From assembly GCA_025054615.1 (NCBI GenBank), contig JANWZO010000015.1:1-61752 (forward strand): a stretch of DNA of 61,752 nucleotides, written 5' to 3'. This document shows, piece by piece, positions 1-61,752 of this stretch. Made by a program: the position numbers and the translations under genes. This DNA comes from Kiritimatiellia bacterium. GTDB lineage: Bacteria; Verrucomicrobiota; Kiritimatiellia; CAIVKH01. The notes under the pieces are model-generated. The model worked only from the letters and a program-made list of their open reading frames with translations. It did not search any database and was not told the origin of the DNA. Positions within the stretch are counted from its first letter, which is position 1; every line of letters starts with the position of its first letter.

Positions 1-692
1 AGGACCGTTTCGGGGTCTTTAATCCTATTGAGTGAACCGATGCAAAGGGCGATCGGCTCGCGATACGTCGGTCGGTTCTCCAGAAAAGCCGTGTCCATGG
101 CATGTGGGATCAGCGCGATCATACAGCGCGGGTTATGTCCGCGAGCCCAGTCTCGCGCGAACGTGGTTTCGGCCACCAGCGCGTCAGCGTCGAACAGAGC
201 GCGGCGCTCATCCCGCAGATAGGCCCGCAGACGGAAGGGCAAAATATCGCGAAATTCTGAAGTTTTTTCGATAATACCCTGAATGAACACGACGGATGGA
301 TAGGCCTGTCGAATGGCAAGGCGCGCGCAACCGCCTTCCACGCCAAACCCGATCACGAGGTCCGGAGGGTCGGCGCGGAGTTCACGTGCAATTCGAATCG
401 CGCCGGGAATGTAACCATGCAACGGATCTGTCCGGATAGGTTCGCGTTTCGGAACAAAGACGTATGTGACCTCGTCTGCCCGGACTTCGTGGCGACGCGT
501 CACGGCGCGGCTGTCCACCAGCACGCGGACGTTCACCTGACCGCTCCGGGCCAGTGCGGTTGCAAGCGCGCGCACCCAGGGCGCCGGATGTTCCGTGTGA
601 TAACGGGGCCGGAGCTCGGCCAGCGGCAGCAGGGCGGAGGCCGGATAAGGCGCGATCATCGCGACTTTTAGAGGTGGGCAGTGGCTGTCCAT
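1..692 (-). CDS. Glycosyltransferase, GT4-like, N-terminal part (runs off window start)
   Basis: The frame is open from an ATG at 692 down to the window edge (about 230 codons, no stop), so only the N-terminal portion is visible. It begins with a Rossmann-type strand (KVAMIAPYP) and continues with VIGFGVEGG, VFIQGI and a segment reading ALCIGSLNRIKDPETVL at the edge. That last segment resembles the linker into the second GT-B domain, where GT4 enzymes have 'vGrl...KdpetLl'. The likely role is transfer of a sugar from a nucleotide donor to a lipid-linked or polysaccharide acceptor on the cytoplasmic face. It lies 10 bp downstream of the Wzy-like gene and is probably the distal gene of the minus-strand polysaccharide operon. 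Donor and acceptor cannot be told. Confidence 0.8.
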   Translation of the reverse strand, partial: MDSHCPPLKVAMIAPYPASALLPLAELRPRYHTEHPAPWVRALATALARSGQVNVRVLVDSRAVTRRHEVRADEVTYVFVPKREPIRTDPLHGYIPGAIRIARELRADPPDLVIGFGVEGGCARLAIRQAYPSVVFIQGIIEKTSEFRDILPFRLRAYLRDERRALFDADALVAETTFARDWARGHNPRCMIALIPHAMDTAFLENRPTYREPIALCIGSLNRIKDPETV

Positions 693-702
693 GTGGTGCC
701 GT

Positions 703-2202
703 TCAACTGATAATTACCCGGCGAAAATTGCCGGTTTCCACAGATTGAGGAGGACCAGAGGATGGCGAGCGGTTTGAATTCAATATGGCATGCATCATCA
801 TCAGATTGACAAACATCGCCGGAAACGATTCGCGGACATCGCCAAAAATGAGGTAATAAGAGAGGACGCCGAATATATGATTCGCCAGCAGAAATAGGTA
901 GGCTCTTCGCGCAACTCCGCCGCCAATAAGAAGCCGACGGCTGCGGAACATTTCAACACACGTCAAAACCATAAAGAGAGAGCCGAATAGGAACCCGAAC
1001 AATCCGGTGTCCAACAACAGGGAGAGGGGTCCGCTGTGATAATTGTGTCCCACAAACGATGACAATACCCAATCGGACCGCACGCTCGGGGAAAACAACT
1101 CGTTGGGATTGATGGTGAATCCCTTGCCAATCAGCAGATATTGAGGCACCTCATTCCACGCCAATTCCCATACCAGCAGGCGGGTCGTTGTCGAAAGGTT
1201 CGCTTCCAATTTGATCACGAACGGAATGTTGATGTTAGGCAACCAGGAGATGGCCCGCTGAATTGAACTCGGCAAATTTGGGGCGGCCACATACAGACCG
1301 GCAATCGATATTATCAGAATCGCAATGCCGAACCAAAATCGCCCCCATCGGATACGGTCACCTTCAATCATCCCGACAGTGAAGAGCATCGCCACGACAT
1401 ATAACAACCTCGCTCGAAATCCGGAAAGCCCCGCCATGATCGCCGAGGCGGCGATGAGGAGGCCAAAAAGCAATTTGGATGCCGGCGTGGAACGATCAAC
1501 CAAGATAAAGGTGATCATCAGGAGGGAGGCAGAAACGCCACCGAGCGCATGGAAGCGGGCGGCTCCCCCGGTGTCTAGAGCCTCCAGCGATTGAATGAGT
1601 CCGCCGATATACGGCTCGATAAACAAATACTGATGGTAAATCTGGCCCCCGCTCAGAAGGAACACCACCTGAGCCACGGCGGGCAACAGGCTGAACGCCA
1701 ACATCATGTAAAGCGCACGACGAAGAAGGTGTTCCGAAAGCGAAATTGATTTTGCCGCCAGAAGCAGTCCACCCGTAATGAAAAGCTTCAGGTAGCTCAT
1801 CCCCCCCCACGATTCCGCGCCAAATGCGCGAAATCCAAATCCGCGGACATAGGCCGTCATTGCAAGCACGCCTAAAAACATGAGCAAAAACAGGTCCGAC
1901 CACGTCCGCTTGCGGGCGAGCTCTTTACGAATGGAGCCACGGGCAATCAGCGTCGCCAGCAGGCCTGCCATCAGAATGTGGGCGACATGCAGCCCTGTCG
2001 GCAAGCCCGGGATAATAAGCTGGCTATGGACGATTCCGATCACCAGGGCCAGCCAAAGATCCGGACGGCCGACTAAAAAAACAACGAGCGGTGCGAGAAC
2101 AAGTGCCAGATGAACTAGATAGCCGCGCGTTGAGAAGCCGTACGCCGCGATTGCCACCACAATCGCAACAGCCACGATGGAAAGGATTGCCTGGGGAAGC
2201 AT
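703..2202 (-). CDS. O-antigen ligase/Wzy-like polytopic membrane protein (copy 1)
   Basis: A 499-residue, very hydrophobic protein with about ten or more predicted membrane segments and one long polar loop around residues 300-400. The loop contains R-LLVWELAW-VP-YLLIGKGF followed by GHNYHSGPLSLLLDTGLFG. This is the arrangement seen in the Wzy_C/O-antigen ligase family (PF04932): a conserved Arg/Trp stretch, then an HN motif before the last helices. Such proteins polymerise undecaprenyl-linked repeat units or ligate polysaccharide to lipid A at the periplasmic face. The neighbouring gene at 2262-3755 is a clear paralogue with about half of residues identical by eye. Whether this copy is the polymerase or the ligase cannot be decided from sequence. 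Its start ATG at 2202 lies 59 bp after the stop of the paralogue. Confidence 0.82.
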   Translation of the reverse strand: MLPQAILSIVAVAIVVAIAAYGFSTRGYLVHLALVLAPLVVFLVGRPDLWLALVIGIVHSQLIIPGLPTGLHVAHILMAGLLATLIARGSIRKELARKRTWSDLFLLMFLGVLAMTAYVRGFGFRAFGAESWGGMSYLKLFITGGLLLAAKSISLSEHLLRRALYMMLAFSLLPAVAQVVFLLSGGQIYHQYLFIEPYIGGLIQSLEALDTGGAARFHALGGVSASLLMITFILVDRSTPASKLLFGLLIAASAIMAGLSGFRARLLYVVAMLFTVGMIEGDRIRWGRFWFGIAILIISIAGLYVAAPNLPSSIQRAISWLPNINIPFVIKLEANLSTTTRLLVWELAWNEVPQYLLIGKGFTINPNELFSPSVRSDWVLSSFVGHNYHSGPLSLLLDTGLFGFLFGSLFMVLTCVEMFRSRRLLIGGGVARRAYLFLLANHIFGVLSYYLIFGDVRESFPAMFVNLMMMHAILNSNRSPSSGPPQSVETGNFRRVIIS

Positions 2203-2261
2203 GCGCGCCGACCCTGGTTGACCTACCGAAACACTGCGATCATTAGGCTCATCATTCGGCT

Positions 2262-3755
2262 TCAGAATGTGGCGAAAATTTTCCTCCGGCGCGATCGCTG
2301 TGCTGCCACTTTTTCGACCTCGACCGAGTTCAATATCGATTGCATTAGCGACAAGTTTATAAGGATCGGGGGAAGGGACTCACGCACGTCACCAAATACG
2401 ATGTAAAAACTAATAACGCTGTAGATGTGGTTGGCCAGTAAAAAAACGTATGCCCGCCTGATCAGCGGGAATTCTTTCACATCCGGCAAAAACCGTGCGA
2501 AGTAAATACAGGAAGAAACCAGAAAAAGCGTGCCAAACACAAATCCCGGAATACCGGTGCACACCAGCAGGGATAGAGGGCCATTGTGAAAATTGTGGCT
2601 GAGATAAGAGAAGAGCACCCAGTCTGCAATAACGCTCGGCGACTGAAGCTCAATCGGATTTATCGCAAATCCTTTGCCGATCCATAAGTATCGGGGCACG
2701 TCATTCCAGGCCATCTCCCATACGATCTGACGATTCATCGTCGACATGGTGGCTTCCAGTCGTATGTGCCAAGGAATTTCAATTCCCGGCAGCCATGAAA
2801 ACGCCCGCTGGACCGAACCTGGCAGGATCGGTGAGAGCAGGTAAATCGATGGGGTGAGGAGCGCTAGGAATACAACCACCGGCCAGAGACGTCGGAATCG
2901 GATCTCACCGTCCCTCAACAACTCCAACACCGCCAGCATGAACAACATGTACAGAATTCGTCCGCGAAAGCCCGACAAAGCGGAAAAGGTCACGCAGATC
3001 AGCGCTACACCCAGGTATAATGCACGACTTATGATTGATCGCCTTTCAATAAGAATCGCACCGATCATGAACATCGTGAACGAAACCTGCCCCAACATGT
3101 GCAAACGAACGGGACCACCGGTTTCCAGCGCCTGAAGCGACGACACCAATCCGCCGACATAAGCCTCGAGAAACAAATATTGCTGATAAATTTTGCCTCC
3201 GCTGAGTAGAAAGACAATCTGGCCGATCGCGGGCAGCAGGCTCATCGCCAGCATGAAGTAGATTGCGCGAACCAACTGTCTTTCGGAAAGTTCCAAGGCC
3301 TTTGTCAGCAGGAAAAAACTTCCGACGATCCACAGTCGGATATAACTCATCCCTCCCCACGTCTCAGCTCCTAGCGCTCTTAGACCCAACCCCCTCACAG
3401 CCGCCGTCACGATCAAAACGCCCATAAACGCGATGAGAAAAAAATCGGTCGCGCCCCTGCGCCGTCCCAAACCGATTTTTTCGATCGCAAGCCGACCGGC
3501 CTGCAGGCCGACCATGCCGGCCATCAGCGCATGAACCACCTGCAAACCCTGCGGCAACCCGGGAAAAATCAACCCGCTTTGGGAAAATGCGTAGATCCAT
3601 ATCATCCAGACTGCCGGGTGGTTGATCAGATAGATGAGAACCGGCACCGCGATCAACGCAAGGTGGATGGCATATGCTCCGCTCGCAAACCCATAGGCCG
3701 CGATCAGCACCACGACGAGAACCGCCAGGGTCGATACAACAAATTGCGGAATCAT
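2262..3755 (-). CDS. O-antigen ligase/Wzy-like polytopic membrane protein (copy 2)
   Basis: A 497-residue integral membrane protein collinear with the product of 703-2202. Shared blocks include RA-GAE-WGGMSY, VFLLSGG-IY-QYLF-E-Y-GGL, LSGFR-R-LY, WE-AWN-VP-YL-IGKGF-INP-EL and the HN-H-GPLSLL motif. Both have the Wzy_C family layout and nearly the same length, which points to tandem duplication followed by divergence. The start ATG (3755) overlaps the TGA of the upstream glycosyltransferase by 4 bp (ATGA), so translation is probably coupled. The likely role is polymerisation or ligation of the surface polysaccharide made by this cluster. One copy may act as Wzy and the other as WaaL-type ligase, but this is inference. 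Confidence 0.82.
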   Translation of the reverse strand: MIPQFVVSTLAVLVVVLIAAYGFASGAYAIHLALIAVPVLIYLINHPAVWMIWIYAFSQSGLIFPGLPQGLQVVHALMAGMVGLQAGRLAIEKIGLGRRRGATDFFLIAFMGVLIVTAAVRGLGLRALGAETWGGMSYIRLWIVGSFFLLTKALELSERQLVRAIYFMLAMSLLPAIGQIVFLLSGGKIYQQYLFLEAYVGGLVSSLQALETGGPVRLHMLGQVSFTMFMIGAILIERRSIISRALYLGVALICVTFSALSGFRGRILYMLFMLAVLELLRDGEIRFRRLWPVVVFLALLTPSIYLLSPILPGSVQRAFSWLPGIEIPWHIRLEATMSTMNRQIVWEMAWNDVPRYLWIGKGFAINPIELQSPSVIADWVLFSYLSHNFHNGPLSLLVCTGIPGFVFGTLFLVSSCIYFARFLPDVKEFPLIRRAYVFLLANHIYSVISFYIVFGDVRESLPPILINLSLMQSILNSVEVEKVAAQRSRRRKIFATF

Positions 3756-4804
3756 GCTTTCGCTTTGTCTAGAGATCGATACAGAGTCCGATGACGGTCG
3801 GCGAGGCGCGGCCAGTCACACCGTTCAACTGCGCGAGCCCGCGCGGCGCGTCCGAGTTGGATACGACGCACTTCATCCCCCACCAACGCGCGAATCGCGG
3901 AAACCGCCGACTCTGCAGATCCGAGACGAATATACACCGCGGCATCGCCCGCGTACTCCCGTGTGGCCGTAAGGTCGGTAAGTACCATCGGACAACCAGT
4001 GGCGAGAGCTTCGAGAAGGGCGTCATTGCCCATATCATTGTGAAGCGGGAGGAAGAAGAGTGTCGCACGCCGATAGAGAGCAAGCAGCGCCTCATCGGAG
4101 ATTCCGTGCAAAAATCGCACGTTCGCGCGCGACGAACCAAGCAGGCGGGCGGCCTCAGCGAGTGTGTCGCGGTTCGCGACGACGACGAATTCCGCCTCCA
4201 ACCCTTCGTCCGCGAGACGCCGGACGCTTTCCGCCCAGACCGCGTAGTCGCGCAGCCAGTCGCCGACCGTGAGTATCAAAGGGCGGCCCGGTGTCGTCGG
4301 TTCCGCGGGCGGTGTGAAGAAGGAACAGTCCACCCCGAGCGGAATGTACGTGGGGCGGGGAATTTTCGATGCGGACGCGAACGTCTCGACATCGCCGGTG
4401 GTTTGCACAATCACCGCGTGACAGGCTTCGAGCGCAGTCCTATACATCGCGCGCCGAGGGTTGCCGTCTTCTTCGAGAATGCGCTCCAGTGGTTGATTGC
4501 AGGTGGCAACAAGCCGGTGATCGCGCTTCCAGCGATGGTCGCGAAACATTGTCTTTTCGGAGAGATAGTGATGAATTACGCACGGCCTGTCGCTGCGGTA
4601 GTAGGGTAGTAGACGATACTCAGCGTAATACAACCAGCGCCAGTTGAGACTCCAATCAAGCCAGTGTGGCGTCCAGCGCGGCCGAGGAGGACTGACATCG
4701 ATGACGATTGGGTCCGACAGCTCCCGCGCCAGCCCAAGAACCGCCGTGTGCAGCCCATGATGTCGGAACGAAAATCCGAAGAAAACAGCGCAAGGATCAT
4801 TCAC
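3752..4804 (-). CDS. GT4-like glycosyltransferase (FFGFxFRHxGLH type, copy 1)
   Basis: About 350 residues in a GT-B-like layout. The second domain shows ILTVGDWLRDY (start of the C-terminal Rossmann domain), FLHGISDEALLALY and the donor-binding block FFLPLHNDMGNDALLEALATGCP followed by T-REYAG, typical of GT4 E-x7-E regions. It is collinear with the protein at 14194-15285: both open with PAVFFGF/CAVFFGF and share RHHGLH, DVSPP and WRWLYY. That comparison argues for the GTG at 4804 as start rather than the longer upstream extension (to 4822), since the homologue begins two residues before the same point. The start overlaps the preceding gene by 8 bp. It is likely a sugar transferase of the exopolysaccharide locus; specificity unknown. 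Confidence 0.8.
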   Translation of the reverse strand: MNDPCAVFFGFSFRHHGLHTAVLGLARELSDPIVIDVSPPRPRWTPHWLDWSLNWRWLYYAEYRLLPYYRSDRPCVIHHYLSEKTMFRDHRWKRDHRLVATCNQPLERILEEDGNPRRAMYRTALEACHAVIVQTTGDVETFASASKIPRPTYIPLGVDCSFFTPPAEPTTPGRPLILTVGDWLRDYAVWAESVRRLADEGLEAEFVVVANRDTLAEAARLLGSSRANVRFLHGISDEALLALYRRATLFFLPLHNDMGNDALLEALATGCPMVLTDLTATREYAGDAAVYIRLGSAESAVSAIRALVGDEVRRIQLGRAARARAVERCDWPRLADRHRTLYRSLDKAKA

Positions 4805-5426
4805 GGCGGAGTGTCTCCACATCCGCAGCTTTGAAATCAGCGAGGAAAAATGAGCGGCGCACAGGCCGGATCATGTAGCGATATGCGGTTCGCAACGCGG
4901 ATTCGGAATCGGGAAACGTCAACCATCGCATGCCGGGCGGGGTCCATCCCGCGGCTGCACAAGCGCGCCACAGCCGATTGAAGGCCTCGCCTAGAAAGGG
5001 CCAAAGGAGTTTACGCGCGCTCCGACGTACACGCGCCGCAAGCGGCATGCGCTCTGCAGAATCTTCTTCGCGTGCACCTGGAATCATAGCCAAGAAATGC
5101 GCGCGGGCGGTGGAATCCTCGAAATGGAGCAGTTGTTGGCGCAGCTGTGCGTGGTAACGCGCGAGATCGAGCGGCGGGAAAACGCATTCCGAGCCATGCC
5201 GAAGGCGGTATTCTTGGATCTGGGTATTGACAGCAGGGCCGGCGATCTTCGGAATCAGAGATCTTCCTTTCAGGATGAGGCACCGTGACAAATGACTTTG
5301 GGAATCCGACCGCTCCGCGCTCGAGTATATGAGATCGGATGCACAACTATTGTTCAGCACCATCCCGAGTTTTACACTAAGTGCTTCAGTGTGTGAGACA
5401 TAATTTTTCACCCCATCGGCTCTCAT
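4797..5426 (-). CDS. Hypothetical protein in polysaccharide locus
   Basis: I do not recognise this 209-residue product. The ATG at 5426 is preceded by a good ribosome-binding site (GAGAGGAG about 8 nt upstream), which favours it over a further GTG at 5501. The protein is mostly soluble-looking and Arg-rich in its C-terminal half (VRRSARKLLWPFLGEAFNRLW, FPDSESALRTAYRYMIRPVRRSFF). It has no obvious nucleotide-binding or GT motif and no signal peptide. The end overlaps the start of the GT4 gene, as real operon members do. It lies on the edge of the AT-richer patch. It could be a small transferase or a remnant of a larger one; the coding call rests on the RBS, the overlap and the open frame. Confidence 0.5.
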   Translation of the reverse strand: MRADGVKNYVSHTEALSVKLGMVLNNSCASDLIYSSAERSDSQSHLSRCLILKGRSLIPKIAGPAVNTQIQEYRLRHGSECVFPPLDLARYHAQLRQQLLHFEDSTARAHFLAMIPGAREEDSAERMPLAARVRRSARKLLWPFLGEAFNRLWRACAAAGWTPPGMRWLTFPDSESALRTAYRYMIRPVRRSFFLADFKAADVETLRRE

Positions 5427-5814
5427 ATCGTTGCTCCTCTCACCGCTGTGTAAATCGCTTGCTCTATCAACGAACTCAAATACGTGCACGCAGGTAAGCA
5501 CCCGGCCTCATTACACCGAATTCGGAAGTTCGCATTCTATAGCCTAATTAGATGCCTGCTCTATTCTTGGAGTCTTCGCGACAAGAAACTGCAGCGGCAC
5601 TTATTTGCAACATCTCTCATAGCGGTACGGATTCTAGACATCGCCCCCAATCTGTATCTATGAGATACTCATCGCCATAAGCGATCCACATCTCATTTCC
5701 TGGTCCATCTTCTCTCATATGGCCCTATTGAATCCCGCCTACTTGATCGAGTTGGATGTCCTTTTGCGGAACATTGGACCGCATTCCTTACCCCATGCAT
5801 AGGAATTCGCATGT
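5427..5814. other. AT-richer intergenic stretch
   Basis: A stretch of 388 bp with no convincing open frame. Its GC content (around 45% by eye) is well below that of the flanking genes, and it contains many short T/A-rich runs. It probably includes the promoter of the gene starting at 5426. No tRNA, terminator or repeat was recognised. Confidence 0.5.
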
Positions 5815-6699
5815 TTATGTATCTTTCGCTATCCCTGCGAGCGACTCTCGAAATATCCGATGCCGAATATGAAGCGCATGATACGCGGATAATACATTAA
5901 GCAGCGCAGCTGCTCGCGTTGGGCTATGTTTCCAAAATACATTCAGATGAGCGAGGATCATTTCACGATACATTTTCTTCAGCTTTTTTTTATCCGGTAA
6001 TCGCCCAAAGCACCGGATCAAATATCTTCGAGTGTACTCCTGATGCGTGGCGCACGCGCTATCCGTCATGCGCGCCAGGCGAAGTGGCTCGTCCACGAAT
6101 ATAAACTCCCCGCGAAATGCAAGCTCCAAAAGCAGAACCACATCTGCCCCAATAACTGGGAGCATGAGTCCGGTGTCGGCGAGGACGCTTCTTCGAATGA
6201 GGCCATAAATTGGATTCGCATATCCCAATCCATACATTAGAACGATTGCTCGAGACTGAGCATCGCTTGTCCCGCGCGTATCAATTTGGTTTTCAAGCAC
6301 GCGCCCAGTCACATTGTCCGTTTCATCGATCCAAAGCGCAGCGGTATGGCATAGGCAGGCTTCCTTCCGATTTTCCAGTTCCCCCACACACCGAGCTATA
6401 CAGTCAGGGTGCATTAAATCGTGGCCTGATGCCCAACAGAAATAATCACCGCGAGACGCTTTAAATACGAAATTGAAGTTTGCAAGCGATCCGATGTTGT
6501 GATTGTGCGCGTAGACCTCGATGCGGGAGTCTTGTGCGGCATAATCACGCGCAATCTGAAGAGAGTTATCGGTGGACGCATTGTCCGCAATAATAATTTG
6601 GAGATTAGAATAGGTTTGAGCGCAGATCGATTCCAGCGTGCGTTTAAGATACCGTTCTTCGTTTCGAAGAGGGATGGCTATGCTAACTAGTTTATTCAT
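5815..6699 (-). CDS. Glycosyltransferase family 2
   Basis: About 294 residues with a GT-A fold signature. The N-terminus reads VSIAIPLRNEERYLKRTLES, followed by IIIADNASTDNSLQIA for nucleotide-sugar binding. A GDYFCWASGHDL segment occupies the position of the DXD metal-binding motif (here SGHD-type). The start is the ATG at 6699; a TTG lies two codons further upstream. The enzyme likely adds a sugar to the lipid-linked repeat unit. Base composition and codon use are AT-richer than the neighbouring polysaccharide genes. With a truncated GT2 remnant just upstream and AT-rich spacers on both sides, this suggests late acquisition. Confidence 0.88.
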   Translation of the reverse strand: MNKLVSIAIPLRNEERYLKRTLESICAQTYSNLQIIIADNASTDNSLQIARDYAAQDSRIEVYAHNHNIGSLANFNFVFKASRGDYFCWASGHDLMHPDCIARCVGELENRKEACLCHTAALWIDETDNVTGRVLENQIDTRGTSDAQSRAIVLMYGLGYANPIYGLIRRSVLADTGLMLPVIGADVVLLLELAFRGEFIFVDEPLRLARMTDSACATHQEYTRRYLIRCFGRLPDKKKLKKMYREMILAHLNVFWKHSPTRAAALLNVLSAYHALHIRHRIFRESLAGIAKDT

Positions 6700-6857
6700 G
6701 GTCAAATAATAGGCGGTATGTCTTCCTCGAGGATACCTTTAATCCATCTGATTTCGGTTGTGGGGTGTTATTCTTTATTATAATCTTTATGAGAATAAGA
6801 AACATACACAAACAACTTGAGATCAAATAATTCAGCCAGGATCAGAGTGATTGTTGT

Positions 6858-7097
6858 TCATAGCGGAGGCTCATTTCGATGTGTGGACCTCAAGCACGGC
6901 TCGGCACATTGAATGTAAGTCGCCTTGAATGTGGCGCAGAGAACGCACAGCGCGTCACGCGCGGAGGATTCGATCGAAGGGTAGGAGACCACCACACGGA
7001 CACTGTCGGGTCGCCCCTCGGCGCAGGAGGCGAGCGCCGCGCGCATCTGCTCGGGTCGATTTCGCGTGGGAATTACGATGGCGTAATCGTTACTCAT
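6858..7097 (-). pseudogene. Truncated GT2 glycosyltransferase (N-terminal remnant)
   Basis: An open frame of 79 codons starts at an ATG (7097) that overlaps the flippase gene end by 8 bp. It encodes the opening of a GT2 enzyme: DYAIVIPTRNRPEQMRAALA and then VRVVVSYPS. A region ending STHRNE corresponds to the 'aRNxG' helix before the DXD motif in intact GT2 proteins. It then stops; the DXD, acceptor and C-terminal regions are missing, and the following 150 bp (6706-6857) is AT-rich with no continuation. It is most likely a gene truncated by insertion or deletion at the boundary of the AT-rich patch. A functional 79-residue product is unlikely. Confidence 0.7.
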
Positions 7098-8619
7098 GCC
7101 GTCGCTTAACGAAGGATAATACGCGCTGCTTGGTTGCCGACCATCCCAGCGCGCCAATCATCAGGACAATAAATGCAGCCATTGCGAACGGCGCTCCAAT
7201 CACAAGTCTCGAAAGAGGCGAATCGACGTTCAGCACGTGCGCCGCCGCGCGCGCGGCGAGCATGAGGCACGCTCCTGTAATCGAGCTCCATCCGAGCAAA
7301 TGAAGATAACGTATCCACGCGAATCGATCAAGATGATGCCGAAAACTTGCAGTCGCGAGCAGGATGAGAGTCAGCCCGCAGTAAGCCAACCAGCTCGCGG
7401 CCGCACCAGCCAAGCCCCACGATGCTGTCAGGCCTGCCAAGGCGAATGGATACCACACCAGCGAAAAGGCGTTAATCCATGCGGGCCAATGGACAAACCC
7501 CTTCGCCACCATCAGGATGTAAAACACCGAGGCGTACGCTTGCGCGACGCAGCCGATGAGATAGATCGACATGACCGCGGCGCCCTCTCGGGCAATCTGA
7601 TCATTTCGCGTCCAAAACCTCAAAACCTCGGGGGAGAAAAAACAAAGATAGAGTCCGAAGCTCATGCACAAGGCGGCAACGATTTTGGCGTTTCTAAGCA
7701 CGTGCCGCGTGATCTCGGCGGGTTCCGCGGACGCCACAACCTTGCAGGTTTCGGGATAAATCGCCGTCAGAAAAGGCGTGTAGACGAGGCTCGCTAATTT
7801 TCCGCCAGCCGAACCTGCATTGTAAACGGCAAGCATCGTGGCGGGCACCCATTTGGCAAGCAGGATGCGATCCATTTGTGTGATCAGCACTCCCGTGCCC
7901 GAGGTCCAGATGAGGCCGGCCGACAAGCCCCACAGGCGCTTCAGCTCCGACCATTCGAAGCGGGGTCCGTTTTCCTCAGCGGGCAGTATCGAATGGGCAG
8001 CGATTCGTTGCGCGACCACCAGCGCAACCGACGCCGCCGCCTCTGCAGCGCACAGAACGGCTATATTCCGGGTCGCGATCGCAGCGGCGGCCCCGGCGGC
8101 AGCATGCACTAAGGAGCCCGCCACGGTCACGAGGTTGCCCAATACCTGCCGCTCCGAGCCTATGAAAATGGACTGATACAAACCATAGAGGAAATAGGCG
8201 GCAATCTTCAGGGCCAGGAAAGTTAGCGCGAGCGCGACTGTTGGAGCGTTGACTTGCTCCAATGTGACCCAATGGCGAGCGATCGCGCCGGAGGCAGACG
8301 CGATGACAGCTGCGCACATCAAGCCAATCGTTCCGTAGAGCACCTCAAATGTTCGAGTCAGGCGACGGCTCGTGGCGGCCTGCTTTGGATCCGCGAGGCG
8401 CCGAGCGAGTTCACGCTGGAGGGCCAGAGAGATCCCCTGAGAAAAAATCGCGAGCACCAATTGCAGCGCGGCGAAAAATCCGATCAATCCGTAGCTCTCC
8501 AAACCCAAGTAATGAATGTAAAGAGGAACCAGTAGAAACGAAAGCAGGGGCCCCGTCAGCTGGCCGATCGCATTCGCGAGGGTATTCGCAAGCAAGATTT
8601 TTCGTCGCTGCACCGTCAT
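7090..8619 (-). CDS. Polysaccharide flippase (Wzx/MATE-like)
   Basis: A 509-residue polytopic protein with about 12-14 membrane segments. The N-terminus (NTLANAIGQLTGPLLSFLLVPLYIHYLG, written here in parts: NTLANAIGQ, LLSFLLVPLYI, HYLGLESYGLIGF) is typical of the polysaccharide biosynthesis/Wzx family (PF01943/PF13440). A second conserved block around TQMDRILLAKWV matches the 'qiD-lll-k-l' segment of these transporters. It is expected to move undecaprenyl-diphosphate-linked repeat units across the inner membrane for the Wzy-like proteins encoded downstream. The start ATG (8619) overlaps the preceding stop by 4 bp. Confidence 0.87.
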   Translation of the reverse strand: MTVQRRKILLANTLANAIGQLTGPLLSFLLVPLYIHYLGLESYGLIGFFAALQLVLAIFSQGISLALQRELARRLADPKQAATSRRLTRTFEVLYGTIGLMCAAVIASASGAIARHWVTLEQVNAPTVALALTFLALKIAAYFLYGLYQSIFIGSERQVLGNLVTVAGSLVHAAAGAAAAIATRNIAVLCAAEAAASVALVVAQRIAAHSILPAEENGPRFEWSELKRLWGLSAGLIWTSGTGVLITQMDRILLAKWVPATMLAVYNAGSAGGKLASLVYTPFLTAIYPETCKVVASAEPAEITRHVLRNAKIVAALCMSFGLYLCFFSPEVLRFWTRNDQIAREGAAVMSIYLIGCVAQAYASVFYILMVAKGFVHWPAWINAFSLVWYPFALAGLTASWGLAGAAASWLAYCGLTLILLATASFRHHLDRFAWIRYLHLLGWSSITGACLMLAARAAAHVLNVDSPLSRLVIGAPFAMAAFIVLMIGALGWSATKQRVLSFVKRRHE

Positions 8620-9386
8620 CGCAGCCTGCGAAGCCAGGCATCAGGCCAATGAGTCACATTGCGGCTTAGGCTGCTTTCATTGAACGGCCACGGCGGTTGT
8701 TCGAGTATGAATTCCGGATGCGCAGCCGCAAAATCGCGCGCCGCGCGGGCTGGATTGTCTTCCGCCCAACGGGGGTCTCCGCGTGGCACGTCCGTAAGCT
8801 CTTGCATGAAGCCATCGGTGGCCACAATGTAGGAGTCGCGCGTCACCAGCGGAGCGTAGGCGCGTAATTCCTCGAGTACATGTTGATAGCTGTGATTCGA
8901 GTCCAGAAAGACCATGACCGATTCCCCTGGATGAACGAGGGACCGAACGCGCCGAACAATATCCGGGTCGGTTGAGCTGCCTTCGATCAGGGTGATGAGG
9001 GGAAAAAGTTCGTGCGCTTCAAGAGCCTTCCGATTGTGCGGACGGATCTCAATGTCCACCCCGATCACGCGGCCCCGCCCCATCGCCTTGCAGAGCGAAG
9101 CGTAGAAAACGAGCGATCCCCCATGAGCGATTCCGGTCTCAATGATGACGTCCGGTTTTATGCGGTAGATAACCTCCTGTGTGCGCATCAGGTCATCCGG
9201 CAACTGGATGATGGGCCGCCCCATCCAAGCGAAGGTATAGGTGTATTTTTGGTTCCAATTTACCTTCAGCCAAAGCCGGCCAATATGGTCGAATGCCTCC
9301 TCTCCATACAGAGGAAGCGTGCGAGCCTGACCTTCGCCATCGATGATTCGCAGCGTTCCAGCCCGGGTATCGATCTCCATTTTCAT
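8616..9386 (-). CDS. CmcI/cephalosporin hydroxylase-family SAM-dependent enzyme
   Basis: A 256-residue protein using the ATG at 9386, which overlaps the upstream TGA by 4 bp. It carries the signature of the CmcI family (PF04989): DVIIETGIAHGGSLVFYAS (SAM-binding loop), RVIGVDIEIRPHN, LIEGSSTDPDIV and VMVFLDSNHSYQHVLEELR. Family members include sugar O-methyltransferases such as rhamnosyl O-methyltransferases, and proteins annotated as cephalosporin hydroxylases. In a polysaccharide cluster a sugar O-methyltransferase role is most likely. The exact position methylated cannot be inferred. It lies between an epimerase and the flippase in an unbroken overlapping series. Confidence 0.82.
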   Translation of the reverse strand: MKMEIDTRAGTLRIIDGEGQARTLPLYGEEAFDHIGRLWLKVNWNQKYTYTFAWMGRPIIQLPDDLMRTQEVIYRIKPDVIIETGIAHGGSLVFYASLCKAMGRGRVIGVDIEIRPHNRKALEAHELFPLITLIEGSSTDPDIVRRVRSLVHPGESVMVFLDSNHSYQHVLEELRAYAPLVTRDSYIVATDGFMQELTDVPRGDPRWAEDNPARAARDFAAAHPEFILEQPPWPFNESSLSRNVTHWPDAWLRRLR

Positions 9387-10294
9387 TGGATTCGTTCCTT
9401 CCACCAGGCCATCGTGTCGCGCAACCCTTCCTTAAGAGATTGGACCGGCGACCAGCCGATTTGCCTCAATTTCGAATTGATGGCAACGATGCGCGGAGGG
9501 TCGAGCAGATTTTCCGGTCGTGCTCCCCAGCGAATGAGGTCGGACCGCCCCGTCAGCTCGGCAGCCATCTCCACCACCTGCCGCACCTCCGCCGCCTCTC
9601 CACTCCCGATATTCACGGGTCCTCGAAGATCCGATTCGACGACTGCCGCAACGGCCGCCGCGGCGTCTGAAATGTGAAGGAAATCCCGAACCTGGCGCCC
9701 CGAGGTCACTGGACATGGTTTCCCCGCGAGGAGATTCGCGAACAAATCGGAGACCAAACGATTCGCTGGCTCGAATGGGCCGTACAAGTAGAACAATCTG
9801 CACCAGGCGAAGGACATGCCCGTTTGGGCGGCCATTTGTTCCCCGAGCAGAAAGACGGATGCTTTGGCCGCTGCATAAAGCGTCGTAGGGCGCAGGGGCG
9901 TCTGTTCATCAAGGTCGCCAACCGACGTGTCATATTCGGCACAGGATCCGATTCCGACGAACCGCTGGATGCGCAAGCGCGCGGCCGCCTGCAGGAGTCG
10001 GATAGAAAACGAGAGACAGACCAGATTCTCCGGCGCCGTCAGGTAGCGGCCGGGCACGGCGTACCAGGCGGCATGCACGCAGGCGTCCATCCCGCGAATT
10101 GCGTCCTCGAGCATTGATTCGCTGGCAACTGCCAGATCAAGCGGCAGCCGCTCCACATCGGGGGCGAGGGCATTGAGCCGATCCGTCGGGTCGGCGGGCA
10201 GGTAAACCGCCCGAACCGCGTGCCCGCGCGCGAGCAATGCGCGCGCCAGATGGGCGCCGACAAAGCCTGAGGCACCCGTCACGAGAATTTTCAT
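9383..10294 (-). CDS. NAD-dependent epimerase/dehydratase (extended SDR)
   Basis: A 303-residue extended short-chain dehydrogenase. The N-terminus is MKILVTGASGFVGAHLARAL with the GxxGxxG dinucleotide motif. The catalytic region shows GIGSCAEYD and then YAAAK (Tyr-x3-Lys). Downstream are RLFYLYGP and RQVRDFLHISDAA, as in sugar-nucleotide epimerases/4-ketoreductases. The start is taken at 10294 because it gives the canonical N-terminus and a 4-bp ATGA overlap with the rfbC stop. The context (RmlC, sugar C-methyltransferase) suggests a 4-ketoreductase or 4-epimerase acting on an NDP-deoxysugar made in the same operon; the substrate is inferred. Confidence 0.85.
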   Translation of the reverse strand: MKILVTGASGFVGAHLARALLARGHAVRAVYLPADPTDRLNALAPDVERLPLDLAVASESMLEDAIRGMDACVHAAWYAVPGRYLTAPENLVCLSFSIRLLQAAARLRIQRFVGIGSCAEYDTSVGDLDEQTPLRPTTLYAAAKASVFLLGEQMAAQTGMSFAWCRLFYLYGPFEPANRLVSDLFANLLAGKPCPVTSGRQVRDFLHISDAAAAVAAVVESDLRGPVNIGSGEAAEVRQVVEMAAELTGRSDLIRWGARPENLLDPPRIVAINSKLRQIGWSPVQSLKEGLRDTMAWWKERIQ

Positions 10295-10821
10295 GGCGCA
10301 AAGTCTGGATACGACGCGTCCTTTTCGGACAGGAAGGGAAGCTCGGTGGGCCACTTGATGCCGAAGGCGGGGTCGTTCCATCGGACGCCGCGCGCCGCCT
10401 CCGGGCGATAGGCTTCTCCCATCTGATAGAAGACCTCACTATTATCCTCCAGCGTAAGAAAGCCGTGCGCGCACCCCGTCGGGATAAACAAGGCCCGCCG
10501 ATTTTCGGCGGACAATTCGATGGCAACCCAGCGGCAATAAGTCGGAGAATCGCGCCGTAGGTCGAGCGCCACGTCCCAGATCCGCCCGCGCGTGCAGCGG
10601 ACCAGTTTGGGCTCCTCATGCGGCGGGGCCTGGTAGTGCATGCCCCGCAGTGTATGGCGACTGCGGTTGAAGGAGATGTTGCATTGCACAAGTCGGGCGT
10701 CGAGCCCGTGCCGCGCGAATTCATCTCGGCACCACGTCCGCGCAAAAAAACCGCGGGGGTCTTCGCGCGGCTCAACGTCGACAATCCAGACGCCAGGTAT
10801 GTGCGTCGGCGTGAAGATCAT
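10291..10821 (-). CDS. rfbC: dTDP-4-dehydrorhamnose 3,5-epimerase family (RmlC)
   Basis: A 176-residue cupin of the RmlC family. Recognisable blocks are EDPRGFFARTW, QCNISFNRSRHTLRGMHYQ (with the catalytic-type His in RGMHYQ), GRIWDVALDLRRDSPTY and FIPTGCAHGFLTLEDNSEVFYQM. The family epimerises C3 and/or C5 of NDP-4-keto-6-deoxyglucose. The start at 10821 begins MIFTPTHIPGV and overlaps the upstream methyltransferase stop by 4 bp. No rmlA, rmlB or rmlD is seen in the window, so the 4-keto sugar must be supplied by genes elsewhere. The adjacent C-methyltransferase hints at a branched deoxysugar rather than plain rhamnose. Confidence 0.9.
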   Translation of the reverse strand: MIFTPTHIPGVWIVDVEPREDPRGFFARTWCRDEFARHGLDARLVQCNISFNRSRHTLRGMHYQAPPHEEPKLVRCTRGRIWDVALDLRRDSPTYCRWVAIELSAENRRALFIPTGCAHGFLTLEDNSEVFYQMGEAYRPEAARGVRWNDPAFGIKWPTELPFLSEKDASYPDFAP

Positions 10822-12053
10822 TCGAACACCAGTACATCCGGAATTGCGACAAAAAACTTGCCGCCCCAAGCCCGGATTCCCGCCATCTGCTGCATCACCT
10901 CATCCTTGAGGTTCCACGGCAGGATGAACAGGTAATCCGGTTTGTAATCAAAGATCCGATCGACGGGGTGAACCGGAATTCGCGTACCGGGCAGGTATAA
11001 CCCCTGTTTGCGGGGGTTTTTGTCCACTGTGAACGCGATGAAATCCGTGCGTATGCCGCAATAGTTGAGCAGCGTGTTCCCCTTTGCTGGGGCTCCATAG
11101 CCCGCAATCTTCTTGCCCGCCCGCCGGGCCTCGATGAGAAAGGTCAGCAGATTTTGTTTGATGCGCTCCACCCGCTCGGCAAACCGCCGATAGGGCTCCA
11201 AAGTATTGAAGCCCGCGCGAATCTCTCGGTCGCGCAGCGCGCCCACGGAGGGCTGAGTCGGTTGGGCGGCGTTCTCCTCGTGGGTGACGAACAGGCGCAG
11301 GGAGCCGCCGTGGGTGCCGAGCTCCTGCACATCGAAAACCCGCAGACCATGCCGCGCGAGCGCAGCCTCCGCCGCTATGAATGAAAAATAGGAGAAATGC
11401 TCATGGTAGATGGTATCGAACTCATTGTGCTCGATCAGCCGTTCCAAGTGGGGGAATTCCAAGGTGATGACGCCGGTGGGTTTGAGCAGGATTTTGAAGC
11501 CGGCGATGAAGTCGTTGAGGTCCGGCACGTGCCCGAAGACGTTGTTACCGATGAGCAGGTCCGCATGAAGCCCCGATGCCGCCATGCTCTTCGCGGTTTC
11601 CGTTCCGAAAAATTTAACCAGCGTCGGTATGCCCTTGGCGAGTGCGGCCAGCGCAACATTCGCGGCGGGCTCAACGCCCAGCACGGGGATGCCTCGCTGC
11701 ACAAAATATTGGAGCAGGTAGCCGTCGTTGCTTGCTAATTCGACCACTCGGCTCTCGCTGGTGATTCCAAAACGGGGTATCACCTCGTCCACGTACCGAG
11801 CGCAGTGATTGAGCCATGTCGTGGAGAAGGAGGAGAAGTAGGCGTAGTCGGTGAAAATGTTTTCAGGCCTGACAATCAGCGGAAGCTGCACGAGCCAGCA
11901 GCGGTGGCAGACCCGCACAGTCAACGGAAAAAAGGGCTCCATCTCGTCGAGCTGTTCCGGCTTCAGATAGCTGTTGGAGAGCGGAGAGGCCCCCAAATCA
12001 ATAAACACATGGTGCAACGGCTCGCCGCACGAACGACAGGAATAAATTTTCAT
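10818..12053 (-). CDS. NDP-sugar C-methyltransferase (zinc-binding N-domain, class I SAM core)
   Basis: A 411-residue three-part protein. Residues 1-60 carry a Cys-rich zinc-binding domain (CRSCGEPL and VCHRCWLVQL). The middle is a SAM methyltransferase fold (VVELASNDGYLLQYF, GVEPAANV) with the catalytic-type TIYHEHFSYFS segment. The C-terminal domain has GYGAPAKGNTLLNY. This matches the Methyltransf_13/11/14 architecture (PF08421/PF08484) of TylCIII/NovU-type sugar 3-C- or 5-C-methyltransferases. It probably methylates a 4-keto-6-deoxysugar nucleotide. The start ATG at 12053 overlaps the DUF362 stop by 4 bp; a GTG three codons upstream is less likely. Confidence 0.88.
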   Translation of the reverse strand: MKIYSCRSCGEPLHHVFIDLGASPLSNSYLKPEQLDEMEPFFPLTVRVCHRCWLVQLPLIVRPENIFTDYAYFSSFSTTWLNHCARYVDEVIPRFGITSESRVVELASNDGYLLQYFVQRGIPVLGVEPAANVALAALAKGIPTLVKFFGTETAKSMAASGLHADLLIGNNVFGHVPDLNDFIAGFKILLKPTGVITLEFPHLERLIEHNEFDTIYHEHFSYFSFIAAEAALARHGLRVFDVQELGTHGGSLRLFVTHEENAAQPTQPSVGALRDREIRAGFNTLEPYRRFAERVERIKQNLLTFLIEARRAGKKIAGYGAPAKGNTLLNYCGIRTDFIAFTVDKNPRKQGLYLPGTRIPVHPVDRIFDYKPDYLFILPWNLKDEVMQQMAGIRAWGGKFFVAIPDVLVFE

Positions 12054-13519
12054 GCCCGGCACCTTTCTTCCGGAACAGATTCACAGTGGCCGCGCCAGCC
12101 CGAAGCGGGACGGAGAGCCCGAGGGGGAGCGACCCCGTCGGTAACCACCTCGATATCGGCCGGGCCGAACCCCGCCAGAGGGTGGGGCCGAGTGTCGAAT
12201 GCGCGGCAAATGATCGGGATTCGGCGTGGATCCAGGCCCATGGCCGTTGTGACCGCCCAGTCGTGGGCCGCGGCGTTGAGTGCGGCCGTGACGAGCCCAA
12301 ATGGAACAGGGTCCGGCCGAAGCGGGCCATCCCCCTCGCCGGCAATAATGCCGTCGCCGACATGTAGGGTCACGCGCTGGGGCATTTCGCGCAAGCGACC
12401 CTCGCGATCGGCATAAAGCAAAATCGTGTTCAGATCAAGGCACATGCGCCAGACTGTGTCATTCCCGTGCCACCCGCCCTCAACATTCGCAGGCAGCCCG
12501 CGAATCCGGTCGAACCATAAAATCTTGTAAGCGATCCGATTCATTACCCCGTACAGGTTGGGCTTGTCGAGCGCGTGTCGGTTCATCCAATCGAGCACAT
12601 CCTCCAGCAGTGCCTTGGGCAGGGTGCGCCGTTCGTAGTTGTCCCCGCCGGAATCCGCAGCGCCCTTCCGGTGGTGCGGCAGGAATTCCTTGCTGCCGTT
12701 GATGCCAACGAGGTTCTTCAGCGCCAGGGTCACGCCCGCCTTCATGTGCGTCTTGACCTTCGGCACGTTGATCACGAGGTCGGCCTCCAGCACATCGCGA
12801 GCGATCAGATAGCGATGGCGTCCGGGCGCGTGGGCGACCGGAAGGTCATCCGGGTTGTACATGGTCACGCGGAATTTGGAGAAATCCGCGGAGATGGGTT
12901 CCAGAAGGCTCTCCGCTCCCAGATCTACTAGCCGGTACTCCTCCATGGGCCGCAAACGGGTTTGCACCCGAACCGAGTGCGATCCGCGCACGGTAATGGT
13001 CCGGCGGAAATCTTTCACTTCGATGGGGACGCCCTGGGTCCGGTACCACTCCGCGACTCGCTCGAATCCCAAGCCGAGAAGAGCATCGAACCGGCATACC
13101 TGCACCGGCGCGTCGCCAACCACGAGCATTGCGGGCCGCGCCCGCAGCGCGTAGTCAATGACCGCCCGCAAAATCGACGCATGCGTGATCAGGCAGTCCG
13201 TTCCGCCCGGCCCTTCGTTGGCATGCAGCACCCAGTTGGGCTTAATCACGATCCGAGAACCGGGCGGAACCAGCTCACCGATGGGATTCCAATCGGGTCG
13301 TCCCAACCGTTTCGCGTCCAGATTCAAATTCGCGAGCGCGCGCCGAACCGCCGCATACACCGGGTTGGGCGTCTTCCCCAACGGACCGTTGTATTCCGGA
13401 TACGACTCGGATGGATTGTATGGCGCGGCGGAGATAGGTGGATAACCGAGCGCGCCGTCCTCTAGCCATACCATGGCCACCCGAGGATCCGATCGAGGGT
13501 CTGGAATGATGGAGTCCAC
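12050..13519 (-). CDS. DUF362 domain protein
   Basis: A 489-residue protein with the DUF362 core: GSRIVIKPNWV, the region around DCLITHASILRAVIDYAL, and NVPKVKTHMKAGVTLALKNL, which is diagnostic of the family. No ferredoxin-type Cys cluster is visible. It is the first gene of the minus-strand polysaccharide operon. It uses a GTG start at 13519 with AAGG about 7 nt upstream, and ends in an ATGA overlap with the methyltransferase. The biochemical function of DUF362 proteins is not established; the position suggests a role linked to the polysaccharide pathway. A divergent promoter region (13520-13617) separates it from gmhB. Confidence 0.85.
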   Translation of the reverse strand: MDSIIPDPRSDPRVAMVWLEDGALGYPPISAAPYNPSESYPEYNGPLGKTPNPVYAAVRRALANLNLDAKRLGRPDWNPIGELVPPGSRIVIKPNWVLHANEGPGGTDCLITHASILRAVIDYALRARPAMLVVGDAPVQVCRFDALLGLGFERVAEWYRTQGVPIEVKDFRRTITVRGSHSVRVQTRLRPMEEYRLVDLGAESLLEPISADFSKFRVTMYNPDDLPVAHAPGRHRYLIARDVLEADLVINVPKVKTHMKAGVTLALKNLVGINGSKEFLPHHRKGAADSGGDNYERRTLPKALLEDVLDWMNRHALDKPNLYGVMNRIAYKILWFDRIRGLPANVEGGWHGNDTVWRMCLDLNTILLYADREGRLREMPQRVTLHVGDGIIAGEGDGPLRPDPVPFGLVTAALNAAAHDWAVTTAMGLDPRRIPIICRAFDTRPHPLAGFGPADIEVVTDGVAPPRALRPASGWRGHCESVPEERCRA

Positions 13520-13617
13520 TGAAAACCTTTAGTAAATCATCCCCGAAAACAGGATTGAAGCGCGGAATCAAACCTTGGGATTGCCCCCGAGATACAGGCC
13601 GCTACGCTACATGGGCC

Positions 13618-14187
13618 ATGAAACACGGCAGAGGAACGCCCTGTGTCTTTTTCGACCGCGACGGAATCGTCAACCATCCGCCGGACGACGAAAAACGCTA
13701 TGTTCTACATGAGGACGAATTCCACCTGCTGCCGGGCTTCACAGACGCGCTCCGCGTGGTGCTGGCAAAGGGCTACAAGGCCGTCATCGTCACGAATCAA
13801 TCCGGCGTCGGACGCGGCCACATGACCCAAGCCGACCTCGACCGGATCCATTCGAAAATGCACGCCCTGCTCGCCGCGGAGGGTCTCGCCGTTCACGACG
13901 TCATCGAATGCACTTCCACCGACGACACGCATCCAAACCGCAAACCCAATCCTGGCATGCTCATTGAAGCCGCCCGCAAGCACAACCTGGACCTATCACG
14001 CTCCTGGATGATCGGCGATCAGGAGAAGGACGTGATTGCGGGCCGGCGCGCCGGAGTTGCCAAAACGGTTAAAGTCAAAGGCGGCCGCGCGCCGACCGAC
14101 GCCGATTATCATCTTCAGTCGATGAACGAACTGGCGAAATTTCTCGCAGAACATCTCCCGCCAGCGGCGGCAGACAGTCGCACCTAA
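13618..14187 (+). CDS. gmhB: HAD phosphatase, D,D-heptose 1,7-bisphosphate phosphatase-like
   Basis: A 189-residue HAD hydrolase of the GmhB/HisB-N type. It has VFFDRDGIVN (DxD nucleophile motif I), VIVTNQSGVGRG (motif II), RKPNPGM (Lys motif III) and SWMIGDQEKDVIAGRRAG (motif IV). GmhB removes the C7 phosphate of heptose bisphosphate in ADP-heptose synthesis. The zinc loop that binds metal through C-x-H...C-x-C in classical GmhB is reduced here to ECTSTDDTHPN, with one Cys and one His and no second Cys pair. It may therefore be a zinc-free member or act on another sugar phosphate. The ATG at 13618 is chosen because the upstream extension lacks homology. Confidence 0.75.
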   Translation: MKHGRGTPCVFFDRDGIVNHPPDDEKRYVLHEDEFHLLPGFTDALRVVLAKGYKAVIVTNQSGVGRGHMTQADLDRIHSKMHALLAAEGLAVHDVIECTSTDDTHPNRKPNPGMLIEAARKHNLDLSRSWMIGDQEKDVIAGRRAGVAKTVKVKGGRAPTDADYHLQSMNELAKFLAEHLPPAAADSRT

Positions 14188-14193
14188 GATTCG

Positions 14194-15285
14194 ATGACCC
14201 CCGCCGTCTTTTTCGGTTTCGCGTTTCGCCATCTCGGTCTGCACTCGTCGTTTCTGGCCATGAAGCGAGTGTTGAGCGACCAAATTGTTGTCGATGTCAC
14301 TCCCCCAGAACTCGTATTCAGGCTGCCGAATCGTCTGCACACGGCCGTTTACTGGCGGTGGCTTTACTACTGCGAGTACGCCATCCGCCGCTTCTACTGG
14401 CGCTCCGAGCGTACGCTCGTGCACCACTTCCATTCCGAAAATACGATGTTGCGGGATGACCGCTGGAAAAGACACCACTTGCTGGTGGCTACCGTACACC
14501 AACCCTTTGAAGAGCTGCTTCGACCGGTCCCTGGTCACCCATCGCGCCCGAAGTTTCTCAACGCTCTCCGCGCGTGCGATGCCGTCATTGCGCTCTCCGA
14601 ATGCGAGCGGCCGGTTATCGATCAATTTTTGGGCGACCGCCGCACCGTCGCGATCCCCCAGGGAGTCGATTGCGCCTTTTTCCGCCCTCCGACATTTCCG
14701 CGGGCGCATGTGGAGCCCCCGCGAGTGCTCACCGTAGGGAATTGGCTTCGCGATTATGACACCTGGTGTGAGACAGCGAAGATCGTTTTAGACCGCCATC
14801 CGACGGTCCGCTTCGCGGTGGTCGCAAACGCTGAAAATCATAGGCTAATACGCACACGGCTCGCGGAACGCCTGTCTCGCATCGAGCTGCACCACGGGAT
14901 TTCGGATGATGAGTTGGTCAACCTGTATTGGAACAGCCGGATGGTTTTCCTACCGTTGCGACACGCCGTCATGAACAATGCCGTGCTGGAATCGCTTGCA
15001 ACGGGCACGCCGCTGGTTGCCACCGACATTCCATCAGTCCGAGAATATGCCGGCCCCGCCGGCATCTACGTGCCCCGTAACGACGCTGAAAGCGCGGCCG
15101 AGTCAATCCTTGCGCTACTCGGCGAAACCGAAGAGCTGGAAACCCGCTCCGCCCAAGCCCGCGAACGCGCTGTTTCTCGCTATGATTGGCCCATCATCGC
15201 AGACCTCCATCGCCAACTGTACCGTCGTCTGTATGGCGAAAGCAGCGATTCACTGAGCCAAAGAGGAGCAGCCATCGGGGCGTGA
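14194..15285 (+). CDS. GT4-like glycosyltransferase (FFGFxFRHxGLH type, copy 2)
   Basis: A 363-residue GT-B enzyme beginning TPAVFFGFAFRHLGLHSS, collinear with the product of 3752-4804. Shared features are VDVTPP, WRWLYYCEY, the STEN/SEKTMLRDDRWKR-like block, LTVGNWLRDYD and HHGISDDELVNLYW. The donor-site region MVFLPLRHAVMNNAVLESLATGTP is followed by SVREYAG. It starts 6 bp after gmhB, so the two are probably cotranscribed. It likely transfers a sugar, perhaps a heptose given gmhB, to the surface polysaccharide; the donor is a guess. The presence of both copies in one locus on opposite strands implies duplication and rearrangement. Confidence 0.82.
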   Translation: MTPAVFFGFAFRHLGLHSSFLAMKRVLSDQIVVDVTPPELVFRLPNRLHTAVYWRWLYYCEYAIRRFYWRSERTLVHHFHSENTMLRDDRWKRHHLLVATVHQPFEELLRPVPGHPSRPKFLNALRACDAVIALSECERPVIDQFLGDRRTVAIPQGVDCAFFRPPTFPRAHVEPPRVLTVGNWLRDYDTWCETAKIVLDRHPTVRFAVVANAENHRLIRTRLAERLSRIELHHGISDDELVNLYWNSRMVFLPLRHAVMNNAVLESLATGTPLVATDIPSVREYAGPAGIYVPRNDAESAAESILALLGETEELETRSAQARERAVSRYDWPIIADLHRQLYRRLYGESSDSLSQRGAAIGA

Positions 15286-15381
15286 ATCGCCTCCGCCTCT
15301 CCGTGAAAGGAAGGTTGACCCTTGTTGAGGGCTGCGGCCGGGTTGACCCTCCGGCGGGCCGTGTGTACCTTTCTGTTGCTC

Positions 15382-16362
15382 ATGAACGATCCGATTTTGA
15401 TCGAAAAGTGGAGACTGGCGCGCCTTTCCAAGCAAACCCTCATACAGCTGGCGCTAACGTCGGTCATTATCGGGCTCGCCTTTCTGCTATTTCATTTCCA
15501 AGGGAACACCACTGACGTCCGCGCCTTTGGCCGATCGGCGATTCTTTGGATGGTCGAGCGGTGGGACGATGACGACGGCACCGGCGATTATTCGCATGGC
15601 TGGCTGATCCCTTTCGTCAGCGCCGCAATTGTCTGGCTGAAGAGGAAGGAACTCGCGGCGGCTCCCAAATCGGTTAGCTACATCGGGTTGGCGGTGGTTG
15701 TCCTCGCGCTGCTATTTCACTGGTTGGGCGCCAAAGCCCAACAAACCCGCCTTTCCCTGTTTGGACTTGTCCTGTTGATCTGGGGAATCCCGTTCTACTT
15801 TTATGGGTGGCGGGTCGCGAAAATCCTGATTTTCCCCTGCGCCTATCTCACATTCTGCATTCCGCTCAACTTCCTCGATAGCGTCACTTTTCCGCTCCGG
15901 ATTTTCGCCACCATTGTGTCAACGGCCCTGCTCAACGGGCTCGGCATCGCGGCGGAAAGGTCCGGCTCCGCCATATACTCCGCGGCGGCCGGCGGGTTCA
16001 GCTTTGACGTCGCGGACCCCTGCAGCGGGATCCGTTCGCTGTTAGCCCTAACCGCGCTTACGGCGGTCTACGCCTATTTCACGCAAAAAACGCTCCTCAA
16101 AAAGTGGCTCCTCTTTCTCTCGGCCATCCCGCTGGCCATTATCGGCAACATTGCCCGAATCGTCGTCGTAGCGATCGTCGCCGAGGCATTTGGGGAAGAG
16201 CTGGCATTGGGGCTGTTCCATGACTACTCGGGCTATGTCGTCTTCTCGGTCGCCATTGGGCTAATGCTCGGCGTGAGCGCACTTCTGAACATGGATCTGA
16301 GGGAGATGCGGGAACGATGGAAACAAGTCCTCTTAAGCCCTACTTCGTCGTCATCGGCCTGA
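15382..16362 (+). CDS. xrt: Exosortase (EpsH/Xrt family transpeptidase)
   Basis: A 326-residue, eight-helix-type membrane protein with the exosortase catalytic triad in order: DPCSGIRSL (Cys about residue 214), GNIARI (Arg about 259) and FHDYSGY (His about 280). An N-terminal DYSHGWLIPF block, typical of the family, is also present. Exosortases cleave PEP-CTERM sorting signals and pass the protein to a cell-surface acceptor. The ATG at 15382 is chosen; a TTG 60 bp upstream adds residues without family character. The gene overlaps the EpsI-like gene by 46 bp. A plausible substrate with a PEP-CTERM tail is encoded at 24371-24970. Confidence 0.93.
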   Translation: MNDPILIEKWRLARLSKQTLIQLALTSVIIGLAFLLFHFQGNTTDVRAFGRSAILWMVERWDDDDGTGDYSHGWLIPFVSAAIVWLKRKELAAAPKSVSYIGLAVVVLALLFHWLGAKAQQTRLSLFGLVLLIWGIPFYFYGWRVAKILIFPCAYLTFCIPLNFLDSVTFPLRIFATIVSTALLNGLGIAAERSGSAIYSAAAGGFSFDVADPCSGIRSLLALTALTAVYAYFTQKTLLKKWLLFLSAIPLAIIGNIARIVVVAIVAEAFGEELALGLFHDYSGYVVFSVAIGLMLGVSALLNMDLREMRERWKQVLLSPTSSSSA

Positions 16363-17066
16363 TGGCGCTGACTTCGCTTGCGTTGGCGTACACCGTCGAC
16401 GTGAACCTCTCCGATGAGGCCGGCGTCCGCGTATATCTGCCTGATCGCGTCGGCGAGTGGACTGGCGACGAGCTGCGATTTTGCCAGAATCCGAGTTGCC
16501 AAGCGACTGTCTTTCTGAGCCAGGTCCCGGAATCGGGCACATGCCCCAAATGCGGCGGCCGGCTTCACACCATGTCCAAGATAGAGGCCGACCTTCTGCC
16601 CTCAGATACGGAGGTCTTGAAGAAGCAGTACAGGTCGCCAAAGGGCGAAGTAGTCATGGCATCGATCGTGATGAGCGGTCGCGAGCGGGCCAGCATCCAT
16701 CGACCCCAAACCTGCCTGGTCGGGCAGGGCAATGAAATTGTCCATAGCAGCGTCCTCGAGGTCCCCATGGAGGGACGAGACCCGTTGGATGTGATGGTGC
16801 TCGACATGCTTCACCGGCGCCGTCTGCCGGACGGCCGGTATCATTCCCACGAGAGCTATTACGCTTACTGGTTCGTGGGCAAAGGGCGCGAAACGCCGTA
16901 TCATATCACCCGCATGATCTGGATGGCGTCGGACCGCATTTTTCACAATCGCGCGCACCGGTGGGCCTACATCTCCGTTTCCGGAAACCGCGACAGCTCG
17001 GGCGCCTATAAACAGCAGATCGCCGCATTTGTGCGGGACCTTTACCCCCAGATGGTTATCCATTGA
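16317..17066 (+). CDS. EpsI-like exosortase-associated protein with zinc-ribbon insert
   Basis: A 249-residue protein with one N-terminal membrane segment (residues 8-26) and an outside domain. The conserved EpsI/DUF3485 block ERASIHRPQTCLVGQG is present, along with a C-terminal region rich in aromatic residues (SYYAYWFVGKG). An unusual insertion at residues 56-80 carries two Cys pairs (CQNPSC and CPKCGG) in a zinc-ribbon pattern. EpsI proteins are encoded beside exosortases, sometimes fused to them, and are thought to assist protein sorting or polysaccharide export. The coding overlap with the exosortase supports joint expression. A periplasmic location would be odd for a reduced zinc ribbon. 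Confidence 0.85.
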   Translation: METSPLKPYFVVIGLMALTSLALAYTVDVNLSDEAGVRVYLPDRVGEWTGDELRFCQNPSCQATVFLSQVPESGTCPKCGGRLHTMSKIEADLLPSDTEVLKKQYRSPKGEVVMASIVMSGRERASIHRPQTCLVGQGNEIVHSSVLEVPMEGRDPLDVMVLDMLHRRRLPDGRYHSHESYYAYWFVGKGRETPYHITRMIWMASDRIFHNRAHRWAYISVSGNRDSSGAYKQQIAAFVRDLYPQMVIH

Positions 17067-17135
17067 GGGGGCGTTCCCGCCCGAAACGTTGCACCGCTTG
17101 ACAATCGGGCTTCGCCTTCATACATCCGCCGAAAT

Positions 17136-18107
17136 ATGTCCCAACCAGCCCACGACTCGAAGCCCGTCTCCGTCATCACCGGCGGGGCCGGCTTCCTCGG
17201 ATCTCACCTGACCGACCTGTTGCTCGCCCATGGGCACCGCGTGATTTGCCTCGACAACCTCATCACGGGAAACCTCGACAATATCGCCCACCTTCGGGCA
17301 AACCCCGATTACGAATTTATCCAGCACGACGTCACCGAATACATTCACATCCCCGGTCGCGTTGATTACGTCTGGCATTTCGCCTCGCCGGCGAGCCCCA
17401 TCGACTATCTCGAGCTTCCGATCCAGACGCTGAAGGTCGGTGCGCTCGGCACCCACAAAACGCTCGGCCTGGCCCGAGCCAAAAAAGCTCGCTATCTGCT
17501 TGCTTCCACTTCGGAGTGCTACGGTGATCCCCTCGTCCACCCTCAGCCGGAGACCTACTGGGGAAACGTCAATCCCATCGGGCCCCGCGGCGTGTACGAC
17601 GAGGCCAAGCGATTTGCCGAAGCCATGACGATGGCGTATCACCGCTACCACAAGCTCGACACACGCATCGTCCGCATATTCAACACCTACGGACCCCGCA
17701 TGCGCCCGAAAGACGGACGCGTCGTCCCGGCCTTCATCACCGAGGCGCTCAAAGGCGAACCCATCACCGTATTCGGCGATGGTCGTCAGACGCGCAGCTT
17801 TTGCTACGTCTCCGATTTGATCGACGGGGTCTACCGACTCATGATGAGCGATTTCGTCGAGCCGGTGAATATTGGAAACCCCCGCGAAATGACCGTCCTT
17901 GATTTCGCCCACGAAATCAAACGGCTGTGCAACAGCTCGTCGCCGATCGTGCATAAGCCACTGCCGGTGGACGACCCGAAAATCCGCCAGCCCGACATCC
18001 GCCGGGCTCGCACGATCCTCAATTGGGAGCCCAAGGTCGATCTCACCGACGGCCTCCTGCGCACGATCGCCTACTTCCGCGACCTTATCGACCGCGGTAA
18101 ACTGTAG
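17136..18107 (+). CDS. UDP-glucuronate decarboxylase (UDP-xylose synthase)
   Basis: A 323-residue extended SDR closely matching UXS enzymes. It has [18 protein letters not shown] (NAD-binding), [39 protein letters not shown] (YxxxK within the UXS-specific context), [10 protein letters not shown] and [18 protein letters not shown]. It converts UDP-glucuronate to UDP-xylose in the cytoplasm and supplies a pentose donor to the polysaccharide pathway. It follows the EpsI-like gene after 69 bp on the same strand. Length is that of bacterial UXS without the membrane-anchor extension of eukaryotic forms. UDP-glucose 4-epimerase is excluded by the ASPASP and [10 protein letters not shown] blocks. Confidence 0.92.
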
Positions 18108-18322
18108 CCGGCATCGCTTCTGAATACAGGCCGAATCCGCCGCCGAGCTCCGCAGAGGGTACTCAGTCAACATCGCCCAAGATAACCGCGTGTTTTAAAA
18201 AGATGTTGCGGCCACATAACTCCTCGGAAAGAATGTTTGGGATGGGTTAGTATAACCAGCGCGGAGGGGTGAGCGTTCGCATCCCAGTCCAGCGCGCAAA
18301 AACGTTTTGATGGATATCCGTT

Positions 18323-20833
<2,511 letters not shown>

Positions 20834-20836
20834 CGC

Positions 20837-21454
20837 ATGCGCGAGCGCGCTTACCGCAGCACCGCCTACATCTGGTTCGACGCGGAATACTCCTCTCTCG
20901 ACCTCGAGTCCGCCGTTTTTTTGCAGATCGCCGCCGTCGCGACCGATCCCGACCTGGAGCGCCTCTTCCCGCCGGATGACGACCTGCGGCTCTTCATCCG
21001 CCTCGATCCCGGTAGGAACGTGAGCCCCTGGCTCGAGGAAAACGCGCCCCAATTGCTCGAGATCTGCCGCTCCCAACTCGCCGTCTGCATCGAGGAGGCC
21101 GACGCCCGGCTCGCCGCCCTGGTCTCTCGCATCAACGTTCCCGGCGGCGAAGAAAAGCGGCGGCCCATCCTCGCGGGAAACAGCATCCACGCCGATTGGC
21201 GCCTCGCCTGCAAATACCTGCCCCGATTCGTTTCCCTCCTCCACTACCGCCACCTCGACGTCACCGCCCTGAAACTTCAATGGCAGGACTGGCGGCAGGG
21301 CCCGGAATTCGACAAGGACGACATCGAGCTCGTCCGCAGCTTCCTGCCGGGGCCCAAGCACCTTCTCGATGGACGTCGGCACGACGCCTACTACGACGTC
21401 CTCGCCTCCATCGCCGAACTCAACTATTACCGGCACCAGTTCCTCGCCCGCTAG
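20837..21454 (+). CDS. orn: Oligoribonuclease-like DEDDh exonuclease
   Basis: A 205-residue protein aligned along its length with oligoribonuclease. It has YIWFDAEYSSLDLES (ExoI, the D-x-E acids), ILAGNSIHADWRLACKYLP (ExoII, Asp), LLHYRHLDVTALK, and the ExoIII block GRRHDAYYDVLASIAELNYYR with the His-Asp pair. Orn degrades 2-5-nt RNA and pGpG in the 3'-to-5' direction. Identity outside the motifs is moderate: the usual W(I/V)D-EMTGLD reads WFDAEYSSLD, so substrate range could differ. It starts 3 bp downstream of glgP and is probably cotranscribed with it. Confidence 0.82.
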   Translation: MRERAYRSTAYIWFDAEYSSLDLESAVFLQIAAVATDPDLERLFPPDDDLRLFIRLDPGRNVSPWLEENAPQLLEICRSQLAVCIEEADARLAALVSRINVPGGEEKRRPILAGNSIHADWRLACKYLPRFVSLLHYRHLDVTALKLQWQDWRQGPEFDKDDIELVRSFLPGPKHLLDGRRHDAYYDVLASIAELNYYRHQFLAR

Positions 21455-21536
21455 CCTCAACTGCTCATTTCGGGCCTCCTGACGGCTCCCCGATCAGTAG
21501 GCTAAGAGCCGCGGAGATCCATCGCCTGTCACAAAA

Positions 21537-21598
21537 TTCCATCGCATGTAAAAAATTGCGGGGCGGCTTCCATCGCATGGAATTTCCAGGGCATGGAA
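21537..21598. promoter_or_regulatory. TTCCATNNNATGGAA palindrome cluster A (3 sites)
   Basis: Three 15-bp sites lie in the 250-bp gap between the converging orn and glycoside hydrolase genes: 21537-21551 (11/12 match), 21568-21582 (perfect, TTCCATCGCATGGAA) and 21584-21598 (11/12). Start-to-start spacing is 31 and 16 bp. The 19-mer TTCCATCGCATGGAATTTC recurs on the other strand in cluster B. It could be an operator array or a repeat family; function unknown. Confidence 0.6.
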
Positions 21599-21601
21599 AA
21601 A

Positions 21602-21629
21602 ATCTCTCGATGCAAAAATCTCTCGATGC
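21602..21629. repeat. 12-bp direct repeat, period 16 bp
   Basis: The sequence ATCTCTCGATGC occurs at 21602-21613 and again at 21618-21629, immediately after palindrome cluster A. The 16-bp period equals the spacing of two of the palindromes, so it may belong to the same element. Confidence 0.6.
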
Positions 21630-21704
21630 CAAAGCGCATCTCCGGGAAAACCGATCGAACGGCAGGCCAGATCGCCCGACGCCGCAAACCCCTTGCCATG
21701 GATT

Positions 21705-23699
21705 TTAGAAAAACGTGATGGATTGGATCTCGAGGACGAGCGGGCCGGGTCCGTTGGCATCCGCAGGCAGATAAAGGTCTACTGATTGCAACGCCTGCAG
21801 GTCGATGCGCCGGTTTCCCCGCTGGTTGCCATAGTGCTCATGGACGTCGAGCTCGTCCCATTCCCACCGCACGGCATTATCGCCGGCCGTCAACGACCGG
21901 GCATACGAAACATAGACCTCCCCGTCCGCCCCATCGCGCCCCGCATACGCCTGTTCGCCGACGGGGCCGGCGCCGGTTTCCACCAGTTGCAGGCGACACG
22001 ACGCCGAGCGCGAGGCTTGGATGCGCATCTCCACGCCGCGTCGGCCCAACAGAGAAAAGCAATTGGTGTCCGCTACGTCAGCGGCCGTGCGCGGAGGGAC
22101 AAGCGAAATCCCGCCGCCCCACCCCGCAGGATCCGGATCGAAGCGAATCAGGATGCGCCCCCCGCCGGTGGCCACATCGAATCGCGTCGTTGATTTATCA
22201 TCGAACCAAGGACGCAGGGAGCACGCGCTGGCCGGCGTCTGAACCGGCTCCCGCGCCGGCGAATCCGGAATGCGAATCGGCCGGTAAATGGCGAGTGGAG
22301 ACAGATCCGCCCCTTGATTCAGGCGGTCGCGGCGGGGCTTGCGGCGGTGGAGCCGCTCCATCGCACCGACCAGTTCGAGGTAGGGCTGGTCGTTCAGATC
22401 CACAAGGCCGTAGTTCGAATTCTCGCCGTCAAAGCGCCCGCCGGGCGGCTGATCTGCCCAACAAAACCAGTGCCAACCGACGACCGCCGGGTGGCGCGAC
22501 GCAGCGCCAACATACGCCTCGTATCGCGCCGCCCGATCGCGCTGCGTGGGCACCGTAACCGGGGCGCCCTGCGTGTTTTTGCAGCCCGATCGATTCTCAT
22601 CCGCTCGCCACGAAAATTCCGTAATCAGGATGGGTTTTCTCGTCAGCGCATGAAGCGCATCGAAGTATGCGGCCTGAAATTCGCCTGCCGGCTGATAGTC
22701 ATTGAAGCTGATCACGTCAGCATATCGGCCGCATGCCGCCAGAACTGAAGGATAGACACGCCCCGCGAACCGCACGCCGAGATTGAGCGAGCCGGGCGGC
22801 GCATGGCGTCGGAAGACCTCATCACTCAACTGGAAGTATCGGTCGGCGACCACACCGGCCCAGGCTTCCACGATCGCAGCCGCAGCCGGACGGCGTTTCC
22901 GAAGCCGGATTTCGGGAGCCGTTCGAATTTCCGCGAACGAGGTCGCGTGCGTCTCCCAGTCTCGCAGAAAAAGGCGAAAATCGTTCGAGTACGTCGCGCG
23001 GAGCCATTCCGCAAGGACAGCGCGCCCGGGAGCGCCTGGCGACAGTTCCAAATAGCGGTCGAGCAACGAGCGACCTCCCGCAACCGGCCATCCCGCTTCG
23101 CCATACCAAGGCAGTTCGTTGTTCAGGAAGAAGCCGATGACGTCCCGTCGATCTCGCCATGGCGCCAACTGCTCGGCGGCCATTCGGTCCATCTCCGCGG
23201 CATATTGGGGCGCCCATACGTCAACCAACCGCATGTCCGGCTGACCGCGATAGCCACCCAGCCACAGGCAGGGGGTGTGCCAGAATACGCCCGGATTTTC
23301 GAATGCCGCATCGGACCAGGCACCCAGCGTATTGAAGCCCCACGCCGACAAGCGGTCCAACGTTGACCGCCGCCAGGCGGCCTCATCACCGCCGTGGGCC
23401 GCCGGACCGTCATAGGCCAGCGGATAGCGAATGCCCCCGCGCGTGTAATCCAACTCAACCGGAATGACGGCGCAGACCCCGACCGATCGGAAAAGCTTCT
23501 CTCCGTGCGCAAACCACAATGCGCCTTCGCGCTCCACGACGCGAACCTTCACATCCGGCGCCTCCGCGACCTCACGCGGAACCATGTCAATTCTTCGGCA
23601 GGCGGTCATCGCGGGGGCGAGGACGACGACGGAGAGCGCGAGGGGCACGACATGAGCCAGCCAGAGATGGACACGAAACAAAAACGGCATGTGAAACAA
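21705..23699 (-). CDS. Clan GH-A glycoside hydrolase (agarase-like), putative lipoprotein
   Basis: A 664-residue exported enzyme. The N-terminal hydrophobic segment ends in PAMTAC (Cys34), a near-consensus lipobox. The TIM-barrel part shows FFLNNELPWYG with the expected acid/base Glu (about 195) after Asn, and KPILITEFSWRA with the expected nucleophile Glu (about 361), as in GH42/GH50/GH86-like and other clan GH-A enzymes. Residues from about 500 form a beta-sandwich-like tail ending PLVLEIQSITFF, possibly a carbohydrate-binding domain. The substrate is not clear; an algal or plant polysaccharide is plausible. It lies downstream of the two PEP-CTERM-type genes on the same strand and next to palindrome cluster A. 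Confidence 0.78.
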   Translation of the reverse strand: MFHMPFLFRVHLWLAHVVPLALSVVVLAPAMTACRRIDMVPREVAEAPDVKVRVVEREGALWFAHGEKLFRSVGVCAVIPVELDYTRGGIRYPLAYDGPAAHGGDEAAWRRSTLDRLSAWGFNTLGAWSDAAFENPGVFWHTPCLWLGGYRGQPDMRLVDVWAPQYAAEMDRMAAEQLAPWRDRRDVIGFFLNNELPWYGEAGWPVAGGRSLLDRYLELSPGAPGRAVLAEWLRATYSNDFRLFLRDWETHATSFAEIRTAPEIRLRKRRPAAAAIVEAWAGVVADRYFQLSDEVFRRHAPPGSLNLGVRFAGRVYPSVLAACGRYADVISFNDYQPAGEFQAAYFDALHALTRKPILITEFSWRADENRSGCKNTQGAPVTVPTQRDRAARYEAYVGAASRHPAVVGWHWFCWADQPPGGRFDGENSNYGLVDLNDQPYLELVGAMERLHRRKPRRDRLNQGADLSPLAIYRPIRIPDSPAREPVQTPASACSLRPWFDDKSTTRFDVATGGGRILIRFDPDPAGWGGGISLVPPRTAADVADTNCFSLLGRRGVEMRIQASRSASCRLQLVETGAGPVGEQAYAGRDGADGEVYVSYARSLTAGDNAVRWEWDELDVHEHYGNQRGNRRIDLQALQSVDLYLPADANGPGPLVLEIQSITFF

Positions 23700-23760
23700 G
23701 GCGCGGCGGACGGCCGCCGATTCGAGGGCGGCTCGTCCGCCGCTGTATGGAGGTATCGGA

Positions 23761-24330
23761 TTATGGAATTACCAGTTCAACTCGCTTAATGAAGAGATGG
23801 ATCGGTGCCTGAATCTCAAAATTTCCCTGAATCTCCCATCCCTCCAATCCACCCTCCATAAAATCCGGCACACCATTCGCACGATTATTGATCAGATCCG
23901 ATGCGGCAATCGGAATGTCGATGGTCTGGAAGTCATTTTCAACCAATCGGGTGGCCGGGATGCGATACACATGGTGTTCAACACCCTCCGGATCCCTGTC
24001 TTTCAAAACAATATTGAATCCCGACGCTTTATTTTGGGGACCCAGCCGGGCTATCACGCGAATAAAGGCAGATGGCGGTAGCACTGCCTTTTGATTCAGA
24101 GATGAACCCGCGCCTCCCTCGTCCGTAGCAGGTGGACTTATTTCCATCACCTGATTGACGAATTGAATAGCGCCAGGATTTTCCCATGTGCCGTATCGAT
24201 ACTTTATTCCCTTTCCTTTATCCCCCGACAAAAGAACGTGAACGCCTGAAGCAGCGTTCGCGAGCGGCAGCTCAGCTATGGCTGCTAGCCCTACGCAACT
24301 CAGAATGAGTCTCCTCCAATTCATATTCAT
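23761..24330 (-). CDS. Secreted beta-sandwich protein, paralogue of PEP-CTERM protein but lacking the sorting signal
   Basis: About 189 residues with an N-terminal signal peptide (ATG at 24330; an in-frame TTG exists at 24345). It aligns with the product of 24371-24970: ISPPATDEGGAGSSL versus IAGPATESGGAGVTL, IARLGPQNKASGFNIVL versus SARIAPGNAASGFNVII, and a VPDFMEGGLEGWEIQGNF block versus NPDFLNVGLNEFQVQGDF. It ends KRVELVIP and stop, exactly where the paralogue continues LRLVPEPGT into its PEP-CTERM tail. The role is unknown; a carbohydrate-binding-like fold is likely. It may be released rather than anchored, or be a partner of the anchored copy. Confidence 0.75.
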   Translation of the reverse strand: MNMNWRRLILSCVGLAAIAELPLANAASGVHVLLSGDKGKGIKYRYGTWENPGAIQFVNQVMEISPPATDEGGAGSSLNQKAVLPPSAFIRVIARLGPQNKASGFNIVLKDRDPEGVEHHVYRIPATRLVENDFQTIDIPIAASDLINNRANGVPDFMEGGLEGWEIQGNFEIQAPIHLFIKRVELVIP

Positions 24331-24370
24331 AACCACCCTATGCAATCACCTCAACAGGCCCTCGTTTCTA

Positions 24371-24970
24371 CTAGCCGGTTGTGGTACGACGGATAAGTCC
24401 CAGAATGACAGCTCCCGCGGAGAGCAGCAACAAGGTTCCAGGCTCTGGGACCAACCGAAGATCTTCGAATTCGAACGCGAAGCGGTCTGAGCTTGAGAAA
24501 TCGCCTTGGACCTGAAATTCATTCAGTCCCACGTTTAAGAAATCCGGATTGCCATTGGTAAATGTCGGCGAGTTCAGCGGAATTGAGGAGGTCGTAAACG
24601 TCGACGAGTTAAATAGCGTCGCCGGGAAATAGTAGCCCCACAGATCCGTTGGACTGGTCTGAATAATCACGTTGAACCCGCTGGCCGCATTGCCGGGTGC
24701 GATGCGCGCCGAAACTCGAACCTCGTATTGCGAGGGATCGAACGTGACCGGGCTGCTCAATGTGACCCCGGCACCGCCGGATTCCGTCGCCGGACCTGCA
24801 ATCCGCACATACGTCGGAAACAACGTTTCTACGCCGCTCAACGGGTTCCATGAACCATAAGCCCATTGGAACCCGACGTTGTCGAAATCAGACAAGATGA
24901 TATGAGTTGCCCGAACTGTCCCAATGGATAGGGCAAGGCTCGTCAACAGAAACAATGCACATTTTTTCAT
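24371..24970 (-). CDS. PEP-CTERM sorting-domain protein (exosortase substrate)
   Basis: A 199-residue exported protein. It has a signal peptide at residues 1-21, a beta-rich body, and at the C-terminus a complete PEP-CTERM signal: VPEPGT at about 174-179, a hydrophobic stretch LLLLSAGAVILGLI, then RR and a short basic tail. This is the substrate signature of exosortases, and one is encoded at 15382-16362. The start ATG at 24970 has a strong GGAGG site 6-7 nt upstream. The 40-bp gap to the paralogous gene that follows suggests an operon. The body is likely a carbohydrate-binding-like sandwich; ligand unknown. Confidence 0.9.
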   Translation of the reverse strand: MKKCALFLLTSLALSIGTVRATHIILSDFDNVGFQWAYGSWNPLSGVETLFPTYVRIAGPATESGGAGVTLSSPVTFDPSQYEVRVSARIAPGNAASGFNVIIQTSPTDLWGYYFPATLFNSSTFTTSSIPLNSPTFTNGNPDFLNVGLNEFQVQGDFSSSDRFAFEFEDLRLVPEPGTLLLLSAGAVILGLIRRTTTG

Positions 24971-25110
24971 GTCATTCCTCCGCATTAATCTTTTGTGCGG
25001 AAATTACAAGCCGGGTGCCCCGCGCGGAATGTTTTGAATTGCGAAAACTTTGAGCAATTTTGCGCGTCCAACCCTGCCCGGATTTGGGGCGAGTCAGTAC
25101 GAAAAGCGAA

Positions 25111-26298
25111 TCAACCCATACGATGATGGTGCCCGCATCGGGGACAGCGAATGGGTGCCCCCGTCCACGCCGGCGGGATCCACAGGCGAAGCCCGCAGTC
25201 GCAGTCCAAGGGCGTCCCGCCCTCGGCACTTCTCAGGATGTTCCGGACGGATCGCCAGCCCTCCGCCGCATTCGCGGCCTCGCCCGCCGTTGGCTCCCGG
25301 ACGGGCGCATCTGCTACGGAAGCGAGGGCAAAAGATCCCATAACGCCGGTTCCGCCGTGCAGGCGCTTGTACGCCTCTTCATAGGCGCGAAGGGACGCAG
25401 ATTGCCCCATCGACCTCAACACGTGAATTCGATCTTCCGTCGGCGGGTGGGTGCTGAACAGACTGTTCGCATGGCCGCGCGCTCGGAACGGGCTGACGAT
25501 GTACATGGGGGCCAGTACCCGGCTGACTTCCGCATCGGCCCGCTGACCGCCAGCAATCTTTTCCAGCGCGGAGGCCAAACCCTCTGGATAGCGCGTATAT
25601 TGCGCGGCACACGCATCCGCGAGGTATTCGCGCCGGCGCGACGTCGCGAAGTAGAGAAGCTGCGCAAGCAGAGGCGCCACAATCGATAATATGACCGCCA
25701 GCAACACGATGACCGCCACCCCGCCGTCCCGACTCGATCGGCGACGACCCGTCGCGGTAAAGCGAAGACCTCGCGCGAACATATCGCAGAGCAGAATGAT
25801 GGCCCCGACAGTCGTCCCCGCGATGGTCATGAACAGGGTGTCGCGGTTTTTGATGTGAGCGATTTCATGAGCGGCCACCCCCTGCAGCTCATCGCGGTTC
25901 AGCTTCGCGAGGAGTCCTGTCGTGAAACCCACCGCCGCCCGCCGCTCATTGCGGCCGACCGCAAAGGCGTTCGGAATGGGCGTGTCGATCAGATAGATTT
26001 TCGGCGGCGTACCCAATCCAGAGGCAATCGTCATTTCCTCGACAACATTGAACAACTGCGGCGCGTCCTTTTTCTGGATTTCGCGCCCCCCCGCCTGCGC
26101 CATCAACATCGCCTCCCCGCCAACAAAGGACACGGCCAGAAGTAAGAGCCAAACCCCTAACGCAAGGACGACGCCGGTCGGACCCGTAGAAGGATGCACC
26201 AATACGCCAAATGTCCAGCCGAGGACGGCGAGCAGCGCGCCGAGCGATAGAACCAGCGCCACCGATTTTCGGCGATTGGCTCGAATAACTTCGAACAT
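25111..26298 (-). CDS. htpX: M48 family membrane metalloprotease, HtpX-like, with C-terminal zinc ribbon
   Basis: A 395-residue protein. Two N-terminal membrane helices are followed by a zinc-protease core with GVAAHEIAHIKNRDT (HExxH) and, after two more hydrophobic segments, REYLADACAAQYT, which supplies the third zinc ligand Glu. STHPPTEDRIHVL is the usual HtpX end. Beyond this is an added C-terminal tail of about 90 residues with a Cys pattern CDCGLRL...RCPRCGH, a zinc ribbon not found in standard HtpX (about 290 residues). HtpX degrades misfolded membrane proteins. It is the last gene of a zf-TFIIB/lemA/htpX operon. Confidence 0.9.
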   Translation of the reverse strand: MFEVIRANRRKSVALVLSLGALLAVLGWTFGVLVHPSTGPTGVVLALGVWLLLLAVSFVGGEAMLMAQAGGREIQKKDAPQLFNVVEEMTIASGLGTPPKIYLIDTPIPNAFAVGRNERRAAVGFTTGLLAKLNRDELQGVAAHEIAHIKNRDTLFMTIAGTTVGAIILLCDMFARGLRFTATGRRRSSRDGGVAVIVLLAVILSIVAPLLAQLLYFATSRRREYLADACAAQYTRYPEGLASALEKIAGGQRADAEVSRVLAPMYIVSPFRARGHANSLFSTHPPTEDRIHVLRSMGQSASLRAYEEAYKRLHGGTGVMGSFALASVADAPVREPTAGEAANAAEGWRSVRNILRSAEGGTPLDCDCGLRLWIPPAWTGAPIRCPRCGHHHRMG

Positions 26299-26346
26299 CG
26301 CAAGGAGCGGCCCCGCGGCGGATTTTCCGCGAGGGGCGCGAGCGGT

Positions 26347-26907
26347 TCAGAACTTCACTTTCGGCACCTCGCGCTCGGCCACGTTTTGAATCTCGAAAAA
26401 CTCGGCCTTTTGGAACCCGCCAATCCGCGCGACGATGTTCGACGGAATGGTCTCGCATGCGGTGTTGTAGCGCATCACGGAATCGTTGTAGTATTGGCGC
26501 GCAAAGCCGATTTTATTCTCCGTCGAAGCCAGTTCCTCCTGTAGCGCGCGGAAATTCGCGTCCGCTTTTAACTGCGGATAATTTTCCATCACCGCGTAAA
26601 AACTGCGGAGCGCGCCAAGAAGCGCTCCCTCGGCCGCCGCAATCTGGCCGACCTGCCCGCCGGCCGTTGCGCTGACCGCGGCCGCGCGCGCCTGCGTCAC
26701 GCGCTCGAACACCTCGCGCTCGTGTGTCGCATATCCCTTGACCGTCTCGACCAGATTGGGAATCAGGTCGTGCCGGCGTTTGAGCTGAACGTCGATTTGC
26801 GCCCACGCGTTCTTGACCTCGTTTCGCAGCCGCACAAGTCCGTTGTAGAGGACGATGAACGCCAATATCAGCGCGGCGATAACACCCAGAGTGATCCAGC
26901 CAGCCAT
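26347..26907 (-). CDS. lemA: LemA family protein
   Basis: A 186-residue LemA protein. One N-terminal membrane helix precedes [33 protein letters not shown], here seen as [13 protein letters not shown] and [15 protein letters not shown] helical body and [10 protein letters not shown], with [12 protein letters not shown] near the end, complete the family pattern. It is membrane-anchored with the helical domain outside. LemA genes commonly precede htpX-like genes; the function is still poorly defined. The ATG at 26907 has an AAGGAGG site. It lies 10 bp after the zinc-ribbon gene and 48 bp before htpX. Confidence 0.95.
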
Positions 26908-26917
26908 CTTTACCTCC

Positions 26918-27301
26918 TTATGTGCCGGGGTGACCGAACAAGCTTTCGTAAAAATCCGTCAGTTGCGCAAGAGCGCGATCATCGGCGATCGTCCGAGTGA
27001 CCGCCTTGACCTCTCCCTCGTCAAACCACCAGCCGTGGTCATGCGGGCACACGTCCAGCGTAATCGGGGCCTGTTGCGCGCGCGCCTCCCTCATCCAGTC
27101 GCCGCACGCGGGGCAGCGCCGAGGGCTCCGAGCGCCCACGGAGAGCGGGATCAGGGCGTCGGCCGCAGGATCGCCCCGCAGCAACACGCCGAGTTCACCG
27201 CGGTCCATCCAGATGCCCCGACACGCGGGGCACCAATCGACCTCCACATTGCGGTATTCCAGCGCAACGAGCGGTTTGTCGCACGTGGGACAGATTCGCA
27301 T
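26918..27301 (-). CDS. Double zf-TFIIB zinc-ribbon protein
   Basis: A 127-residue protein with two zf-TFIIB-type ribbons (PF13453). The first is CPTCDKPL...[16 protein letters not shown] and the second is CPACGDWM...[15 protein letters not shown], where one Cys of the second knuckle pair is replaced by His. Both contain the family's 'GxWxDxGE' ending. No enzymatic domain is present; the role is unknown. It leads the operon with lemA and htpX, 10 bp upstream of lemA. Palindrome cluster B lies 93-139 bp upstream of its ATG. Confidence 0.85.
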
Positions 27302-27393
27302 ACGCCTATGCTACGCCCCAACCCCATCCTGTCCAGCCCGCGCCAACAGGACCGACGTGGCTCGAAATCGAACCCATTTTTCCATCATAGAAA

Positions 27394-27440
27394 TTCCATG
27401 CGATGGAACCTCTTCGATTCCTTTTTTCCATCGAATGGAA
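27394..27440. promoter_or_regulatory. TTCCATNNNATGGAA palindrome cluster B (2 perfect sites)
   Basis: Perfect sites lie at 27394-27408 (TTCCATGCGATGGAA) and 27426-27440 (TTCCATCGAATGGAA), 32 bp apart, in the 183-bp gap upstream of the zinc-ribbon/lemA/htpX operon and after the transporter gene. A weaker TTCCAT...AGAA lies at 27380. T/A runs flank the second site, extending its arms to 8 bp. Operator array or intergenic repeat; function unknown. Confidence 0.6.
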
Positions 27441-27484
27441 AATTCTCTAGGGGAGCGGCGAGTAGCATGTTCGCGGCTCGTCCG

Positions 27485-29278
27485 TCAAAACGGCCAGATC
27501 AGCGGGGCGAGCGCGACCGCTGCCGCACCGATGATGAGATTGAGCCAGAAGCCGATCCGAACATAGTCGCCAAAACGGTATCCGCCAGGACCGAGGACCA
27601 TCAGATTGGTTTGATAGCCGATCGGGGTCGCGAAACTCGCGGACGCGGCGATCATCACGCAAAACACATACGGCAGCGGGTTCACCCCAAGGCGGGCGGC
27701 AGCGTCCATCGCCACGGGAAACACCAGCGCCGCCGCGCCATTGTTGGTGATCACCTCCGTGACGAGCGTGGTCGCCAGGTAGACGAAGGCCAGCGTCATC
27801 CACGGGTCGCTGCCGGAAAAGCCGAGCAGCAGGTTGGTAATCGCGCGGGCGGCGCCCGTCTGTTCCATGGCGGTGCCAAGCCCGATGGCCGCGCCGATCA
27901 CGGTGAGGACATTCCACTCGACGCTGCGGCGCGCCTGCCCGATGCTGCAGCAGCCGGTCATCACCATCAACATCGCCGCCGCAATCGCGGCATTCAGCAT
28001 GGTCATCCAGTCGAGGGCGGCAGCGCAGATCATCCCCGCCAGAATTGCGAGGGCCAGCGGGGCCTTTTCGAATCGGCGCGGCGCAGTATCGTCCAGCGAA
28101 CGGATCAGATAAAAATCACGGGAATCACGCTGGCGGGGAATGAATCCGGCGTGGGCCTCCACCAGCAGCGTGTCGCCGGGCCGCAGCACAATGTCTTCCA
28201 AGCGGCCGCGAAGCCGTTCGCCGTTTCGCGCTACAGCAATCACTACGGCGTTATAGACATTTCGAAACCGCCCATCTCGGATCGACTTGCCAATCAGCGG
28301 GCAGGTGTTGGACACCACGGCCTCGACCAGAATCCGCTTGTGACGTGGCGCATCCAGCTTGAACAACTGGTCCGGGGCCGGCTGCAAACCTTTCTGGTGG
28401 TAGAGCGAGCGGATCGATTCAATGTGGCCGACAAAAACCAACCGATCGCCCTCCCGGAGAACCTCGCCAGGGGAGACCACCGAAAACACGTGGTCTCCCC
28501 GAATCAGCTCCGCAAGAAAGGCGCCCGGCACCTGGGACAGCCCCGCCTCCTCAATGGACCGGCCGATCAGCGGGCTGCCGGGGCTGACCTCCAGTTCGAG
28601 CGTGTACTCGCGCGTGTTCTCGAAGACCTCATCGAGGGACTTTCGCTCGGGCAACAGGCGGCGGGCCGCCAGCACCACAAAGAGAAAGCCCACCGCTGCA
28701 CAGGGGATGCCGAGCTTTGTGATTTCAAAGATCGGAAGCCCCCCTAGTCCGAACCGTTTCTGATACAGGCCATCGACCACGAGGTTGGTGCTCGTGCCAA
28801 TCAGCGTGCACATCCCGCCCAGAATCGAGGCGTAGCTGAGGGGAATCAACAGCTTCGACGGCGGAATGCGAATCCTTCGGCTCCACTCGGTCACGGCGGG
28901 AATGAACATGGCCACCACCGGCGTGTTGTTGAGAAACGCGCTCATTGCCATGACCGGCGCCATGAGCCGCGCGACCGCCGCTCGAAGACCGCGGGGCGCG
29001 CCAAGCACATGTTGCGTGATCCAAGATAACCCCCCCGTCTCCTGTAGCCCCGCCACCACGACATAAAGCACCCCAATGGTCACCAGGCCGCTAGACCCGA
29101 AGCCCGCCAGACCTGCCGTCGGGTCCACAATCCCCGTTATCAAAAGGATCGCAAGCGCGCCGAGAAACAGAAAATCGGCGGGGAATCTGGTGAACATCAA
29201 CAGGCCGAACAGAGATGCGACGACGGCGAGGGTGATCCAACCGGCCGGCGATAGCGCTGAAATGGCTAGGCTTTCCAT
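27485..29278 (-). CDS. SLC13/DASS-type anion transporter with two TrkA-C (RCK_C) domains
   Basis: About 597 residues. N-terminal helices contain MSAFLNNTPVVAMFIP and C-terminal helices contain TEVITNNGAAALVFP; these are the paired NNT/NNG motifs of divalent anion:sodium symporters. Between them, about residues 200-400, are two TrkA-C-type regulatory domains (SPLIGRSIEEAGL...GDRLVFVGH and CPLIGKSIRDGRFR...GDTLLVEAH). Such proteins are often annotated as sulfate, thiosulfate or dicarboxylate transporters; the substrate cannot be read from sequence. The start ATG at 29278 (MESLAISALS) is chosen over a further upstream one because the latter lies in the divergent promoter region. Confidence 0.88.
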   Translation of the reverse strand: MESLAISALSPAGWITLAVVASLFGLLMFTRFPADFLFLGALAILLITGIVDPTAGLAGFGSSGLVTIGVLYVVVAGLQETGGLSWITQHVLGAPRGLRAAVARLMAPVMAMSAFLNNTPVVAMFIPAVTEWSRRIRIPPSKLLIPLSYASILGGMCTLIGTSTNLVVDGLYQKRFGLGGLPIFEITKLGIPCAAVGFLFVVLAARRLLPERKSLDEVFENTREYTLELEVSPGSPLIGRSIEEAGLSQVPGAFLAELIRGDHVFSVVSPGEVLREGDRLVFVGHIESIRSLYHQKGLQPAPDQLFKLDAPRHKRILVEAVVSNTCPLIGKSIRDGRFRNVYNAVVIAVARNGERLRGRLEDIVLRPGDTLLVEAHAGFIPRQRDSRDFYLIRSLDDTAPRRFEKAPLALAILAGMICAAALDWMTMLNAAIAAAMLMVMTGCCSIGQARRSVEWNVLTVIGAAIGLGTAMEQTGAARAITNLLLGFSGSDPWMTLAFVYLATTLVTEVITNNGAAALVFPVAMDAAARLGVNPLPYVFCVMIAASASFATPIGYQTNLMVLGPGGYRFGDYVRIGFWLNLIIGAAAVALAPLIWPF

Positions 29279-29435
29279 ACAGGATTTGAAAGCCGCTATC
29301 CTACCGAACTGGATCCAACTGTCGAGAAACCCCATCCATCCAGAATTGAATAGCCTTGCGGGCCGGAACTTAATGCGTCCCTTTCAGCCGGAAATCTATC
29401 GCCCAAGCGACAACGGCCAAGACGTAAACCCTCTC

Positions 29436-29459
29436 AAGGCCGCTACGGCTTGCGGCCTT
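29436..29459 (+). promoter_or_regulatory. Hairpin in the 5' region of the surA-like gene
   Basis: An 8-bp perfect stem, AAGGCCGC paired with GCGGCCTT, has an 8-nt loop and ends 26 nt before the surA ATG. A run of seven T lies directly before that ATG, too far from the stem for a normal terminator. It could be a leader structure or a binding site. Confidence 0.4.
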
Positions 29460-29485
29460 GTGGCGCTTCTGCAATAAGTTTTTTT

Positions 29486-30463
29486 ATGGACACGAATTCG
29501 CGGATCCTGGCGGCCGTCTGTCTCGCCTTTTCCTCTGTGGCAGCGGCTTCGGCCAAATTGACGGATGACATGCCGGTAGACGGTTTTGCCGCGATCGTCA
29601 ACGAGCGCGTCATCACGATCGGCGATGTGATGGATTTCCTTCAGAGCAGCGATCTGCAGATGCGCGACGATTTTGCCGGCATGGAACTTCAGCGCCGCAG
29701 CGAGGCATTTACGGCCGCGAGGGATCTGTTGATCGAGCAGGCGCTCATTGTCGAGGAGTTCAAAAAATCGGGGGCCACTCTTCCGGACCGGATTGTGGAC
29801 GGTCGAATACGGACCCTCATCGCGGAACGATTTGGAAACGACCGGTCCCGGTTTCTGGCCGCGCTGGCCCAGGAACAAATCACGCTAGAAGAGTGGCGCG
29901 AGCGGGTCCGGGAAGGGATCATCGTGTCCCTCATGCGCCGCCAGGAAGTGATCGAGCGGGCAAAGGTGTCGCCCGGCTTGTTGCGGGCGGCATACGAGGC
30001 GCGAGCCGACCGCTGGAACGTGCCAGAACGGATCCGCGTGCGGCTGATCACGCTCCGCTTGCCCGAGTCTGGCCCGGCCGCTGTGGATGCGCGCCGCCAG
30101 TTGGCCGTCAGGGCGCGCGGCAGGATTCTCGCCGGCGAATCGTTCGCCGACGTCGCGCGGGAGATTTCCGAGGACAGCAAAGCCGCTGCTGGCGGCGACT
30201 GGGGCTGGCGAAGTGCATCTGACTTCGCCGGGCCGCTACGCGCGGCCCTTGAGGCGCTCAAACCCGGCGAGGTCAGCGATGTGATTGAAACGCCGGGTGC
30301 GATCCACCTGGCCTTGGTCGAGGAGCGGCAATCCGCCCGGATGCGGACATTCGAAGAAGTTCGACCGGAACTGGAGCGCGAGTTGCGGCAGGCGGAGATC
30401 GATCGGATCTACCGGCGATGGATCGAACGATTGCGCCGTAAGCACGTCGTCCAAATCTTTTAG
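29486..30463 (+). CDS. surA: SurA-like periplasmic peptidyl-prolyl isomerase/chaperone
   Basis: A 325-residue exported protein (signal peptide about 1-25, ending VAAASA). An N-terminal SurA helical domain starts VDGFAAIVNERVITIGDVMDF, and one parvulin (PpiC-type) domain near residues 190-280 contains ISEDSKAAAGGDWGW and LKPGEVSDVIETPGAIHL. SurA folds outer-membrane proteins. There is a single parvulin domain instead of the two in E. coli SurA, so length is shorter. It is followed by pdxA and rsmA, the same order as surA-pdxA-ksgA in enterobacteria, which supports the assignment. Confidence 0.85.
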   Translation: MDTNSRILAAVCLAFSSVAAASAKLTDDMPVDGFAAIVNERVITIGDVMDFLQSSDLQMRDDFAGMELQRRSEAFTAARDLLIEQALIVEEFKKSGATLPDRIVDGRIRTLIAERFGNDRSRFLAALAQEQITLEEWRERVREGIIVSLMRRQEVIERAKVSPGLLRAAYEARADRWNVPERIRVRLITLRLPESGPAAVDARRQLAVRARGRILAGESFADVAREISEDSKAAAGGDWGWRSASDFAGPLRAALEALKPGEVSDVIETPGAIHLALVEERQSARMRTFEEVRPELERELRQAEIDRIYRRWIERLRRKHVVQIF

Positions 30464-30490
30464 CGGTCAATCTTCCCCCTCTGGTTGTTC

Positions 30491-31492
30491 GTGAGACATC
30501 AACCAAAAATCCGAATCGGCATTACGTTGGGCGACATCAATGGAATCGGGCCCGAAGTCGCGCTGAAAGCCGTTTATCGCACCCGGCAGTCCTCGGGAGT
30601 CCAATTTGTCCTGATTGGACATCCCGAGATCCTCGCCGAACAGGCCGCCGCTCTTGGCCTGCCCGTACCTCGGACGGGCAAGCTGGAGGACCCGCCCCGC
30701 ATGCGGGTGTTTTGCTGGTCGCCAGTTCGCCTGAAACTGACGTGGCGACCGGGCGAGTTGGATCCCGATGCCTCTGCGGCCGCCGGCGAATGGATCATGG
30801 CCGGCGTCGATGCCTGCCTGCGGGGCCAGCTCGACGCGCTCGTGACAGCGCCGATTTCCAAAGAAGGATTTCACCGGGCGGGCATCAACGCGCCGGGCCA
30901 TACGGAAATGCTCGCGGAACTGTGCGGCGTCTCGCGGTTTGGCATGATGCTGTTCGGTGGCTCTTTGCGGGTCGTTCTGGCAACGCGACATATCCCGCTT
31001 CGCGAAGTTCCAAACGCGCTGACTCGGGAGACCGTTGAGGAGGCCATCCGGTTGACAGCCGAGGCGCTGCCCTGGCTGGGTGCGCGACGCGCGCGAATTG
31101 CGGTGTGTGGCCTCAATCCGCACGCGGGAGAAGGCGGCGATCTCGGCGATGAGGAGGAGAAGATCATCAAGCCTGTCATTTCGCGCCTTCAAGCCGGCGG
31201 GCTTCGCGTCGAAGGCCCCTTGGCGGGCGACGCGGTCTTTCATCTTGCGGCGAAGGGGGAGTATGACGCGGTTGTGGCGATGTACCACGACCAAGGCCTC
31301 GCGCCGCTCAAATTGCTCGCCTTCGACCAAGGCGTCAACCTCACGCTGGGTCTGCCGATCGTTCGCACGGCGCCCGATCACGGCACCGCATTCGGGATCG
31401 CAGGACAGAACCGGGCCAGCGCGGCCAGCATGGCGGAAGCCATCCGTTGGGCCGCCCGGTTGGCGCGGAGGCGCAACCCGTGGCCGCGCTGA
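30491..31492 (+). CDS. pdxA: 4-hydroxythreonine-4-phosphate dehydrogenase (PdxA)
   Basis: A 333-residue PdxA protein. IRIGITLGDINGIGPEVALKA opens the protein, seen here as IGITLGDINGIGPEV. ALVTAPISKEGFHRAGINAPGHTEML, split as VTAPISKEGF and GHTEMLAEL, carries catalytic and metal-binding residues. VCGLNPHAGEGG, AMYHDQGLAPLK and IVRTAPDHGTAFGIAG complete the family set with the metal-ligand histidines. It oxidises 4-phosphohydroxy-L-threonine in pyridoxal phosphate synthesis. The GTG at 30491 is the most likely start; a TTG is two codons upstream. The 3' end overlaps rsmA by 13 bp. Confidence 0.95.
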   Translation: MRHQPKIRIGITLGDINGIGPEVALKAVYRTRQSSGVQFVLIGHPEILAEQAAALGLPVPRTGKLEDPPRMRVFCWSPVRLKLTWRPGELDPDASAAAGEWIMAGVDACLRGQLDALVTAPISKEGFHRAGINAPGHTEMLAELCGVSRFGMMLFGGSLRVVLATRHIPLREVPNALTRETVEEAIRLTAEALPWLGARRARIAVCGLNPHAGEGGDLGDEEEKIIKPVISRLQAGGLRVEGPLAGDAVFHLAAKGEYDAVVAMYHDQGLAPLKLLAFDQGVNLTLGLPIVRTAPDHGTAFGIAGQNRASAASMAEAIRWAARLARRRNPWPR

Positions 31493-32298
31493 ATCCCGCG
31501 TTGCGCACATCGGATGTTCGCGCCCTCCTGGCACGACTGGATGTTCAGCCGAATCGACTCCTCGGCCAGAATTTCCTGATCGACGCCAACATTCTCCGCA
31601 TCCTGCTGGAAGCGGCAGATCTTTCGCCGGCTGATGGCGTATTGGAGATTGGTCCCGGTCTCGGCGCGCTGACCGCCCCGCTTCTCGAGCGTGCCGGCCG
31701 CGTCGTCGCCATTGAAAAGGACGCCGCGCTGTTTGCCCACCTGCAGGCGACGTTTGGACATCATCCCCATTTGACGCTGATTCACGCCGACGCGTTAGAT
31801 TGCGACCTGGCCGGCCTGGTGGCCAACGGGCTGAACAAGGTCGTCGCCAACCTGCCGTATGCCATCGGCACGCGCGCGCTCGTGGAGCTCTGCGGCGCGC
31901 CCGTGAAGCCAACGCGATTTGCCGTGACCGTGCAGCGCGAGGTGGCCGAACGCCTCAAGGCCCGGCCCGGGAGTCGCGACTACGGCGCGTTGAGCGTGCT
32001 GGTGCAGCTCCACTATGCGGTCGAACTCCGAAAACGTGTTGCGCCGAGTTGTTTTTATCCCGCGCCAAGCGTGGAGTCTGCCATCGTGGTCCTCCTCCGG
32101 TTAGAAGGCGGGCCGCAGCCGACGGATGAGCAGCGCTTTCGCTCTCTGGTGAAGGAATGTTTTGAGCATCGGCGCAAGCAGATGGGCACCCTCGTGCGTC
32201 GTCCGGAAGCCCTTGCTCGGGCGGGTATCGAGGCGAAACGCCGCCCGGAAACGCTGTCCGTCGAAGAGTGGGTGCGTCTGGCCGATCTGCTCGAATGA
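31480..32298 (+). CDS. rsmA: 16S rRNA (adenine1518-N6/adenine1519-N6)-dimethyltransferase
   Basis: A 272-residue KsgA/RsmA protein. It has LLGQNFLIDANILRIL, the SAM-binding VLEIGPGLGALT, VAIEKD and the catalytic NLPY motif (VVANLPYAIGTRA). A C-terminal helical RNA-binding segment contains FEHRRKQMGTLV. It dimethylates two adjacent adenines in helix 45 of 16S rRNA. A GTG at 31480 gives a sensible N-terminus and overlaps the pdxA stop; the frame remains open to a TTG at 31447. The next gene starts with an ATGA overlap. Confidence 0.94.
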   Translation: MAALNPALRTSDVRALLARLDVQPNRLLGQNFLIDANILRILLEAADLSPADGVLEIGPGLGALTAPLLERAGRVVAIEKDAALFAHLQATFGHHPHLTLIHADALDCDLAGLVANGLNKVVANLPYAIGTRALVELCGAPVKPTRFAVTVQREVAERLKARPGSRDYGALSVLVQLHYAVELRKRVAPSCFYPAPSVESAIVVLLRLEGGPQPTDEQRFRSLVKECFEHRRKQMGTLVRRPEALARAGIEAKRRPETLSVEEWVRLADLLE

Positions 32299-33755
32299 AC
32301 TCGGAGCGGCAGCAGGTCCCGTTTGCCGGTTGCGTTCGGCGGTTCCTCGCGGATAATTCGGCTGTGCGTGCAATGTGGCTGCTGGCCGGATTCAGCGCCC
32401 TTGCCGCGTGTGCGGCGGCCTACGGCGCTGAGCGGCTCGATCTTGAAACCGCAATTAACAGGGCGCTGGCCAACAACCGCGAATTGGCTCAGCGCGCGCT
32501 CGCAGCCCGCGGCGCGGAACGGGGCGCGGCCGCCGCGAGGGCCGAGTTCGCCTGGCGGCTTCGGCCGGAGATCTCCGCGGAACGCGCCGATGACGCAGAC
32601 CGACTTCGCTACGGGTTTTCCGCGGGCCGCAAGTGGGAGCCCGGCTTTGAAATCGAAGCCGGACCGCGGATCGAACATACCAGCGGATCCGGCGACACTG
32701 GTCCATCGGCCATTTGGCGAGTTGATGTCCGACAGCCTCTCTTCCGAAATTTCGGCGCGTTGATCCAACGCGAAGGCGTTCTGGCCGCCGAAAGCCGTTT
32801 CCGCGCCGCACGGCGCGCTCTTGAACAGCAAAAGGCGGACCTCGCGCTTCGCGTTGTCGAACAATTTGAAACCTTGGTGAAGCTGGAGCGCCAAATTGCG
32901 GCGGACGAGGCCGCCTTGCAGCGTCTCGAAACGCTCTTTCGCCTAACCCAGGCTCGTGAGCGGCAGGGACGCGCCACGCGCGTCGACACGCTCCGCGTCG
33001 ACCTGCGGCGGGGAGAAGCCCTCGCCCGTCTCGAGACGGACCGCGAACGGATGTCCTCGCTTCGGCGCGATTTTGCCGAGCTGCTAGGCAGCCCTCCGGA
33101 CACTCTTTATGAGCTGATTCCCTCTCCTCTAATCGAACTGAATCTTCCGCCAACGGAAGAGGCGGTCGCCCTCGCACTGTCGAATCGGCTCGACTATGCG
33201 CAGGCGTTGCAGGATTACGCGGATGCTGAGAGGTCCGAGCGAATCGCGCGACGTGGACTCCTGCCCGAGGCCTCGCTGATTGCACGGGCGGAGACGGAAG
33301 ACGAGTTCGAAGGACGCAGCGATGTGCGCTGGTCGATCGGCGTCTCCGGCGGAAGCGACATCGTGGGCGTCCGTGAGCGGGCGCAGATTGAGCAGGCCGT
33401 TCTCGCGCGGGAAAGCGCCCGCGAGGCGGTGCGAATTCGCGAATGGGCCATCGCGCGGGAGGTGCAGCAGAGCGCCTCGGCCTATCGGCGCGCGCGCCTC
33501 GATGTGGATATCGCAGAGCGCAATCATGCCCTCGCGGAACAGCGCGCGCGGCTGGCTCGACGCCTGTTCGATCTCGGGCGAGTGGAGAATCGAGCGGTCA
33601 CGGATGCAGAAGACGAACTCGCCGCGGCGGAAAGCCGCCGTCTGACGGCGCGGGCGGAAGCAGTGCTCGCCGCGTACCGATATCTCCATGCCCTCGGCAC
33701 CCTGCTCGAAGCGCCCGCGGAACTTCGGCCCCGCCGGGACGAGGTGCCGCCATGA
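32295..33755 (+). CDS. TolC-family outer-membrane efflux protein
   Basis: Up to 486 residues. The body shows the TolC/OEP repeat pattern: LDLETAINRALANNRELAQRA at the start of the mature protein, long helical regions rich in Glu/Arg/Ala, VRQPLFRNFG, and a second half beginning EEAVALALSNRLDY. It forms the outer-membrane channel of the tripartite exporter encoded with the next three genes. The start at 32295 overlaps the rsmA stop (ATGA). An internal ATG at 32373 would give a cleaner signal peptide ending LAAC, a lipoprotein-type site, and may be the real start. Confidence 0.88.
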   Translation: MNSERQQVPFAGCVRRFLADNSAVRAMWLLAGFSALAACAAAYGAERLDLETAINRALANNRELAQRALAARGAERGAAAARAEFAWRLRPEISAERADDADRLRYGFSAGRKWEPGFEIEAGPRIEHTSGSGDTGPSAIWRVDVRQPLFRNFGALIQREGVLAAESRFRAARRALEQQKADLALRVVEQFETLVKLERQIAADEAALQRLETLFRLTQARERQGRATRVDTLRVDLRRGEALARLETDRERMSSLRRDFAELLGSPPDTLYELIPSPLIELNLPPTEEAVALALSNRLDYAQALQDYADAERSERIARRGLLPEASLIARAETEDEFEGRSDVRWSIGVSGGSDIVGVRERAQIEQAVLARESAREAVRIREWAIAREVQQSASAYRRARLDVDIAERNHALAEQRARLARRLFDLGRVENRAVTDAEDELAAAESRRLTARAEAVLAAYRYLHALGTLLEAPAELRPRRDEVPP

Positions 33756-34954
33756 TACGGCTCGCTGCCCTTCTCGCTGCCGCGCTGGCCGCGGCCGGTC
33801 CCGTGGGGTGCGGACGCGCCCCCGAACCGGTCGAGACCTGCGCGGTGCAAACCGGACCGATTCGCGTATGGACGACCTATACGGGCAAGCTCGAGGCGCG
33901 CCGCGTCGAGATTATCCTGTCGAAATTCCAAGGATCGGCGACGATCGTCGAACTCGCCCCTGAGGGCGCTCGGGTGCAGCCGGGCGATCTACTGGTGCGC
34001 TTCGACAGCTCCCAGGTCGAACGCGACCTGCTGAAACTACAGCGAGATTATGAGGTGGCCCGGACCGAACTTGAGCGGCTGGAAAAAGCGGAACAGCCGC
34101 TCGAGTTGCGCGAGCTGGAGGCCCAGCGGTTGGAGGCCCTCGCCCAATACGAAACCGAGCGCCGGTTCCTGGAGGATTCGCGGTCGCTCCTCGCCGAGGG
34201 TCTCGTCTCCGAGCAGGAAATCGAACAACAGTCGCTCAAAGTGGATCAGTTGCGCGCGGCATTGGACAAGCTGGACCAGCGGATCGCCCTGACGAAGGAA
34301 TATCTTCACCCGGCGGCCCTAGCCAAAGCGCGCGCCACACTCGCCGCTGCGGAACAAGAGCTCGCGCTCGCCCGCCAACAGCTTGAAAGCTGCCGCGTGG
34401 TCGCGCCGGCCGAGGGAATCATCGTCTATCGGCCGCTCCACATCGGCGGTGAATACCGTACAGTCCGCGTGGGAGACAGCCTTTATCGCAACCAGCCCTT
34501 CATGAGCATCCCGGACATGCGGGATCTGGTGGTGGAGCTGTTGGTTCCGGAAGCTGAGCTGTCGCGGGTCCAGGTGGGGGCGGAGGCCGTCGTGTCGCCG
34601 ATCGCCTATCCGGATCTGCGCCTTCGCGGGCAGGTCGAGACGGTGGGGTCCATGGCCGTCTCCGCAATCGAACGCCCGGGCTTCCAAAGGTTCTTTCGAG
34701 CGGTCATTGGTCTGAGGGATACCGACCCCCGGCTCCGCTCCGGCATGTCTGTCCGCGCGGATATCCTCTCGTATTCGCGCGATGACGCCCTGCTGGTGCC
34801 GCGAACCTTTGTGGCCTTCGACCAGGGTGAGCCCTTCGTGCAGCCCATCGACCCCCGCGCACCTCGGCGTCGGATCGTGCTCGGCTGGGGCGACCTGCGC
34901 CATTTCGAAGTGCTGGAGGGCCTCTCGGCCGGCGACAGGCTCCGGCGCCCGTGA
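33752..34954 (+). CDS. Membrane-fusion (HlyD/MacA-like) periplasmic adaptor, lipoprotein
   Basis: A 400-residue adaptor. The signal peptide ends AAAGPVGC, a lipobox. A lipoyl-like half-motif (EGARVQPGDLLVRFDSSQVERDL) is followed by a long coiled-coil hairpin (about residues 85-205). The returning half (CRVVAPAEGIIVYRP) and beta-barrel domains with VGAEAVVSPIAYPDLRLRGQV complete the MFP architecture. It links the inner-membrane ABC permease to the TolC-like channel. The ATG overlaps the previous TGA by 4 bp and its own stop overlaps the next GTG, indicating coupled translation. Confidence 0.9.
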   Translation: MIRLAALLAAALAAAGPVGCGRAPEPVETCAVQTGPIRVWTTYTGKLEARRVEIILSKFQGSATIVELAPEGARVQPGDLLVRFDSSQVERDLLKLQRDYEVARTELERLEKAEQPLELRELEAQRLEALAQYETERRFLEDSRSLLAEGLVSEQEIEQQSLKVDQLRAALDKLDQRIALTKEYLHPAALAKARATLAAAEQELALARQQLESCRVVAPAEGIIVYRPLHIGGEYRTVRVGDSLYRNQPFMSIPDMRDLVVELLVPEAELSRVQVGAEAVVSPIAYPDLRLRGQVETVGSMAVSAIERPGFQRFFRAVIGLRDTDPRLRSGMSVRADILSYSRDDALLVPRTFVAFDQGEPFVQPIDPRAPRRRIVLGWGDLRHFEVLEGLSAGDRLRRP

Positions 34955-35646
34955 ACCGTGCGATTCCACAAATCCCCGTGCTGGAAATGCGCGGCGTGTG
35001 GAAAACCTACGCCACGCCAGCCGGACCCCGCCATGCCTTGCATGAAGTGAACCTGACGATTGAACAGGGCAGCTTTGTGATGGTCACAGGCCCTTCCGGA
35101 TCAGGAAAGTCCACCCTCCTCCATCTGGCGGGACTGCTCGACACACCGACACAGGGCGTGGTCTGGTTTGCCGGACGCCGAGTTTCAGACCTGCCCGAGC
35201 GCGATTTGTGCCAGATGCGAAAGGCGCGAATCGGAATGGTCTTCCAGCGGTTCTGTCTGCTGACGCGTCGCACAGCCCTGGAAAACGTTCGATTCCGTTT
35301 CCGATACCTCGAGGTTCCCCCATCGCGAGCGACCCGACTGGCGGAAGAGGCCCTCGCCCGCGTGGGTCTTGCGGATCGCGCCAGCCAACCGGTCCGGTTG
35401 ATGTCCGGTGGCGAAATGCAGCGGATCGCCATCGCGCGCGCTGTTGCACAACCACCCGATCTGCTAATTGCCGACGAACCCACGGGCAATCTCGACCGCG
35501 AGTCCGCCGAGCGGGTCATGGACGTCTTTCGGGAACTGCATGCCAGCGGAATTACTATCCTGTTGGCGACCCACAATGAATCGCTGCTGCGCCACGCCAC
35601 CCGGCGCCTGATCTGCCGGGACGGCCGGATCGAGAACTCGCCATGA
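34951..35646 (+). CDS. ABC transporter ATP-binding protein (MacB/LolD-type)
   Basis: A 231-residue ATPase. It has Walker A GPSGSGKSTLLHLAG, a Q-loop region GMVFQRFCLL, the signature LMSGGEMQRIAIARA with MSGGE in place of the usual LSGGQ, Walker B LLIADEPTGNLD and the switch His (ATHNE). The LSGGE-like change and short length fit the LolD/MacB exporter subfamily. It energises the permease encoded next. It starts with GTG overlapping the adaptor stop by 4 bp. Confidence 0.93.
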   Translation: MNRAIPQIPVLEMRGVWKTYATPAGPRHALHEVNLTIEQGSFVMVTGPSGSGKSTLLHLAGLLDTPTQGVVWFAGRRVSDLPERDLCQMRKARIGMVFQRFCLLTRRTALENVRFRFRYLEVPPSRATRLAEEALARVGLADRASQPVRLMSGGEMQRIAIARAVAQPPDLLIADEPTGNLDRESAERVMDVFRELHASGITILLATHNESLLRHATRRLICRDGRIENSP

Positions 35647-36851
35647 CGCTCGCTCTTCGCGCCGCGCTCACTGATGTGGAGGAGAACATCCGCTCCCGCC
35701 CCGGCCGCACCAGCCTGGCGTTCCTTGCCCTCGCCGTTGGCATGGCGGCCCTCACTGCGGTCGCGTCGCTGCTGGGCGGCCTGGAAGCGCGCGCGAAGGG
35801 CATCGTAGAAGAGCTGGGCGCTGACGTGTTCGCGGTCCTGCCTGAAAAATCCGGCGACGTTCCGCCCGCGGCCGCACTGCGGACGACGCACGCGGCGGTC
35901 CTGCGGCAAAATTTGCCGGGAGCGAAGGTGTGCAGTGTCCGGCTTTTTGAGGATGTGCCCGCAGGCGGCGAGCGCCGGGTCCGCGTCGTCGCGGCAGAGG
36001 CCTCCCTGCTGGAGGTTCGACCTTGGCGCATGGTCGACGGTCGCTTTCTCGATGAGCAAGACGTGGCCATGCGAGACCGCGTCGCCGTCGCCGGGGAAAC
36101 GGTCGCCGCCGAATGGGGTATTCGCGTCGGTGATTCGATTTCGCTGGGTGACGGCGTATTTCGTGTCGCCGGCATCGTGCGAATCGAATCCGGCGCCCTC
36201 GAAGCGGAAGGTTCGCATTCCTCGCTCTTGGCCGGCGGCCGCATGTTTTTCGTGCCCCTGTCCGTCGACCCCGAATGGTTTGGCCGCAGCGCCGCCGCCG
36301 GGGAGGCGCTATCGGTAATTTTTGCGCGCGCCCCGCCAGGAGAACGAGCGGAGTGGGCAGCCGGTCTAGTCCGCGAACTCCTTGCCCAACCTGATCTCGG
36401 GGCACCTTCGATCAGCATCGTCACCGCCGATTCGCTGATTGCCCGGATCCGATCTCTGCAAAGCGCCATCCGCTACACGGCCGGCAGCGTGGCGTTATTA
36501 TGCATCGCGCTGGGGGGCGCCACTTTGATGAGCCTGCTGGTTGCGAACGTGCGGGAGCGTGTGCCGGAGATCGGGCTTCGGCGGGCCCTCGGAGCCACCG
36601 CGTTCGACGTTGCGTCCCTCTTTGTGCTCGAGGCGTTGCTCCTGACCGTTGCGGCGGCCGTTGCAGGTGCGCTCGCGGCAATAGGATTGCTTGGGGCGCT
36701 TCGCAGCCACATCCCCGCGCCCATCCGGCTGGATCCGGCGTTGGCGGCCGCGCCCCTCGCGTTTGGGCTACTGGCGGGCGCAATCTTTTCCTACTGGCCC
36801 GCGCGCCTCGCGGCGCGAATCGCGCCAGCCGAGGCGCTCCGCAACGAGTGA
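35643..36851 (+). CDS. ABC transporter permease (MacB/FtsX-type)
   Basis: A 402-residue permease. One N-terminal helix (residues 23-45; RTSLAFLALAVGMAALTAV) is followed by a large periplasmic domain to about residue 270 (MacB_PCD-like). Three C-terminal helices form an FtsX domain containing VRERVPEIGLRRALGATAFDV, the hallmark of the family. With the preceding three genes it forms a MacAB-TolC-like exporter for a peptide, lipid or small molecule; the substrate is unknown. It is the last gene of the overlapping run and converges on the pullulanase gene with an 18-bp gap. Confidence 0.92.
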   Translation: MTLALRAALTDVEENIRSRPGRTSLAFLALAVGMAALTAVASLLGGLEARAKGIVEELGADVFAVLPEKSGDVPPAAALRTTHAAVLRQNLPGAKVCSVRLFEDVPAGGERRVRVVAAEASLLEVRPWRMVDGRFLDEQDVAMRDRVAVAGETVAAEWGIRVGDSISLGDGVFRVAGIVRIESGALEAEGSHSSLLAGGRMFFVPLSVDPEWFGRSAAAGEALSVIFARAPPGERAEWAAGLVRELLAQPDLGAPSISIVTADSLIARIRSLQSAIRYTAGSVALLCIALGGATLMSLLVANVRERVPEIGLRRALGATAFDVASLFVLEALLLTVAAAVAGALAAIGLLGALRSHIPAPIRLDPALAAAPLAFGLLAGAIFSYWPARLAARIAPAEALRNE

Positions 36852-36869
36852 TCTAATCCCGGTGCCGGA

Positions 36870-39722
36870 TCAAAATCCGTTCATTAGAATCAGGGATCGA
36901 ATGCCGGCCACCTGGATCGTTGCAGTCCGACCGCCCTCCAGTGGCGCATAGCCGGGCAATCCGTTCAGGTTCACGGTCTGGTGGTCGCCGATGACCCGCC
37001 AGCGGCCCGGCGGCAGGGGCACATCGAAAGCAACCGAGCGGTCCGAACTATTTAAGAGAACGACAAATGAGCGCCCCGGGTGTTGGCCTTTCGCGTTGAC
37101 GATATAGCCCAGAGCGCGCGGCTCAGATGGATCGATCCACGTGTAGTAACCCGGCGGCGGGGTCTGGGTCACCCGAAAGGCCCGACCCGCCTCGCTTTGC
37201 CGCATGGCGATCAAATCCCGATAGTAGCGCATCGCTTCGGCTGCGAGCGGCCGTTCGCGATCATCCCACCGGATCGCGTTGACGGCGTCTCCCTTGTCGA
37301 AGGTATTGCTAATACCGTACTTGCTCCGCAGGAATTCCTGGCCCTCGTTGACCATCGGGATCCCGAGCGAAGTGAACAAGACCGTGGCGGCCAATTTGTT
37401 CATTTGGACTTCATAGGACTGCACGTATTTGCCGTTACGGTCCGGCCGAAGGCTCAACTCGTCCACGAGGGCCATGTCGTCGTGGCTCTCGACGTAGTTG
37501 ATGGATTGGAGCGGGTTGGAAGACCAGATCTCCGTGGAACCGGTGATCGTCTTCTTGAGCCAGTCCCGATCGGCGCGGCCGCGCACGAAATCTTTCGCGG
37601 CATACCGGAAATCGTTGTTCCACGCGGACCACGTGGTTCCGCGAAGTTTGGCTTTATTTTCCCCGCGTATGGACCACGGTTCCGAAATCAGAATGACATC
37701 CGGCTTGATCGCGCGTGCCTCGCGCTCGATCTGCCGCATCGTTTCCATGTCGATGAGCTCCGCGAGGTCAAATCGAAATCCGTCCACCTTGTGTTCGCGG
37801 ATCCAGTACAGGATGTTGTCGACGATGAAGCGCCGCATCATCGGCGCCTCGGTTCGCACGTCATTCCCGCACGCGCTGAAATTGATAAACCGATAATCGG
37901 GGGTGAGACGGAAAAAATATTTTTTATCGATCAGCGCAAAGAGATTGGGGCCACCGACATGGTTGTAGACGACATCCTTGATTACGGCAAAGCCGGCACG
38001 GTGCAAGCCGTCGACGAAGCGCTTAAATTCGTAGTATTGGGATCCACGCAACGGCTTGCGAGCGTAGGACGCCTCGGGTGCGAAATAATGGACGGTGTTA
38101 TAACCCCAACTGTAATCCCGCGTACCGTTTTCAAACTCGCAGGTGGGCAGGAATTCGATGGCATTAAATCCCATGGCCTTGATGTGGTCCAGGCCGGTTC
38201 CGGTCCCGATGGTTGCCAATACACCCTCATAGGTCCCCCGCAGATTCGGCGGCACGCCCGATGAAGGATGGATCGTCAAATCGCGGACGTGTGCCTCATA
38301 AATCACCAGGTCTTCCGGCCGCGGCGTGGTCCAGTTTGTCGCGGTCCAGCCCCCGAACCATTCATTGGTCGCCTCGCGGTCGATCACAATCGAGTTGTTC
38401 ATCGAATGGGCGGATGCAAAACAGTAGGGATCGCTGACAAACGCCTGAGCGTTAAACGCCTCTCCGTCGCCCTGAGGACCATCCACGTTGAACGAGTAAT
38501 ATTTGCCGACATCTAGCCCCAGGAGGCTGATTTCCCAAACGCCGTCCTCCTCGTCCTTGATCATGGGATAGCGTTCCGCCGGCTCCAGCCGGCGATAGGC
38601 CGGCTGACGCTGCTCGTACTCCGGCGTCGTGAAAATGTTCAGGGTCACGGCCGTCGCACGAGGTGCGAACAACCGGTAGGTCGTGATGCCCCGCTTTTTG
38701 TCGAGATGGGCGCCGAGCGCGCGCGACGTGACGATGGAATCGAGCAGTTTGCCGACCGACACGACCTGCCTGATGCGGCGGTCCGCAATCCCGTCCAACA
38801 CGACGTTGTAGGTCGTCGATAAGTTCAAAGGCTCGGCCGTAAAGAGCTTCAGCGTTGTCACGCCGGGATCGGCGAAATCGACCTTCAAATTGATGTTCCC
38901 GTTCGGGTCGCGCACGCGATTCGGTGCGCGGGCCGGCGGAGTCGTCCACCGTTCGCGATCGACCACAAACCGAAAGAGCGGAAACCCATCGCCCTCGGGA
39001 TATGGCAAGCCCTCCACCGGCACGGAAACCTCCCAAACGCCATCGTCGTCGTCGTCCTCTAGCCGCCACACCCCATTTCGCCCGCCATCGGGATTCCACC
39101 AATTGAAGTTTCCGGCCACCGTCACCATCGCCGTCGGGGCGAGCGCAAGACCATAGGCCCGCTCGTCAAAAACGAACTTTAGGGTAGGTCCGGCGATCAG
39201 ATAACCGCGTTCGAGTTTGTCCGGGTTACCGGGAATCACTCGCATCCCGGTAAGCGGGACCGGCGGCTCTAGCGCCGCGCGTACGCCCCGAGTGTCCGCC
39301 AGGGGACGCTTCAGATACACGGTGATTTCATTCCGGCCGTCCAGCCGCGCGGCGAGCACCACTTCCGGCGGGCGCTCCAGCAGCAAATCGTCGTTCACTA
39401 CAAGGGTGCGGTTTTCGCCCGGCTCCCATTCGCCGTCGACGATAAATTTGAATTCGTACCGGCCCGGCTTCTCGATGGGGAGCGATCGAATGTCGAGGAC
39501 AAAGAGCGACCGGTTCGTGCGAACCATCGGAAAAGCGCGGGTCCACTGGTTCCACGTCCCTGACACCTCGACTTTCGAGTTTGTCGGCGCGTCGTACCGA
39601 AGCCAGCGTGTTGCTTTGGCGCCCGGAATCATGCGGGTCGATGCGCTGAGGGGCGGTTCGTCCGCCAACAAAAAACCGGCAAAACCTATTACGAAAGTCA
39701 GCACAACCCCAGCGATACGCAT
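36870..39722 (-). CDS. Secreted pullulanase-like GH13 enzyme with N-terminal glucan-binding domains
   Basis: About 950 residues with a signal peptide (MRIAGVVLTFVIGFAGFLLA). The N-terminal half holds two glycogen-binding-like sandwich modules (VSGTWNQWTRAFP and VTVAGNFNWWNPDG) and a CBM48-type module (GITTYRLFAPRATAVTLNIF). The catalytic GH13 barrel has YEAHVRDLT, DVVYNHVG, VDGFRFDLAELID (nucleophile Asp), LISEPWS (acid/base Glu) and YVESHDDMALVD (third acid). The YNTVHYFAPE block is typical of type I pullulanases and debranching enzymes. It should hydrolyse alpha-1,6 bonds of pullulan or branched alpha-glucans outside the cytoplasmic membrane. The start at 39722 is chosen for the signal peptide. 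Confidence 0.92.
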   Translation of the reverse strand: MRIAGVVLTFVIGFAGFLLADEPPLSASTRMIPGAKATRWLRYDAPTNSKVEVSGTWNQWTRAFPMVRTNRSLFVLDIRSLPIEKPGRYEFKFIVDGEWEPGENRTLVVNDDLLLERPPEVVLAARLDGRNEITVYLKRPLADTRGVRAALEPPVPLTGMRVIPGNPDKLERGYLIAGPTLKFVFDERAYGLALAPTAMVTVAGNFNWWNPDGGRNGVWRLEDDDDDGVWEVSVPVEGLPYPEGDGFPLFRFVVDRERWTTPPARAPNRVRDPNGNINLKVDFADPGVTTLKLFTAEPLNLSTTYNVVLDGIADRRIRQVVSVGKLLDSIVTSRALGAHLDKKRGITTYRLFAPRATAVTLNIFTTPEYEQRQPAYRRLEPAERYPMIKDEEDGVWEISLLGLDVGKYYSFNVDGPQGDGEAFNAQAFVSDPYCFASAHSMNNSIVIDREATNEWFGGWTATNWTTPRPEDLVIYEAHVRDLTIHPSSGVPPNLRGTYEGVLATIGTGTGLDHIKAMGFNAIEFLPTCEFENGTRDYSWGYNTVHYFAPEASYARKPLRGSQYYEFKRFVDGLHRAGFAVIKDVVYNHVGGPNLFALIDKKYFFRLTPDYRFINFSACGNDVRTEAPMMRRFIVDNILYWIREHKVDGFRFDLAELIDMETMRQIEREARAIKPDVILISEPWSIRGENKAKLRGTTWSAWNNDFRYAAKDFVRGRADRDWLKKTITGSTEIWSSNPLQSINYVESHDDMALVDELSLRPDRNGKYVQSYEVQMNKLAATVLFTSLGIPMVNEGQEFLRSKYGISNTFDKGDAVNAIRWDDRERPLAAEAMRYYRDLIAMRQSEAGRAFRVTQTPPPGYYTWIDPSEPRALGYIVNAKGQHPGRSFVVLLNSSDRSVAFDVPLPPGRWRVIGDHQTVNLNGLPGYAPLEGGRTATIQVAGIRSLILMNGF

Positions 39723-39818
39723 CGGCGGAATCCTCGGATTCAATACGGGGCATTCAATCACGCCACTTTGGACCCTTCAAGCGGATGAGTCGGGCGCCGA
39801 AGCGAAGATCCAGCGGAT

Positions 39819-40886
39819 TCAGGGATTCGCTCCAGCCTGATCTGTCGTCACCACATCAGGCCCAGGGCCCGCTGGATCCGACGGGGACGCATTATGAGGA
39901 TCGCTTGACGGCGCCGGCGGGTCCTGCCGCACCGCATTTTCCGCGCGGTTTTTGTTCAGTTCCTCCAATTGGGCCCGCAAGCGATCGCACTCCCCGCGCA
40001 GCTCCGCCAGTTGCTGTTCCCACTGGGCGAGCGCCGCGCGATGTCGGTCTTCCGCGGCGGAAGACGCCCGCACAAGCAGGCCGATATGTTGTTGCAACCG
40101 TTCGGCCTCAGCGCGCGATCGAGCGGCATCCTCGAGGGCCATGTCCCGTTTTCGAAGGGCTTCGTCGCGTTCCCGCCCCGCGGCATCTCGCGCGGTCTCC
40201 GCTTTTGAAAGCGATTCTTCCCATGCCGCGCGTTCCACCTCGCGAGCAGCATGCACCGAGGCCAGCTCTTCCCGGAGCCTCTGATTTGCCGACCGTTCGC
40301 TCTCCCAGGAGGACCGCGCGGATTCCAACTCACGGATCGCGGCGGCCAGCCGGTTTGAGAGCGTCCGGTATTCATTAGCAGAACGGGTCAGGGCCTCCTC
40401 TTGCTGTTGTACAGTTCTTTTGAGCTCATTGATTTCCGCTTCACAGGCTTTCTGTTGGCGGTCTCGTTCCGCGTGAGCGTCTCGCAAGGCCTGTTCAAGC
40501 AAGACGACACGGGTCAGCAAATTCGTATGTTCTGCTTCCAGCTCGGCCAGCCGCTCCAGAACCGCCGCGGCGGCGGCCGGATCTTTCGGTAAGGTTTTGT
40601 CGGCGCGACCGCGCAAGGCCTCGAGTTGGGAGCGGCAATATGCTTTGCGGAACTCCACAATGTCTGGGTGCCAAGCTGGGTCCTTTTCCGAAATCGTCTG
40701 ATACAGTTCCAACGCGCGCTGGTATAGCGACCGGGCCTCTGTATAGGAACCTTCGTCCCGGGCCATGTCGGCCCTGACGAGAGCGACATATGCCGCGGTT
40801 TGCAATTGGATGCTGTTCGTTTCTCCGCCTGCCGGCAAAACACCCGCCGCGAAAACGGCCAGTCCAAGCGCCAAAACGCTTTTCAC
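39819..40886 (-). CDS. Exported coiled-coil protein with N-terminal TPR-like region
   Basis: About 355 residues. The GTG at 40886 gives a signal peptide (KSVLALGLAVFAAGVLPAGG). Residues 35-85 resemble a tetratricopeptide pair (VRADMARDEGSYTEARSLY, ALELYQTISEKDPAWHP). From about 110 to 310 there is an almost unbroken coiled coil rich in Glu, Arg, Ala and Gln. The tail is Pro/Ser/Asp-rich and disordered. No enzymatic motif is seen. Likely a periplasmic structural or scaffold protein; function unknown. The tRNA-Gly gene lies 55 bp upstream of its start. Confidence 0.72.
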   Translation of the reverse strand: MKSVLALGLAVFAAGVLPAGGETNSIQLQTAAYVALVRADMARDEGSYTEARSLYQRALELYQTISEKDPAWHPDIVEFRKAYCRSQLEALRGRADKTLPKDPAAAAAVLERLAELEAEHTNLLTRVVLLEQALRDAHAERDRQQKACEAEINELKRTVQQQEEALTRSANEYRTLSNRLAAAIRELESARSSWESERSANQRLREELASVHAAREVERAAWEESLSKAETARDAAGRERDEALRKRDMALEDAARSRAEAERLQQHIGLLVRASSAAEDRHRAALAQWEQQLAELRGECDRLRAQLEELNKNRAENAVRQDPPAPSSDPHNASPSDPAGPGPDVVTTDQAGANP

Positions 40887-40941
40887 GTGTGTCTCGCCGC
40901 TTGAAGCTTTTGCGGCCACAAAGCTACGTCTGAAAAACAAT

Positions 40942-41016
40942 TGGAGCGGGAGATGGGATTTGAACCCACGACATTCACCTTGGCAAGGTGACGCTCTACC
41001 ACTGAGCTACTCCCGC
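40942..41016 (-). tRNA. tRNA-Gly (anticodon GCC)
   Basis: A complete cloverleaf can be folded on the minus strand. The acceptor stem pairs GCGGGAG with CTCCCGC, the D-stem is GCTC/GAGC, and the anticodon arm is TCACC-TTGCCAA-GGTGA with anticodon GCC. The T-arm is GTGGG-TTCAAAT-CCCAT. The 3' CCA is encoded (revcomp of 40942-40944). Confidence 0.96.
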
Positions 41017-41830
41017 AACGCCATGAACAATCGTCTGTCGTCCGGCTCGATAAACTATCTGTATGTAAGCCATGTGTCGCGAGATGTCAATGGTGGCCGT
41101 TGAGATGGAGGCCGAACCGGCCGTGGCCGCGATGGCGGTGTCTCTTGGACCTCGAGCGAACCGCCTTACTGGGGCCAGAACACAAAACTTACCGCCAAAG
41201 CAGATCCGTGCTATCTCGCCTCAAAGGTACCGCCGTCTTCCTCGACCCTCGAAGCGGCTCGTGTCGGAGTGAAGGATGATCTTTATATCGTGGGCGAGCA
41301 CTTAATCCTGACTGCAGATTCTTCGCCTGAATCAAAACATCGGAATCGGGCAGATTGGTTGAATCTCGATCGCTTCAATCGCGTTGAGGGTGCGGCGTAC
41401 GTCTTTTTAGAGGAATGCCCGTTTCTCGCAGCGTGCGCTTCATTCGCCTCGCCCTATCGAAGTAATGCGCGCGAAGTGACCAAGAGAATAATGTCATTAG
41501 TGCCGACAAATACCGGCGTCAGAAACTTCGCGCCGGCAGACGACAGCGTGTGTTTCCCGTGGCGACGTTGCGAAAGAATTCAGTCCGGACCCTAGCCCTC
41601 GCCGAAGCCGCACGAGGAAACGGAACCATCGAAATCACAACGAGTAGCGCGAAAAACGGTGGACAGATACTGCCACTCTCCGCAGGCTCATCCTTCGGGT
41701 TAGCGCACTCGAAAGCCGGAGATTTGGCGTCTGAGTAATTTTTTACGCGAATCTAATACCGTTGAGGGTCCAGCTTGGGTATAGTTTGAAATAAAATATT
41801 GGCATATCAACTTTATCGAGGGGGAGGAGC
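41017..41830. other. Long intergenic stretch, no convincing gene
   Basis: A stretch of 814 bp between tRNA-Gly and the secreted peptidase-like gene. Short frames exist (for example 41269-41595 plus) but have no recognisable domain, no RBS and no composition bias of coding DNA. The last 80 bp are AT-rich and presumably hold the promoter of the next gene. It may contain decayed genes. Confidence 0.5.
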
Positions 41831-43270
41831 ATGAAAGTTTTCATTGTCGTGTGCGCCGTTCTTGGCGTGTTTTCTTTTCCCACTCGCGCAAGTGTTGTGG
41901 TTGTTACCAATGTCGTGACGAATGGTACGTTGGCCACGACCTACGGCGCGTCGATCATGGATCGCGACGTCGCGCGGTGGATTGAGGAATCGATACCCAC
42001 CAACTCCAAAAAATTGATCATTTTGACGCAGTGCTTCGGCGGCAACATGGTGGACAAGTTTGCAACGATCTCGAACACCACGGTGATTAGCGCGACGAGT
42101 CCGGGACAAAAATCCAAGTACGGTTACTACGACAAGGGAGCGAGCATGGCGTTGAAGCCGGGGCCCAGTCGCACGGCGCAGGACGTGCACAACGAGGGTT
42201 TTGCCAGCAAGCATACGAACGAGACTCCGATTATAGGAGGAACACTATCGCCGACGAATTTTTCGTTGGACCCTGTTTCGCCGACGGGGACGGTGAAAAG
42301 TCGCCATATCGTGTTTTATGCCGGTGAGCCCGACAGCAGACCGGAACGCGATTTTGATCAATACCTTCGCATCAAAAAGTCGTTTGAAACGGAAACGAAC
42401 ACAACGCTCGAGTCCGCCGGCGGCCAATTGTCCATATCGAACATTCTGGATTTTGTCGGCAACGCAGCGTCGCTTCGCCGAGTGATTACCAATGCGGCCG
42501 CTGCGATCACGAATTCGCCAACGCCGGACGACGAACAGTTCGTTTTCTATGTCACCGACCATGGCGATTATCATGTGACGGCGGACGTGCGCACAAATCT
42601 GCCTCCGATGTCGACACTCACCATCAGCAATTTTCCATCGTTCAGATCGAATGCGATCACCCCAAAAGCTATCCTGGAAGACGCCCACGCTGTTCCCAGT
42701 TTTTCCATCTTCATTCCATTCACGAATGTGGTTCATCCCGCGAATGAGCCCCTTTCGCACTATGTTCCGTATTTCAGTTCTTTCGGTTTTCAACTGCAGG
42801 TGTTTGACGCGACGAATGACGTGACGCCGCTGAACACGTTCAATTTTTCCTTGGAACAAGCCTGGGAACTCAACGGCAGCGGTTTTATCGGCGATTTTCC
42901 CGGCGAAGGCATCGTGCGTCGATTCACGATGGATCCGAGCGTCTTTGTCAGCAACTACTTCGACCGCACGCTGACATTTCGACTGACCAGTTTGGTTTCG
43001 GGCACGTGGATGATTCAGCGCATCAGCCAGGATAGCGGCGAACTCTCCAAATTGTTTGAGCCGCTGGTAGAGAGCATAGAACGAGTTTTTAGCGGCTTTG
43101 TAGTGCGATGGTCGGGATACCGTCCGGTCCGGCTCGAATTCACACCGAATCTTGTGCCACCGACGGCGTGGATGCCGCTCACGTTTTATCAAGCCGGCGG
43201 CGGCGTCACGCATTCATTCTATTTCGAACCTACGAATGATCTAGGGTTTATCCGGGCCGCAGAGCAGTAG
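41831..43270 (+). CDS. Secreted clan-CD (caspase/legumain-like) peptidase-like protein with permuted motif order
   Basis: A 479-residue protein with a strong RBS (GGGGGAGGAG just before ATG) and a signal peptide (about 1-20, ending PTRA). It has LIILTQCFGGNMVDKF (Cys about 68) followed by TVISATSPGQKS, which resembles the catalytic-Cys strand of C13/caspase-like enzymes (QC-GG, then strand and an S/E-rich loop). Much later comes DEQFVFYVTDHGDYH (His about 244), the expected 'FxYxTDHG' His strand. In canonical enzymes the His motif precedes the Cys motif, so the order here is reversed. The C-terminal 60 residues (W...SFYFEPTNDLGFIRAA) look like the small beta-domain common at the end of secreted PVC proteins. 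Activity and substrate are unknown. Composition is AT-richer than the genome average. Confidence 0.6.
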   Translation: MKVFIVVCAVLGVFSFPTRASVVVVTNVVTNGTLATTYGASIMDRDVARWIEESIPTNSKKLIILTQCFGGNMVDKFATISNTTVISATSPGQKSKYGYYDKGASMALKPGPSRTAQDVHNEGFASKHTNETPIIGGTLSPTNFSLDPVSPTGTVKSRHIVFYAGEPDSRPERDFDQYLRIKKSFETETNTTLESAGGQLSISNILDFVGNAASLRRVITNAAAAITNSPTPDDEQFVFYVTDHGDYHVTADVRTNLPPMSTLTISNFPSFRSNAITPKAILEDAHAVPSFSIFIPFTNVVHPANEPLSHYVPYFSSFGFQLQVFDATNDVTPLNTFNFSLEQAWELNGSGFIGDFPGEGIVRRFTMDPSVFVSNYFDRTLTFRLTSLVSGTWMIQRISQDSGELSKLFEPLVESIERVFSGFVVRWSGYRPVRLEFTPNLVPPTAWMPLTFYQAGGGVTHSFYFEPTNDLGFIRAAEQ

Positions 43271-44279
43271 GGTCTTCGCGTCTGACGCCTCACATAGCGT
43301 TGTCATGACTCTTCGAAGCGGCAGCAATAAGGGATCTGGCGCTGGAGGTGTACCCCAAAGGCTACGCGGGGAGGCCGAAATCGGCGGTCGTGCATCTAGC
43401 CCGAACCGATGGCGTAGAGGTCGATACCGGGACTCTGCGGCGGTGAGTTCCCTAGAAATTTCAACAACCTTTAGCCGGGCCTGCTGTTCCGCTTTTAGAG
43501 TCTCTTCCTCGATGTATAGCCGGGCTCGGTGAGCCCGTTGGTTCGAGCTCGAAATGTCCGGGGCCAACGACCCTGCTTACAGCGTATTTTTCGCCCACCC
43601 GTAGTTCGGCTCGGTGAGCCCGAAAAATTCCTGGTGCCAACGCCGCCGGCTACAGGAAATGCTGTCGGTCTTTAGCCAAAGGCCTCTGGGTCTGTCGGCA
43701 CAAGCGGGCGCAACTTCGGGCGAGGCGAAAGCGTCAGGCCCGCGTTGACATAGATCTTCAAGGCGAAGGGCGACTACGCCTCACAAACGAGCGATGAAAA
43801 CGTCGGGCTTGAGGGTGAGGATGGCGAACATGCTGCAGGCAGAGAGCGGGTCGAGCGGGAATGCATGTAGTGGCGGCGCGGATAGCCGAACGGTCTACGT
43901 CTTCAGCAGCGCCTCCACCCCTTATCTGGGCGCAGCGGAAAGTTAGATCCCTTTCTTCTCCGCCTGAAAGGGGAGCGCCCTCAATTTCCCGCGCCAAGCC
44001 GTTGGTCACGCCGCTCGACGAACCACGCGATCAGAGGCTTATGAGAGAAGTTGAAGGCGGCGGCGGGTCGGGGACGGCGGACCTGCGCCGCCAACGCGAA
44101 GTCTCCTTGGCTAGCAAGCGCCGGGGGATTAACGCCGGATGTCTGTCGTCGGGCACCGAGCAAATAATTGCGCTTGGTGAATTCGCTGGGCCGGCGGCTT
44201 ATCCCCCGGAGCGAATGGTCCCGATCGCGCTTGTTTTCGCGCGAGCCGTGTCGCCGTCGGTTGCAACTGATTACTTTAG
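43271..44279. other. Gene-poor stretch with REP-like repeats
   Basis: About 1 kb without a supported gene. Open frames on both strands (such as 43861-44409 plus) lack RBS and domains. It contains the paired hairpin repeats at 43517-43656. It may hold decayed mobile or accessory genes. Confidence 0.5.
43517..43656. repeat. Two REP-like hairpin units
   Basis: The core GGCTCGGTGAGCCCG occurs at 43523-43537 and 43608-43622. In copy 1 CGGGCTC pairs with GAGCCCG around a GGT loop. In copy 2 TTCGG-CTC pairs with GAG-CCCGAA with one bulge, right after GTAG (43601-43604). Each unit is followed by a GCCAACG...CTTACA/CTACA block (43563 and 43636), so unit 2 is bounded by GTAG and CTAC. This resembles REP/REPIN elements. 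Confidence 0.6.
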
Positions 44280-44516
44280 TTATTTCAAAGCGTCCAACGA
44301 CGCGCCGAAATTGATGTGGTACGGTACGCCGTCGAGCACAAGCGCAGGCACGGATTTGACGCCGGCCGCTTCGGCCTCTCGTATTCGGGCCTTGTTTTCC
44401 CCGAGGTGAACGATTTGGACGTCGAATCGCTGCGGGTCAAGCGCGGCGGCCACATTACGTTCGGCGGCCACGCAAACCGGGCACCCGGCATGATAGAATA
44501 TTGCTTTCTTCTTCAT
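44280..44516 (-). CDS. Small glutaredoxin/thioredoxin-like protein (CPVC)
   Basis: A 78-residue single-domain protein beginning KKKAIFYHAGCPVCVAAERNV, with a CxxC redox site (CPVC, about residues 12-15) after the first strand. It ends with SVPALVLDGVPYHINFG, where the cis-Pro loop of the thioredoxin fold (SVPA) is visible. No signal peptide, so cytoplasmic. The RBS is AAAGGAG, 6-7 nt before ATG. It is divergently transcribed from an HxlR-type regulator with a 129-bp shared control region, suggesting redox-responsive regulation. Confidence 0.82.
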   Translation of the reverse strand: MKKKAIFYHAGCPVCVAAERNVAAALDPQRFDVQIVHLGENKARIREAEAAGVKSVPALVLDGVPYHINFGASLDALK

Positions 44517-44560
44517 GAGGGACTCCTTTCATAGACGACTCTTATTTCTGCTTGAGTCTC

Positions 44561-44596
44561 ACCGTACACGGTTGAGCATTGGGTGCCAGAGGGCAC
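44561..44596. promoter_or_regulatory. Two inverted repeats in the glutaredoxin/HxlR divergent promoter region
   Basis: ACCGT-AC-ACGGT lies at 44561-44572 and GTGCC-AGAG-GGCAC at 44583-44596. Both sit in the 129-bp space between the divergent genes, where an HxlR-type repressor would be expected to bind. A weak sigma70-like pair for the plus strand (TTGAGC at 44573, then CAAAAT 18 bp on) overlaps them. Assignment is by position and symmetry only. Confidence 0.4.
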
Positions 44597-44645
44597 AAAA
44601 TGGTGACCGGTTGACGGCTCAGATTGCTGCGTCTAGGTAAGAAGT

Positions 44646-44978
44646 ATGAAACGGAAATTCCTTCCGCTCTCGGAGCGATCCGCCTATCGCAGCCTCGAGG
44701 ATGTGGTGGGCTGCAAGTGGTCGGCAGGAGTAATCGCGGCGTTGGCGGATGGCGTGCGGAGACCGGGCGCGTTGGAACGGTACATTCCGGGTATATCGAA
44801 AAAAATCCTCAACGAACGGTTGCGCAAATTGCTAAATTACGGATTGATTGTGCGCACCGAATATCCCGAGCGTGTCCGCCACGTCGAGTATTCCCTGACA
44901 CCGATGGGCCGCAAAGTCGCTCGGATCATCCGACAATTGAAAGAATTAGATCGTTCACTCACCGCGGCTCGCGATTGA
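44646..44978 (+). CDS. HxlR-family winged-helix transcriptional regulator
   Basis: A 110-residue HxlR protein (PF01638). Its DNA-binding core shows VVGCKWSAGVIAALADGVRR, RYIPGISKKILNERLRKL, and the wing YPERVRHVEYSLTPMGRKV. A single Cys in the N-terminal helix (VVGCKWS) sits where redox-sensing HxlR proteins such as YodB/HypR carry their reactive Cys. It probably controls itself and the divergent glutaredoxin-like gene. The ATG at 44646 lies inside the same divergent region. Confidence 0.9.
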   Translation: MKRKFLPLSERSAYRSLEDVVGCKWSAGVIAALADGVRRPGALERYIPGISKKILNERLRKLLNYGLIVRTEYPERVRHVEYSLTPMGRKVARIIRQLKELDRSLTAARD

Positions 44979-45009
44979 AGCTGTAGTCCGATTAATCAAG
45001 CTGATTGTT
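44979..45009. other. Short spacer after the HxlR gene
   Basis: Nothing recognised; AT-richer spacer leading into the transposase remnant. Confidence 0.3.
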
Positions 45010-45340
45010 ATCGCCGCGTTGTAGAGACTATCCCCAAACCTGTTTTTGGGGAAGCAGAGGGCATGTGAGATCAAGCAGACTTTGGTAGTGGTCACCGCCA
45101 CTCGTAAGCCTTGCAGATCGACCCACACCCCGATGTTCACGCCTTTTCCCATTTTTCTCGCCTCGTTGCCATCGCCAACCCTCGTGCTTTGACGAACGTG
45201 CCGTCGATGAAACCCTCATAGAGCTTGAAGCCCTTCGCCATTTCACACAGCGACCTGCCTGGCGCTGGACAGGATTCAGAAGATTCCTCGGAGAACTCTT
45301 CGTTTATCTGCGGCAGGCCGTCCGCCCCGCGGGTTGAGAG
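45010..45340 (-). pseudogene. Broken IS5-family transposase remnant
   Basis: Pieces of one transposase are spread over three frames on the minus strand. The N-terminal block PRGGRPAADKRRVLRGIF is followed by a stop in place of Trp and then ILSSARQ, matching the IS5 'RGRPxxDNRRVLxGILWxLRTG' region. Next, in another frame, is GFIDGTFVKARG, matching the 'hDGT/SFVRAK' block with the first catalytic Asp. Then, after another shift, GKGVNIGVWVDLQGLRVAVT matches 'RGKGxKIxxxxDxxGLPxAV'. About 60 residues between the first and second blocks and the C-terminal third, with the other catalytic acids, are missing. No terminal inverted repeats were identified. It cannot encode an active enzyme. Confidence 0.75.
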
Positions 45341-45899
45341 ATGCGTTGGAAATATAGCGGCACCGCCAATCGAATCGAGCATCAAGAGGTGCGAGCAAGC
45401 CGTCATGCGCTATCGATCTAATTCTATTGCTCAAAAGAATCGGGATTGCCTCACGACGGTTGCTCCATCATTGTCGGACGAGGTGGAACTCGTTCCTCCA
45501 CAATGTGGGCAAATTCGAGAGCGCGGATTTACCCGCGCCGTTTGTGCAGGGCGCGGTTTCAACGGCGCCGGCGCGTGCGGTCGGCGTGATACCCGACTCT
45601 GCAAGTAGGGACGTCGTGGAAGGCCCGGTTACACACGGGCCGGATACGGTCGGCGAGGAAACCGACCCTCCAGATGGGAATGACTCGGAGTGGAACCTGT
45701 CTTTCCAAAATAGTGAGCGGGGGGAATTTGCCCCGACAGTTTATGTGAAATCGTTGCGCGAGATAACTACGGCGTCGGGAGCGCCTCCGATCTCCCGCCA
45801 ATCGGAAAAAGGGCCATTTCAAATGAGTCAAAAAGAGGGAACATTTCCAAATGAGTTTTGACGTGTTCGCGGTCCGAGTGACAACTACGGCCGATTCAA
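45341..45899. other. Intergenic stretch between IS remnant and tRNA-Ser
   Basis: No supported gene. Contains the three-hairpin repeat region at 45580-45667. Open frames here are short, lack RBS and do not resemble known proteins. Confidence 0.5.
45580..45667. repeat. Two copies of a 25-bp hairpin repeat flanking a third hairpin
   Basis: A unit beginning GGTCGGCG and ending CCGAC(C/T)CT-CA occurs at about 45579 and 45648. In each, GTCGG pairs with CCGAC (45580-45584/45593-45597; 45649-45653/45662-45666). Between them GGCCCG (45622-45627) pairs with CGGGCC (45636-45641). This is a REP-like arrangement in the accessory segment. Confidence 0.6.
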
Positions 45900-45991
45900 T
45901 GGCGGAGAGGGTGGGATTCGAACCCACGTTCCCCCTTTCGGAGGAAACACGCTCTCCAGGCGTGCCCAATCAACCACTCTGGCACCTCTCC
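45900..45991 (-). tRNA. tRNA-Ser (anticodon GGA)
   Basis: A class II tRNA folds on the minus strand. The acceptor stem pairs GGAGAGG with CCTCTCC, the anticodon arm is CACGCCT-GGA-GAGCGTG, and there is a long variable arm (TTTCCTCCGAAAGGGGGAA). The T-arm is GTGGGTTCGAATCCCAC, followed by discriminator G and an encoded CCA (revcomp of 45900-45902). Confidence 0.96.
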
Positions 45992-46141
45992 GGTGGGTTC
46001 CAGCGGGCAAGCCTACCGCACTGTTTTCATCCGTCAATCGTTTGCAATGGAAGTTTGAGCCGCGGACGGGGTTCGCTATGGTAGCGGTGGCGAAATGGAC
46101 GCAAGGCCGCTTCTGTCGAATCCGGACCGGGGTCCCAATGT

Positions 46142-47986
46142 TTAAGTAGGCAACGGCAATTCCGGGCCGGGCACCGATCCGCTTTCGATTAGAGCAATCA
46201 TCCCGAGCAGCCCGCCCCAGTGGTAGAACCGGTCGCTCCACTCGTAGGGGCAGCCCCACCCATCGATTCCGCTGTAATTCTCGTGCACGTGGCCGTCGCG
46301 CCGCCACTCCCGCAGAAACAATTCTTTCGATTTGGCCGCCAGCTCCGCGGCCGCCGCCCTAAGACCCGCGCGGCGCAAACCCAGGTATACAAGGAAATTC
46401 ATCGGCGGCCAGATGCGACCCCGCCAATAGTGCTGCTCCGGAAACGCCGGATCATCGCGAGAAATCGAGGGCAGGACCCAGTCGCCCCAAAATTCGTTGG
46501 GGTTCATCAAGTGCTCCGCCACCATCCGCGTGGCCTGGTCCGCAGTAGCCGCGTCCGCCAGCAGGGGGTAGAACAGCGTCGGCGACAGGCGATGGCTCCA
46601 CGCGCCGCTGTCGGTATGCCGATTCATGAACAGGCCGCGCTCGTCGTTCCAAAGCAACTGCAGGGCAGCCCGCCATGTCGCCGCGCGAGCGCGAAGCTCC
46701 TGCTCCTCGTTCGCGCGCCCCAACACCCGCGCCAGGTCGGCAAGGTCCTCGCAATCCCGGATGTACAGACTGTTCAGGCCGACATCGTGGAGGTTCATGC
46801 AGTGGGTCGATGGGTCGACCGGGACCTCGTCATACATCGGCGAATTATCCAGGCCGGATTCAAGCGCGCAGCCGTAGGTCTGGCCCACGCCTTTGGTTTC
46901 CCATTCGTTGTCGAGAATCGGGTCGTAGGGGTTCGACCCCCATGCCAGCAACTCACCCACGCAGCGGGCGCGAAGCCACCATCGGTTCCAAACTAAGAGG
47001 GAGTCGAACACCTCCTCCAGAAATTGGCGATCGCGCGTCCATCGGTAGACCTCGCGCACCATCATGGACCCGACCGGCGGTTGCGAGCGGTCCCGCGTTT
47101 TGAACCCGTGGCCGTTCGACGTGTTGGGCACAAACCCCTGCGGCAACATTTCGCGCAGAATTTCCCGCGAGTTCGCGATGGCCAGATCCGGCTCGTCGAT
47201 GGCGGCCATGTAGGCGGCAAAGAATGTATCCCAGCAAAAGAGCACCCATCCGCCGTTGTATTCATTCCAAAGCCGGCTCACCGGACTGATCACTCGCCTA
47301 CCGTTCGGATCATAAATGGTGTTCCATGCAAGGCAGGCGCTGAGCGCCGCGTGCGTCTCGGCTTCGGGGCCGAACCGTCGGGACCGCTCATCCAACGCGG
47401 CCCGCGCCCGGTTGAGCAGGCTGCAGATTTCATCGACGGGGCGCCATCGGCCGGTGGAGAGTCCCACGGGCTGTTCCAACGCAATCGCGAGATAGGGAGC
47501 CTGGGCGGTCAATTGCGCCTCCTCCACGGGTTCCCCGCCGACGGCGAAAACATTCGTGGACCCGTCGGGCCAAACCGCATCGAGCCGCGCGCCGTTTCGG
47601 CGAACACTGCCAGGCCGGTTCCAAAGAAAGGCGCCCTCTGCAACCAGGACGGCGGGTTTGCGATGGTTCTGAAAGGGGGTTGCCAGGGCGATCCAGTCGC
47701 CATCCACTGCGGCGGTTTGCACAAGGATTTCGAGTCCCTTCCAAAGAATTCGTAATTCCGTGTAGGCGCCATCGTAGGACCGAGGTCCGGGCCGGACAAC
47801 CTCACGGTCGGCTTCTTTTCGGCCAATTAGAGCTTCACGCAGGTACATCCCCGAACGGTACTCCTTGATGCCGATGTTCACGGAGAAGCCGCAGGGGAGA
47901 AGGACGTGGGATAACACGCTGTGCGTATTCCACGTGTTCCACCCTTCGCCGAAACGAGAACTTCGAGCGGGAGCAATCGAATTCAC
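46142..47986 (-). CDS. GH63/trehalase-like (alpha/alpha)6 glycoside hydrolase, intracellular
   Basis: About 614 residues without a signal peptide. The N-terminal sandwich domain begins GEGWNTWNTHSVLSHVLLP. The (alpha/alpha)6-barrel part has WNEYNGGWVLFCWDTFFAAYMAAI, split here as YNGGWVLFCWDTFFAAY with an expected catalytic Asp in CWDT. Further on are LREMLPQGFVPNTSNGHG, GLDNSPMYDEV, QHYWRGRIWPPMNFLVYLGL and HVHENYSGIDGWGC, where the last region carries the second carboxylate. This matches GH63-type and mannosylglycerate-hydrolase-like enzymes. A GTG at 47986 is the likely start, 20 bp after the GH94 gene. With GH94 upstream it probably trims short glucosides or mannosides in the cytoplasm; specificity unknown. 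Confidence 0.83.
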   Translation of the reverse strand: MNSIAPARSSRFGEGWNTWNTHSVLSHVLLPCGFSVNIGIKEYRSGMYLREALIGRKEADREVVRPGPRSYDGAYTELRILWKGLEILVQTAAVDGDWIALATPFQNHRKPAVLVAEGAFLWNRPGSVRRNGARLDAVWPDGSTNVFAVGGEPVEEAQLTAQAPYLAIALEQPVGLSTGRWRPVDEICSLLNRARAALDERSRRFGPEAETHAALSACLAWNTIYDPNGRRVISPVSRLWNEYNGGWVLFCWDTFFAAYMAAIDEPDLAIANSREILREMLPQGFVPNTSNGHGFKTRDRSQPPVGSMMVREVYRWTRDRQFLEEVFDSLLVWNRWWLRARCVGELLAWGSNPYDPILDNEWETKGVGQTYGCALESGLDNSPMYDEVPVDPSTHCMNLHDVGLNSLYIRDCEDLADLARVLGRANEEQELRARAATWRAALQLLWNDERGLFMNRHTDSGAWSHRLSPTLFYPLLADAATADQATRMVAEHLMNPNEFWGDWVLPSISRDDPAFPEQHYWRGRIWPPMNFLVYLGLRRAGLRAAAAELAAKSKELFLREWRRDGHVHENYSGIDGWGCPYEWSDRFYHWGGLLGMIALIESGSVPGPELPLPT

Positions 47987-48005
47987 GGTGTGAGGCCTTT
48001 TAGGT

Positions 48006-50444
48006 TCATAGGCCGGTTTGCGGGAGAATGACGGCGATCTGCGCCGACGGCCGCCGGAACGAAGTTGCCGGAACAAGGGGCCCGGCAAGGCGTTCGCCGT
48101 TTACCGTTATGCCGGGCTCCTCCCCGGCATGCGCGCGGCGAGCCTCGATCTCGACCCGGCAGCCTCGAAACTTCCGCGTGCACGAAAATCCGGCCCACTC
48201 CGCCGGCAACACCGGCTCGATCCGCAATCCCCCCAGCTCGGGCCGAATGCCGAGCAGATACTGGGTTGCCGCGATGTCCATCCAGGCGGCCGTGCCGGTG
48301 ACATGCGGGATGTTTGCCCAACCGAACCGCGGATTTTCGGGGCCGATGATGCTGCTCGCCCACGCGTACGGCTCCGCCTGGTAGCGGTCGAGCCCGGCGC
48401 GGCGCAGGGCCAGGTGGGGCACAAGCTGGCGGAAGTACTGCCACGCGCGTTCTGCGCGGCCGAGAAGGGCCTCCGCAATGATCGCCCATGTGTTGGCGTG
48501 GCAGAAGATCGCCCCGTTCTCGCCGCACCCGAGCGAGTAGCCGACAAACGCATCCATGTCCTCCGGATAAGTTGGGAAACTCGGATGCAGTTTTTTGATC
48601 CCGCGCTCGGTGTTCAGGATTTGATACACAGCGTCCATCGCGCGGATTTGCCTGTCGCGGTCGCCCACATTCGCCAGGACGGACCAGCTTTGGGAATTCA
48701 GCCAGATTTTGCCGTACCGACACGTGCGCGAGCCGACGGGCGCACCGTCGTCGTCGAACGCGCGGATCCACCACTCGCCATCCCAGCAGCGAGTGGAAAT
48801 GGCGTGAAGCTGCCCGTCGAGCGCGGAGGAAAGCCGGCGTTCCGTGTCGGATTCTCCGCGGGCGCGGGCCAGTTCGAGCATCTGGCGGAGGACGTACACA
48901 TACTGCATCGCGGCGAATACCGATTCGCCCCTGCCCTTCCGCGCAAAGCGGCCGATGCAGTCGTTCCAATCGCTGTGGAGGGTCAGCGGGATGCCGTGCG
49001 CGCCGAGGTGTCCCGCGGTGAAATCGAGCGCAGCGAGCAAATGCGCCCAGACTGTGGCTTCGGGCCCGCGATCAAGCCCGTTTTCGGCCAGGTACGGCAC
49101 CTTTTCGTCGAGAAGTCCAAGATCGCCGGTCTCTGAGACAAGCGCGTAAGCCAGCATGGGGAGCCAGAGGTGGTCATCGCTGTGGACGGTGCGCCACGGC
49201 GCCTGCTTGTCCTCCGGAAAATACGTGTGCACCACATGCCCGTCGGCGAACTGGTGCCGCAGCAGCCGGAAAAATTCCTCGCGCGCCCAATCGGGCCGCC
49301 GGTACGCAATCGCGAGCATGTCCTGCGCGGTGTCTCGAAACCCATAGCCGCGAAGGCCCGAAGCGGCCTGGCTGAACGAGCGCGAGTAGCGGCCGGTATG
49401 CACGCAGTTGACCGGCGACCACGTGCGAATTTGCCGCTCGATATCCGGATCCGGCAGCCGGCAATCAAAGGCCGAAAAGTGGTCCGCCCACCACCCGTCC
49501 AGGTGACGGCGCTGTGCGTCGATCCAACCCGGCTCGCGCGCGCGGGAGAGGATTTCGGGGAGGGCGCGCAACGCCGCAGAGTAATCCCCCATCGCGCGCG
49601 GCACCAGGCCGAGGAAAAAGCTGACCCGCTCCGATGCGCCCGGTGCCACACGGACCGGAACGTGGAGGGCGCCGCAGGGATCGCCGCACCAGATCTGCTC
49701 TCCGCCGCAACGACCCAGCTCTACGGCCAGGGGATCTCGCTCCGACCGGTACGGCCCCAGGAAGGCCTGCCGGTCGCCCGCGCTTCCGGCGACGGCCCGG
49801 TTCGAGGCAAAAAACACGAGAGGGAGGTCAGCCAGTCGAGGGTGCGACTGGTGATGATACAAATAAAGCTGCGCAGCCGCCGCATCATCCCAGCGGGTTT
49901 TCAGCATGTTGCGAATGTAGTATCCCCACTGATACTCCTGCAGCCATTCGAGCAGGCCAAATTCGACGTAGGCAAACAAATCCACCGACGCATCACGACT
50001 ACCGAGATTTGAGAGCTGTGCATCCCAGACCAAGATGTCCTCTTCAGGCGCGATGAAGAGGGAAAGCCCTACGGCGAGATCCCCCCGGCGCCCAAAAAAC
50101 CGGCTCGAACCTGGCGTGTGCTCCGCTCGCCACTCATCCAGCGGCGTCTTGGTCGGCATCCATGTCGGCGACCAGACGGTCCCCGCGGACTCGCGCACGT
50201 ACAGGTAGAAGCCCGGGCTGTCCACCGGCGACATCCACGAGCGGTAGCGGGTGATGCGGAAATTGATCGGACTTTTCCACCAGAGGCATCCGCCGCCCGC
50301 ATGCGACACAAACGCGTGCAGGTTCCCGTTTGAAAGGTAGTTGATCCACGGCGCCGGAAGGTCCGGCCGGCGGATCACGACGGCCCGCCGGGGGTCGTCA
50401 AATGCATATACGTCGTCTTCGACTCGTTGGGGCTGGGACATCAT
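48006..50444 (-). CDS. GH94 glycoside phosphorylase (cellobiose/chitobiose phosphorylase-like)
   Basis: An 812-residue cytoplasmic enzyme with the GH94 layout: N-terminal beta-sandwich, helical linker, (alpha/alpha)6 barrel and C-terminal jelly roll. Diagnostic blocks are GYGFRDTAQDM (about 367-376), HSDDHLWLP (about 421-429) and LHSDWNDCIGRF with the catalytic-type Asp (about 492-495). FCHANTWAIIAEALLGRAERAW and PYAWASSIIGP follow. It phosphorolyses a beta-linked disaccharide to a sugar 1-phosphate; which disaccharide cannot be determined. Palindrome cluster C covers the region just upstream of its start and nearly reaches the RBS, so this gene is the best candidate for regulation through that motif. 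Confidence 0.9.
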   Translation of the reverse strand: MMSQPQRVEDDVYAFDDPRRAVVIRRPDLPAPWINYLSNGNLHAFVSHAGGGCLWWKSPINFRITRYRSWMSPVDSPGFYLYVRESAGTVWSPTWMPTKTPLDEWRAEHTPGSSRFFGRRGDLAVGLSLFIAPEEDILVWDAQLSNLGSRDASVDLFAYVEFGLLEWLQEYQWGYYIRNMLKTRWDDAAAAQLYLYHHQSHPRLADLPLVFFASNRAVAGSAGDRQAFLGPYRSERDPLAVELGRCGGEQIWCGDPCGALHVPVRVAPGASERVSFFLGLVPRAMGDYSAALRALPEILSRAREPGWIDAQRRHLDGWWADHFSAFDCRLPDPDIERQIRTWSPVNCVHTGRYSRSFSQAASGLRGYGFRDTAQDMLAIAYRRPDWAREEFFRLLRHQFADGHVVHTYFPEDKQAPWRTVHSDDHLWLPMLAYALVSETGDLGLLDEKVPYLAENGLDRGPEATVWAHLLAALDFTAGHLGAHGIPLTLHSDWNDCIGRFARKGRGESVFAAMQYVYVLRQMLELARARGESDTERRLSSALDGQLHAISTRCWDGEWWIRAFDDDGAPVGSRTCRYGKIWLNSQSWSVLANVGDRDRQIRAMDAVYQILNTERGIKKLHPSFPTYPEDMDAFVGYSLGCGENGAIFCHANTWAIIAEALLGRAERAWQYFRQLVPHLALRRAGLDRYQAEPYAWASSIIGPENPRFGWANIPHVTGTAAWMDIAATQYLLGIRPELGGLRIEPVLPAEWAGFSCTRKFRGCRVEIEARRAHAGEEPGITVNGERLAGPLVPATSFRRPSAQIAVILPQTGL

Positions 50445-50449
50445 AAAGT

Positions 50450-50512
50450 TTCCAACCGATGGATTTTACAAACCATGGAAGCGCTAAAGTGATCTTTTTC
50501 CATGGTATGGAA
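50450..50512. promoter_or_regulatory. TTCCATNNNATGGAA palindrome cluster C (3 sites)
   Basis: Sites lie at 50498-50512 (perfect, TTCCATGGTATGGAA), 50466-50480 (10/12) and 50450-50464 (10/12), with start-to-start spacing of 16 and 32 bp, directly upstream of the GH94 gene. The site nearest the gene ends 6 bp before the start codon and overlaps the RBS position, where a bound protein or folded RNA would affect expression. Confidence 0.62.
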
Positions 50513-50518
50513 ATTTGC

Positions 50519-51565
50519 TCAGCTCGGCGACGTTGCGAGGGCCGTTCGGAGGAAGGCGCGAGATTCGTCTCGGGCTCGAGCCAAACGGGGTTCAGATTCG
50601 GAGTAATCCAGCTCGGGATCCGGCAGCGGATCCGAGGTGCTGCCGATTTTCACAAGACGACTGGACAACCCGATGTCGCTCAGCAGATCGCCCATTTTCA
50701 TCGCCTTGCTCGAGGAGAGAAACGCGGTGAACGGCTTACGGTAAATCAGTGAAAAAATGATGCCGTGGAAGAACCCGTTGAAGATGTAATCGGCCGCCGC
50801 GTAGTAGCCGATCCATTCCGCCGGCGAGAGCTCCATTTTGTTGATGGCGCCGGCCAAAGGATACGCAATAGCAACGACGGGTTTTCGAACCCGCTCGGCG
50901 AAACGGCGGACATATTCCGCCTCGGCCTCCGAGCAATTCGCGTAGACGAGCACGTATCCGGACTCGGGCGGAGGAACCGCGACACGCTCGTAGCTGTCGA
51001 GTAGGAGCGTGGGGTCAACTGTTTTCACGGAGGACAGCCCGCATTCGTCGCGCAGAATGCGCATCGTGTGTTCGTCCCGCACGCCGAGCGCGCTGAATGC
51101 GGACAACAGTCGCGTGATTTCCCCGCGGTGGGCGCCCGTGGTGGCGGTGAATCCGAATGTGGCGGCGTACGCGACGCGACGGCCCCCCTCCGCGAAATCG
51201 AGGAAATAGGAGGGATCGTAGCCGCGGAATGAGTTGATGTTCCAAACCTCATCGCTGCCGGTGATGGTGCACGCGTACCGCCCGCGGAGCTCGTCGAATC
51301 CCTCGCGCGTCTCGAACGGCCGCGGACTCAACGGAATCTCGCGGCGGAGAAAGTCGTCGAACCTTTCCTGGCGGACTCGGTGCTCGCGCTCATAGGGATT
51401 GTTTTCGAAGAACGCCTTGCGATAGGCCTCGATCGCTTTGGTCGGCCGATAATCGATGGTTTCGACGCTATGCCCGCAGTCCCGCAGATAGCGGGAGAGC
51501 GCGTAGGCTTGCAGCATCGCGCCGTAATTCATGACGTGGTGATACGTGAGGATTCCGATTTTCAT
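50519..51565 (-). CDS. Polysaccharide pyruvyltransferase-family protein
   Basis: A 348-residue protein of the PS_pyruv_trans family (PF04230). It starts MKIGILTYHHVMNYGAMLQAYAL, typical with the N-Y-G-x2-LQAYAL signature. The middle block ACTITGSDEVWNINSF carries the conserved GSD-xW motif, and FNGFFHGIIFSLIYRKPF carries the donor-binding F-H-G-x7-PF region. Family members transfer pyruvate ketals or act as glycosyltransferase-like enzymes on surface polymers. It sits inside a catabolic-looking carbohydrate cluster rather than the polysaccharide locus. The ATG at 51565 overlaps the LamG gene stop by 4 bp. Confidence 0.88.
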   Translation of the reverse strand: MKIGILTYHHVMNYGAMLQAYALSRYLRDCGHSVETIDYRPTKAIEAYRKAFFENNPYEREHRVRQERFDDFLRREIPLSPRPFETREGFDELRGRYACTITGSDEVWNINSFRGYDPSYFLDFAEGGRRVAYAATFGFTATTGAHRGEITRLLSAFSALGVRDEHTMRILRDECGLSSVKTVDPTLLLDSYERVAVPPPESGYVLVYANCSEAEAEYVRRFAERVRKPVVAIAYPLAGAINKMELSPAEWIGYYAAADYIFNGFFHGIIFSLIYRKPFTAFLSSSKAMKMGDLLSDIGLSSRLVKIGSTSDPLPDPELDYSESEPRLARARDESRAFLRTALATSPS

Positions 51566-52386
51566 ACGCCCTCCATGCGCCCGCACAGTGCTAGCACCCT
51601 CAGTTCGGCTTCATCCAACGCGCGCCCGTAGACGGCCAGGCCACCTAGCAAGCCGGAGAAGCCCTCGCAGGCGGGCATTCTCTCATCTGGATATCCGTGC
51701 CACAGCGCCATGGCCCGTTGGGCGACTGTAAAATCCGCGCCGCCGGAACCGCCGTCAAAAATTGAATCGTCGAACAGGAAGGGATTCGCATCGCCGTTGG
51801 TGTCGAGCTGCCCGTTCACATAGACGCGTATGTGGCGGAGATCCCAGGTGAACGCGATGCAATGCCAATGTTCCGGGTAGCATTCTGTCCGGCCTGTGGC
51901 ATAGGAATAACAGGCTGGGTGGCCTGGCGTATGGCCGCCGCTTTGCGACAGATATCCGTGAACCCGAAGACGGCACTCAGTGCGGTTCATCGATGGAGAA
52001 TGGCTCTGCCGCGTCCCATTATAGAAGAGGGCGTACTGTCGCAGATGATCATGTTCGTTCCAGACACCGGCGATGAATTGCCAGGGGCGATCGCTGTCCG
52101 GCCTGATCCACGCCACCATCGAGAGGGGAGAGCGGCCATGCAGATCGAGCGGGCCGATGTCTTTACGCGGAATGCGGAGCCACTGGCCCCATTCGATGCG
52201 CAATGAACTGGGGCCGAAAATTCCCTCTGGCGCTCTACGGATGGGCCCGCGCATTTCTCGGAGCAACAGCGCGCTGTGGCCACGAGCCGCATGCAGGGAT
52301 CCCTCGCCCTGAAAATCCCAAAACGCGATAAGTGAGGAAATGTCCTCCGGCCGTACCGGCTCCCTCCGCATAGCCGGGACGCTCAT
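51562..52386 (-). CDS. LamG/concanavalin A-like domain protein, no signal peptide
   Basis: A 274-residue protein consisting almost entirely of one LamG-type jelly roll. It has LIAFWDFQGEGSLH, PLSMVAWIRPDSDRPWQFIAGVWNE, HCIAFTWDLRHIRVYVNGQLDTNG and GFSGLLGGLAVYGRALDEAEL; the final block is the classic LamG ending. No secretion signal or membrane helix is visible, which is unusual for LamG proteins. The gene is coupled by ATGA overlaps to both the dehydratase upstream and the pyruvyltransferase downstream, so a role in the same pathway, perhaps as a polysaccharide-binding or enzymatic jelly roll, is likely but unknown. Confidence 0.8.
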   Translation of the reverse strand: MSVPAMRREPVRPEDISSLIAFWDFQGEGSLHAARGHSALLLREMRGPIRRAPEGIFGPSSLRIEWGQWLRIPRKDIGPLDLHGRSPLSMVAWIRPDSDRPWQFIAGVWNEHDHLRQYALFYNGTRQSHSPSMNRTECRLRVHGYLSQSGGHTPGHPACYSYATGRTECYPEHWHCIAFTWDLRHIRVYVNGQLDTNGDANPFLFDDSIFDGGSGGADFTVAQRAMALWHGYPDERMPACEGFSGLLGGLAVYGRALDEAELRVLALCGRMEGV

Positions 52387-53549
52387 TTTGAAAGTTCCGA
52401 GACCAGGAATGGCTGGACGTAGTCGTCGTTGAGTTCGACGCCGAGGCCCGGCCGGTTCGCGTGCGCGGCATCGAACGCGCCATCCCGCGCGATGGGTTCA
52501 AACGGCTCGTGCACCATGTCGTACCGCCCGTCCTCCCAGAACGGAAACCATTCCTGCGGCGAGGCGTTGGGCGTGGCCAGCATAAGATGAAGCGATGCGG
52601 CGGTGCAGATCGGTCCGGCGCAATTATGAAGCTGGACCCGGACTGAATACGACTCGGCCAAGGCCGCGATCTTTCGCGTCTCCGTGATGCCCCCCGCGAG
52701 GCAGACGTCCGGTTGGACCACATCGAACAGGCCCTTTTCAAGGTAGGGCAGGAAATGCTGACGAAGATAGAGCCGTTCCCCACCCGCCAGCGGCAGGCGG
52801 GGGAGCGCCGCTCGAACGCGCGCGGTGGCGTCGGCGTGGAGCGTGGCCACCGGTTCCTCGATGAAGGCGGGTTCAAGTTCTACCAGTTCCGCGCACCAGC
52901 GCACGGCGTCGTCCGGCGCAAGGGCGCCGTGCAGATCAAAATACAGGCGAACGTCGGGCCCTATCGCCTCCCGCACGGCTTTCGCACGCGCGACACCGCG
53001 TTTGCCGGCCGCAGGGTCCAGTTGGACGGCGGCGGCTTGGGTTCGACCCGCGTGTTCGCGAAAGGGATCGAATTTCAACCCGCGCCAGCCGGCTGCAACG
53101 GCAGCGGCGGCCTTCGCGGCAAACTCTTCGGGCGTCTTCGCGTCGCCATACCAGTGGTTCGCATAGAGATCCAGCGAATCCCGAACACGGCCCCCTAGCA
53201 GGTCGTGGAGCGGGCGACCGACCGATTTGCCCTTGATGTCCCAGCAGGCCAGGTCGAAGCCGGCCATTGCGCCGTATAGGGCCAGCGAATGGCCCAGCCC
53301 CCAATAGCTACCGCGGAAAACGGATTGCCACAGCGCCTCCGGCCGTGCGGGGTCGCATCCGAGCACGAATCGCTCGCCCACTGCCCGCGCCGCGGCAAGC
53401 ACACTCTCGCCGCCGACGCCGTAGGGCATTGCGATCTCCCCCACCCCGCAAAGTCCATCGTCGGTGCAGAGCCGGATGGCGAAAAGCTGGTGATGCGGCG
53501 GGCGTTTCCGCAAATCGATGTGATACAACTGTATGCGTTCGACCTTCAT
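52383..53549 (-). CDS. Enolase-superfamily (mandelate racemase/muconate lactonizing type) sugar-acid dehydratase
   Basis: A 388-residue protein with the MR_MLE two-domain fold. The N-terminal capping domain is followed by a barrel with GLKFDPF (Lys at the end of strand 2), RLYFDLHGAL (metal Asp), PAFIEEPV (Glu), LAGGERLYLR (Glu) and RVQLHNCAGP (His of the mannonate/galactonate dehydratase subgroup). The FDLHG motif favours the mannonate-dehydratase-type acid sugar dehydratases. It removes water from a sugar acid in the cytoplasm; the substrate must be tested. It is the first gene of the 46-53.5 kb minus-strand cluster and overlaps the LamG gene by 4 bp. Confidence 0.88.
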   Translation of the reverse strand: MKVERIQLYHIDLRKRPPHHQLFAIRLCTDDGLCGVGEIAMPYGVGGESVLAAARAVGERFVLGCDPARPEALWQSVFRGSYWGLGHSLALYGAMAGFDLACWDIKGKSVGRPLHDLLGGRVRDSLDLYANHWYGDAKTPEEFAAKAAAAVAAGWRGLKFDPFREHAGRTQAAAVQLDPAAGKRGVARAKAVREAIGPDVRLYFDLHGALAPDDAVRWCAELVELEPAFIEEPVATLHADATARVRAALPRLPLAGGERLYLRQHFLPYLEKGLFDVVQPDVCLAGGITETRKIAALAESYSVRVQLHNCAGPICTAASLHLMLATPNASPQEWFPFWEDGRYDMVHEPFEPIARDGAFDAAHANRPGLGVELNDDYVQPFLVSELSK

Positions 53550-53710
53550 TCGCTTGCCCCATGCAGGGGCCGGACGGCAGCGGGCTGACGCCCCGCAGGA
53601 CGCCGACCTTCTACGAACCTCGGCTTAAGGCTAGTATGTTCCAGCGTGCGTTCCCAGAAAATTTCTATCGATCCGCCGGATCCGCGGAGACGCCTCTACG
53701 GAGCTACCGA

Positions 53711-54502
53711 CTAGAGCAACAGCCAGACCGCGGCGGCGACCGCCAGCCGATACCATGCGAACGGCGCGAGACCGTGACGGGAAATCCAGTGCAGAAAAAA
53801 GCGGATTGCCGCGGCGGCCGACAGATACGCCACGATAAATCCGATGGCAAACCAGGGGATGGTCTCCGCCGTCAGCAACGAAGCATTTTTCAGCAGATCG
53901 TAGGCCACGGCCAGCGTCATCACGGGCACGGCCGCGAAGAACGAGTATTTCACCGCACTGGCGCGGTCCAGCCCCAGCATCATCGCGCCGAGGATCGTGC
54001 AGGTCGACCTGGACATGCCGGGCCAGAGGGCAAGGCACTGAAAGAGGCCAATGCCCAGCGCCATCCGCCACGTCATGGCGGAGAGACCGACAGCCGGACG
54101 GTCACTATGCAGCCGCTCCGCAACCAGGATCCACACCGCGCCCGCCGCCAGCCCGACCGCAACGGTGTCCGGGCCAAACAGGTGCGCCTTGATCGCAGCG
54201 TGGCTCGCCCGCCCGACCACCACCGCGGGAAGCGTGGTCAGCCCGAGAAAGAGGATTCCATTGTAACCGCTGAAACCCGGGCCTGAGGGCTCGCTGAACA
54301 ATTCCGCGAACGTTCGCGTGTACATGGTGACCACTGCCAGGATCGCCCCGAGTTGGATGAAGACCTCGAACAGCTTCGCCGTTTCTCCGTCGAAGCCGAG
54401 CAGGTGGCCGACGAGAATCAAGTGGCCGGTCGACGAAACGGGAAGGAACTCCGTGAAGCCCTCGACCAGGCCCATGACGACGGCGATCCAATGCTCGTTC
54501 AT
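53711..54502 (-). CDS. uppP: Undecaprenyl-diphosphatase
   Basis: A 263-residue integral membrane protein with the two UppP/BacA signatures. GLVEGFTEFLPVSSTGHLIL is near the N-terminus with the catalytic Glu and Ser/His, and LWPGMSRSTCTILGAMMLGLDR is in the middle with the conserved PGxSRS. About eight membrane segments are visible. It dephosphorylates undecaprenyl diphosphate to regenerate the carrier lipid used for peptidoglycan and for the surface polysaccharide made by the 1-17 kb locus. It is an independent transcription unit, 114 bp after dnaE on the same strand. Confidence 0.95.
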   Translation of the reverse strand: MNEHWIAVVMGLVEGFTEFLPVSSTGHLILVGHLLGFDGETAKLFEVFIQLGAILAVVTMYTRTFAELFSEPSGPGFSGYNGILFLGLTTLPAVVVGRASHAAIKAHLFGPDTVAVGLAAGAVWILVAERLHSDRPAVGLSAMTWRMALGIGLFQCLALWPGMSRSTCTILGAMMLGLDRASAVKYSFFAAVPVMTLAVAYDLLKNASLLTAETIPWFAIGFIVAYLSAAAAIRFFLHWISRHGLAPFAWYRLAVAAAVWLLL

Positions 54503-54616
54503 CCGGCGTCAGGATGCGCTACACGCCCCGCTCCGCCAACACAATTCGAACCGTGCGGTCCGGGGCGGACTCCACGAGCGCCGCTCCTCTCCGCGCGACG
54601 CACGGTGGCAATGCGG

Positions 54617-57600
54617 TCAGCCGCCTGGCGATCGACCATTCCCCGAGCGGCTCCGAGGTCGAAGATAGGGCGCAGGGTTGACGGAGATGAACACGCTGCC
54701 CTCGCCAAGCACTTTTTCCAGCTCGTGGATCACTTTTTGCGAGGCGTTTGTTTGATATGCGGTGCCGGCTTGGACGAAGACCTTCTGGCCCCCGGGGAAT
54801 TCAATACAGACGGTGACGGGCGTTTGACCGGGGTTGGAGCGGAGAACCTGACGCACCGCACCAAGGACCTCCTCGGTTGCTCGCGCCTCCGGCACGTGAA
54901 GGCTGATCCTCTGCACAAAAAAGCGGTGCGCCTCCTGCAAGGGGTAAATTTCGTTCGCCCGAATGTCCAGCTCGTCGCCGTCGCGCGCCAGCTCGCCGCA
55001 AACGAGCACTGGCGCCTCTTCGCGAACGTGCATGGCGTACTGTTCATAGGCGGCGGGAAACAGGACGACGGGTACCGCGCCCTCGAGGGTCTCTAGGCGA
55101 AACGTCGCCATTGGCTTCTGGTCCTTCTTCGTGAACCGCTTGGCAATCTGTGTCACGAGCCCGGCGATCCGTGTCGCAACCTTGTCCGGCGCGGATCGCA
55201 GGTCATTCAGGGTGTGGAGGCTGTATCGTTTGATTTCATTTCGGAAAGACGCCAGCGGGTGCCCGGAGATGTAGAAGCCCAGCAGCTCCTTCTCGCCCGC
55301 GAGATTTTGGCTCGCCGGCCACGGTTCGGCGGGGGGAAGCATCGAGTCATCGGCCACCGCGCTTGAGCTTTCCAATTCCTCAAACAGGGAGATCTGGCCA
55401 GATTTCCTGTCGCGCTGAATGGCCTCGGCTCGCGCCATGGCCGTTTCGATGCCGGCGTACAGGCGCGAGCGCGGCAGACCGGTGAAGTCGAAGGCGCCGC
55501 AGCGGACCAGACTTTCCAGGGTCTTTCGATTGACGAACTGGCTTTCGACCCGCATGCAAAAATCGACAAGCCCCCGGAAAGGTCCGCCGCGCTCGCGCTC
55601 TTTTACGATCGCCTCGACCGCGCCGATGCCGACGTTTTTGATGCCGGCGAGGCCAAACCGGATGGCGCGGCGCCCGGAGCCGTCGGGGCGAAGCGCGGTA
55701 AACCGCACGCCGCTTTCGTTGACGCTCGGCGGCAGAATCTCGATATCCAGTTCGGCGCATTCGGCCAGCAATTCGCCAATCCGGTCGTTGTCGCTGATTT
55801 CGACCGAGAGGTTTGCCGCCATGAATTCGACCGGGTAATACGCCTTCAGCCAGGCGGTCCGCCACGCAATGACGGCATAGGCGGCGCTGTGGGATTTGTT
55901 GAATCCGTAGCCGGCAAATCTGTCGATGATGTCGAAAATGGCTTCCGCCTTCGCGCGGGGCAGGTGGCTGTGCCGGGCGCAACCTTCGATGAACTTCTCG
56001 CGCATGGCGGCCATTTCTTCCTTGTTTTTTTTGCCCATCGCGCGGCGGAGCAGATCGCCCTGCGCGAGGGTGAACCCGGCGAGCACGTTGGCCGCCTGCT
56101 GCACCTGTTCCTGGTAGAGGAAGATGCCGTAGGTGTCTTTGAGGACGGGCTCCAATTTAGGGTGAGGGTAGTCAATTTTCGCGCGCCCGTTTTTCCGAGC
56201 GCCGAACTCGTCGACAAACTGCATGGGGCCTGGGCGGAACAGCGCGATCAGCGCGATCAGGTCTTCGAATCGGCTGACGCCAACCTTGCGCAGCATGTCG
56301 CGCATGCCTGCGGATTCCACCTGGAAGATCGCGACCGTGTCGCCGCGGCTCAGCAGGTCGAGGACTGCGCGGTCATCGTCCGGCAGGCGCTCAAGGTCCA
56401 CCTTGACCCCATGGTTCCGTTCGATCGCCTCAAGGGTCTCCTGGATGATTGTAAGCGTCTTGAGCCCGAGGAAATCCATCTTGAGCAACCCGACCATCTC
56501 GAGCGGCTTCATCTCGAACTGCGTGCACGGCTCGCCCGATTTGTCGCGCGAGAGCGGAATCAGCTCGATGAGCGGCCTCTCCCCGATGACCACGCCCGCG
56601 GCGTGCGTGCCTGGGTTGCGCGGGAGGCCTTCCAGGACACGGGCATATTTGAGGATCCGCTGCGCAGCGGGCTCATTCTGGCAGGCCTGCCGAAATTCCG
56701 GATTTTCCTGCAGCGCGCGGTCGAGCGTCATGTCAGGCGCTTCGGGGATCATCTTGGCGAGCCGGTCGGCTTCCGAGAGCGGCAGCTCCAAGACGCGGGC
56801 GAGATCCCGGATGACCGTTTTGGCGCCTAGCGATCCAAAGGTGATGATCTGCGCGGTGTTCTCGCGGCCGTATTTTTGTTTGACGTAGTCAATGACCTCT
56901 CCGCGGCGCCACTGGCAGAAGTCGATGTCGAAATCCGGCGGCGACACGCGGTCCGGATTCAGGAAACGCTCAAAAAACAGCCCATATTTGAGCGGATCGA
57001 TCCCGGTGATCTCGAGCGCGTACGCCACAACGCTTCCGGCGCCCGAACCGCGCCCGGGTCCGACGGGGATTTTGTTCTGGTGGGCGAAGTGGATGAAGTC
57101 CCAGACAACAAGGAAATAGTTGATAAATCCTGTTTTTTCGATGATCTCCACTTCGTGGAAAAAGCGCCGGACGATCGCCTCCTCCCGCTCGTTTTTCGGA
57201 TTGTAGACATCGTCGATCCCATAGCGCTTTCGGAGCCCTTCCCGGCCGAGTTTGATCAAGTATTCCTTTTGGGTGTAGCCGGCCGGCACCTGATAGGTCG
57301 GAAAATGGAGCTCGCCCTTGCGGATCAGTTCGACGGTACAGCGCTGCGCGATTTCCACCGTGTTTGAAACGGCATCCGGCACCTCGTTGAACAGACGCAG
57401 CATCTCCGCGCCAGATTTCATGTAAAACTGGTCCGACCCGTACCGCAGCCGCTTGGGGTCGCTCATCGTTGTGCCGGTTTGCAGGCAGAGCATAACCTCG
57501 TGCGCCTCCGCGTGCTCCGGCAGCAGGTAGTGCACGTCATTCGTCGCAACGAGTGGGAGCGAGAGTTTTTTGGCAATTTCGAGCAGCCCCCGATTCACGA

Positions 57601-58168
57601 CGCGCTGCTCTTCAAGGCCGTGATCCTGCAGTTCGATGAAATAATTTCCCTTTCCGAAGATTTCGGCATAGGTGCCCGCCAGCTTCAGCGCGCCTTCAAA
57701 ATCGCCGCGCAAGAGCCGCGATGGAATCTGGCCGTTGAGGCACGAAGAGGTGCCGATCAGGCCCTTGCTGTATCGGGCGAGCGTTTCGAGGTCGATGCGC
57801 GGCTTGTAATAAAATCCTTCGAGGTGCGCGAGAGACACGAGGCGCATCAAATTCGCATAGCCCTCGTTCGTTTCGCAGAGAAGGAGTTGATGGTTCGCTT
57901 GTGAGCCGGTCTCCTCCTCGCGGCGCCGCTCTTTCATGGAGCCGTGGGCCATGTAGACCTCGCAGCCGATGATCGGGCGGATCCCCGCATCCTTCGCCTG
58001 CTTGTAAAAATCCACGATCCCGTACAACACCCCGTGGTCGGTGATAGCCAACGCGCTCATGCCGAGCTTCTTCGCCTGCTCGATCGCTCGGCCGATTCGG
58101 CAGCAGCCATCCAAAAGGCTGTACTCGGTATGGAAATGGAGATGGACAAATGGGACAGTCGCCGACAT
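54617..58168 (-). CDS. dnaE: DNA polymerase III alpha subunit
   Basis: An 1183-residue DnaE1-type polymerase. The PHP domain begins FVHLHFHTEYSLLDGCCRIG. The catalytic palm shows PPDFDIDFCQWRRGEVIDYV with the two metal-binding aspartates. GRGSGAGSVVAYALEITGIDP, the MAAMREKFIEGC region and YGFNKSHSAAYAVIAWRTAWLK are all typical. An OB domain lies near the C-terminus (ATRIAGLVTQIAKRFTKKDQKPMATF). It is the main replicative polymerase. The start ATG at 58168 (MSATVPFVHL) is chosen because the 56 upstream codons are low-homology and lie in the promoter region. Confidence 0.97.
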   Translation of the reverse strand: MSATVPFVHLHFHTEYSLLDGCCRIGRAIEQAKKLGMSALAITDHGVLYGIVDFYKQAKDAGIRPIIGCEVYMAHGSMKERRREEETGSQANHQLLLCETNEGYANLMRLVSLAHLEGFYYKPRIDLETLARYSKGLIGTSSCLNGQIPSRLLRGDFEGALKLAGTYAEIFGKGNYFIELQDHGLEEQRVVNRGLLEIAKKLSLPLVATNDVHYLLPEHAEAHEVMLCLQTGTTMSDPKRLRYGSDQFYMKSGAEMLRLFNEVPDAVSNTVEIAQRCTVELIRKGELHFPTYQVPAGYTQKEYLIKLGREGLRKRYGIDDVYNPKNEREEAIVRRFFHEVEIIEKTGFINYFLVVWDFIHFAHQNKIPVGPGRGSGAGSVVAYALEITGIDPLKYGLFFERFLNPDRVSPPDFDIDFCQWRRGEVIDYVKQKYGRENTAQIITFGSLGAKTVIRDLARVLELPLSEADRLAKMIPEAPDMTLDRALQENPEFRQACQNEPAAQRILKYARVLEGLPRNPGTHAAGVVIGERPLIELIPLSRDKSGEPCTQFEMKPLEMVGLLKMDFLGLKTLTIIQETLEAIERNHGVKVDLERLPDDDRAVLDLLSRGDTVAIFQVESAGMRDMLRKVGVSRFEDLIALIALFRPGPMQFVDEFGARKNGRAKIDYPHPKLEPVLKDTYGIFLYQEQVQQAANVLAGFTLAQGDLLRRAMGKKNKEEMAAMREKFIEGCARHSHLPRAKAEAIFDIIDRFAGYGFNKSHSAAYAVIAWRTAWLKAYYPVEFMAANLSVEISDNDRIGELLAECAELDIEILPPSVNESGVRFTALRPDGSGRRAIRFGLAGIKNVGIGAVEAIVKERERGGPFRGLVDFCMRVESQFVNRKTLESLVRCGAFDFTGLPRSRLYAGIETAMARAEAIQRDRKSGQISLFEELESSSAVADDSMLPPAEPWPASQNLAGEKELLGFYISGHPLASFRNEIKRYSLHTLNDLRSAPDKVATRIAGLVTQIAKRFTKKDQKPMATFRLETLEGAVPVVLFPAAYEQYAMHVREEAPVLVCGELARDGDELDIRANEIYPLQEAHRFFVQRISLHVPEARATEEVLGAVRQVLRSNPGQTPVTVCIEFPGGQKVFVQAGTAYQTNASQKVIHELEKVLGEGSVFISVNPAPYLRPRSRSGNGRSPGG

Positions 58169-58357
58169 GGGGTACCTTATATAGCATTCCCACCCAGTCT
58201 CACGAAAGCAACCGCCTTGCTGCTGCGCTCTTCCTCCGGCCAAGGGGCCTGACTCTCGCGCGGCCTCAACTCGGATGCGACGGCGTGCGACAGTACAACT
58301 TTGCGCTCCATTGATACAAAAATGATGTATCCGCAATCACGGCATGGGAGGTATGCG
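58169..58357. other. Intergenic region upstream of dnaE
   Basis: 189 bp between the dnaE start and the hpf terminator; presumably the dnaE promoter. No clear -35/-10 pair or other element was identified. Confidence 0.4.
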
Positions 58358-58389
58358 AAAAAAAACGGACGGCGCCATGCGCCGTCCGT
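58358..58389 (-). terminator. Rho-independent terminator of the HTH-hpf operon
   Basis: A perfect 11-bp GC-rich stem (ACGGACGGCGC with GCGCCGTCCGT, 58365-58375 and 58379-58389) has a 3-nt loop. On the minus strand it is followed directly by a run of eight T (58358-58365 as A on the plus strand). It starts 28 bp after the hpf stop. Confidence 0.92.
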
Positions 58390-58416
58390 CGTCGATGTTC
58401 GATTGGACTTCCGGCC

Positions 58417-58767
58417 CTAGGTCAGGGCTTCCGCGAGGCGCCACCGGGGGGCGCGCTCGCGACGCGCCATCCGCGCCGTCTTCCTCTTCCGAAGAAGCTG
58501 CTCGACCTTTTCAACTAGCAAATCGACCGCTTCCAGCGGCTGTGATGCCTTCTGTACGGCACTAACATCGTTGCCCGGCACCTCCATGCGCACGTGCGCC
58601 TCGAACTGGGTCGGTGACGGGTGAGCACTCGCGCGCTTGAGAGTCACGCGGGCTCGCAGGGCGCGGCCCGCATAGTGCTCAAGACGGGCCACTTTCTCGA
58701 TCGTTTTCTCTCTCAGAGGTTCCGTCAGTCGGAACCCTTCCGCGTGCACCAGGATGTCCATACTCAT
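58417..58767 (-). CDS. hpf: Ribosome hibernation promoting factor (short HPF/RaiA family)
   Basis: A 116-residue S30AE-domain protein: MSMDILVHAEGFRLTEPLREKTIEKVARLEHYAG at the start, seen as DILVHAEGFRLTEPLREKT. A central HPSPTQFEAHVRMEVPGNDV and an AVDLLVEKVEQLLRKRK helix at the end complete the family pattern. It binds 16S rRNA in the ribosome decoding region in stationary phase. It is the short form, lacking the C-terminal dimerisation domain of long HPF. The ATG at 58767 has an AAGGGGAA site and overlaps the HTH gene stop (ATGA). A strong terminator follows. Confidence 0.92.
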   Translation of the reverse strand: MSMDILVHAEGFRLTEPLREKTIEKVARLEHYAGRALRARVTLKRASAHPSPTQFEAHVRMEVPGNDVSAVQKASQPLEAVDLLVEKVEQLLRKRKTARMARRERAPRWRLAEALT

Positions 58768-59186
58768 GCGCTTCCCCTTTCTTTTTCTTTTGGTTCTTGG
58801 AGGCGTGGGTTGGACGCCTTCCCCAAATAGGTGAAGCAATCTTCATGCCGGATCGGCGCGCCCAGATTCGGAATCCGATTCAGGGCGGTAATAATCTTGT
58901 TCTGAATGCGGAGAGATAGGCGCCGCCCTCGGCGCGCCTTGGCGACCTGTTTGTGCGTCAGCCCGAGATCGGACGCTAGATGAACCAAATCCGAATTGCG
59001 AAGACCGAGCTGAAGCATGAGCGCGTCAATCGGTTGGACACCGACATTCACCAAAAGGTTCGACACGGCAGAAGCCTGTGCGTTCGAACGGCTTCTCGGC
59101 GCGCGCCGCTCTCCAACATAAGGCCCCGTTACCCTGCCCCGAGCTTCTATCGGCCCACTTCGGAGACCGCCTCGCAAATTCGCCAT
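58764..59186 (-). CDS. Small helix-turn-helix protein coupled to hpf
   Basis: A 140-residue protein whose middle (about residues 50-105) has the pattern of a compact HTH domain: MLQLGLRNSDLVHLASDLGLTHKQVAKAR, seen in pieces as LGLRNSDLVHLASD and LTHKQVAKARRGRRLS. N-terminal residues 1-45 are Arg-rich and probably disordered. No signal peptide. The stop overlaps the hpf start by 4 bp, so the two proteins are coproduced. It may regulate its own operon or assist ribosome hibernation; both are guesses. Confidence 0.72.
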   Translation of the reverse strand: MANLRGGLRSGPIEARGRVTGPYVGERRAPRSRSNAQASAVSNLLVNVGVQPIDALMLQLGLRNSDLVHLASDLGLTHKQVAKARRGRRLSLRIQNKIITALNRIPNLGAPIRHEDCFTYLGKASNPRLQEPKEKERGSA

Positions 59187-59255
59187 TGATCTTCAGCTGC
59201 CTATCGGACAGTGTACCCCTCGCACTTCATCAATTCAAGCGCGTGGAGGAGAGAT

Positions 59256-59819
59256 ATGTTCCGTTTAGGCATCTGTATGATCTGCATGGGTGTGCTGAAC
59301 AGCGCTGCACAGGAAGCTGACCTATCCTCGGTCTTCAAGGCGATTGGCGCGATGCAATCGGCCCAAACCAATGAGGCGGTTCAAGTGGCCGATTTCCGAG
59401 CCATGCGCGCGTTGCTCCCGAATTCGATCGGAGGCTACAAACGGAAGGAAAGTGGTGGCGAAAAGACCTCTTTTATGGGAATAACCACCTCATACGCCGA
59501 AGGCCGCTACGAGCAGGGGGAGGCCCGAATGACCGTCAAAATGACCGACTACGGCGGGACAGGCCTCGCGGGAATGCTGGCGGCCGCATGGACGATGTCC
59601 GAGGTGGATCGGGAGACCGAGACGGGTTTTGAGCGTACGGTGGACATCAGTGGACACCGCGCGCTAGAAAAATTCGATCACTCCGCCCGTTCGGGCGAAC
59701 TCAAGATCCTCGTGGCCGACCGATATATGGTCGAGATTTCCGTTTACGGCGGAAAGCCGGAGGATCTGCGATCCGCGGCAGAGGCGATTCCTGTTCAGAA
59801 GCTAGCTGAGCTGAAATAG
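59256..59819 (+). CDS. Secreted protein of unknown function
   Basis: A 187-residue product. The ATG at 59256 has a strong GGAGGAG site, better than a further upstream ATG at 59211. The signal peptide is about residues 1-20 (FRLGICMICMGVLNSAAQ). The mature part includes MRALLPNSIGGYKRK, GEKTSFMGITTSYAEGRYEQGEAR, seen as SFMGITTSYAEGRY, and KMTDYGGTGLAGMLAAAW, then SEVDRETETGFERTVDISG. This pattern occurs in a family of uncharacterised exported proteins, but I cannot name it. No enzymatic motif. It is 50 bp upstream of the phosphatase gene on the same strand, so possibly in one operon. Confidence 0.75.
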   Translation: MFRLGICMICMGVLNSAAQEADLSSVFKAIGAMQSAQTNEAVQVADFRAMRALLPNSIGGYKRKESGGEKTSFMGITTSYAEGRYEQGEARMTVKMTDYGGTGLAGMLAAAWTMSEVDRETETGFERTVDISGHRALEKFDHSARSGELKILVADRYMVEISVYGGKPEDLRSAAEAIPVQKLAELK

Positions 59820-59869
59820 ACTTCCTTCGGGGGGGGCGCTATGGGGCTGTCGGGTTTTGTTCTCGGGCT

Positions 59870-61429
59870 ATGCGCATGATCCGAATCCCCATTCCTCAGC
59901 GGGCTGCGGTGCGAATGGCCCTGCTCGCCATGGCGTGGGCCGTAGTCATTCTGATCTTTGCGCTGGCCTACCGAACAGCTTCAAAGGCAATTCTGGATGA
60001 AATCCGCGCACAGGCGAAAGCGGTGGCCATTGCGCTGGCGGCAGCGATCGATCCCGACGATGTGACCGCCATTCGAGAGCCTGCCGACGTGGGTCTTCCC
60101 TCCTTGGCGAAAATTCAACGGCTGCTTTCCGCGGTCACGGATGCGAATCCGGACATCCGATACGTTTACGTGATGCGAAGGGATCCGACACCCGGGGCTC
60201 CTCCCTCCTCCTACGTCTATGTCGTGGACGAACCGGAGCGCGACCGGAACGGCAACGGACAAATCGATCCGGACGAGCGCAGCCAGCCGCCGGGCACCCC
60301 CTATGACGCATCCGCTTTCCCCGCCATGGTCTCGGCGTGGGACGGGCCCTCGGCGGACGAAGAGGTGACAGCCGACCCGCCCTATCCCGATTCCATCTCC
60401 GGCTACGCGCCGATCCGCGATGCGGCGGGCCAGACCGTTGCAATTGTGGGCGTGGACATCCTGGCCGAAACCGTCCATTTGAAAAAAGCGGCAGTTCGCC
60501 GCGCTGCGGTAGTGCTGGCCCTTGCGATGAATGCGCTGATCACGATGGTGCTTGTGCTTTATCGCCGCGAGCATCTTGCGATGGTCGAGAACCGAGCGCT
60601 CGCACGCGAACTTGCGTTCCGTAATGAAGTTTTGCAGGACACGAACCGCGAGCTGGAGCGTCTCAACCGACAGTACGAAGAAGAACTTGCCCTCGCGCGA
60701 GACGTTCAGCTCGGCCTATTGCCGCGGGATTTGCCGCGCCACGCCCGTCTCGCATTCGAGCGCTGCTTCGTCACCTGCGCGATGCTGGGCGGCGACCTCT
60801 ATGATGTCTTCACGCTATCGGGCAATCGGATTGCCCTCTACGTGGCGGACGTGTCCGGCCACGGCGCCGGCGCCGCGCTGATTTCCGGACTGATCAAGAT
60901 GGCCGTCGCCGGCATGAAGGGGGACCGCACTGGCTCGGACATCCTCGAGCGGCCTGCCAGGGTCATCGCGCGGATTAATGAGCTTGTGGCGCGGGAGCTG
61001 CCGCCGGACAAGTTCGTCACGATGATCTACGCTGTCATCGACATCGCTTCGCCTTCGATCACATGCCGGGTCGCGTCGGCAGGGCACCCTCCGCCGATCC
61101 ATATTCGTGCGGCCGCCAGCGATGCATTCCCCGTCCCGATCCAAAGCGGCCCCGCCCTGGTCTTCTTTGAACAGGCCGATTGGCCGGAAAGCGAATTCCG
61201 CGTCGAGCCCGGTGACAAGCTGGCGTTCTTTACCGATGGCATCCCCGAGGCGATGAACGAACGGCACGAGGAATTCGGCGACGATCGCCTGCTGGAATTG
61301 CTCCGGACCCACGGCCGCGAGCCCGCTCCGTCGCTCATGGAGCGAGTGAACCGGGCTCTTGCGGCCCATCGGGGCACCAACGCGGTAAGCGACGATTACA
61401 CGCTCCTGATCGCCGAATTTCTGGCGTGA
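59870..61429 (+). CDS. RsbU/SpoIIE-type serine phosphatase with periplasmic sensor and EF-hand-like loop
   Basis: A 519-residue membrane protein. Helix 1 is about residues 14-35, a periplasmic sensor domain spans about 36-205, and helix 2 is about 210-230. A short coiled coil follows, then a PP2C-like SpoIIE domain with LGGDLYDVF, VADVSGHGAGAALISGL, SAGHPPP, KLAFFTDGIPEAMNE and SDDYTLLIAEFL, the last four giving the metal-binding aspartates. The sensor contains DRNGNGQIDPDE, which fits the 12-residue EF-hand calcium-loop pattern, so it may respond to calcium. RsbU-type enzymes dephosphorylate anti-sigma-factor antagonists; no cognate STAS protein is visible in the window. Confidence 0.9.
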   Translation: MRMIRIPIPQRAAVRMALLAMAWAVVILIFALAYRTASKAILDEIRAQAKAVAIALAAAIDPDDVTAIREPADVGLPSLAKIQRLLSAVTDANPDIRYVYVMRRDPTPGAPPSSYVYVVDEPERDRNGNGQIDPDERSQPPGTPYDASAFPAMVSAWDGPSADEEVTADPPYPDSISGYAPIRDAAGQTVAIVGVDILAETVHLKKAAVRRAAVVLALAMNALITMVLVLYRREHLAMVENRALARELAFRNEVLQDTNRELERLNRQYEEELALARDVQLGLLPRDLPRHARLAFERCFVTCAMLGGDLYDVFTLSGNRIALYVADVSGHGAGAALISGLIKMAVAGMKGDRTGSDILERPARVIARINELVARELPPDKFVTMIYAVIDIASPSITCRVASAGHPPPIHIRAAASDAFPVPIQSGPALVFFEQADWPESEFRVEPGDKLAFFTDGIPEAMNERHEEFGDDRLLELLRTHGREPAPSLMERVNRALAAHRGTNAVSDDYTLLIAEFLA

Positions 61430-61457
61430 AAGGGTCGGATTTTTGACGTGACCCTTT
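61429..61457 (+). terminator. Possible 3' hairpin after the phosphatase gene
   Basis: AAAGGGTC (61429-61436) pairs with GACCCTTT (61450-61457) around a 13-nt loop, starting at the last base of the stop codon. There is no T run after it, so it would be a weak or rho-dependent end or simply a 3' structure. Confidence 0.4.
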
Positions 61458-61752
61458 GAAAATTCCCCCCCTCGGGACCGAGATAGAAATGACCCGATGG
61501 CAGCGCAGGGAAGACCGCTGCACTGGGACAATTTCCAAATAGCAGGACAAGCGGACAAGGCTGAAGAAGGCAGCGAGGCGAGCGGACGGGCCCACCGAGG
61601 TCGGAGACCTGAAATCAGCGTTGTCCAGTTGCCGGAGGATCACTTCTAATTCGAAATGCTGCGTTGCAGGGACTGATCTCTTCATCCGCCTTCTCCCCTT
61701 GGAGGCGCGCACGCTGCGGCGCGCCCGTCCATCAAGATTGAATAGGGGCGCG
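61458..61752. other. Non-coding window end
   Basis: About 295 bp with no supported gene. A minus-strand frame (61335-61712) has no RBS or recognisable domain and overlaps the phosphatase 3' end, so it is not called. Confidence 0.4.

Follow-up and report, generated by a model that had tools for sequence, protein, structure and literature searches.

The catalytic domain of a predicted secreted cysteine peptidase from a Kiritimatiellia bacterium very likely has a naturally circularly permuted caspase/haemoglobinase fold (clan CD, legumain C13-like), in which the catalytic Cys precedes the catalytic His. The domain and its relatives probably represent the first natural circularly permuted clan CD family with Cys before His, whose members would be active as secreted peptidases and occur patchily over several bacterial phyla. 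Clan CD includes caspases, legumain, separase and gingipains and is described partly by a His-then-Cys dyad. Its alpha/beta fold has parallel strands in the sheet order 2-1-3-4-5, and its peptidases cleave with a specific P1 residue. A MEROPS-based review describes the clan by a conserved His-Cys dyad or triad (PMC12445089), and another clan review gives a common topology (PMC4357240). No earlier report of a natural clan CD permutant with Cys before His was found in a non-exhaustive search of literature mostly from outside subscription journals.

Gene, protein layout and genomic setting

The gene is a 479-residue open reading frame at positions 41831-43270 on the forward strand of the window, which is the whole 61,752-nucleotide stretch of DNA that was analysed. 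It starts with ATG, has no internal stops and has a homologue in genome G005 that is 50% identical over its full length. A Shine-Dalgarno-like purine stretch, GGGGGAGGAG, abuts the start codon (41820-41829, forward strand; read directly and judged by eye). Residues 1-20 (41831-41890) form a putative signal peptide, recognized by eye as a hydrophobic stretch followed by small residues; a hydrophobic N-terminal stretch also opens the aligned homologues.

The catalytic domain follows in two halves. Residues 28-131 (41912-42223) make up the Cys half, delimited by a partial Pfam C13 match, hhalign and AlphaFold2 (AF2) elements, and contain a hairpin, a helix, the Cys strand, the next strand and further helices. 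The motif LTQCFGGNMV lies at residues 65-74, with Cys68 (42032-42034) as the presumed nucleophile; this residue is invariant in 12/12 aligned sequences and aligns with the canonical catalytic Cys. A linker of ~23 residues (132-154; 42224-42292), placed by the alignment and by short AF2 elements, carries an invariant Pro133 and Gly153. The His half (residues 155-248; 42293-42574), delimited by hhalign and AF2 elements, runs from strand 1 (HIVFYAG) through a helix, strand 2 and another helix to strand 3, which ends in DHG. The motif FVFYVTDHGDYH occupies residues 237-248 and includes His244 (42560-42562), the presumed general base of the Asp-His-Gly motif, which is likewise invariant (12/12) and aligned with the canonical DHG. 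Judged from their sequence matches, the Cys half corresponds to the C-terminal part of an ordinary C13-like domain and the His half to its N-terminal part. The remaining C-terminal region (residues 262-479; 42614-43267) is beta-rich and has no Pfam match; an SQD(S/T)G motif at residues 399-403 is kept in the closest members.

Two hallmarks of clan CD are present: the catalytic His belongs to an H-G motif that follows strand 3 (D243-H244-G245), and small residues come after the catalytic Cys, which closes strand 4 (Cys68-x-Gly-Gly). A further hallmark, His before Cys, is absent. Re-reading of the DNA returned the frame and both motifs where the initial annotation had placed them, with Cys68 ahead of His244 as it had described; the same order holds in every family member. 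Its ribosome binding site and probable signal peptide were also recognized (both by eye), as was its likely accessory segment.

That segment is a GC-poor, gene-poor stretch of ~5 kb (40942-45991) bounded by tRNA-Gly (40942-41016, reverse strand) and tRNA-Ser (45900-45991, reverse strand). GC content in the segment with the peptidase gene is ~0.53 compared with 0.60-0.65. It looks like an accessory segment that carries the peptidase gene and an HxlR-type regulator, a helix-turn-helix protein encoded at 44646-44978 on the forward strand (Pfam PF01638, E 2.6e-21); little else between the two tRNAs appears to be coding. Genes for an alpha-amylase/CBM48 protein (36870-39761, reverse strand) and an MGH1-like/trehalase-like glycoside hydrolase (46142-48088, reverse strand) flank it. 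No conserved neighbour emerged among the family members whose surroundings were inspected.

Domain order in profile and structure comparisons

The ordinary domain would run strand 1, helix, strand 2, helix, strand 3 (His), helix, strand 4 (Cys) and strand 5. A permuted chain would begin just past the end of the His loop, pass through the Cys half and the linker, which would connect the old C-terminus of the fold with its old N-terminus, and then enter the His half, which would leave the new chain ends between the strands that carry His and Cys. Profile comparisons agree with this arrangement. When aligned with hhalign to four ordinary-order proteins, the native domain profile matches with a probability of 60% over 17 columns around DHG only, compared with 95% over 80 columns for the rotated profile, in which DHG and Cys are both in register. 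The separate halves align to template positions 18-160 (His half) and 105-254 (Cys half), and a duplicated query aligns end to end across the junction, DHG on DHG and QC on QC. In a rotation scan against 13 ordinary domains, the native score of 35 rises to a peak of 72, and start points that keep the His half ahead of the Cys half score ~58-72 with up to 207 colinear columns. A colinear control family behaves in the opposite way, scoring 112 in its native order and 70 when cut between the motifs, and block shuffles of the permuted profile give a mean of 8 and a maximum of 34. A compact normal-order subset matches the permuted profile weakly (at most 21.5 among the scores listed, at rotated start points).

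Individual sequences give the same picture. An HMM of ordinary domains matches all 12 permuted members as two swapped pieces in their native order and, after rotation, as one colinear piece with a higher score (12/12). Searched against 240 genomes of the class, the rotated profile matches family members as two swapped pieces, and its leading outsiders (E = 6.5e-4, 1.6e-3 and 0.028) are normal C13-like proteins with a single match across both motifs. The Pfam C13 profile recognizes only the Cys half of the native protein (residues 42-101 on profile positions 132-192 of 258); in rotated order the match spans both motifs, with a modest gain. Scores for PF01650 are 12.2 bits for the full protein, 14.5 for the domain alone and 15.9 for the rotated domain, all below the gathering cut-off of 22.8. 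NCBIfam has zero matches to the protein. Sequence searches of the PDB found no clan CD chain; their matches were mainly designed Pizza propellers, picked up through a chance DHG motif.

Structure prediction gives one confident alpha/beta domain (AF2 with 10 alignment rows, the input alignments being of 10-12 rows only; pLDDT 88.2, pTM 0.88). Its elements run strand, helix, Cys strand, helix, strand, helices, strand, helix, strand, helix and DHG strand; in model numbering (add 20 for the protein), the His half comprises strands at 137-144, 171-177 and 215-221 and helices at 154-164 and 192-207. This predicted order fits a rotated caspase/haemoglobinase fold. Among the 50 Foldseek matches listed for the catalytic model, only legumains/asparaginyl endopeptidases reach a probability of at least 0.8 (up to 0.98). 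These matches cover 102-152 columns, about half of the domain, with TM-scores near 0.35 and weak E-values (0.05). Because Foldseek alignments follow the order of the sequence, only part of a permuted domain can match at a time; half-domain coverage is thus expected of a permutation, although it is not proof of one. The full-length model (pLDDT 79.6, pTM 0.78) has a beta-rich C-terminal part, and beta-rich proteins dominate its Foldseek matches, with no clan CD match among those listed, which is why the catalytic domain was modelled alone.

The initial annotation had proposed an apparent circular permutation of a C13/C14-type fold, and the comparisons made support the proposal. Rotation replaces a pair of partial matches in swapped order by a single colinear one but weakens the match of a normal family, the halves find their counterparts in ordinary C13-like domains, the predicted fold has the rotated strand-helix order with a Foldseek link to legumain, and the catalytic residues are conserved.

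Family members and ordinary-order relatives

Eleven homologues with 29-51% identity come from Kiritimatiellota/Verrucomicrobiota, Planctomycetota, Armatimonadota and Zixibacteria, and the Cys motif precedes the DHG motif in all of them. The same motif order in relatives from several phyla argues for a real circular permutant rather than chance. Cys68, Asp243, His244 and Gly245 are invariant in the 12-row alignment, as is Cys68-x-Gly-Gly; several glycines and a YAG-PD motif after the would-be strand 1 are likewise invariant. Relatives within the bacterial family and class of the window turned up in searches of whole genomes; the best two are 50% and 46% identical and the rest more distant. A search with an alignment query over one genome per species gave 11 loci, some of which the whole-genome searches also found, with titles that name Verrucomicrobia, Lentisphaerae, Kiritimatiellae, Armatimonadia, Planctomycetota/Phycisphaerae/Anaerohalosphaeraceae and Zixibacteria; three planctomycete loci among them are mutually close. 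A single-sequence query against the same contig collection gave zero matches, whereas the alignment query found these loci. No family member was found in the viral contigs scanned. One candidate (L013, genome G492) sits within an unrelated gene region and was dropped as a chance match.

The family is patchy. It occurs in 5 of the 288 genomes sampled from the window's class, in 1 of 294 from the phylum of one planctomycete member and in 1 of 171 from the phylum of the Armatimonadia member; 132 genomes from the phylum to which a Zixibacteria member belongs hold 2 members. A single copy was found in every one of the eight member genomes checked, and all members come from metagenome-assembled genomes (MAGs) as far as titles show. 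Domain fusions are varied. In two Kiritimatiellae loci (L015 and L016), open frames of more than 2000 residues carry the permuted domain at their N-terminal end, and in L015 it is fused to RHS repeats. In a Zixibacteria MAG (L024, 3417-6284), the domain stands behind CrtC/Lipocalin_9 domains and is followed by dockerin-like repeats, which were recognized by eye there and in L023. A weak PDZ match is fused to the domain in L022.

Ordinary-order relatives exist in the same class. A Pfam Peptidase_C13 search of the class found proteins above the gathering score, the clearest of which have His before Cys; the same search found no C13 match in the genome of the window. Six ordinary-order secreted C13-like proteins of the class (L025, L026, L028, L035, L041 and L064) are colinear with legumain. 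In L035, for example, NDQLFVYLTDHGG comes first and FTMEQCYGGGFLDDLNQSNRLIATAA afterwards. The surroundings of the motifs are very alike in the two groups, with EQCYGGGFLDDL..NR.IATAA in ordinary-order proteins against TQCFGGNMVDKF..NTTVISAT in the permuted family, and likewise DQLFVYLTDHGG against EQFVFYVTDHGD. What differs is the order, with His before Cys in ordinary proteins and Cys before His in the permuted family. One further protein (L074) was rejected as a permuted member because its match is confined to the Cys half and it is a relative with the ordinary order. It has NHG and then FTECYGG, ends in a dockerin-like C-terminus, belongs to the same phylum as two permuted members and is possibly related to the unpermuted ancestor.

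Function, alternatives and known rearrangements

The protein is probably secreted and active as a peptidase. In the folded domain, two neighbouring parallel strands would bring Cys68 and His244 together at their ends, and the pair would cleave peptide bonds in the manner usual for a Cys/His dyad. The probable signal peptide, the invariant dyad and the fusions to RHS repeats, CrtC/lipocalin-like, weak PDZ and dockerin-like domains point to an extracellular or envelope peptidase, for which the extracellular processing or degradation of proteins is the most likely role; the fused RHS chains may also process themselves. Thr stands two residues ahead of the Cys, a position that is Glu or Asp in many ordinary C13-like relatives, and a legumain-type preference for Asn/Asp should therefore not be taken for granted. 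Family C13 (legumain, asparaginyl endopeptidase; PF01650) shares with the protein a strand ending in DHG/HG, a strand ending in the Cys motif and a predicted alpha/beta domain; it differs in that the permuted family has the Cys half first, a sub-gathering Pfam score and Thr rather than an acidic residue two before the Cys. Given this residue order and a score below the Pfam cut-off, the protein is better kept out of family C13, though it very probably works like a member.

The leading alternative accepts the permuted fold and sees a binding or structural pseudo-enzyme that keeps the dyad by descent. Peptidase activity in the family is read from sequence, and fusions to RHS repeats, lipocalin-like and PDZ domains make a binding role thinkable; however, invariance of Cys68, Asp243, His244 and Gly245 across phyla, down to 29% identity, is unexpected if catalysis were lost, which makes this alternative unlikely. 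A segment swap, in which an oligomer would pair the Cys half of one chain with the His half of another, is compatible with the sequence and with a linker of such short length between the halves, but AF2 folds a single chain into one confident domain (pTM 0.88) and we regard a swap as improbable.

That the CxGG and DHG loops are chance motifs in two unrelated domains is very improbable. Each motif is short on its own and DHG also occurs in unrelated proteins such as the Pizza designs, yet each half separately matches the corresponding C13-like half, rotation gives a colinear match in every one of the 12 members and the rotated profile finds C13-like proteins genome-wide. An assembly or annotation artefact might be suspected because the members appear to be MAG-derived, but assemblies made independently, in several projects and from several phyla, show the identical order in frames open without stops, which leaves this explanation barely credible. 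A natural permutation with catalysis retained is the preferred reading.

Rearrangements of related folds are known. In type III metacaspases, the catalytic His and Cys both lie within an intact p20, with His before Cys. These proteins show that domains of the caspase superfamily can be rearranged in nature: p20 and p10 are putatively swapped (PMC4357240), with the p10-like domain at the N-terminus (PMC5756287), whereas in the permuted family the catalytic motifs themselves are swapped. Engineered circularly permuted caspases (cpCasp2 and others) are active permutants of the same fold; they are man-made, with large and small subunits exchanged by a cut after the Cys, and His still precedes Cys (PMC7760212). 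The new chain ends of the permuted family, between the His and Cys strands, are unlike those of either group. Permuted papain-like peptidases also represent natural circular permutation of a cysteine peptidase fold, but that fold is papain-like and unrelated to clan CD (PMC10318531).

A natural reverse-order family would break the His-then-Cys rule of clan CD and would show that the fold tolerates new ends inside its catalytic core, between the two catalytic strands. The permuted order would also explain why family searches miss these proteins. Permutants made by nature could serve as starting material for engineering peptidases or peptide ligases, and the ordinary-order relatives in the same class would allow study of the permutation event itself.
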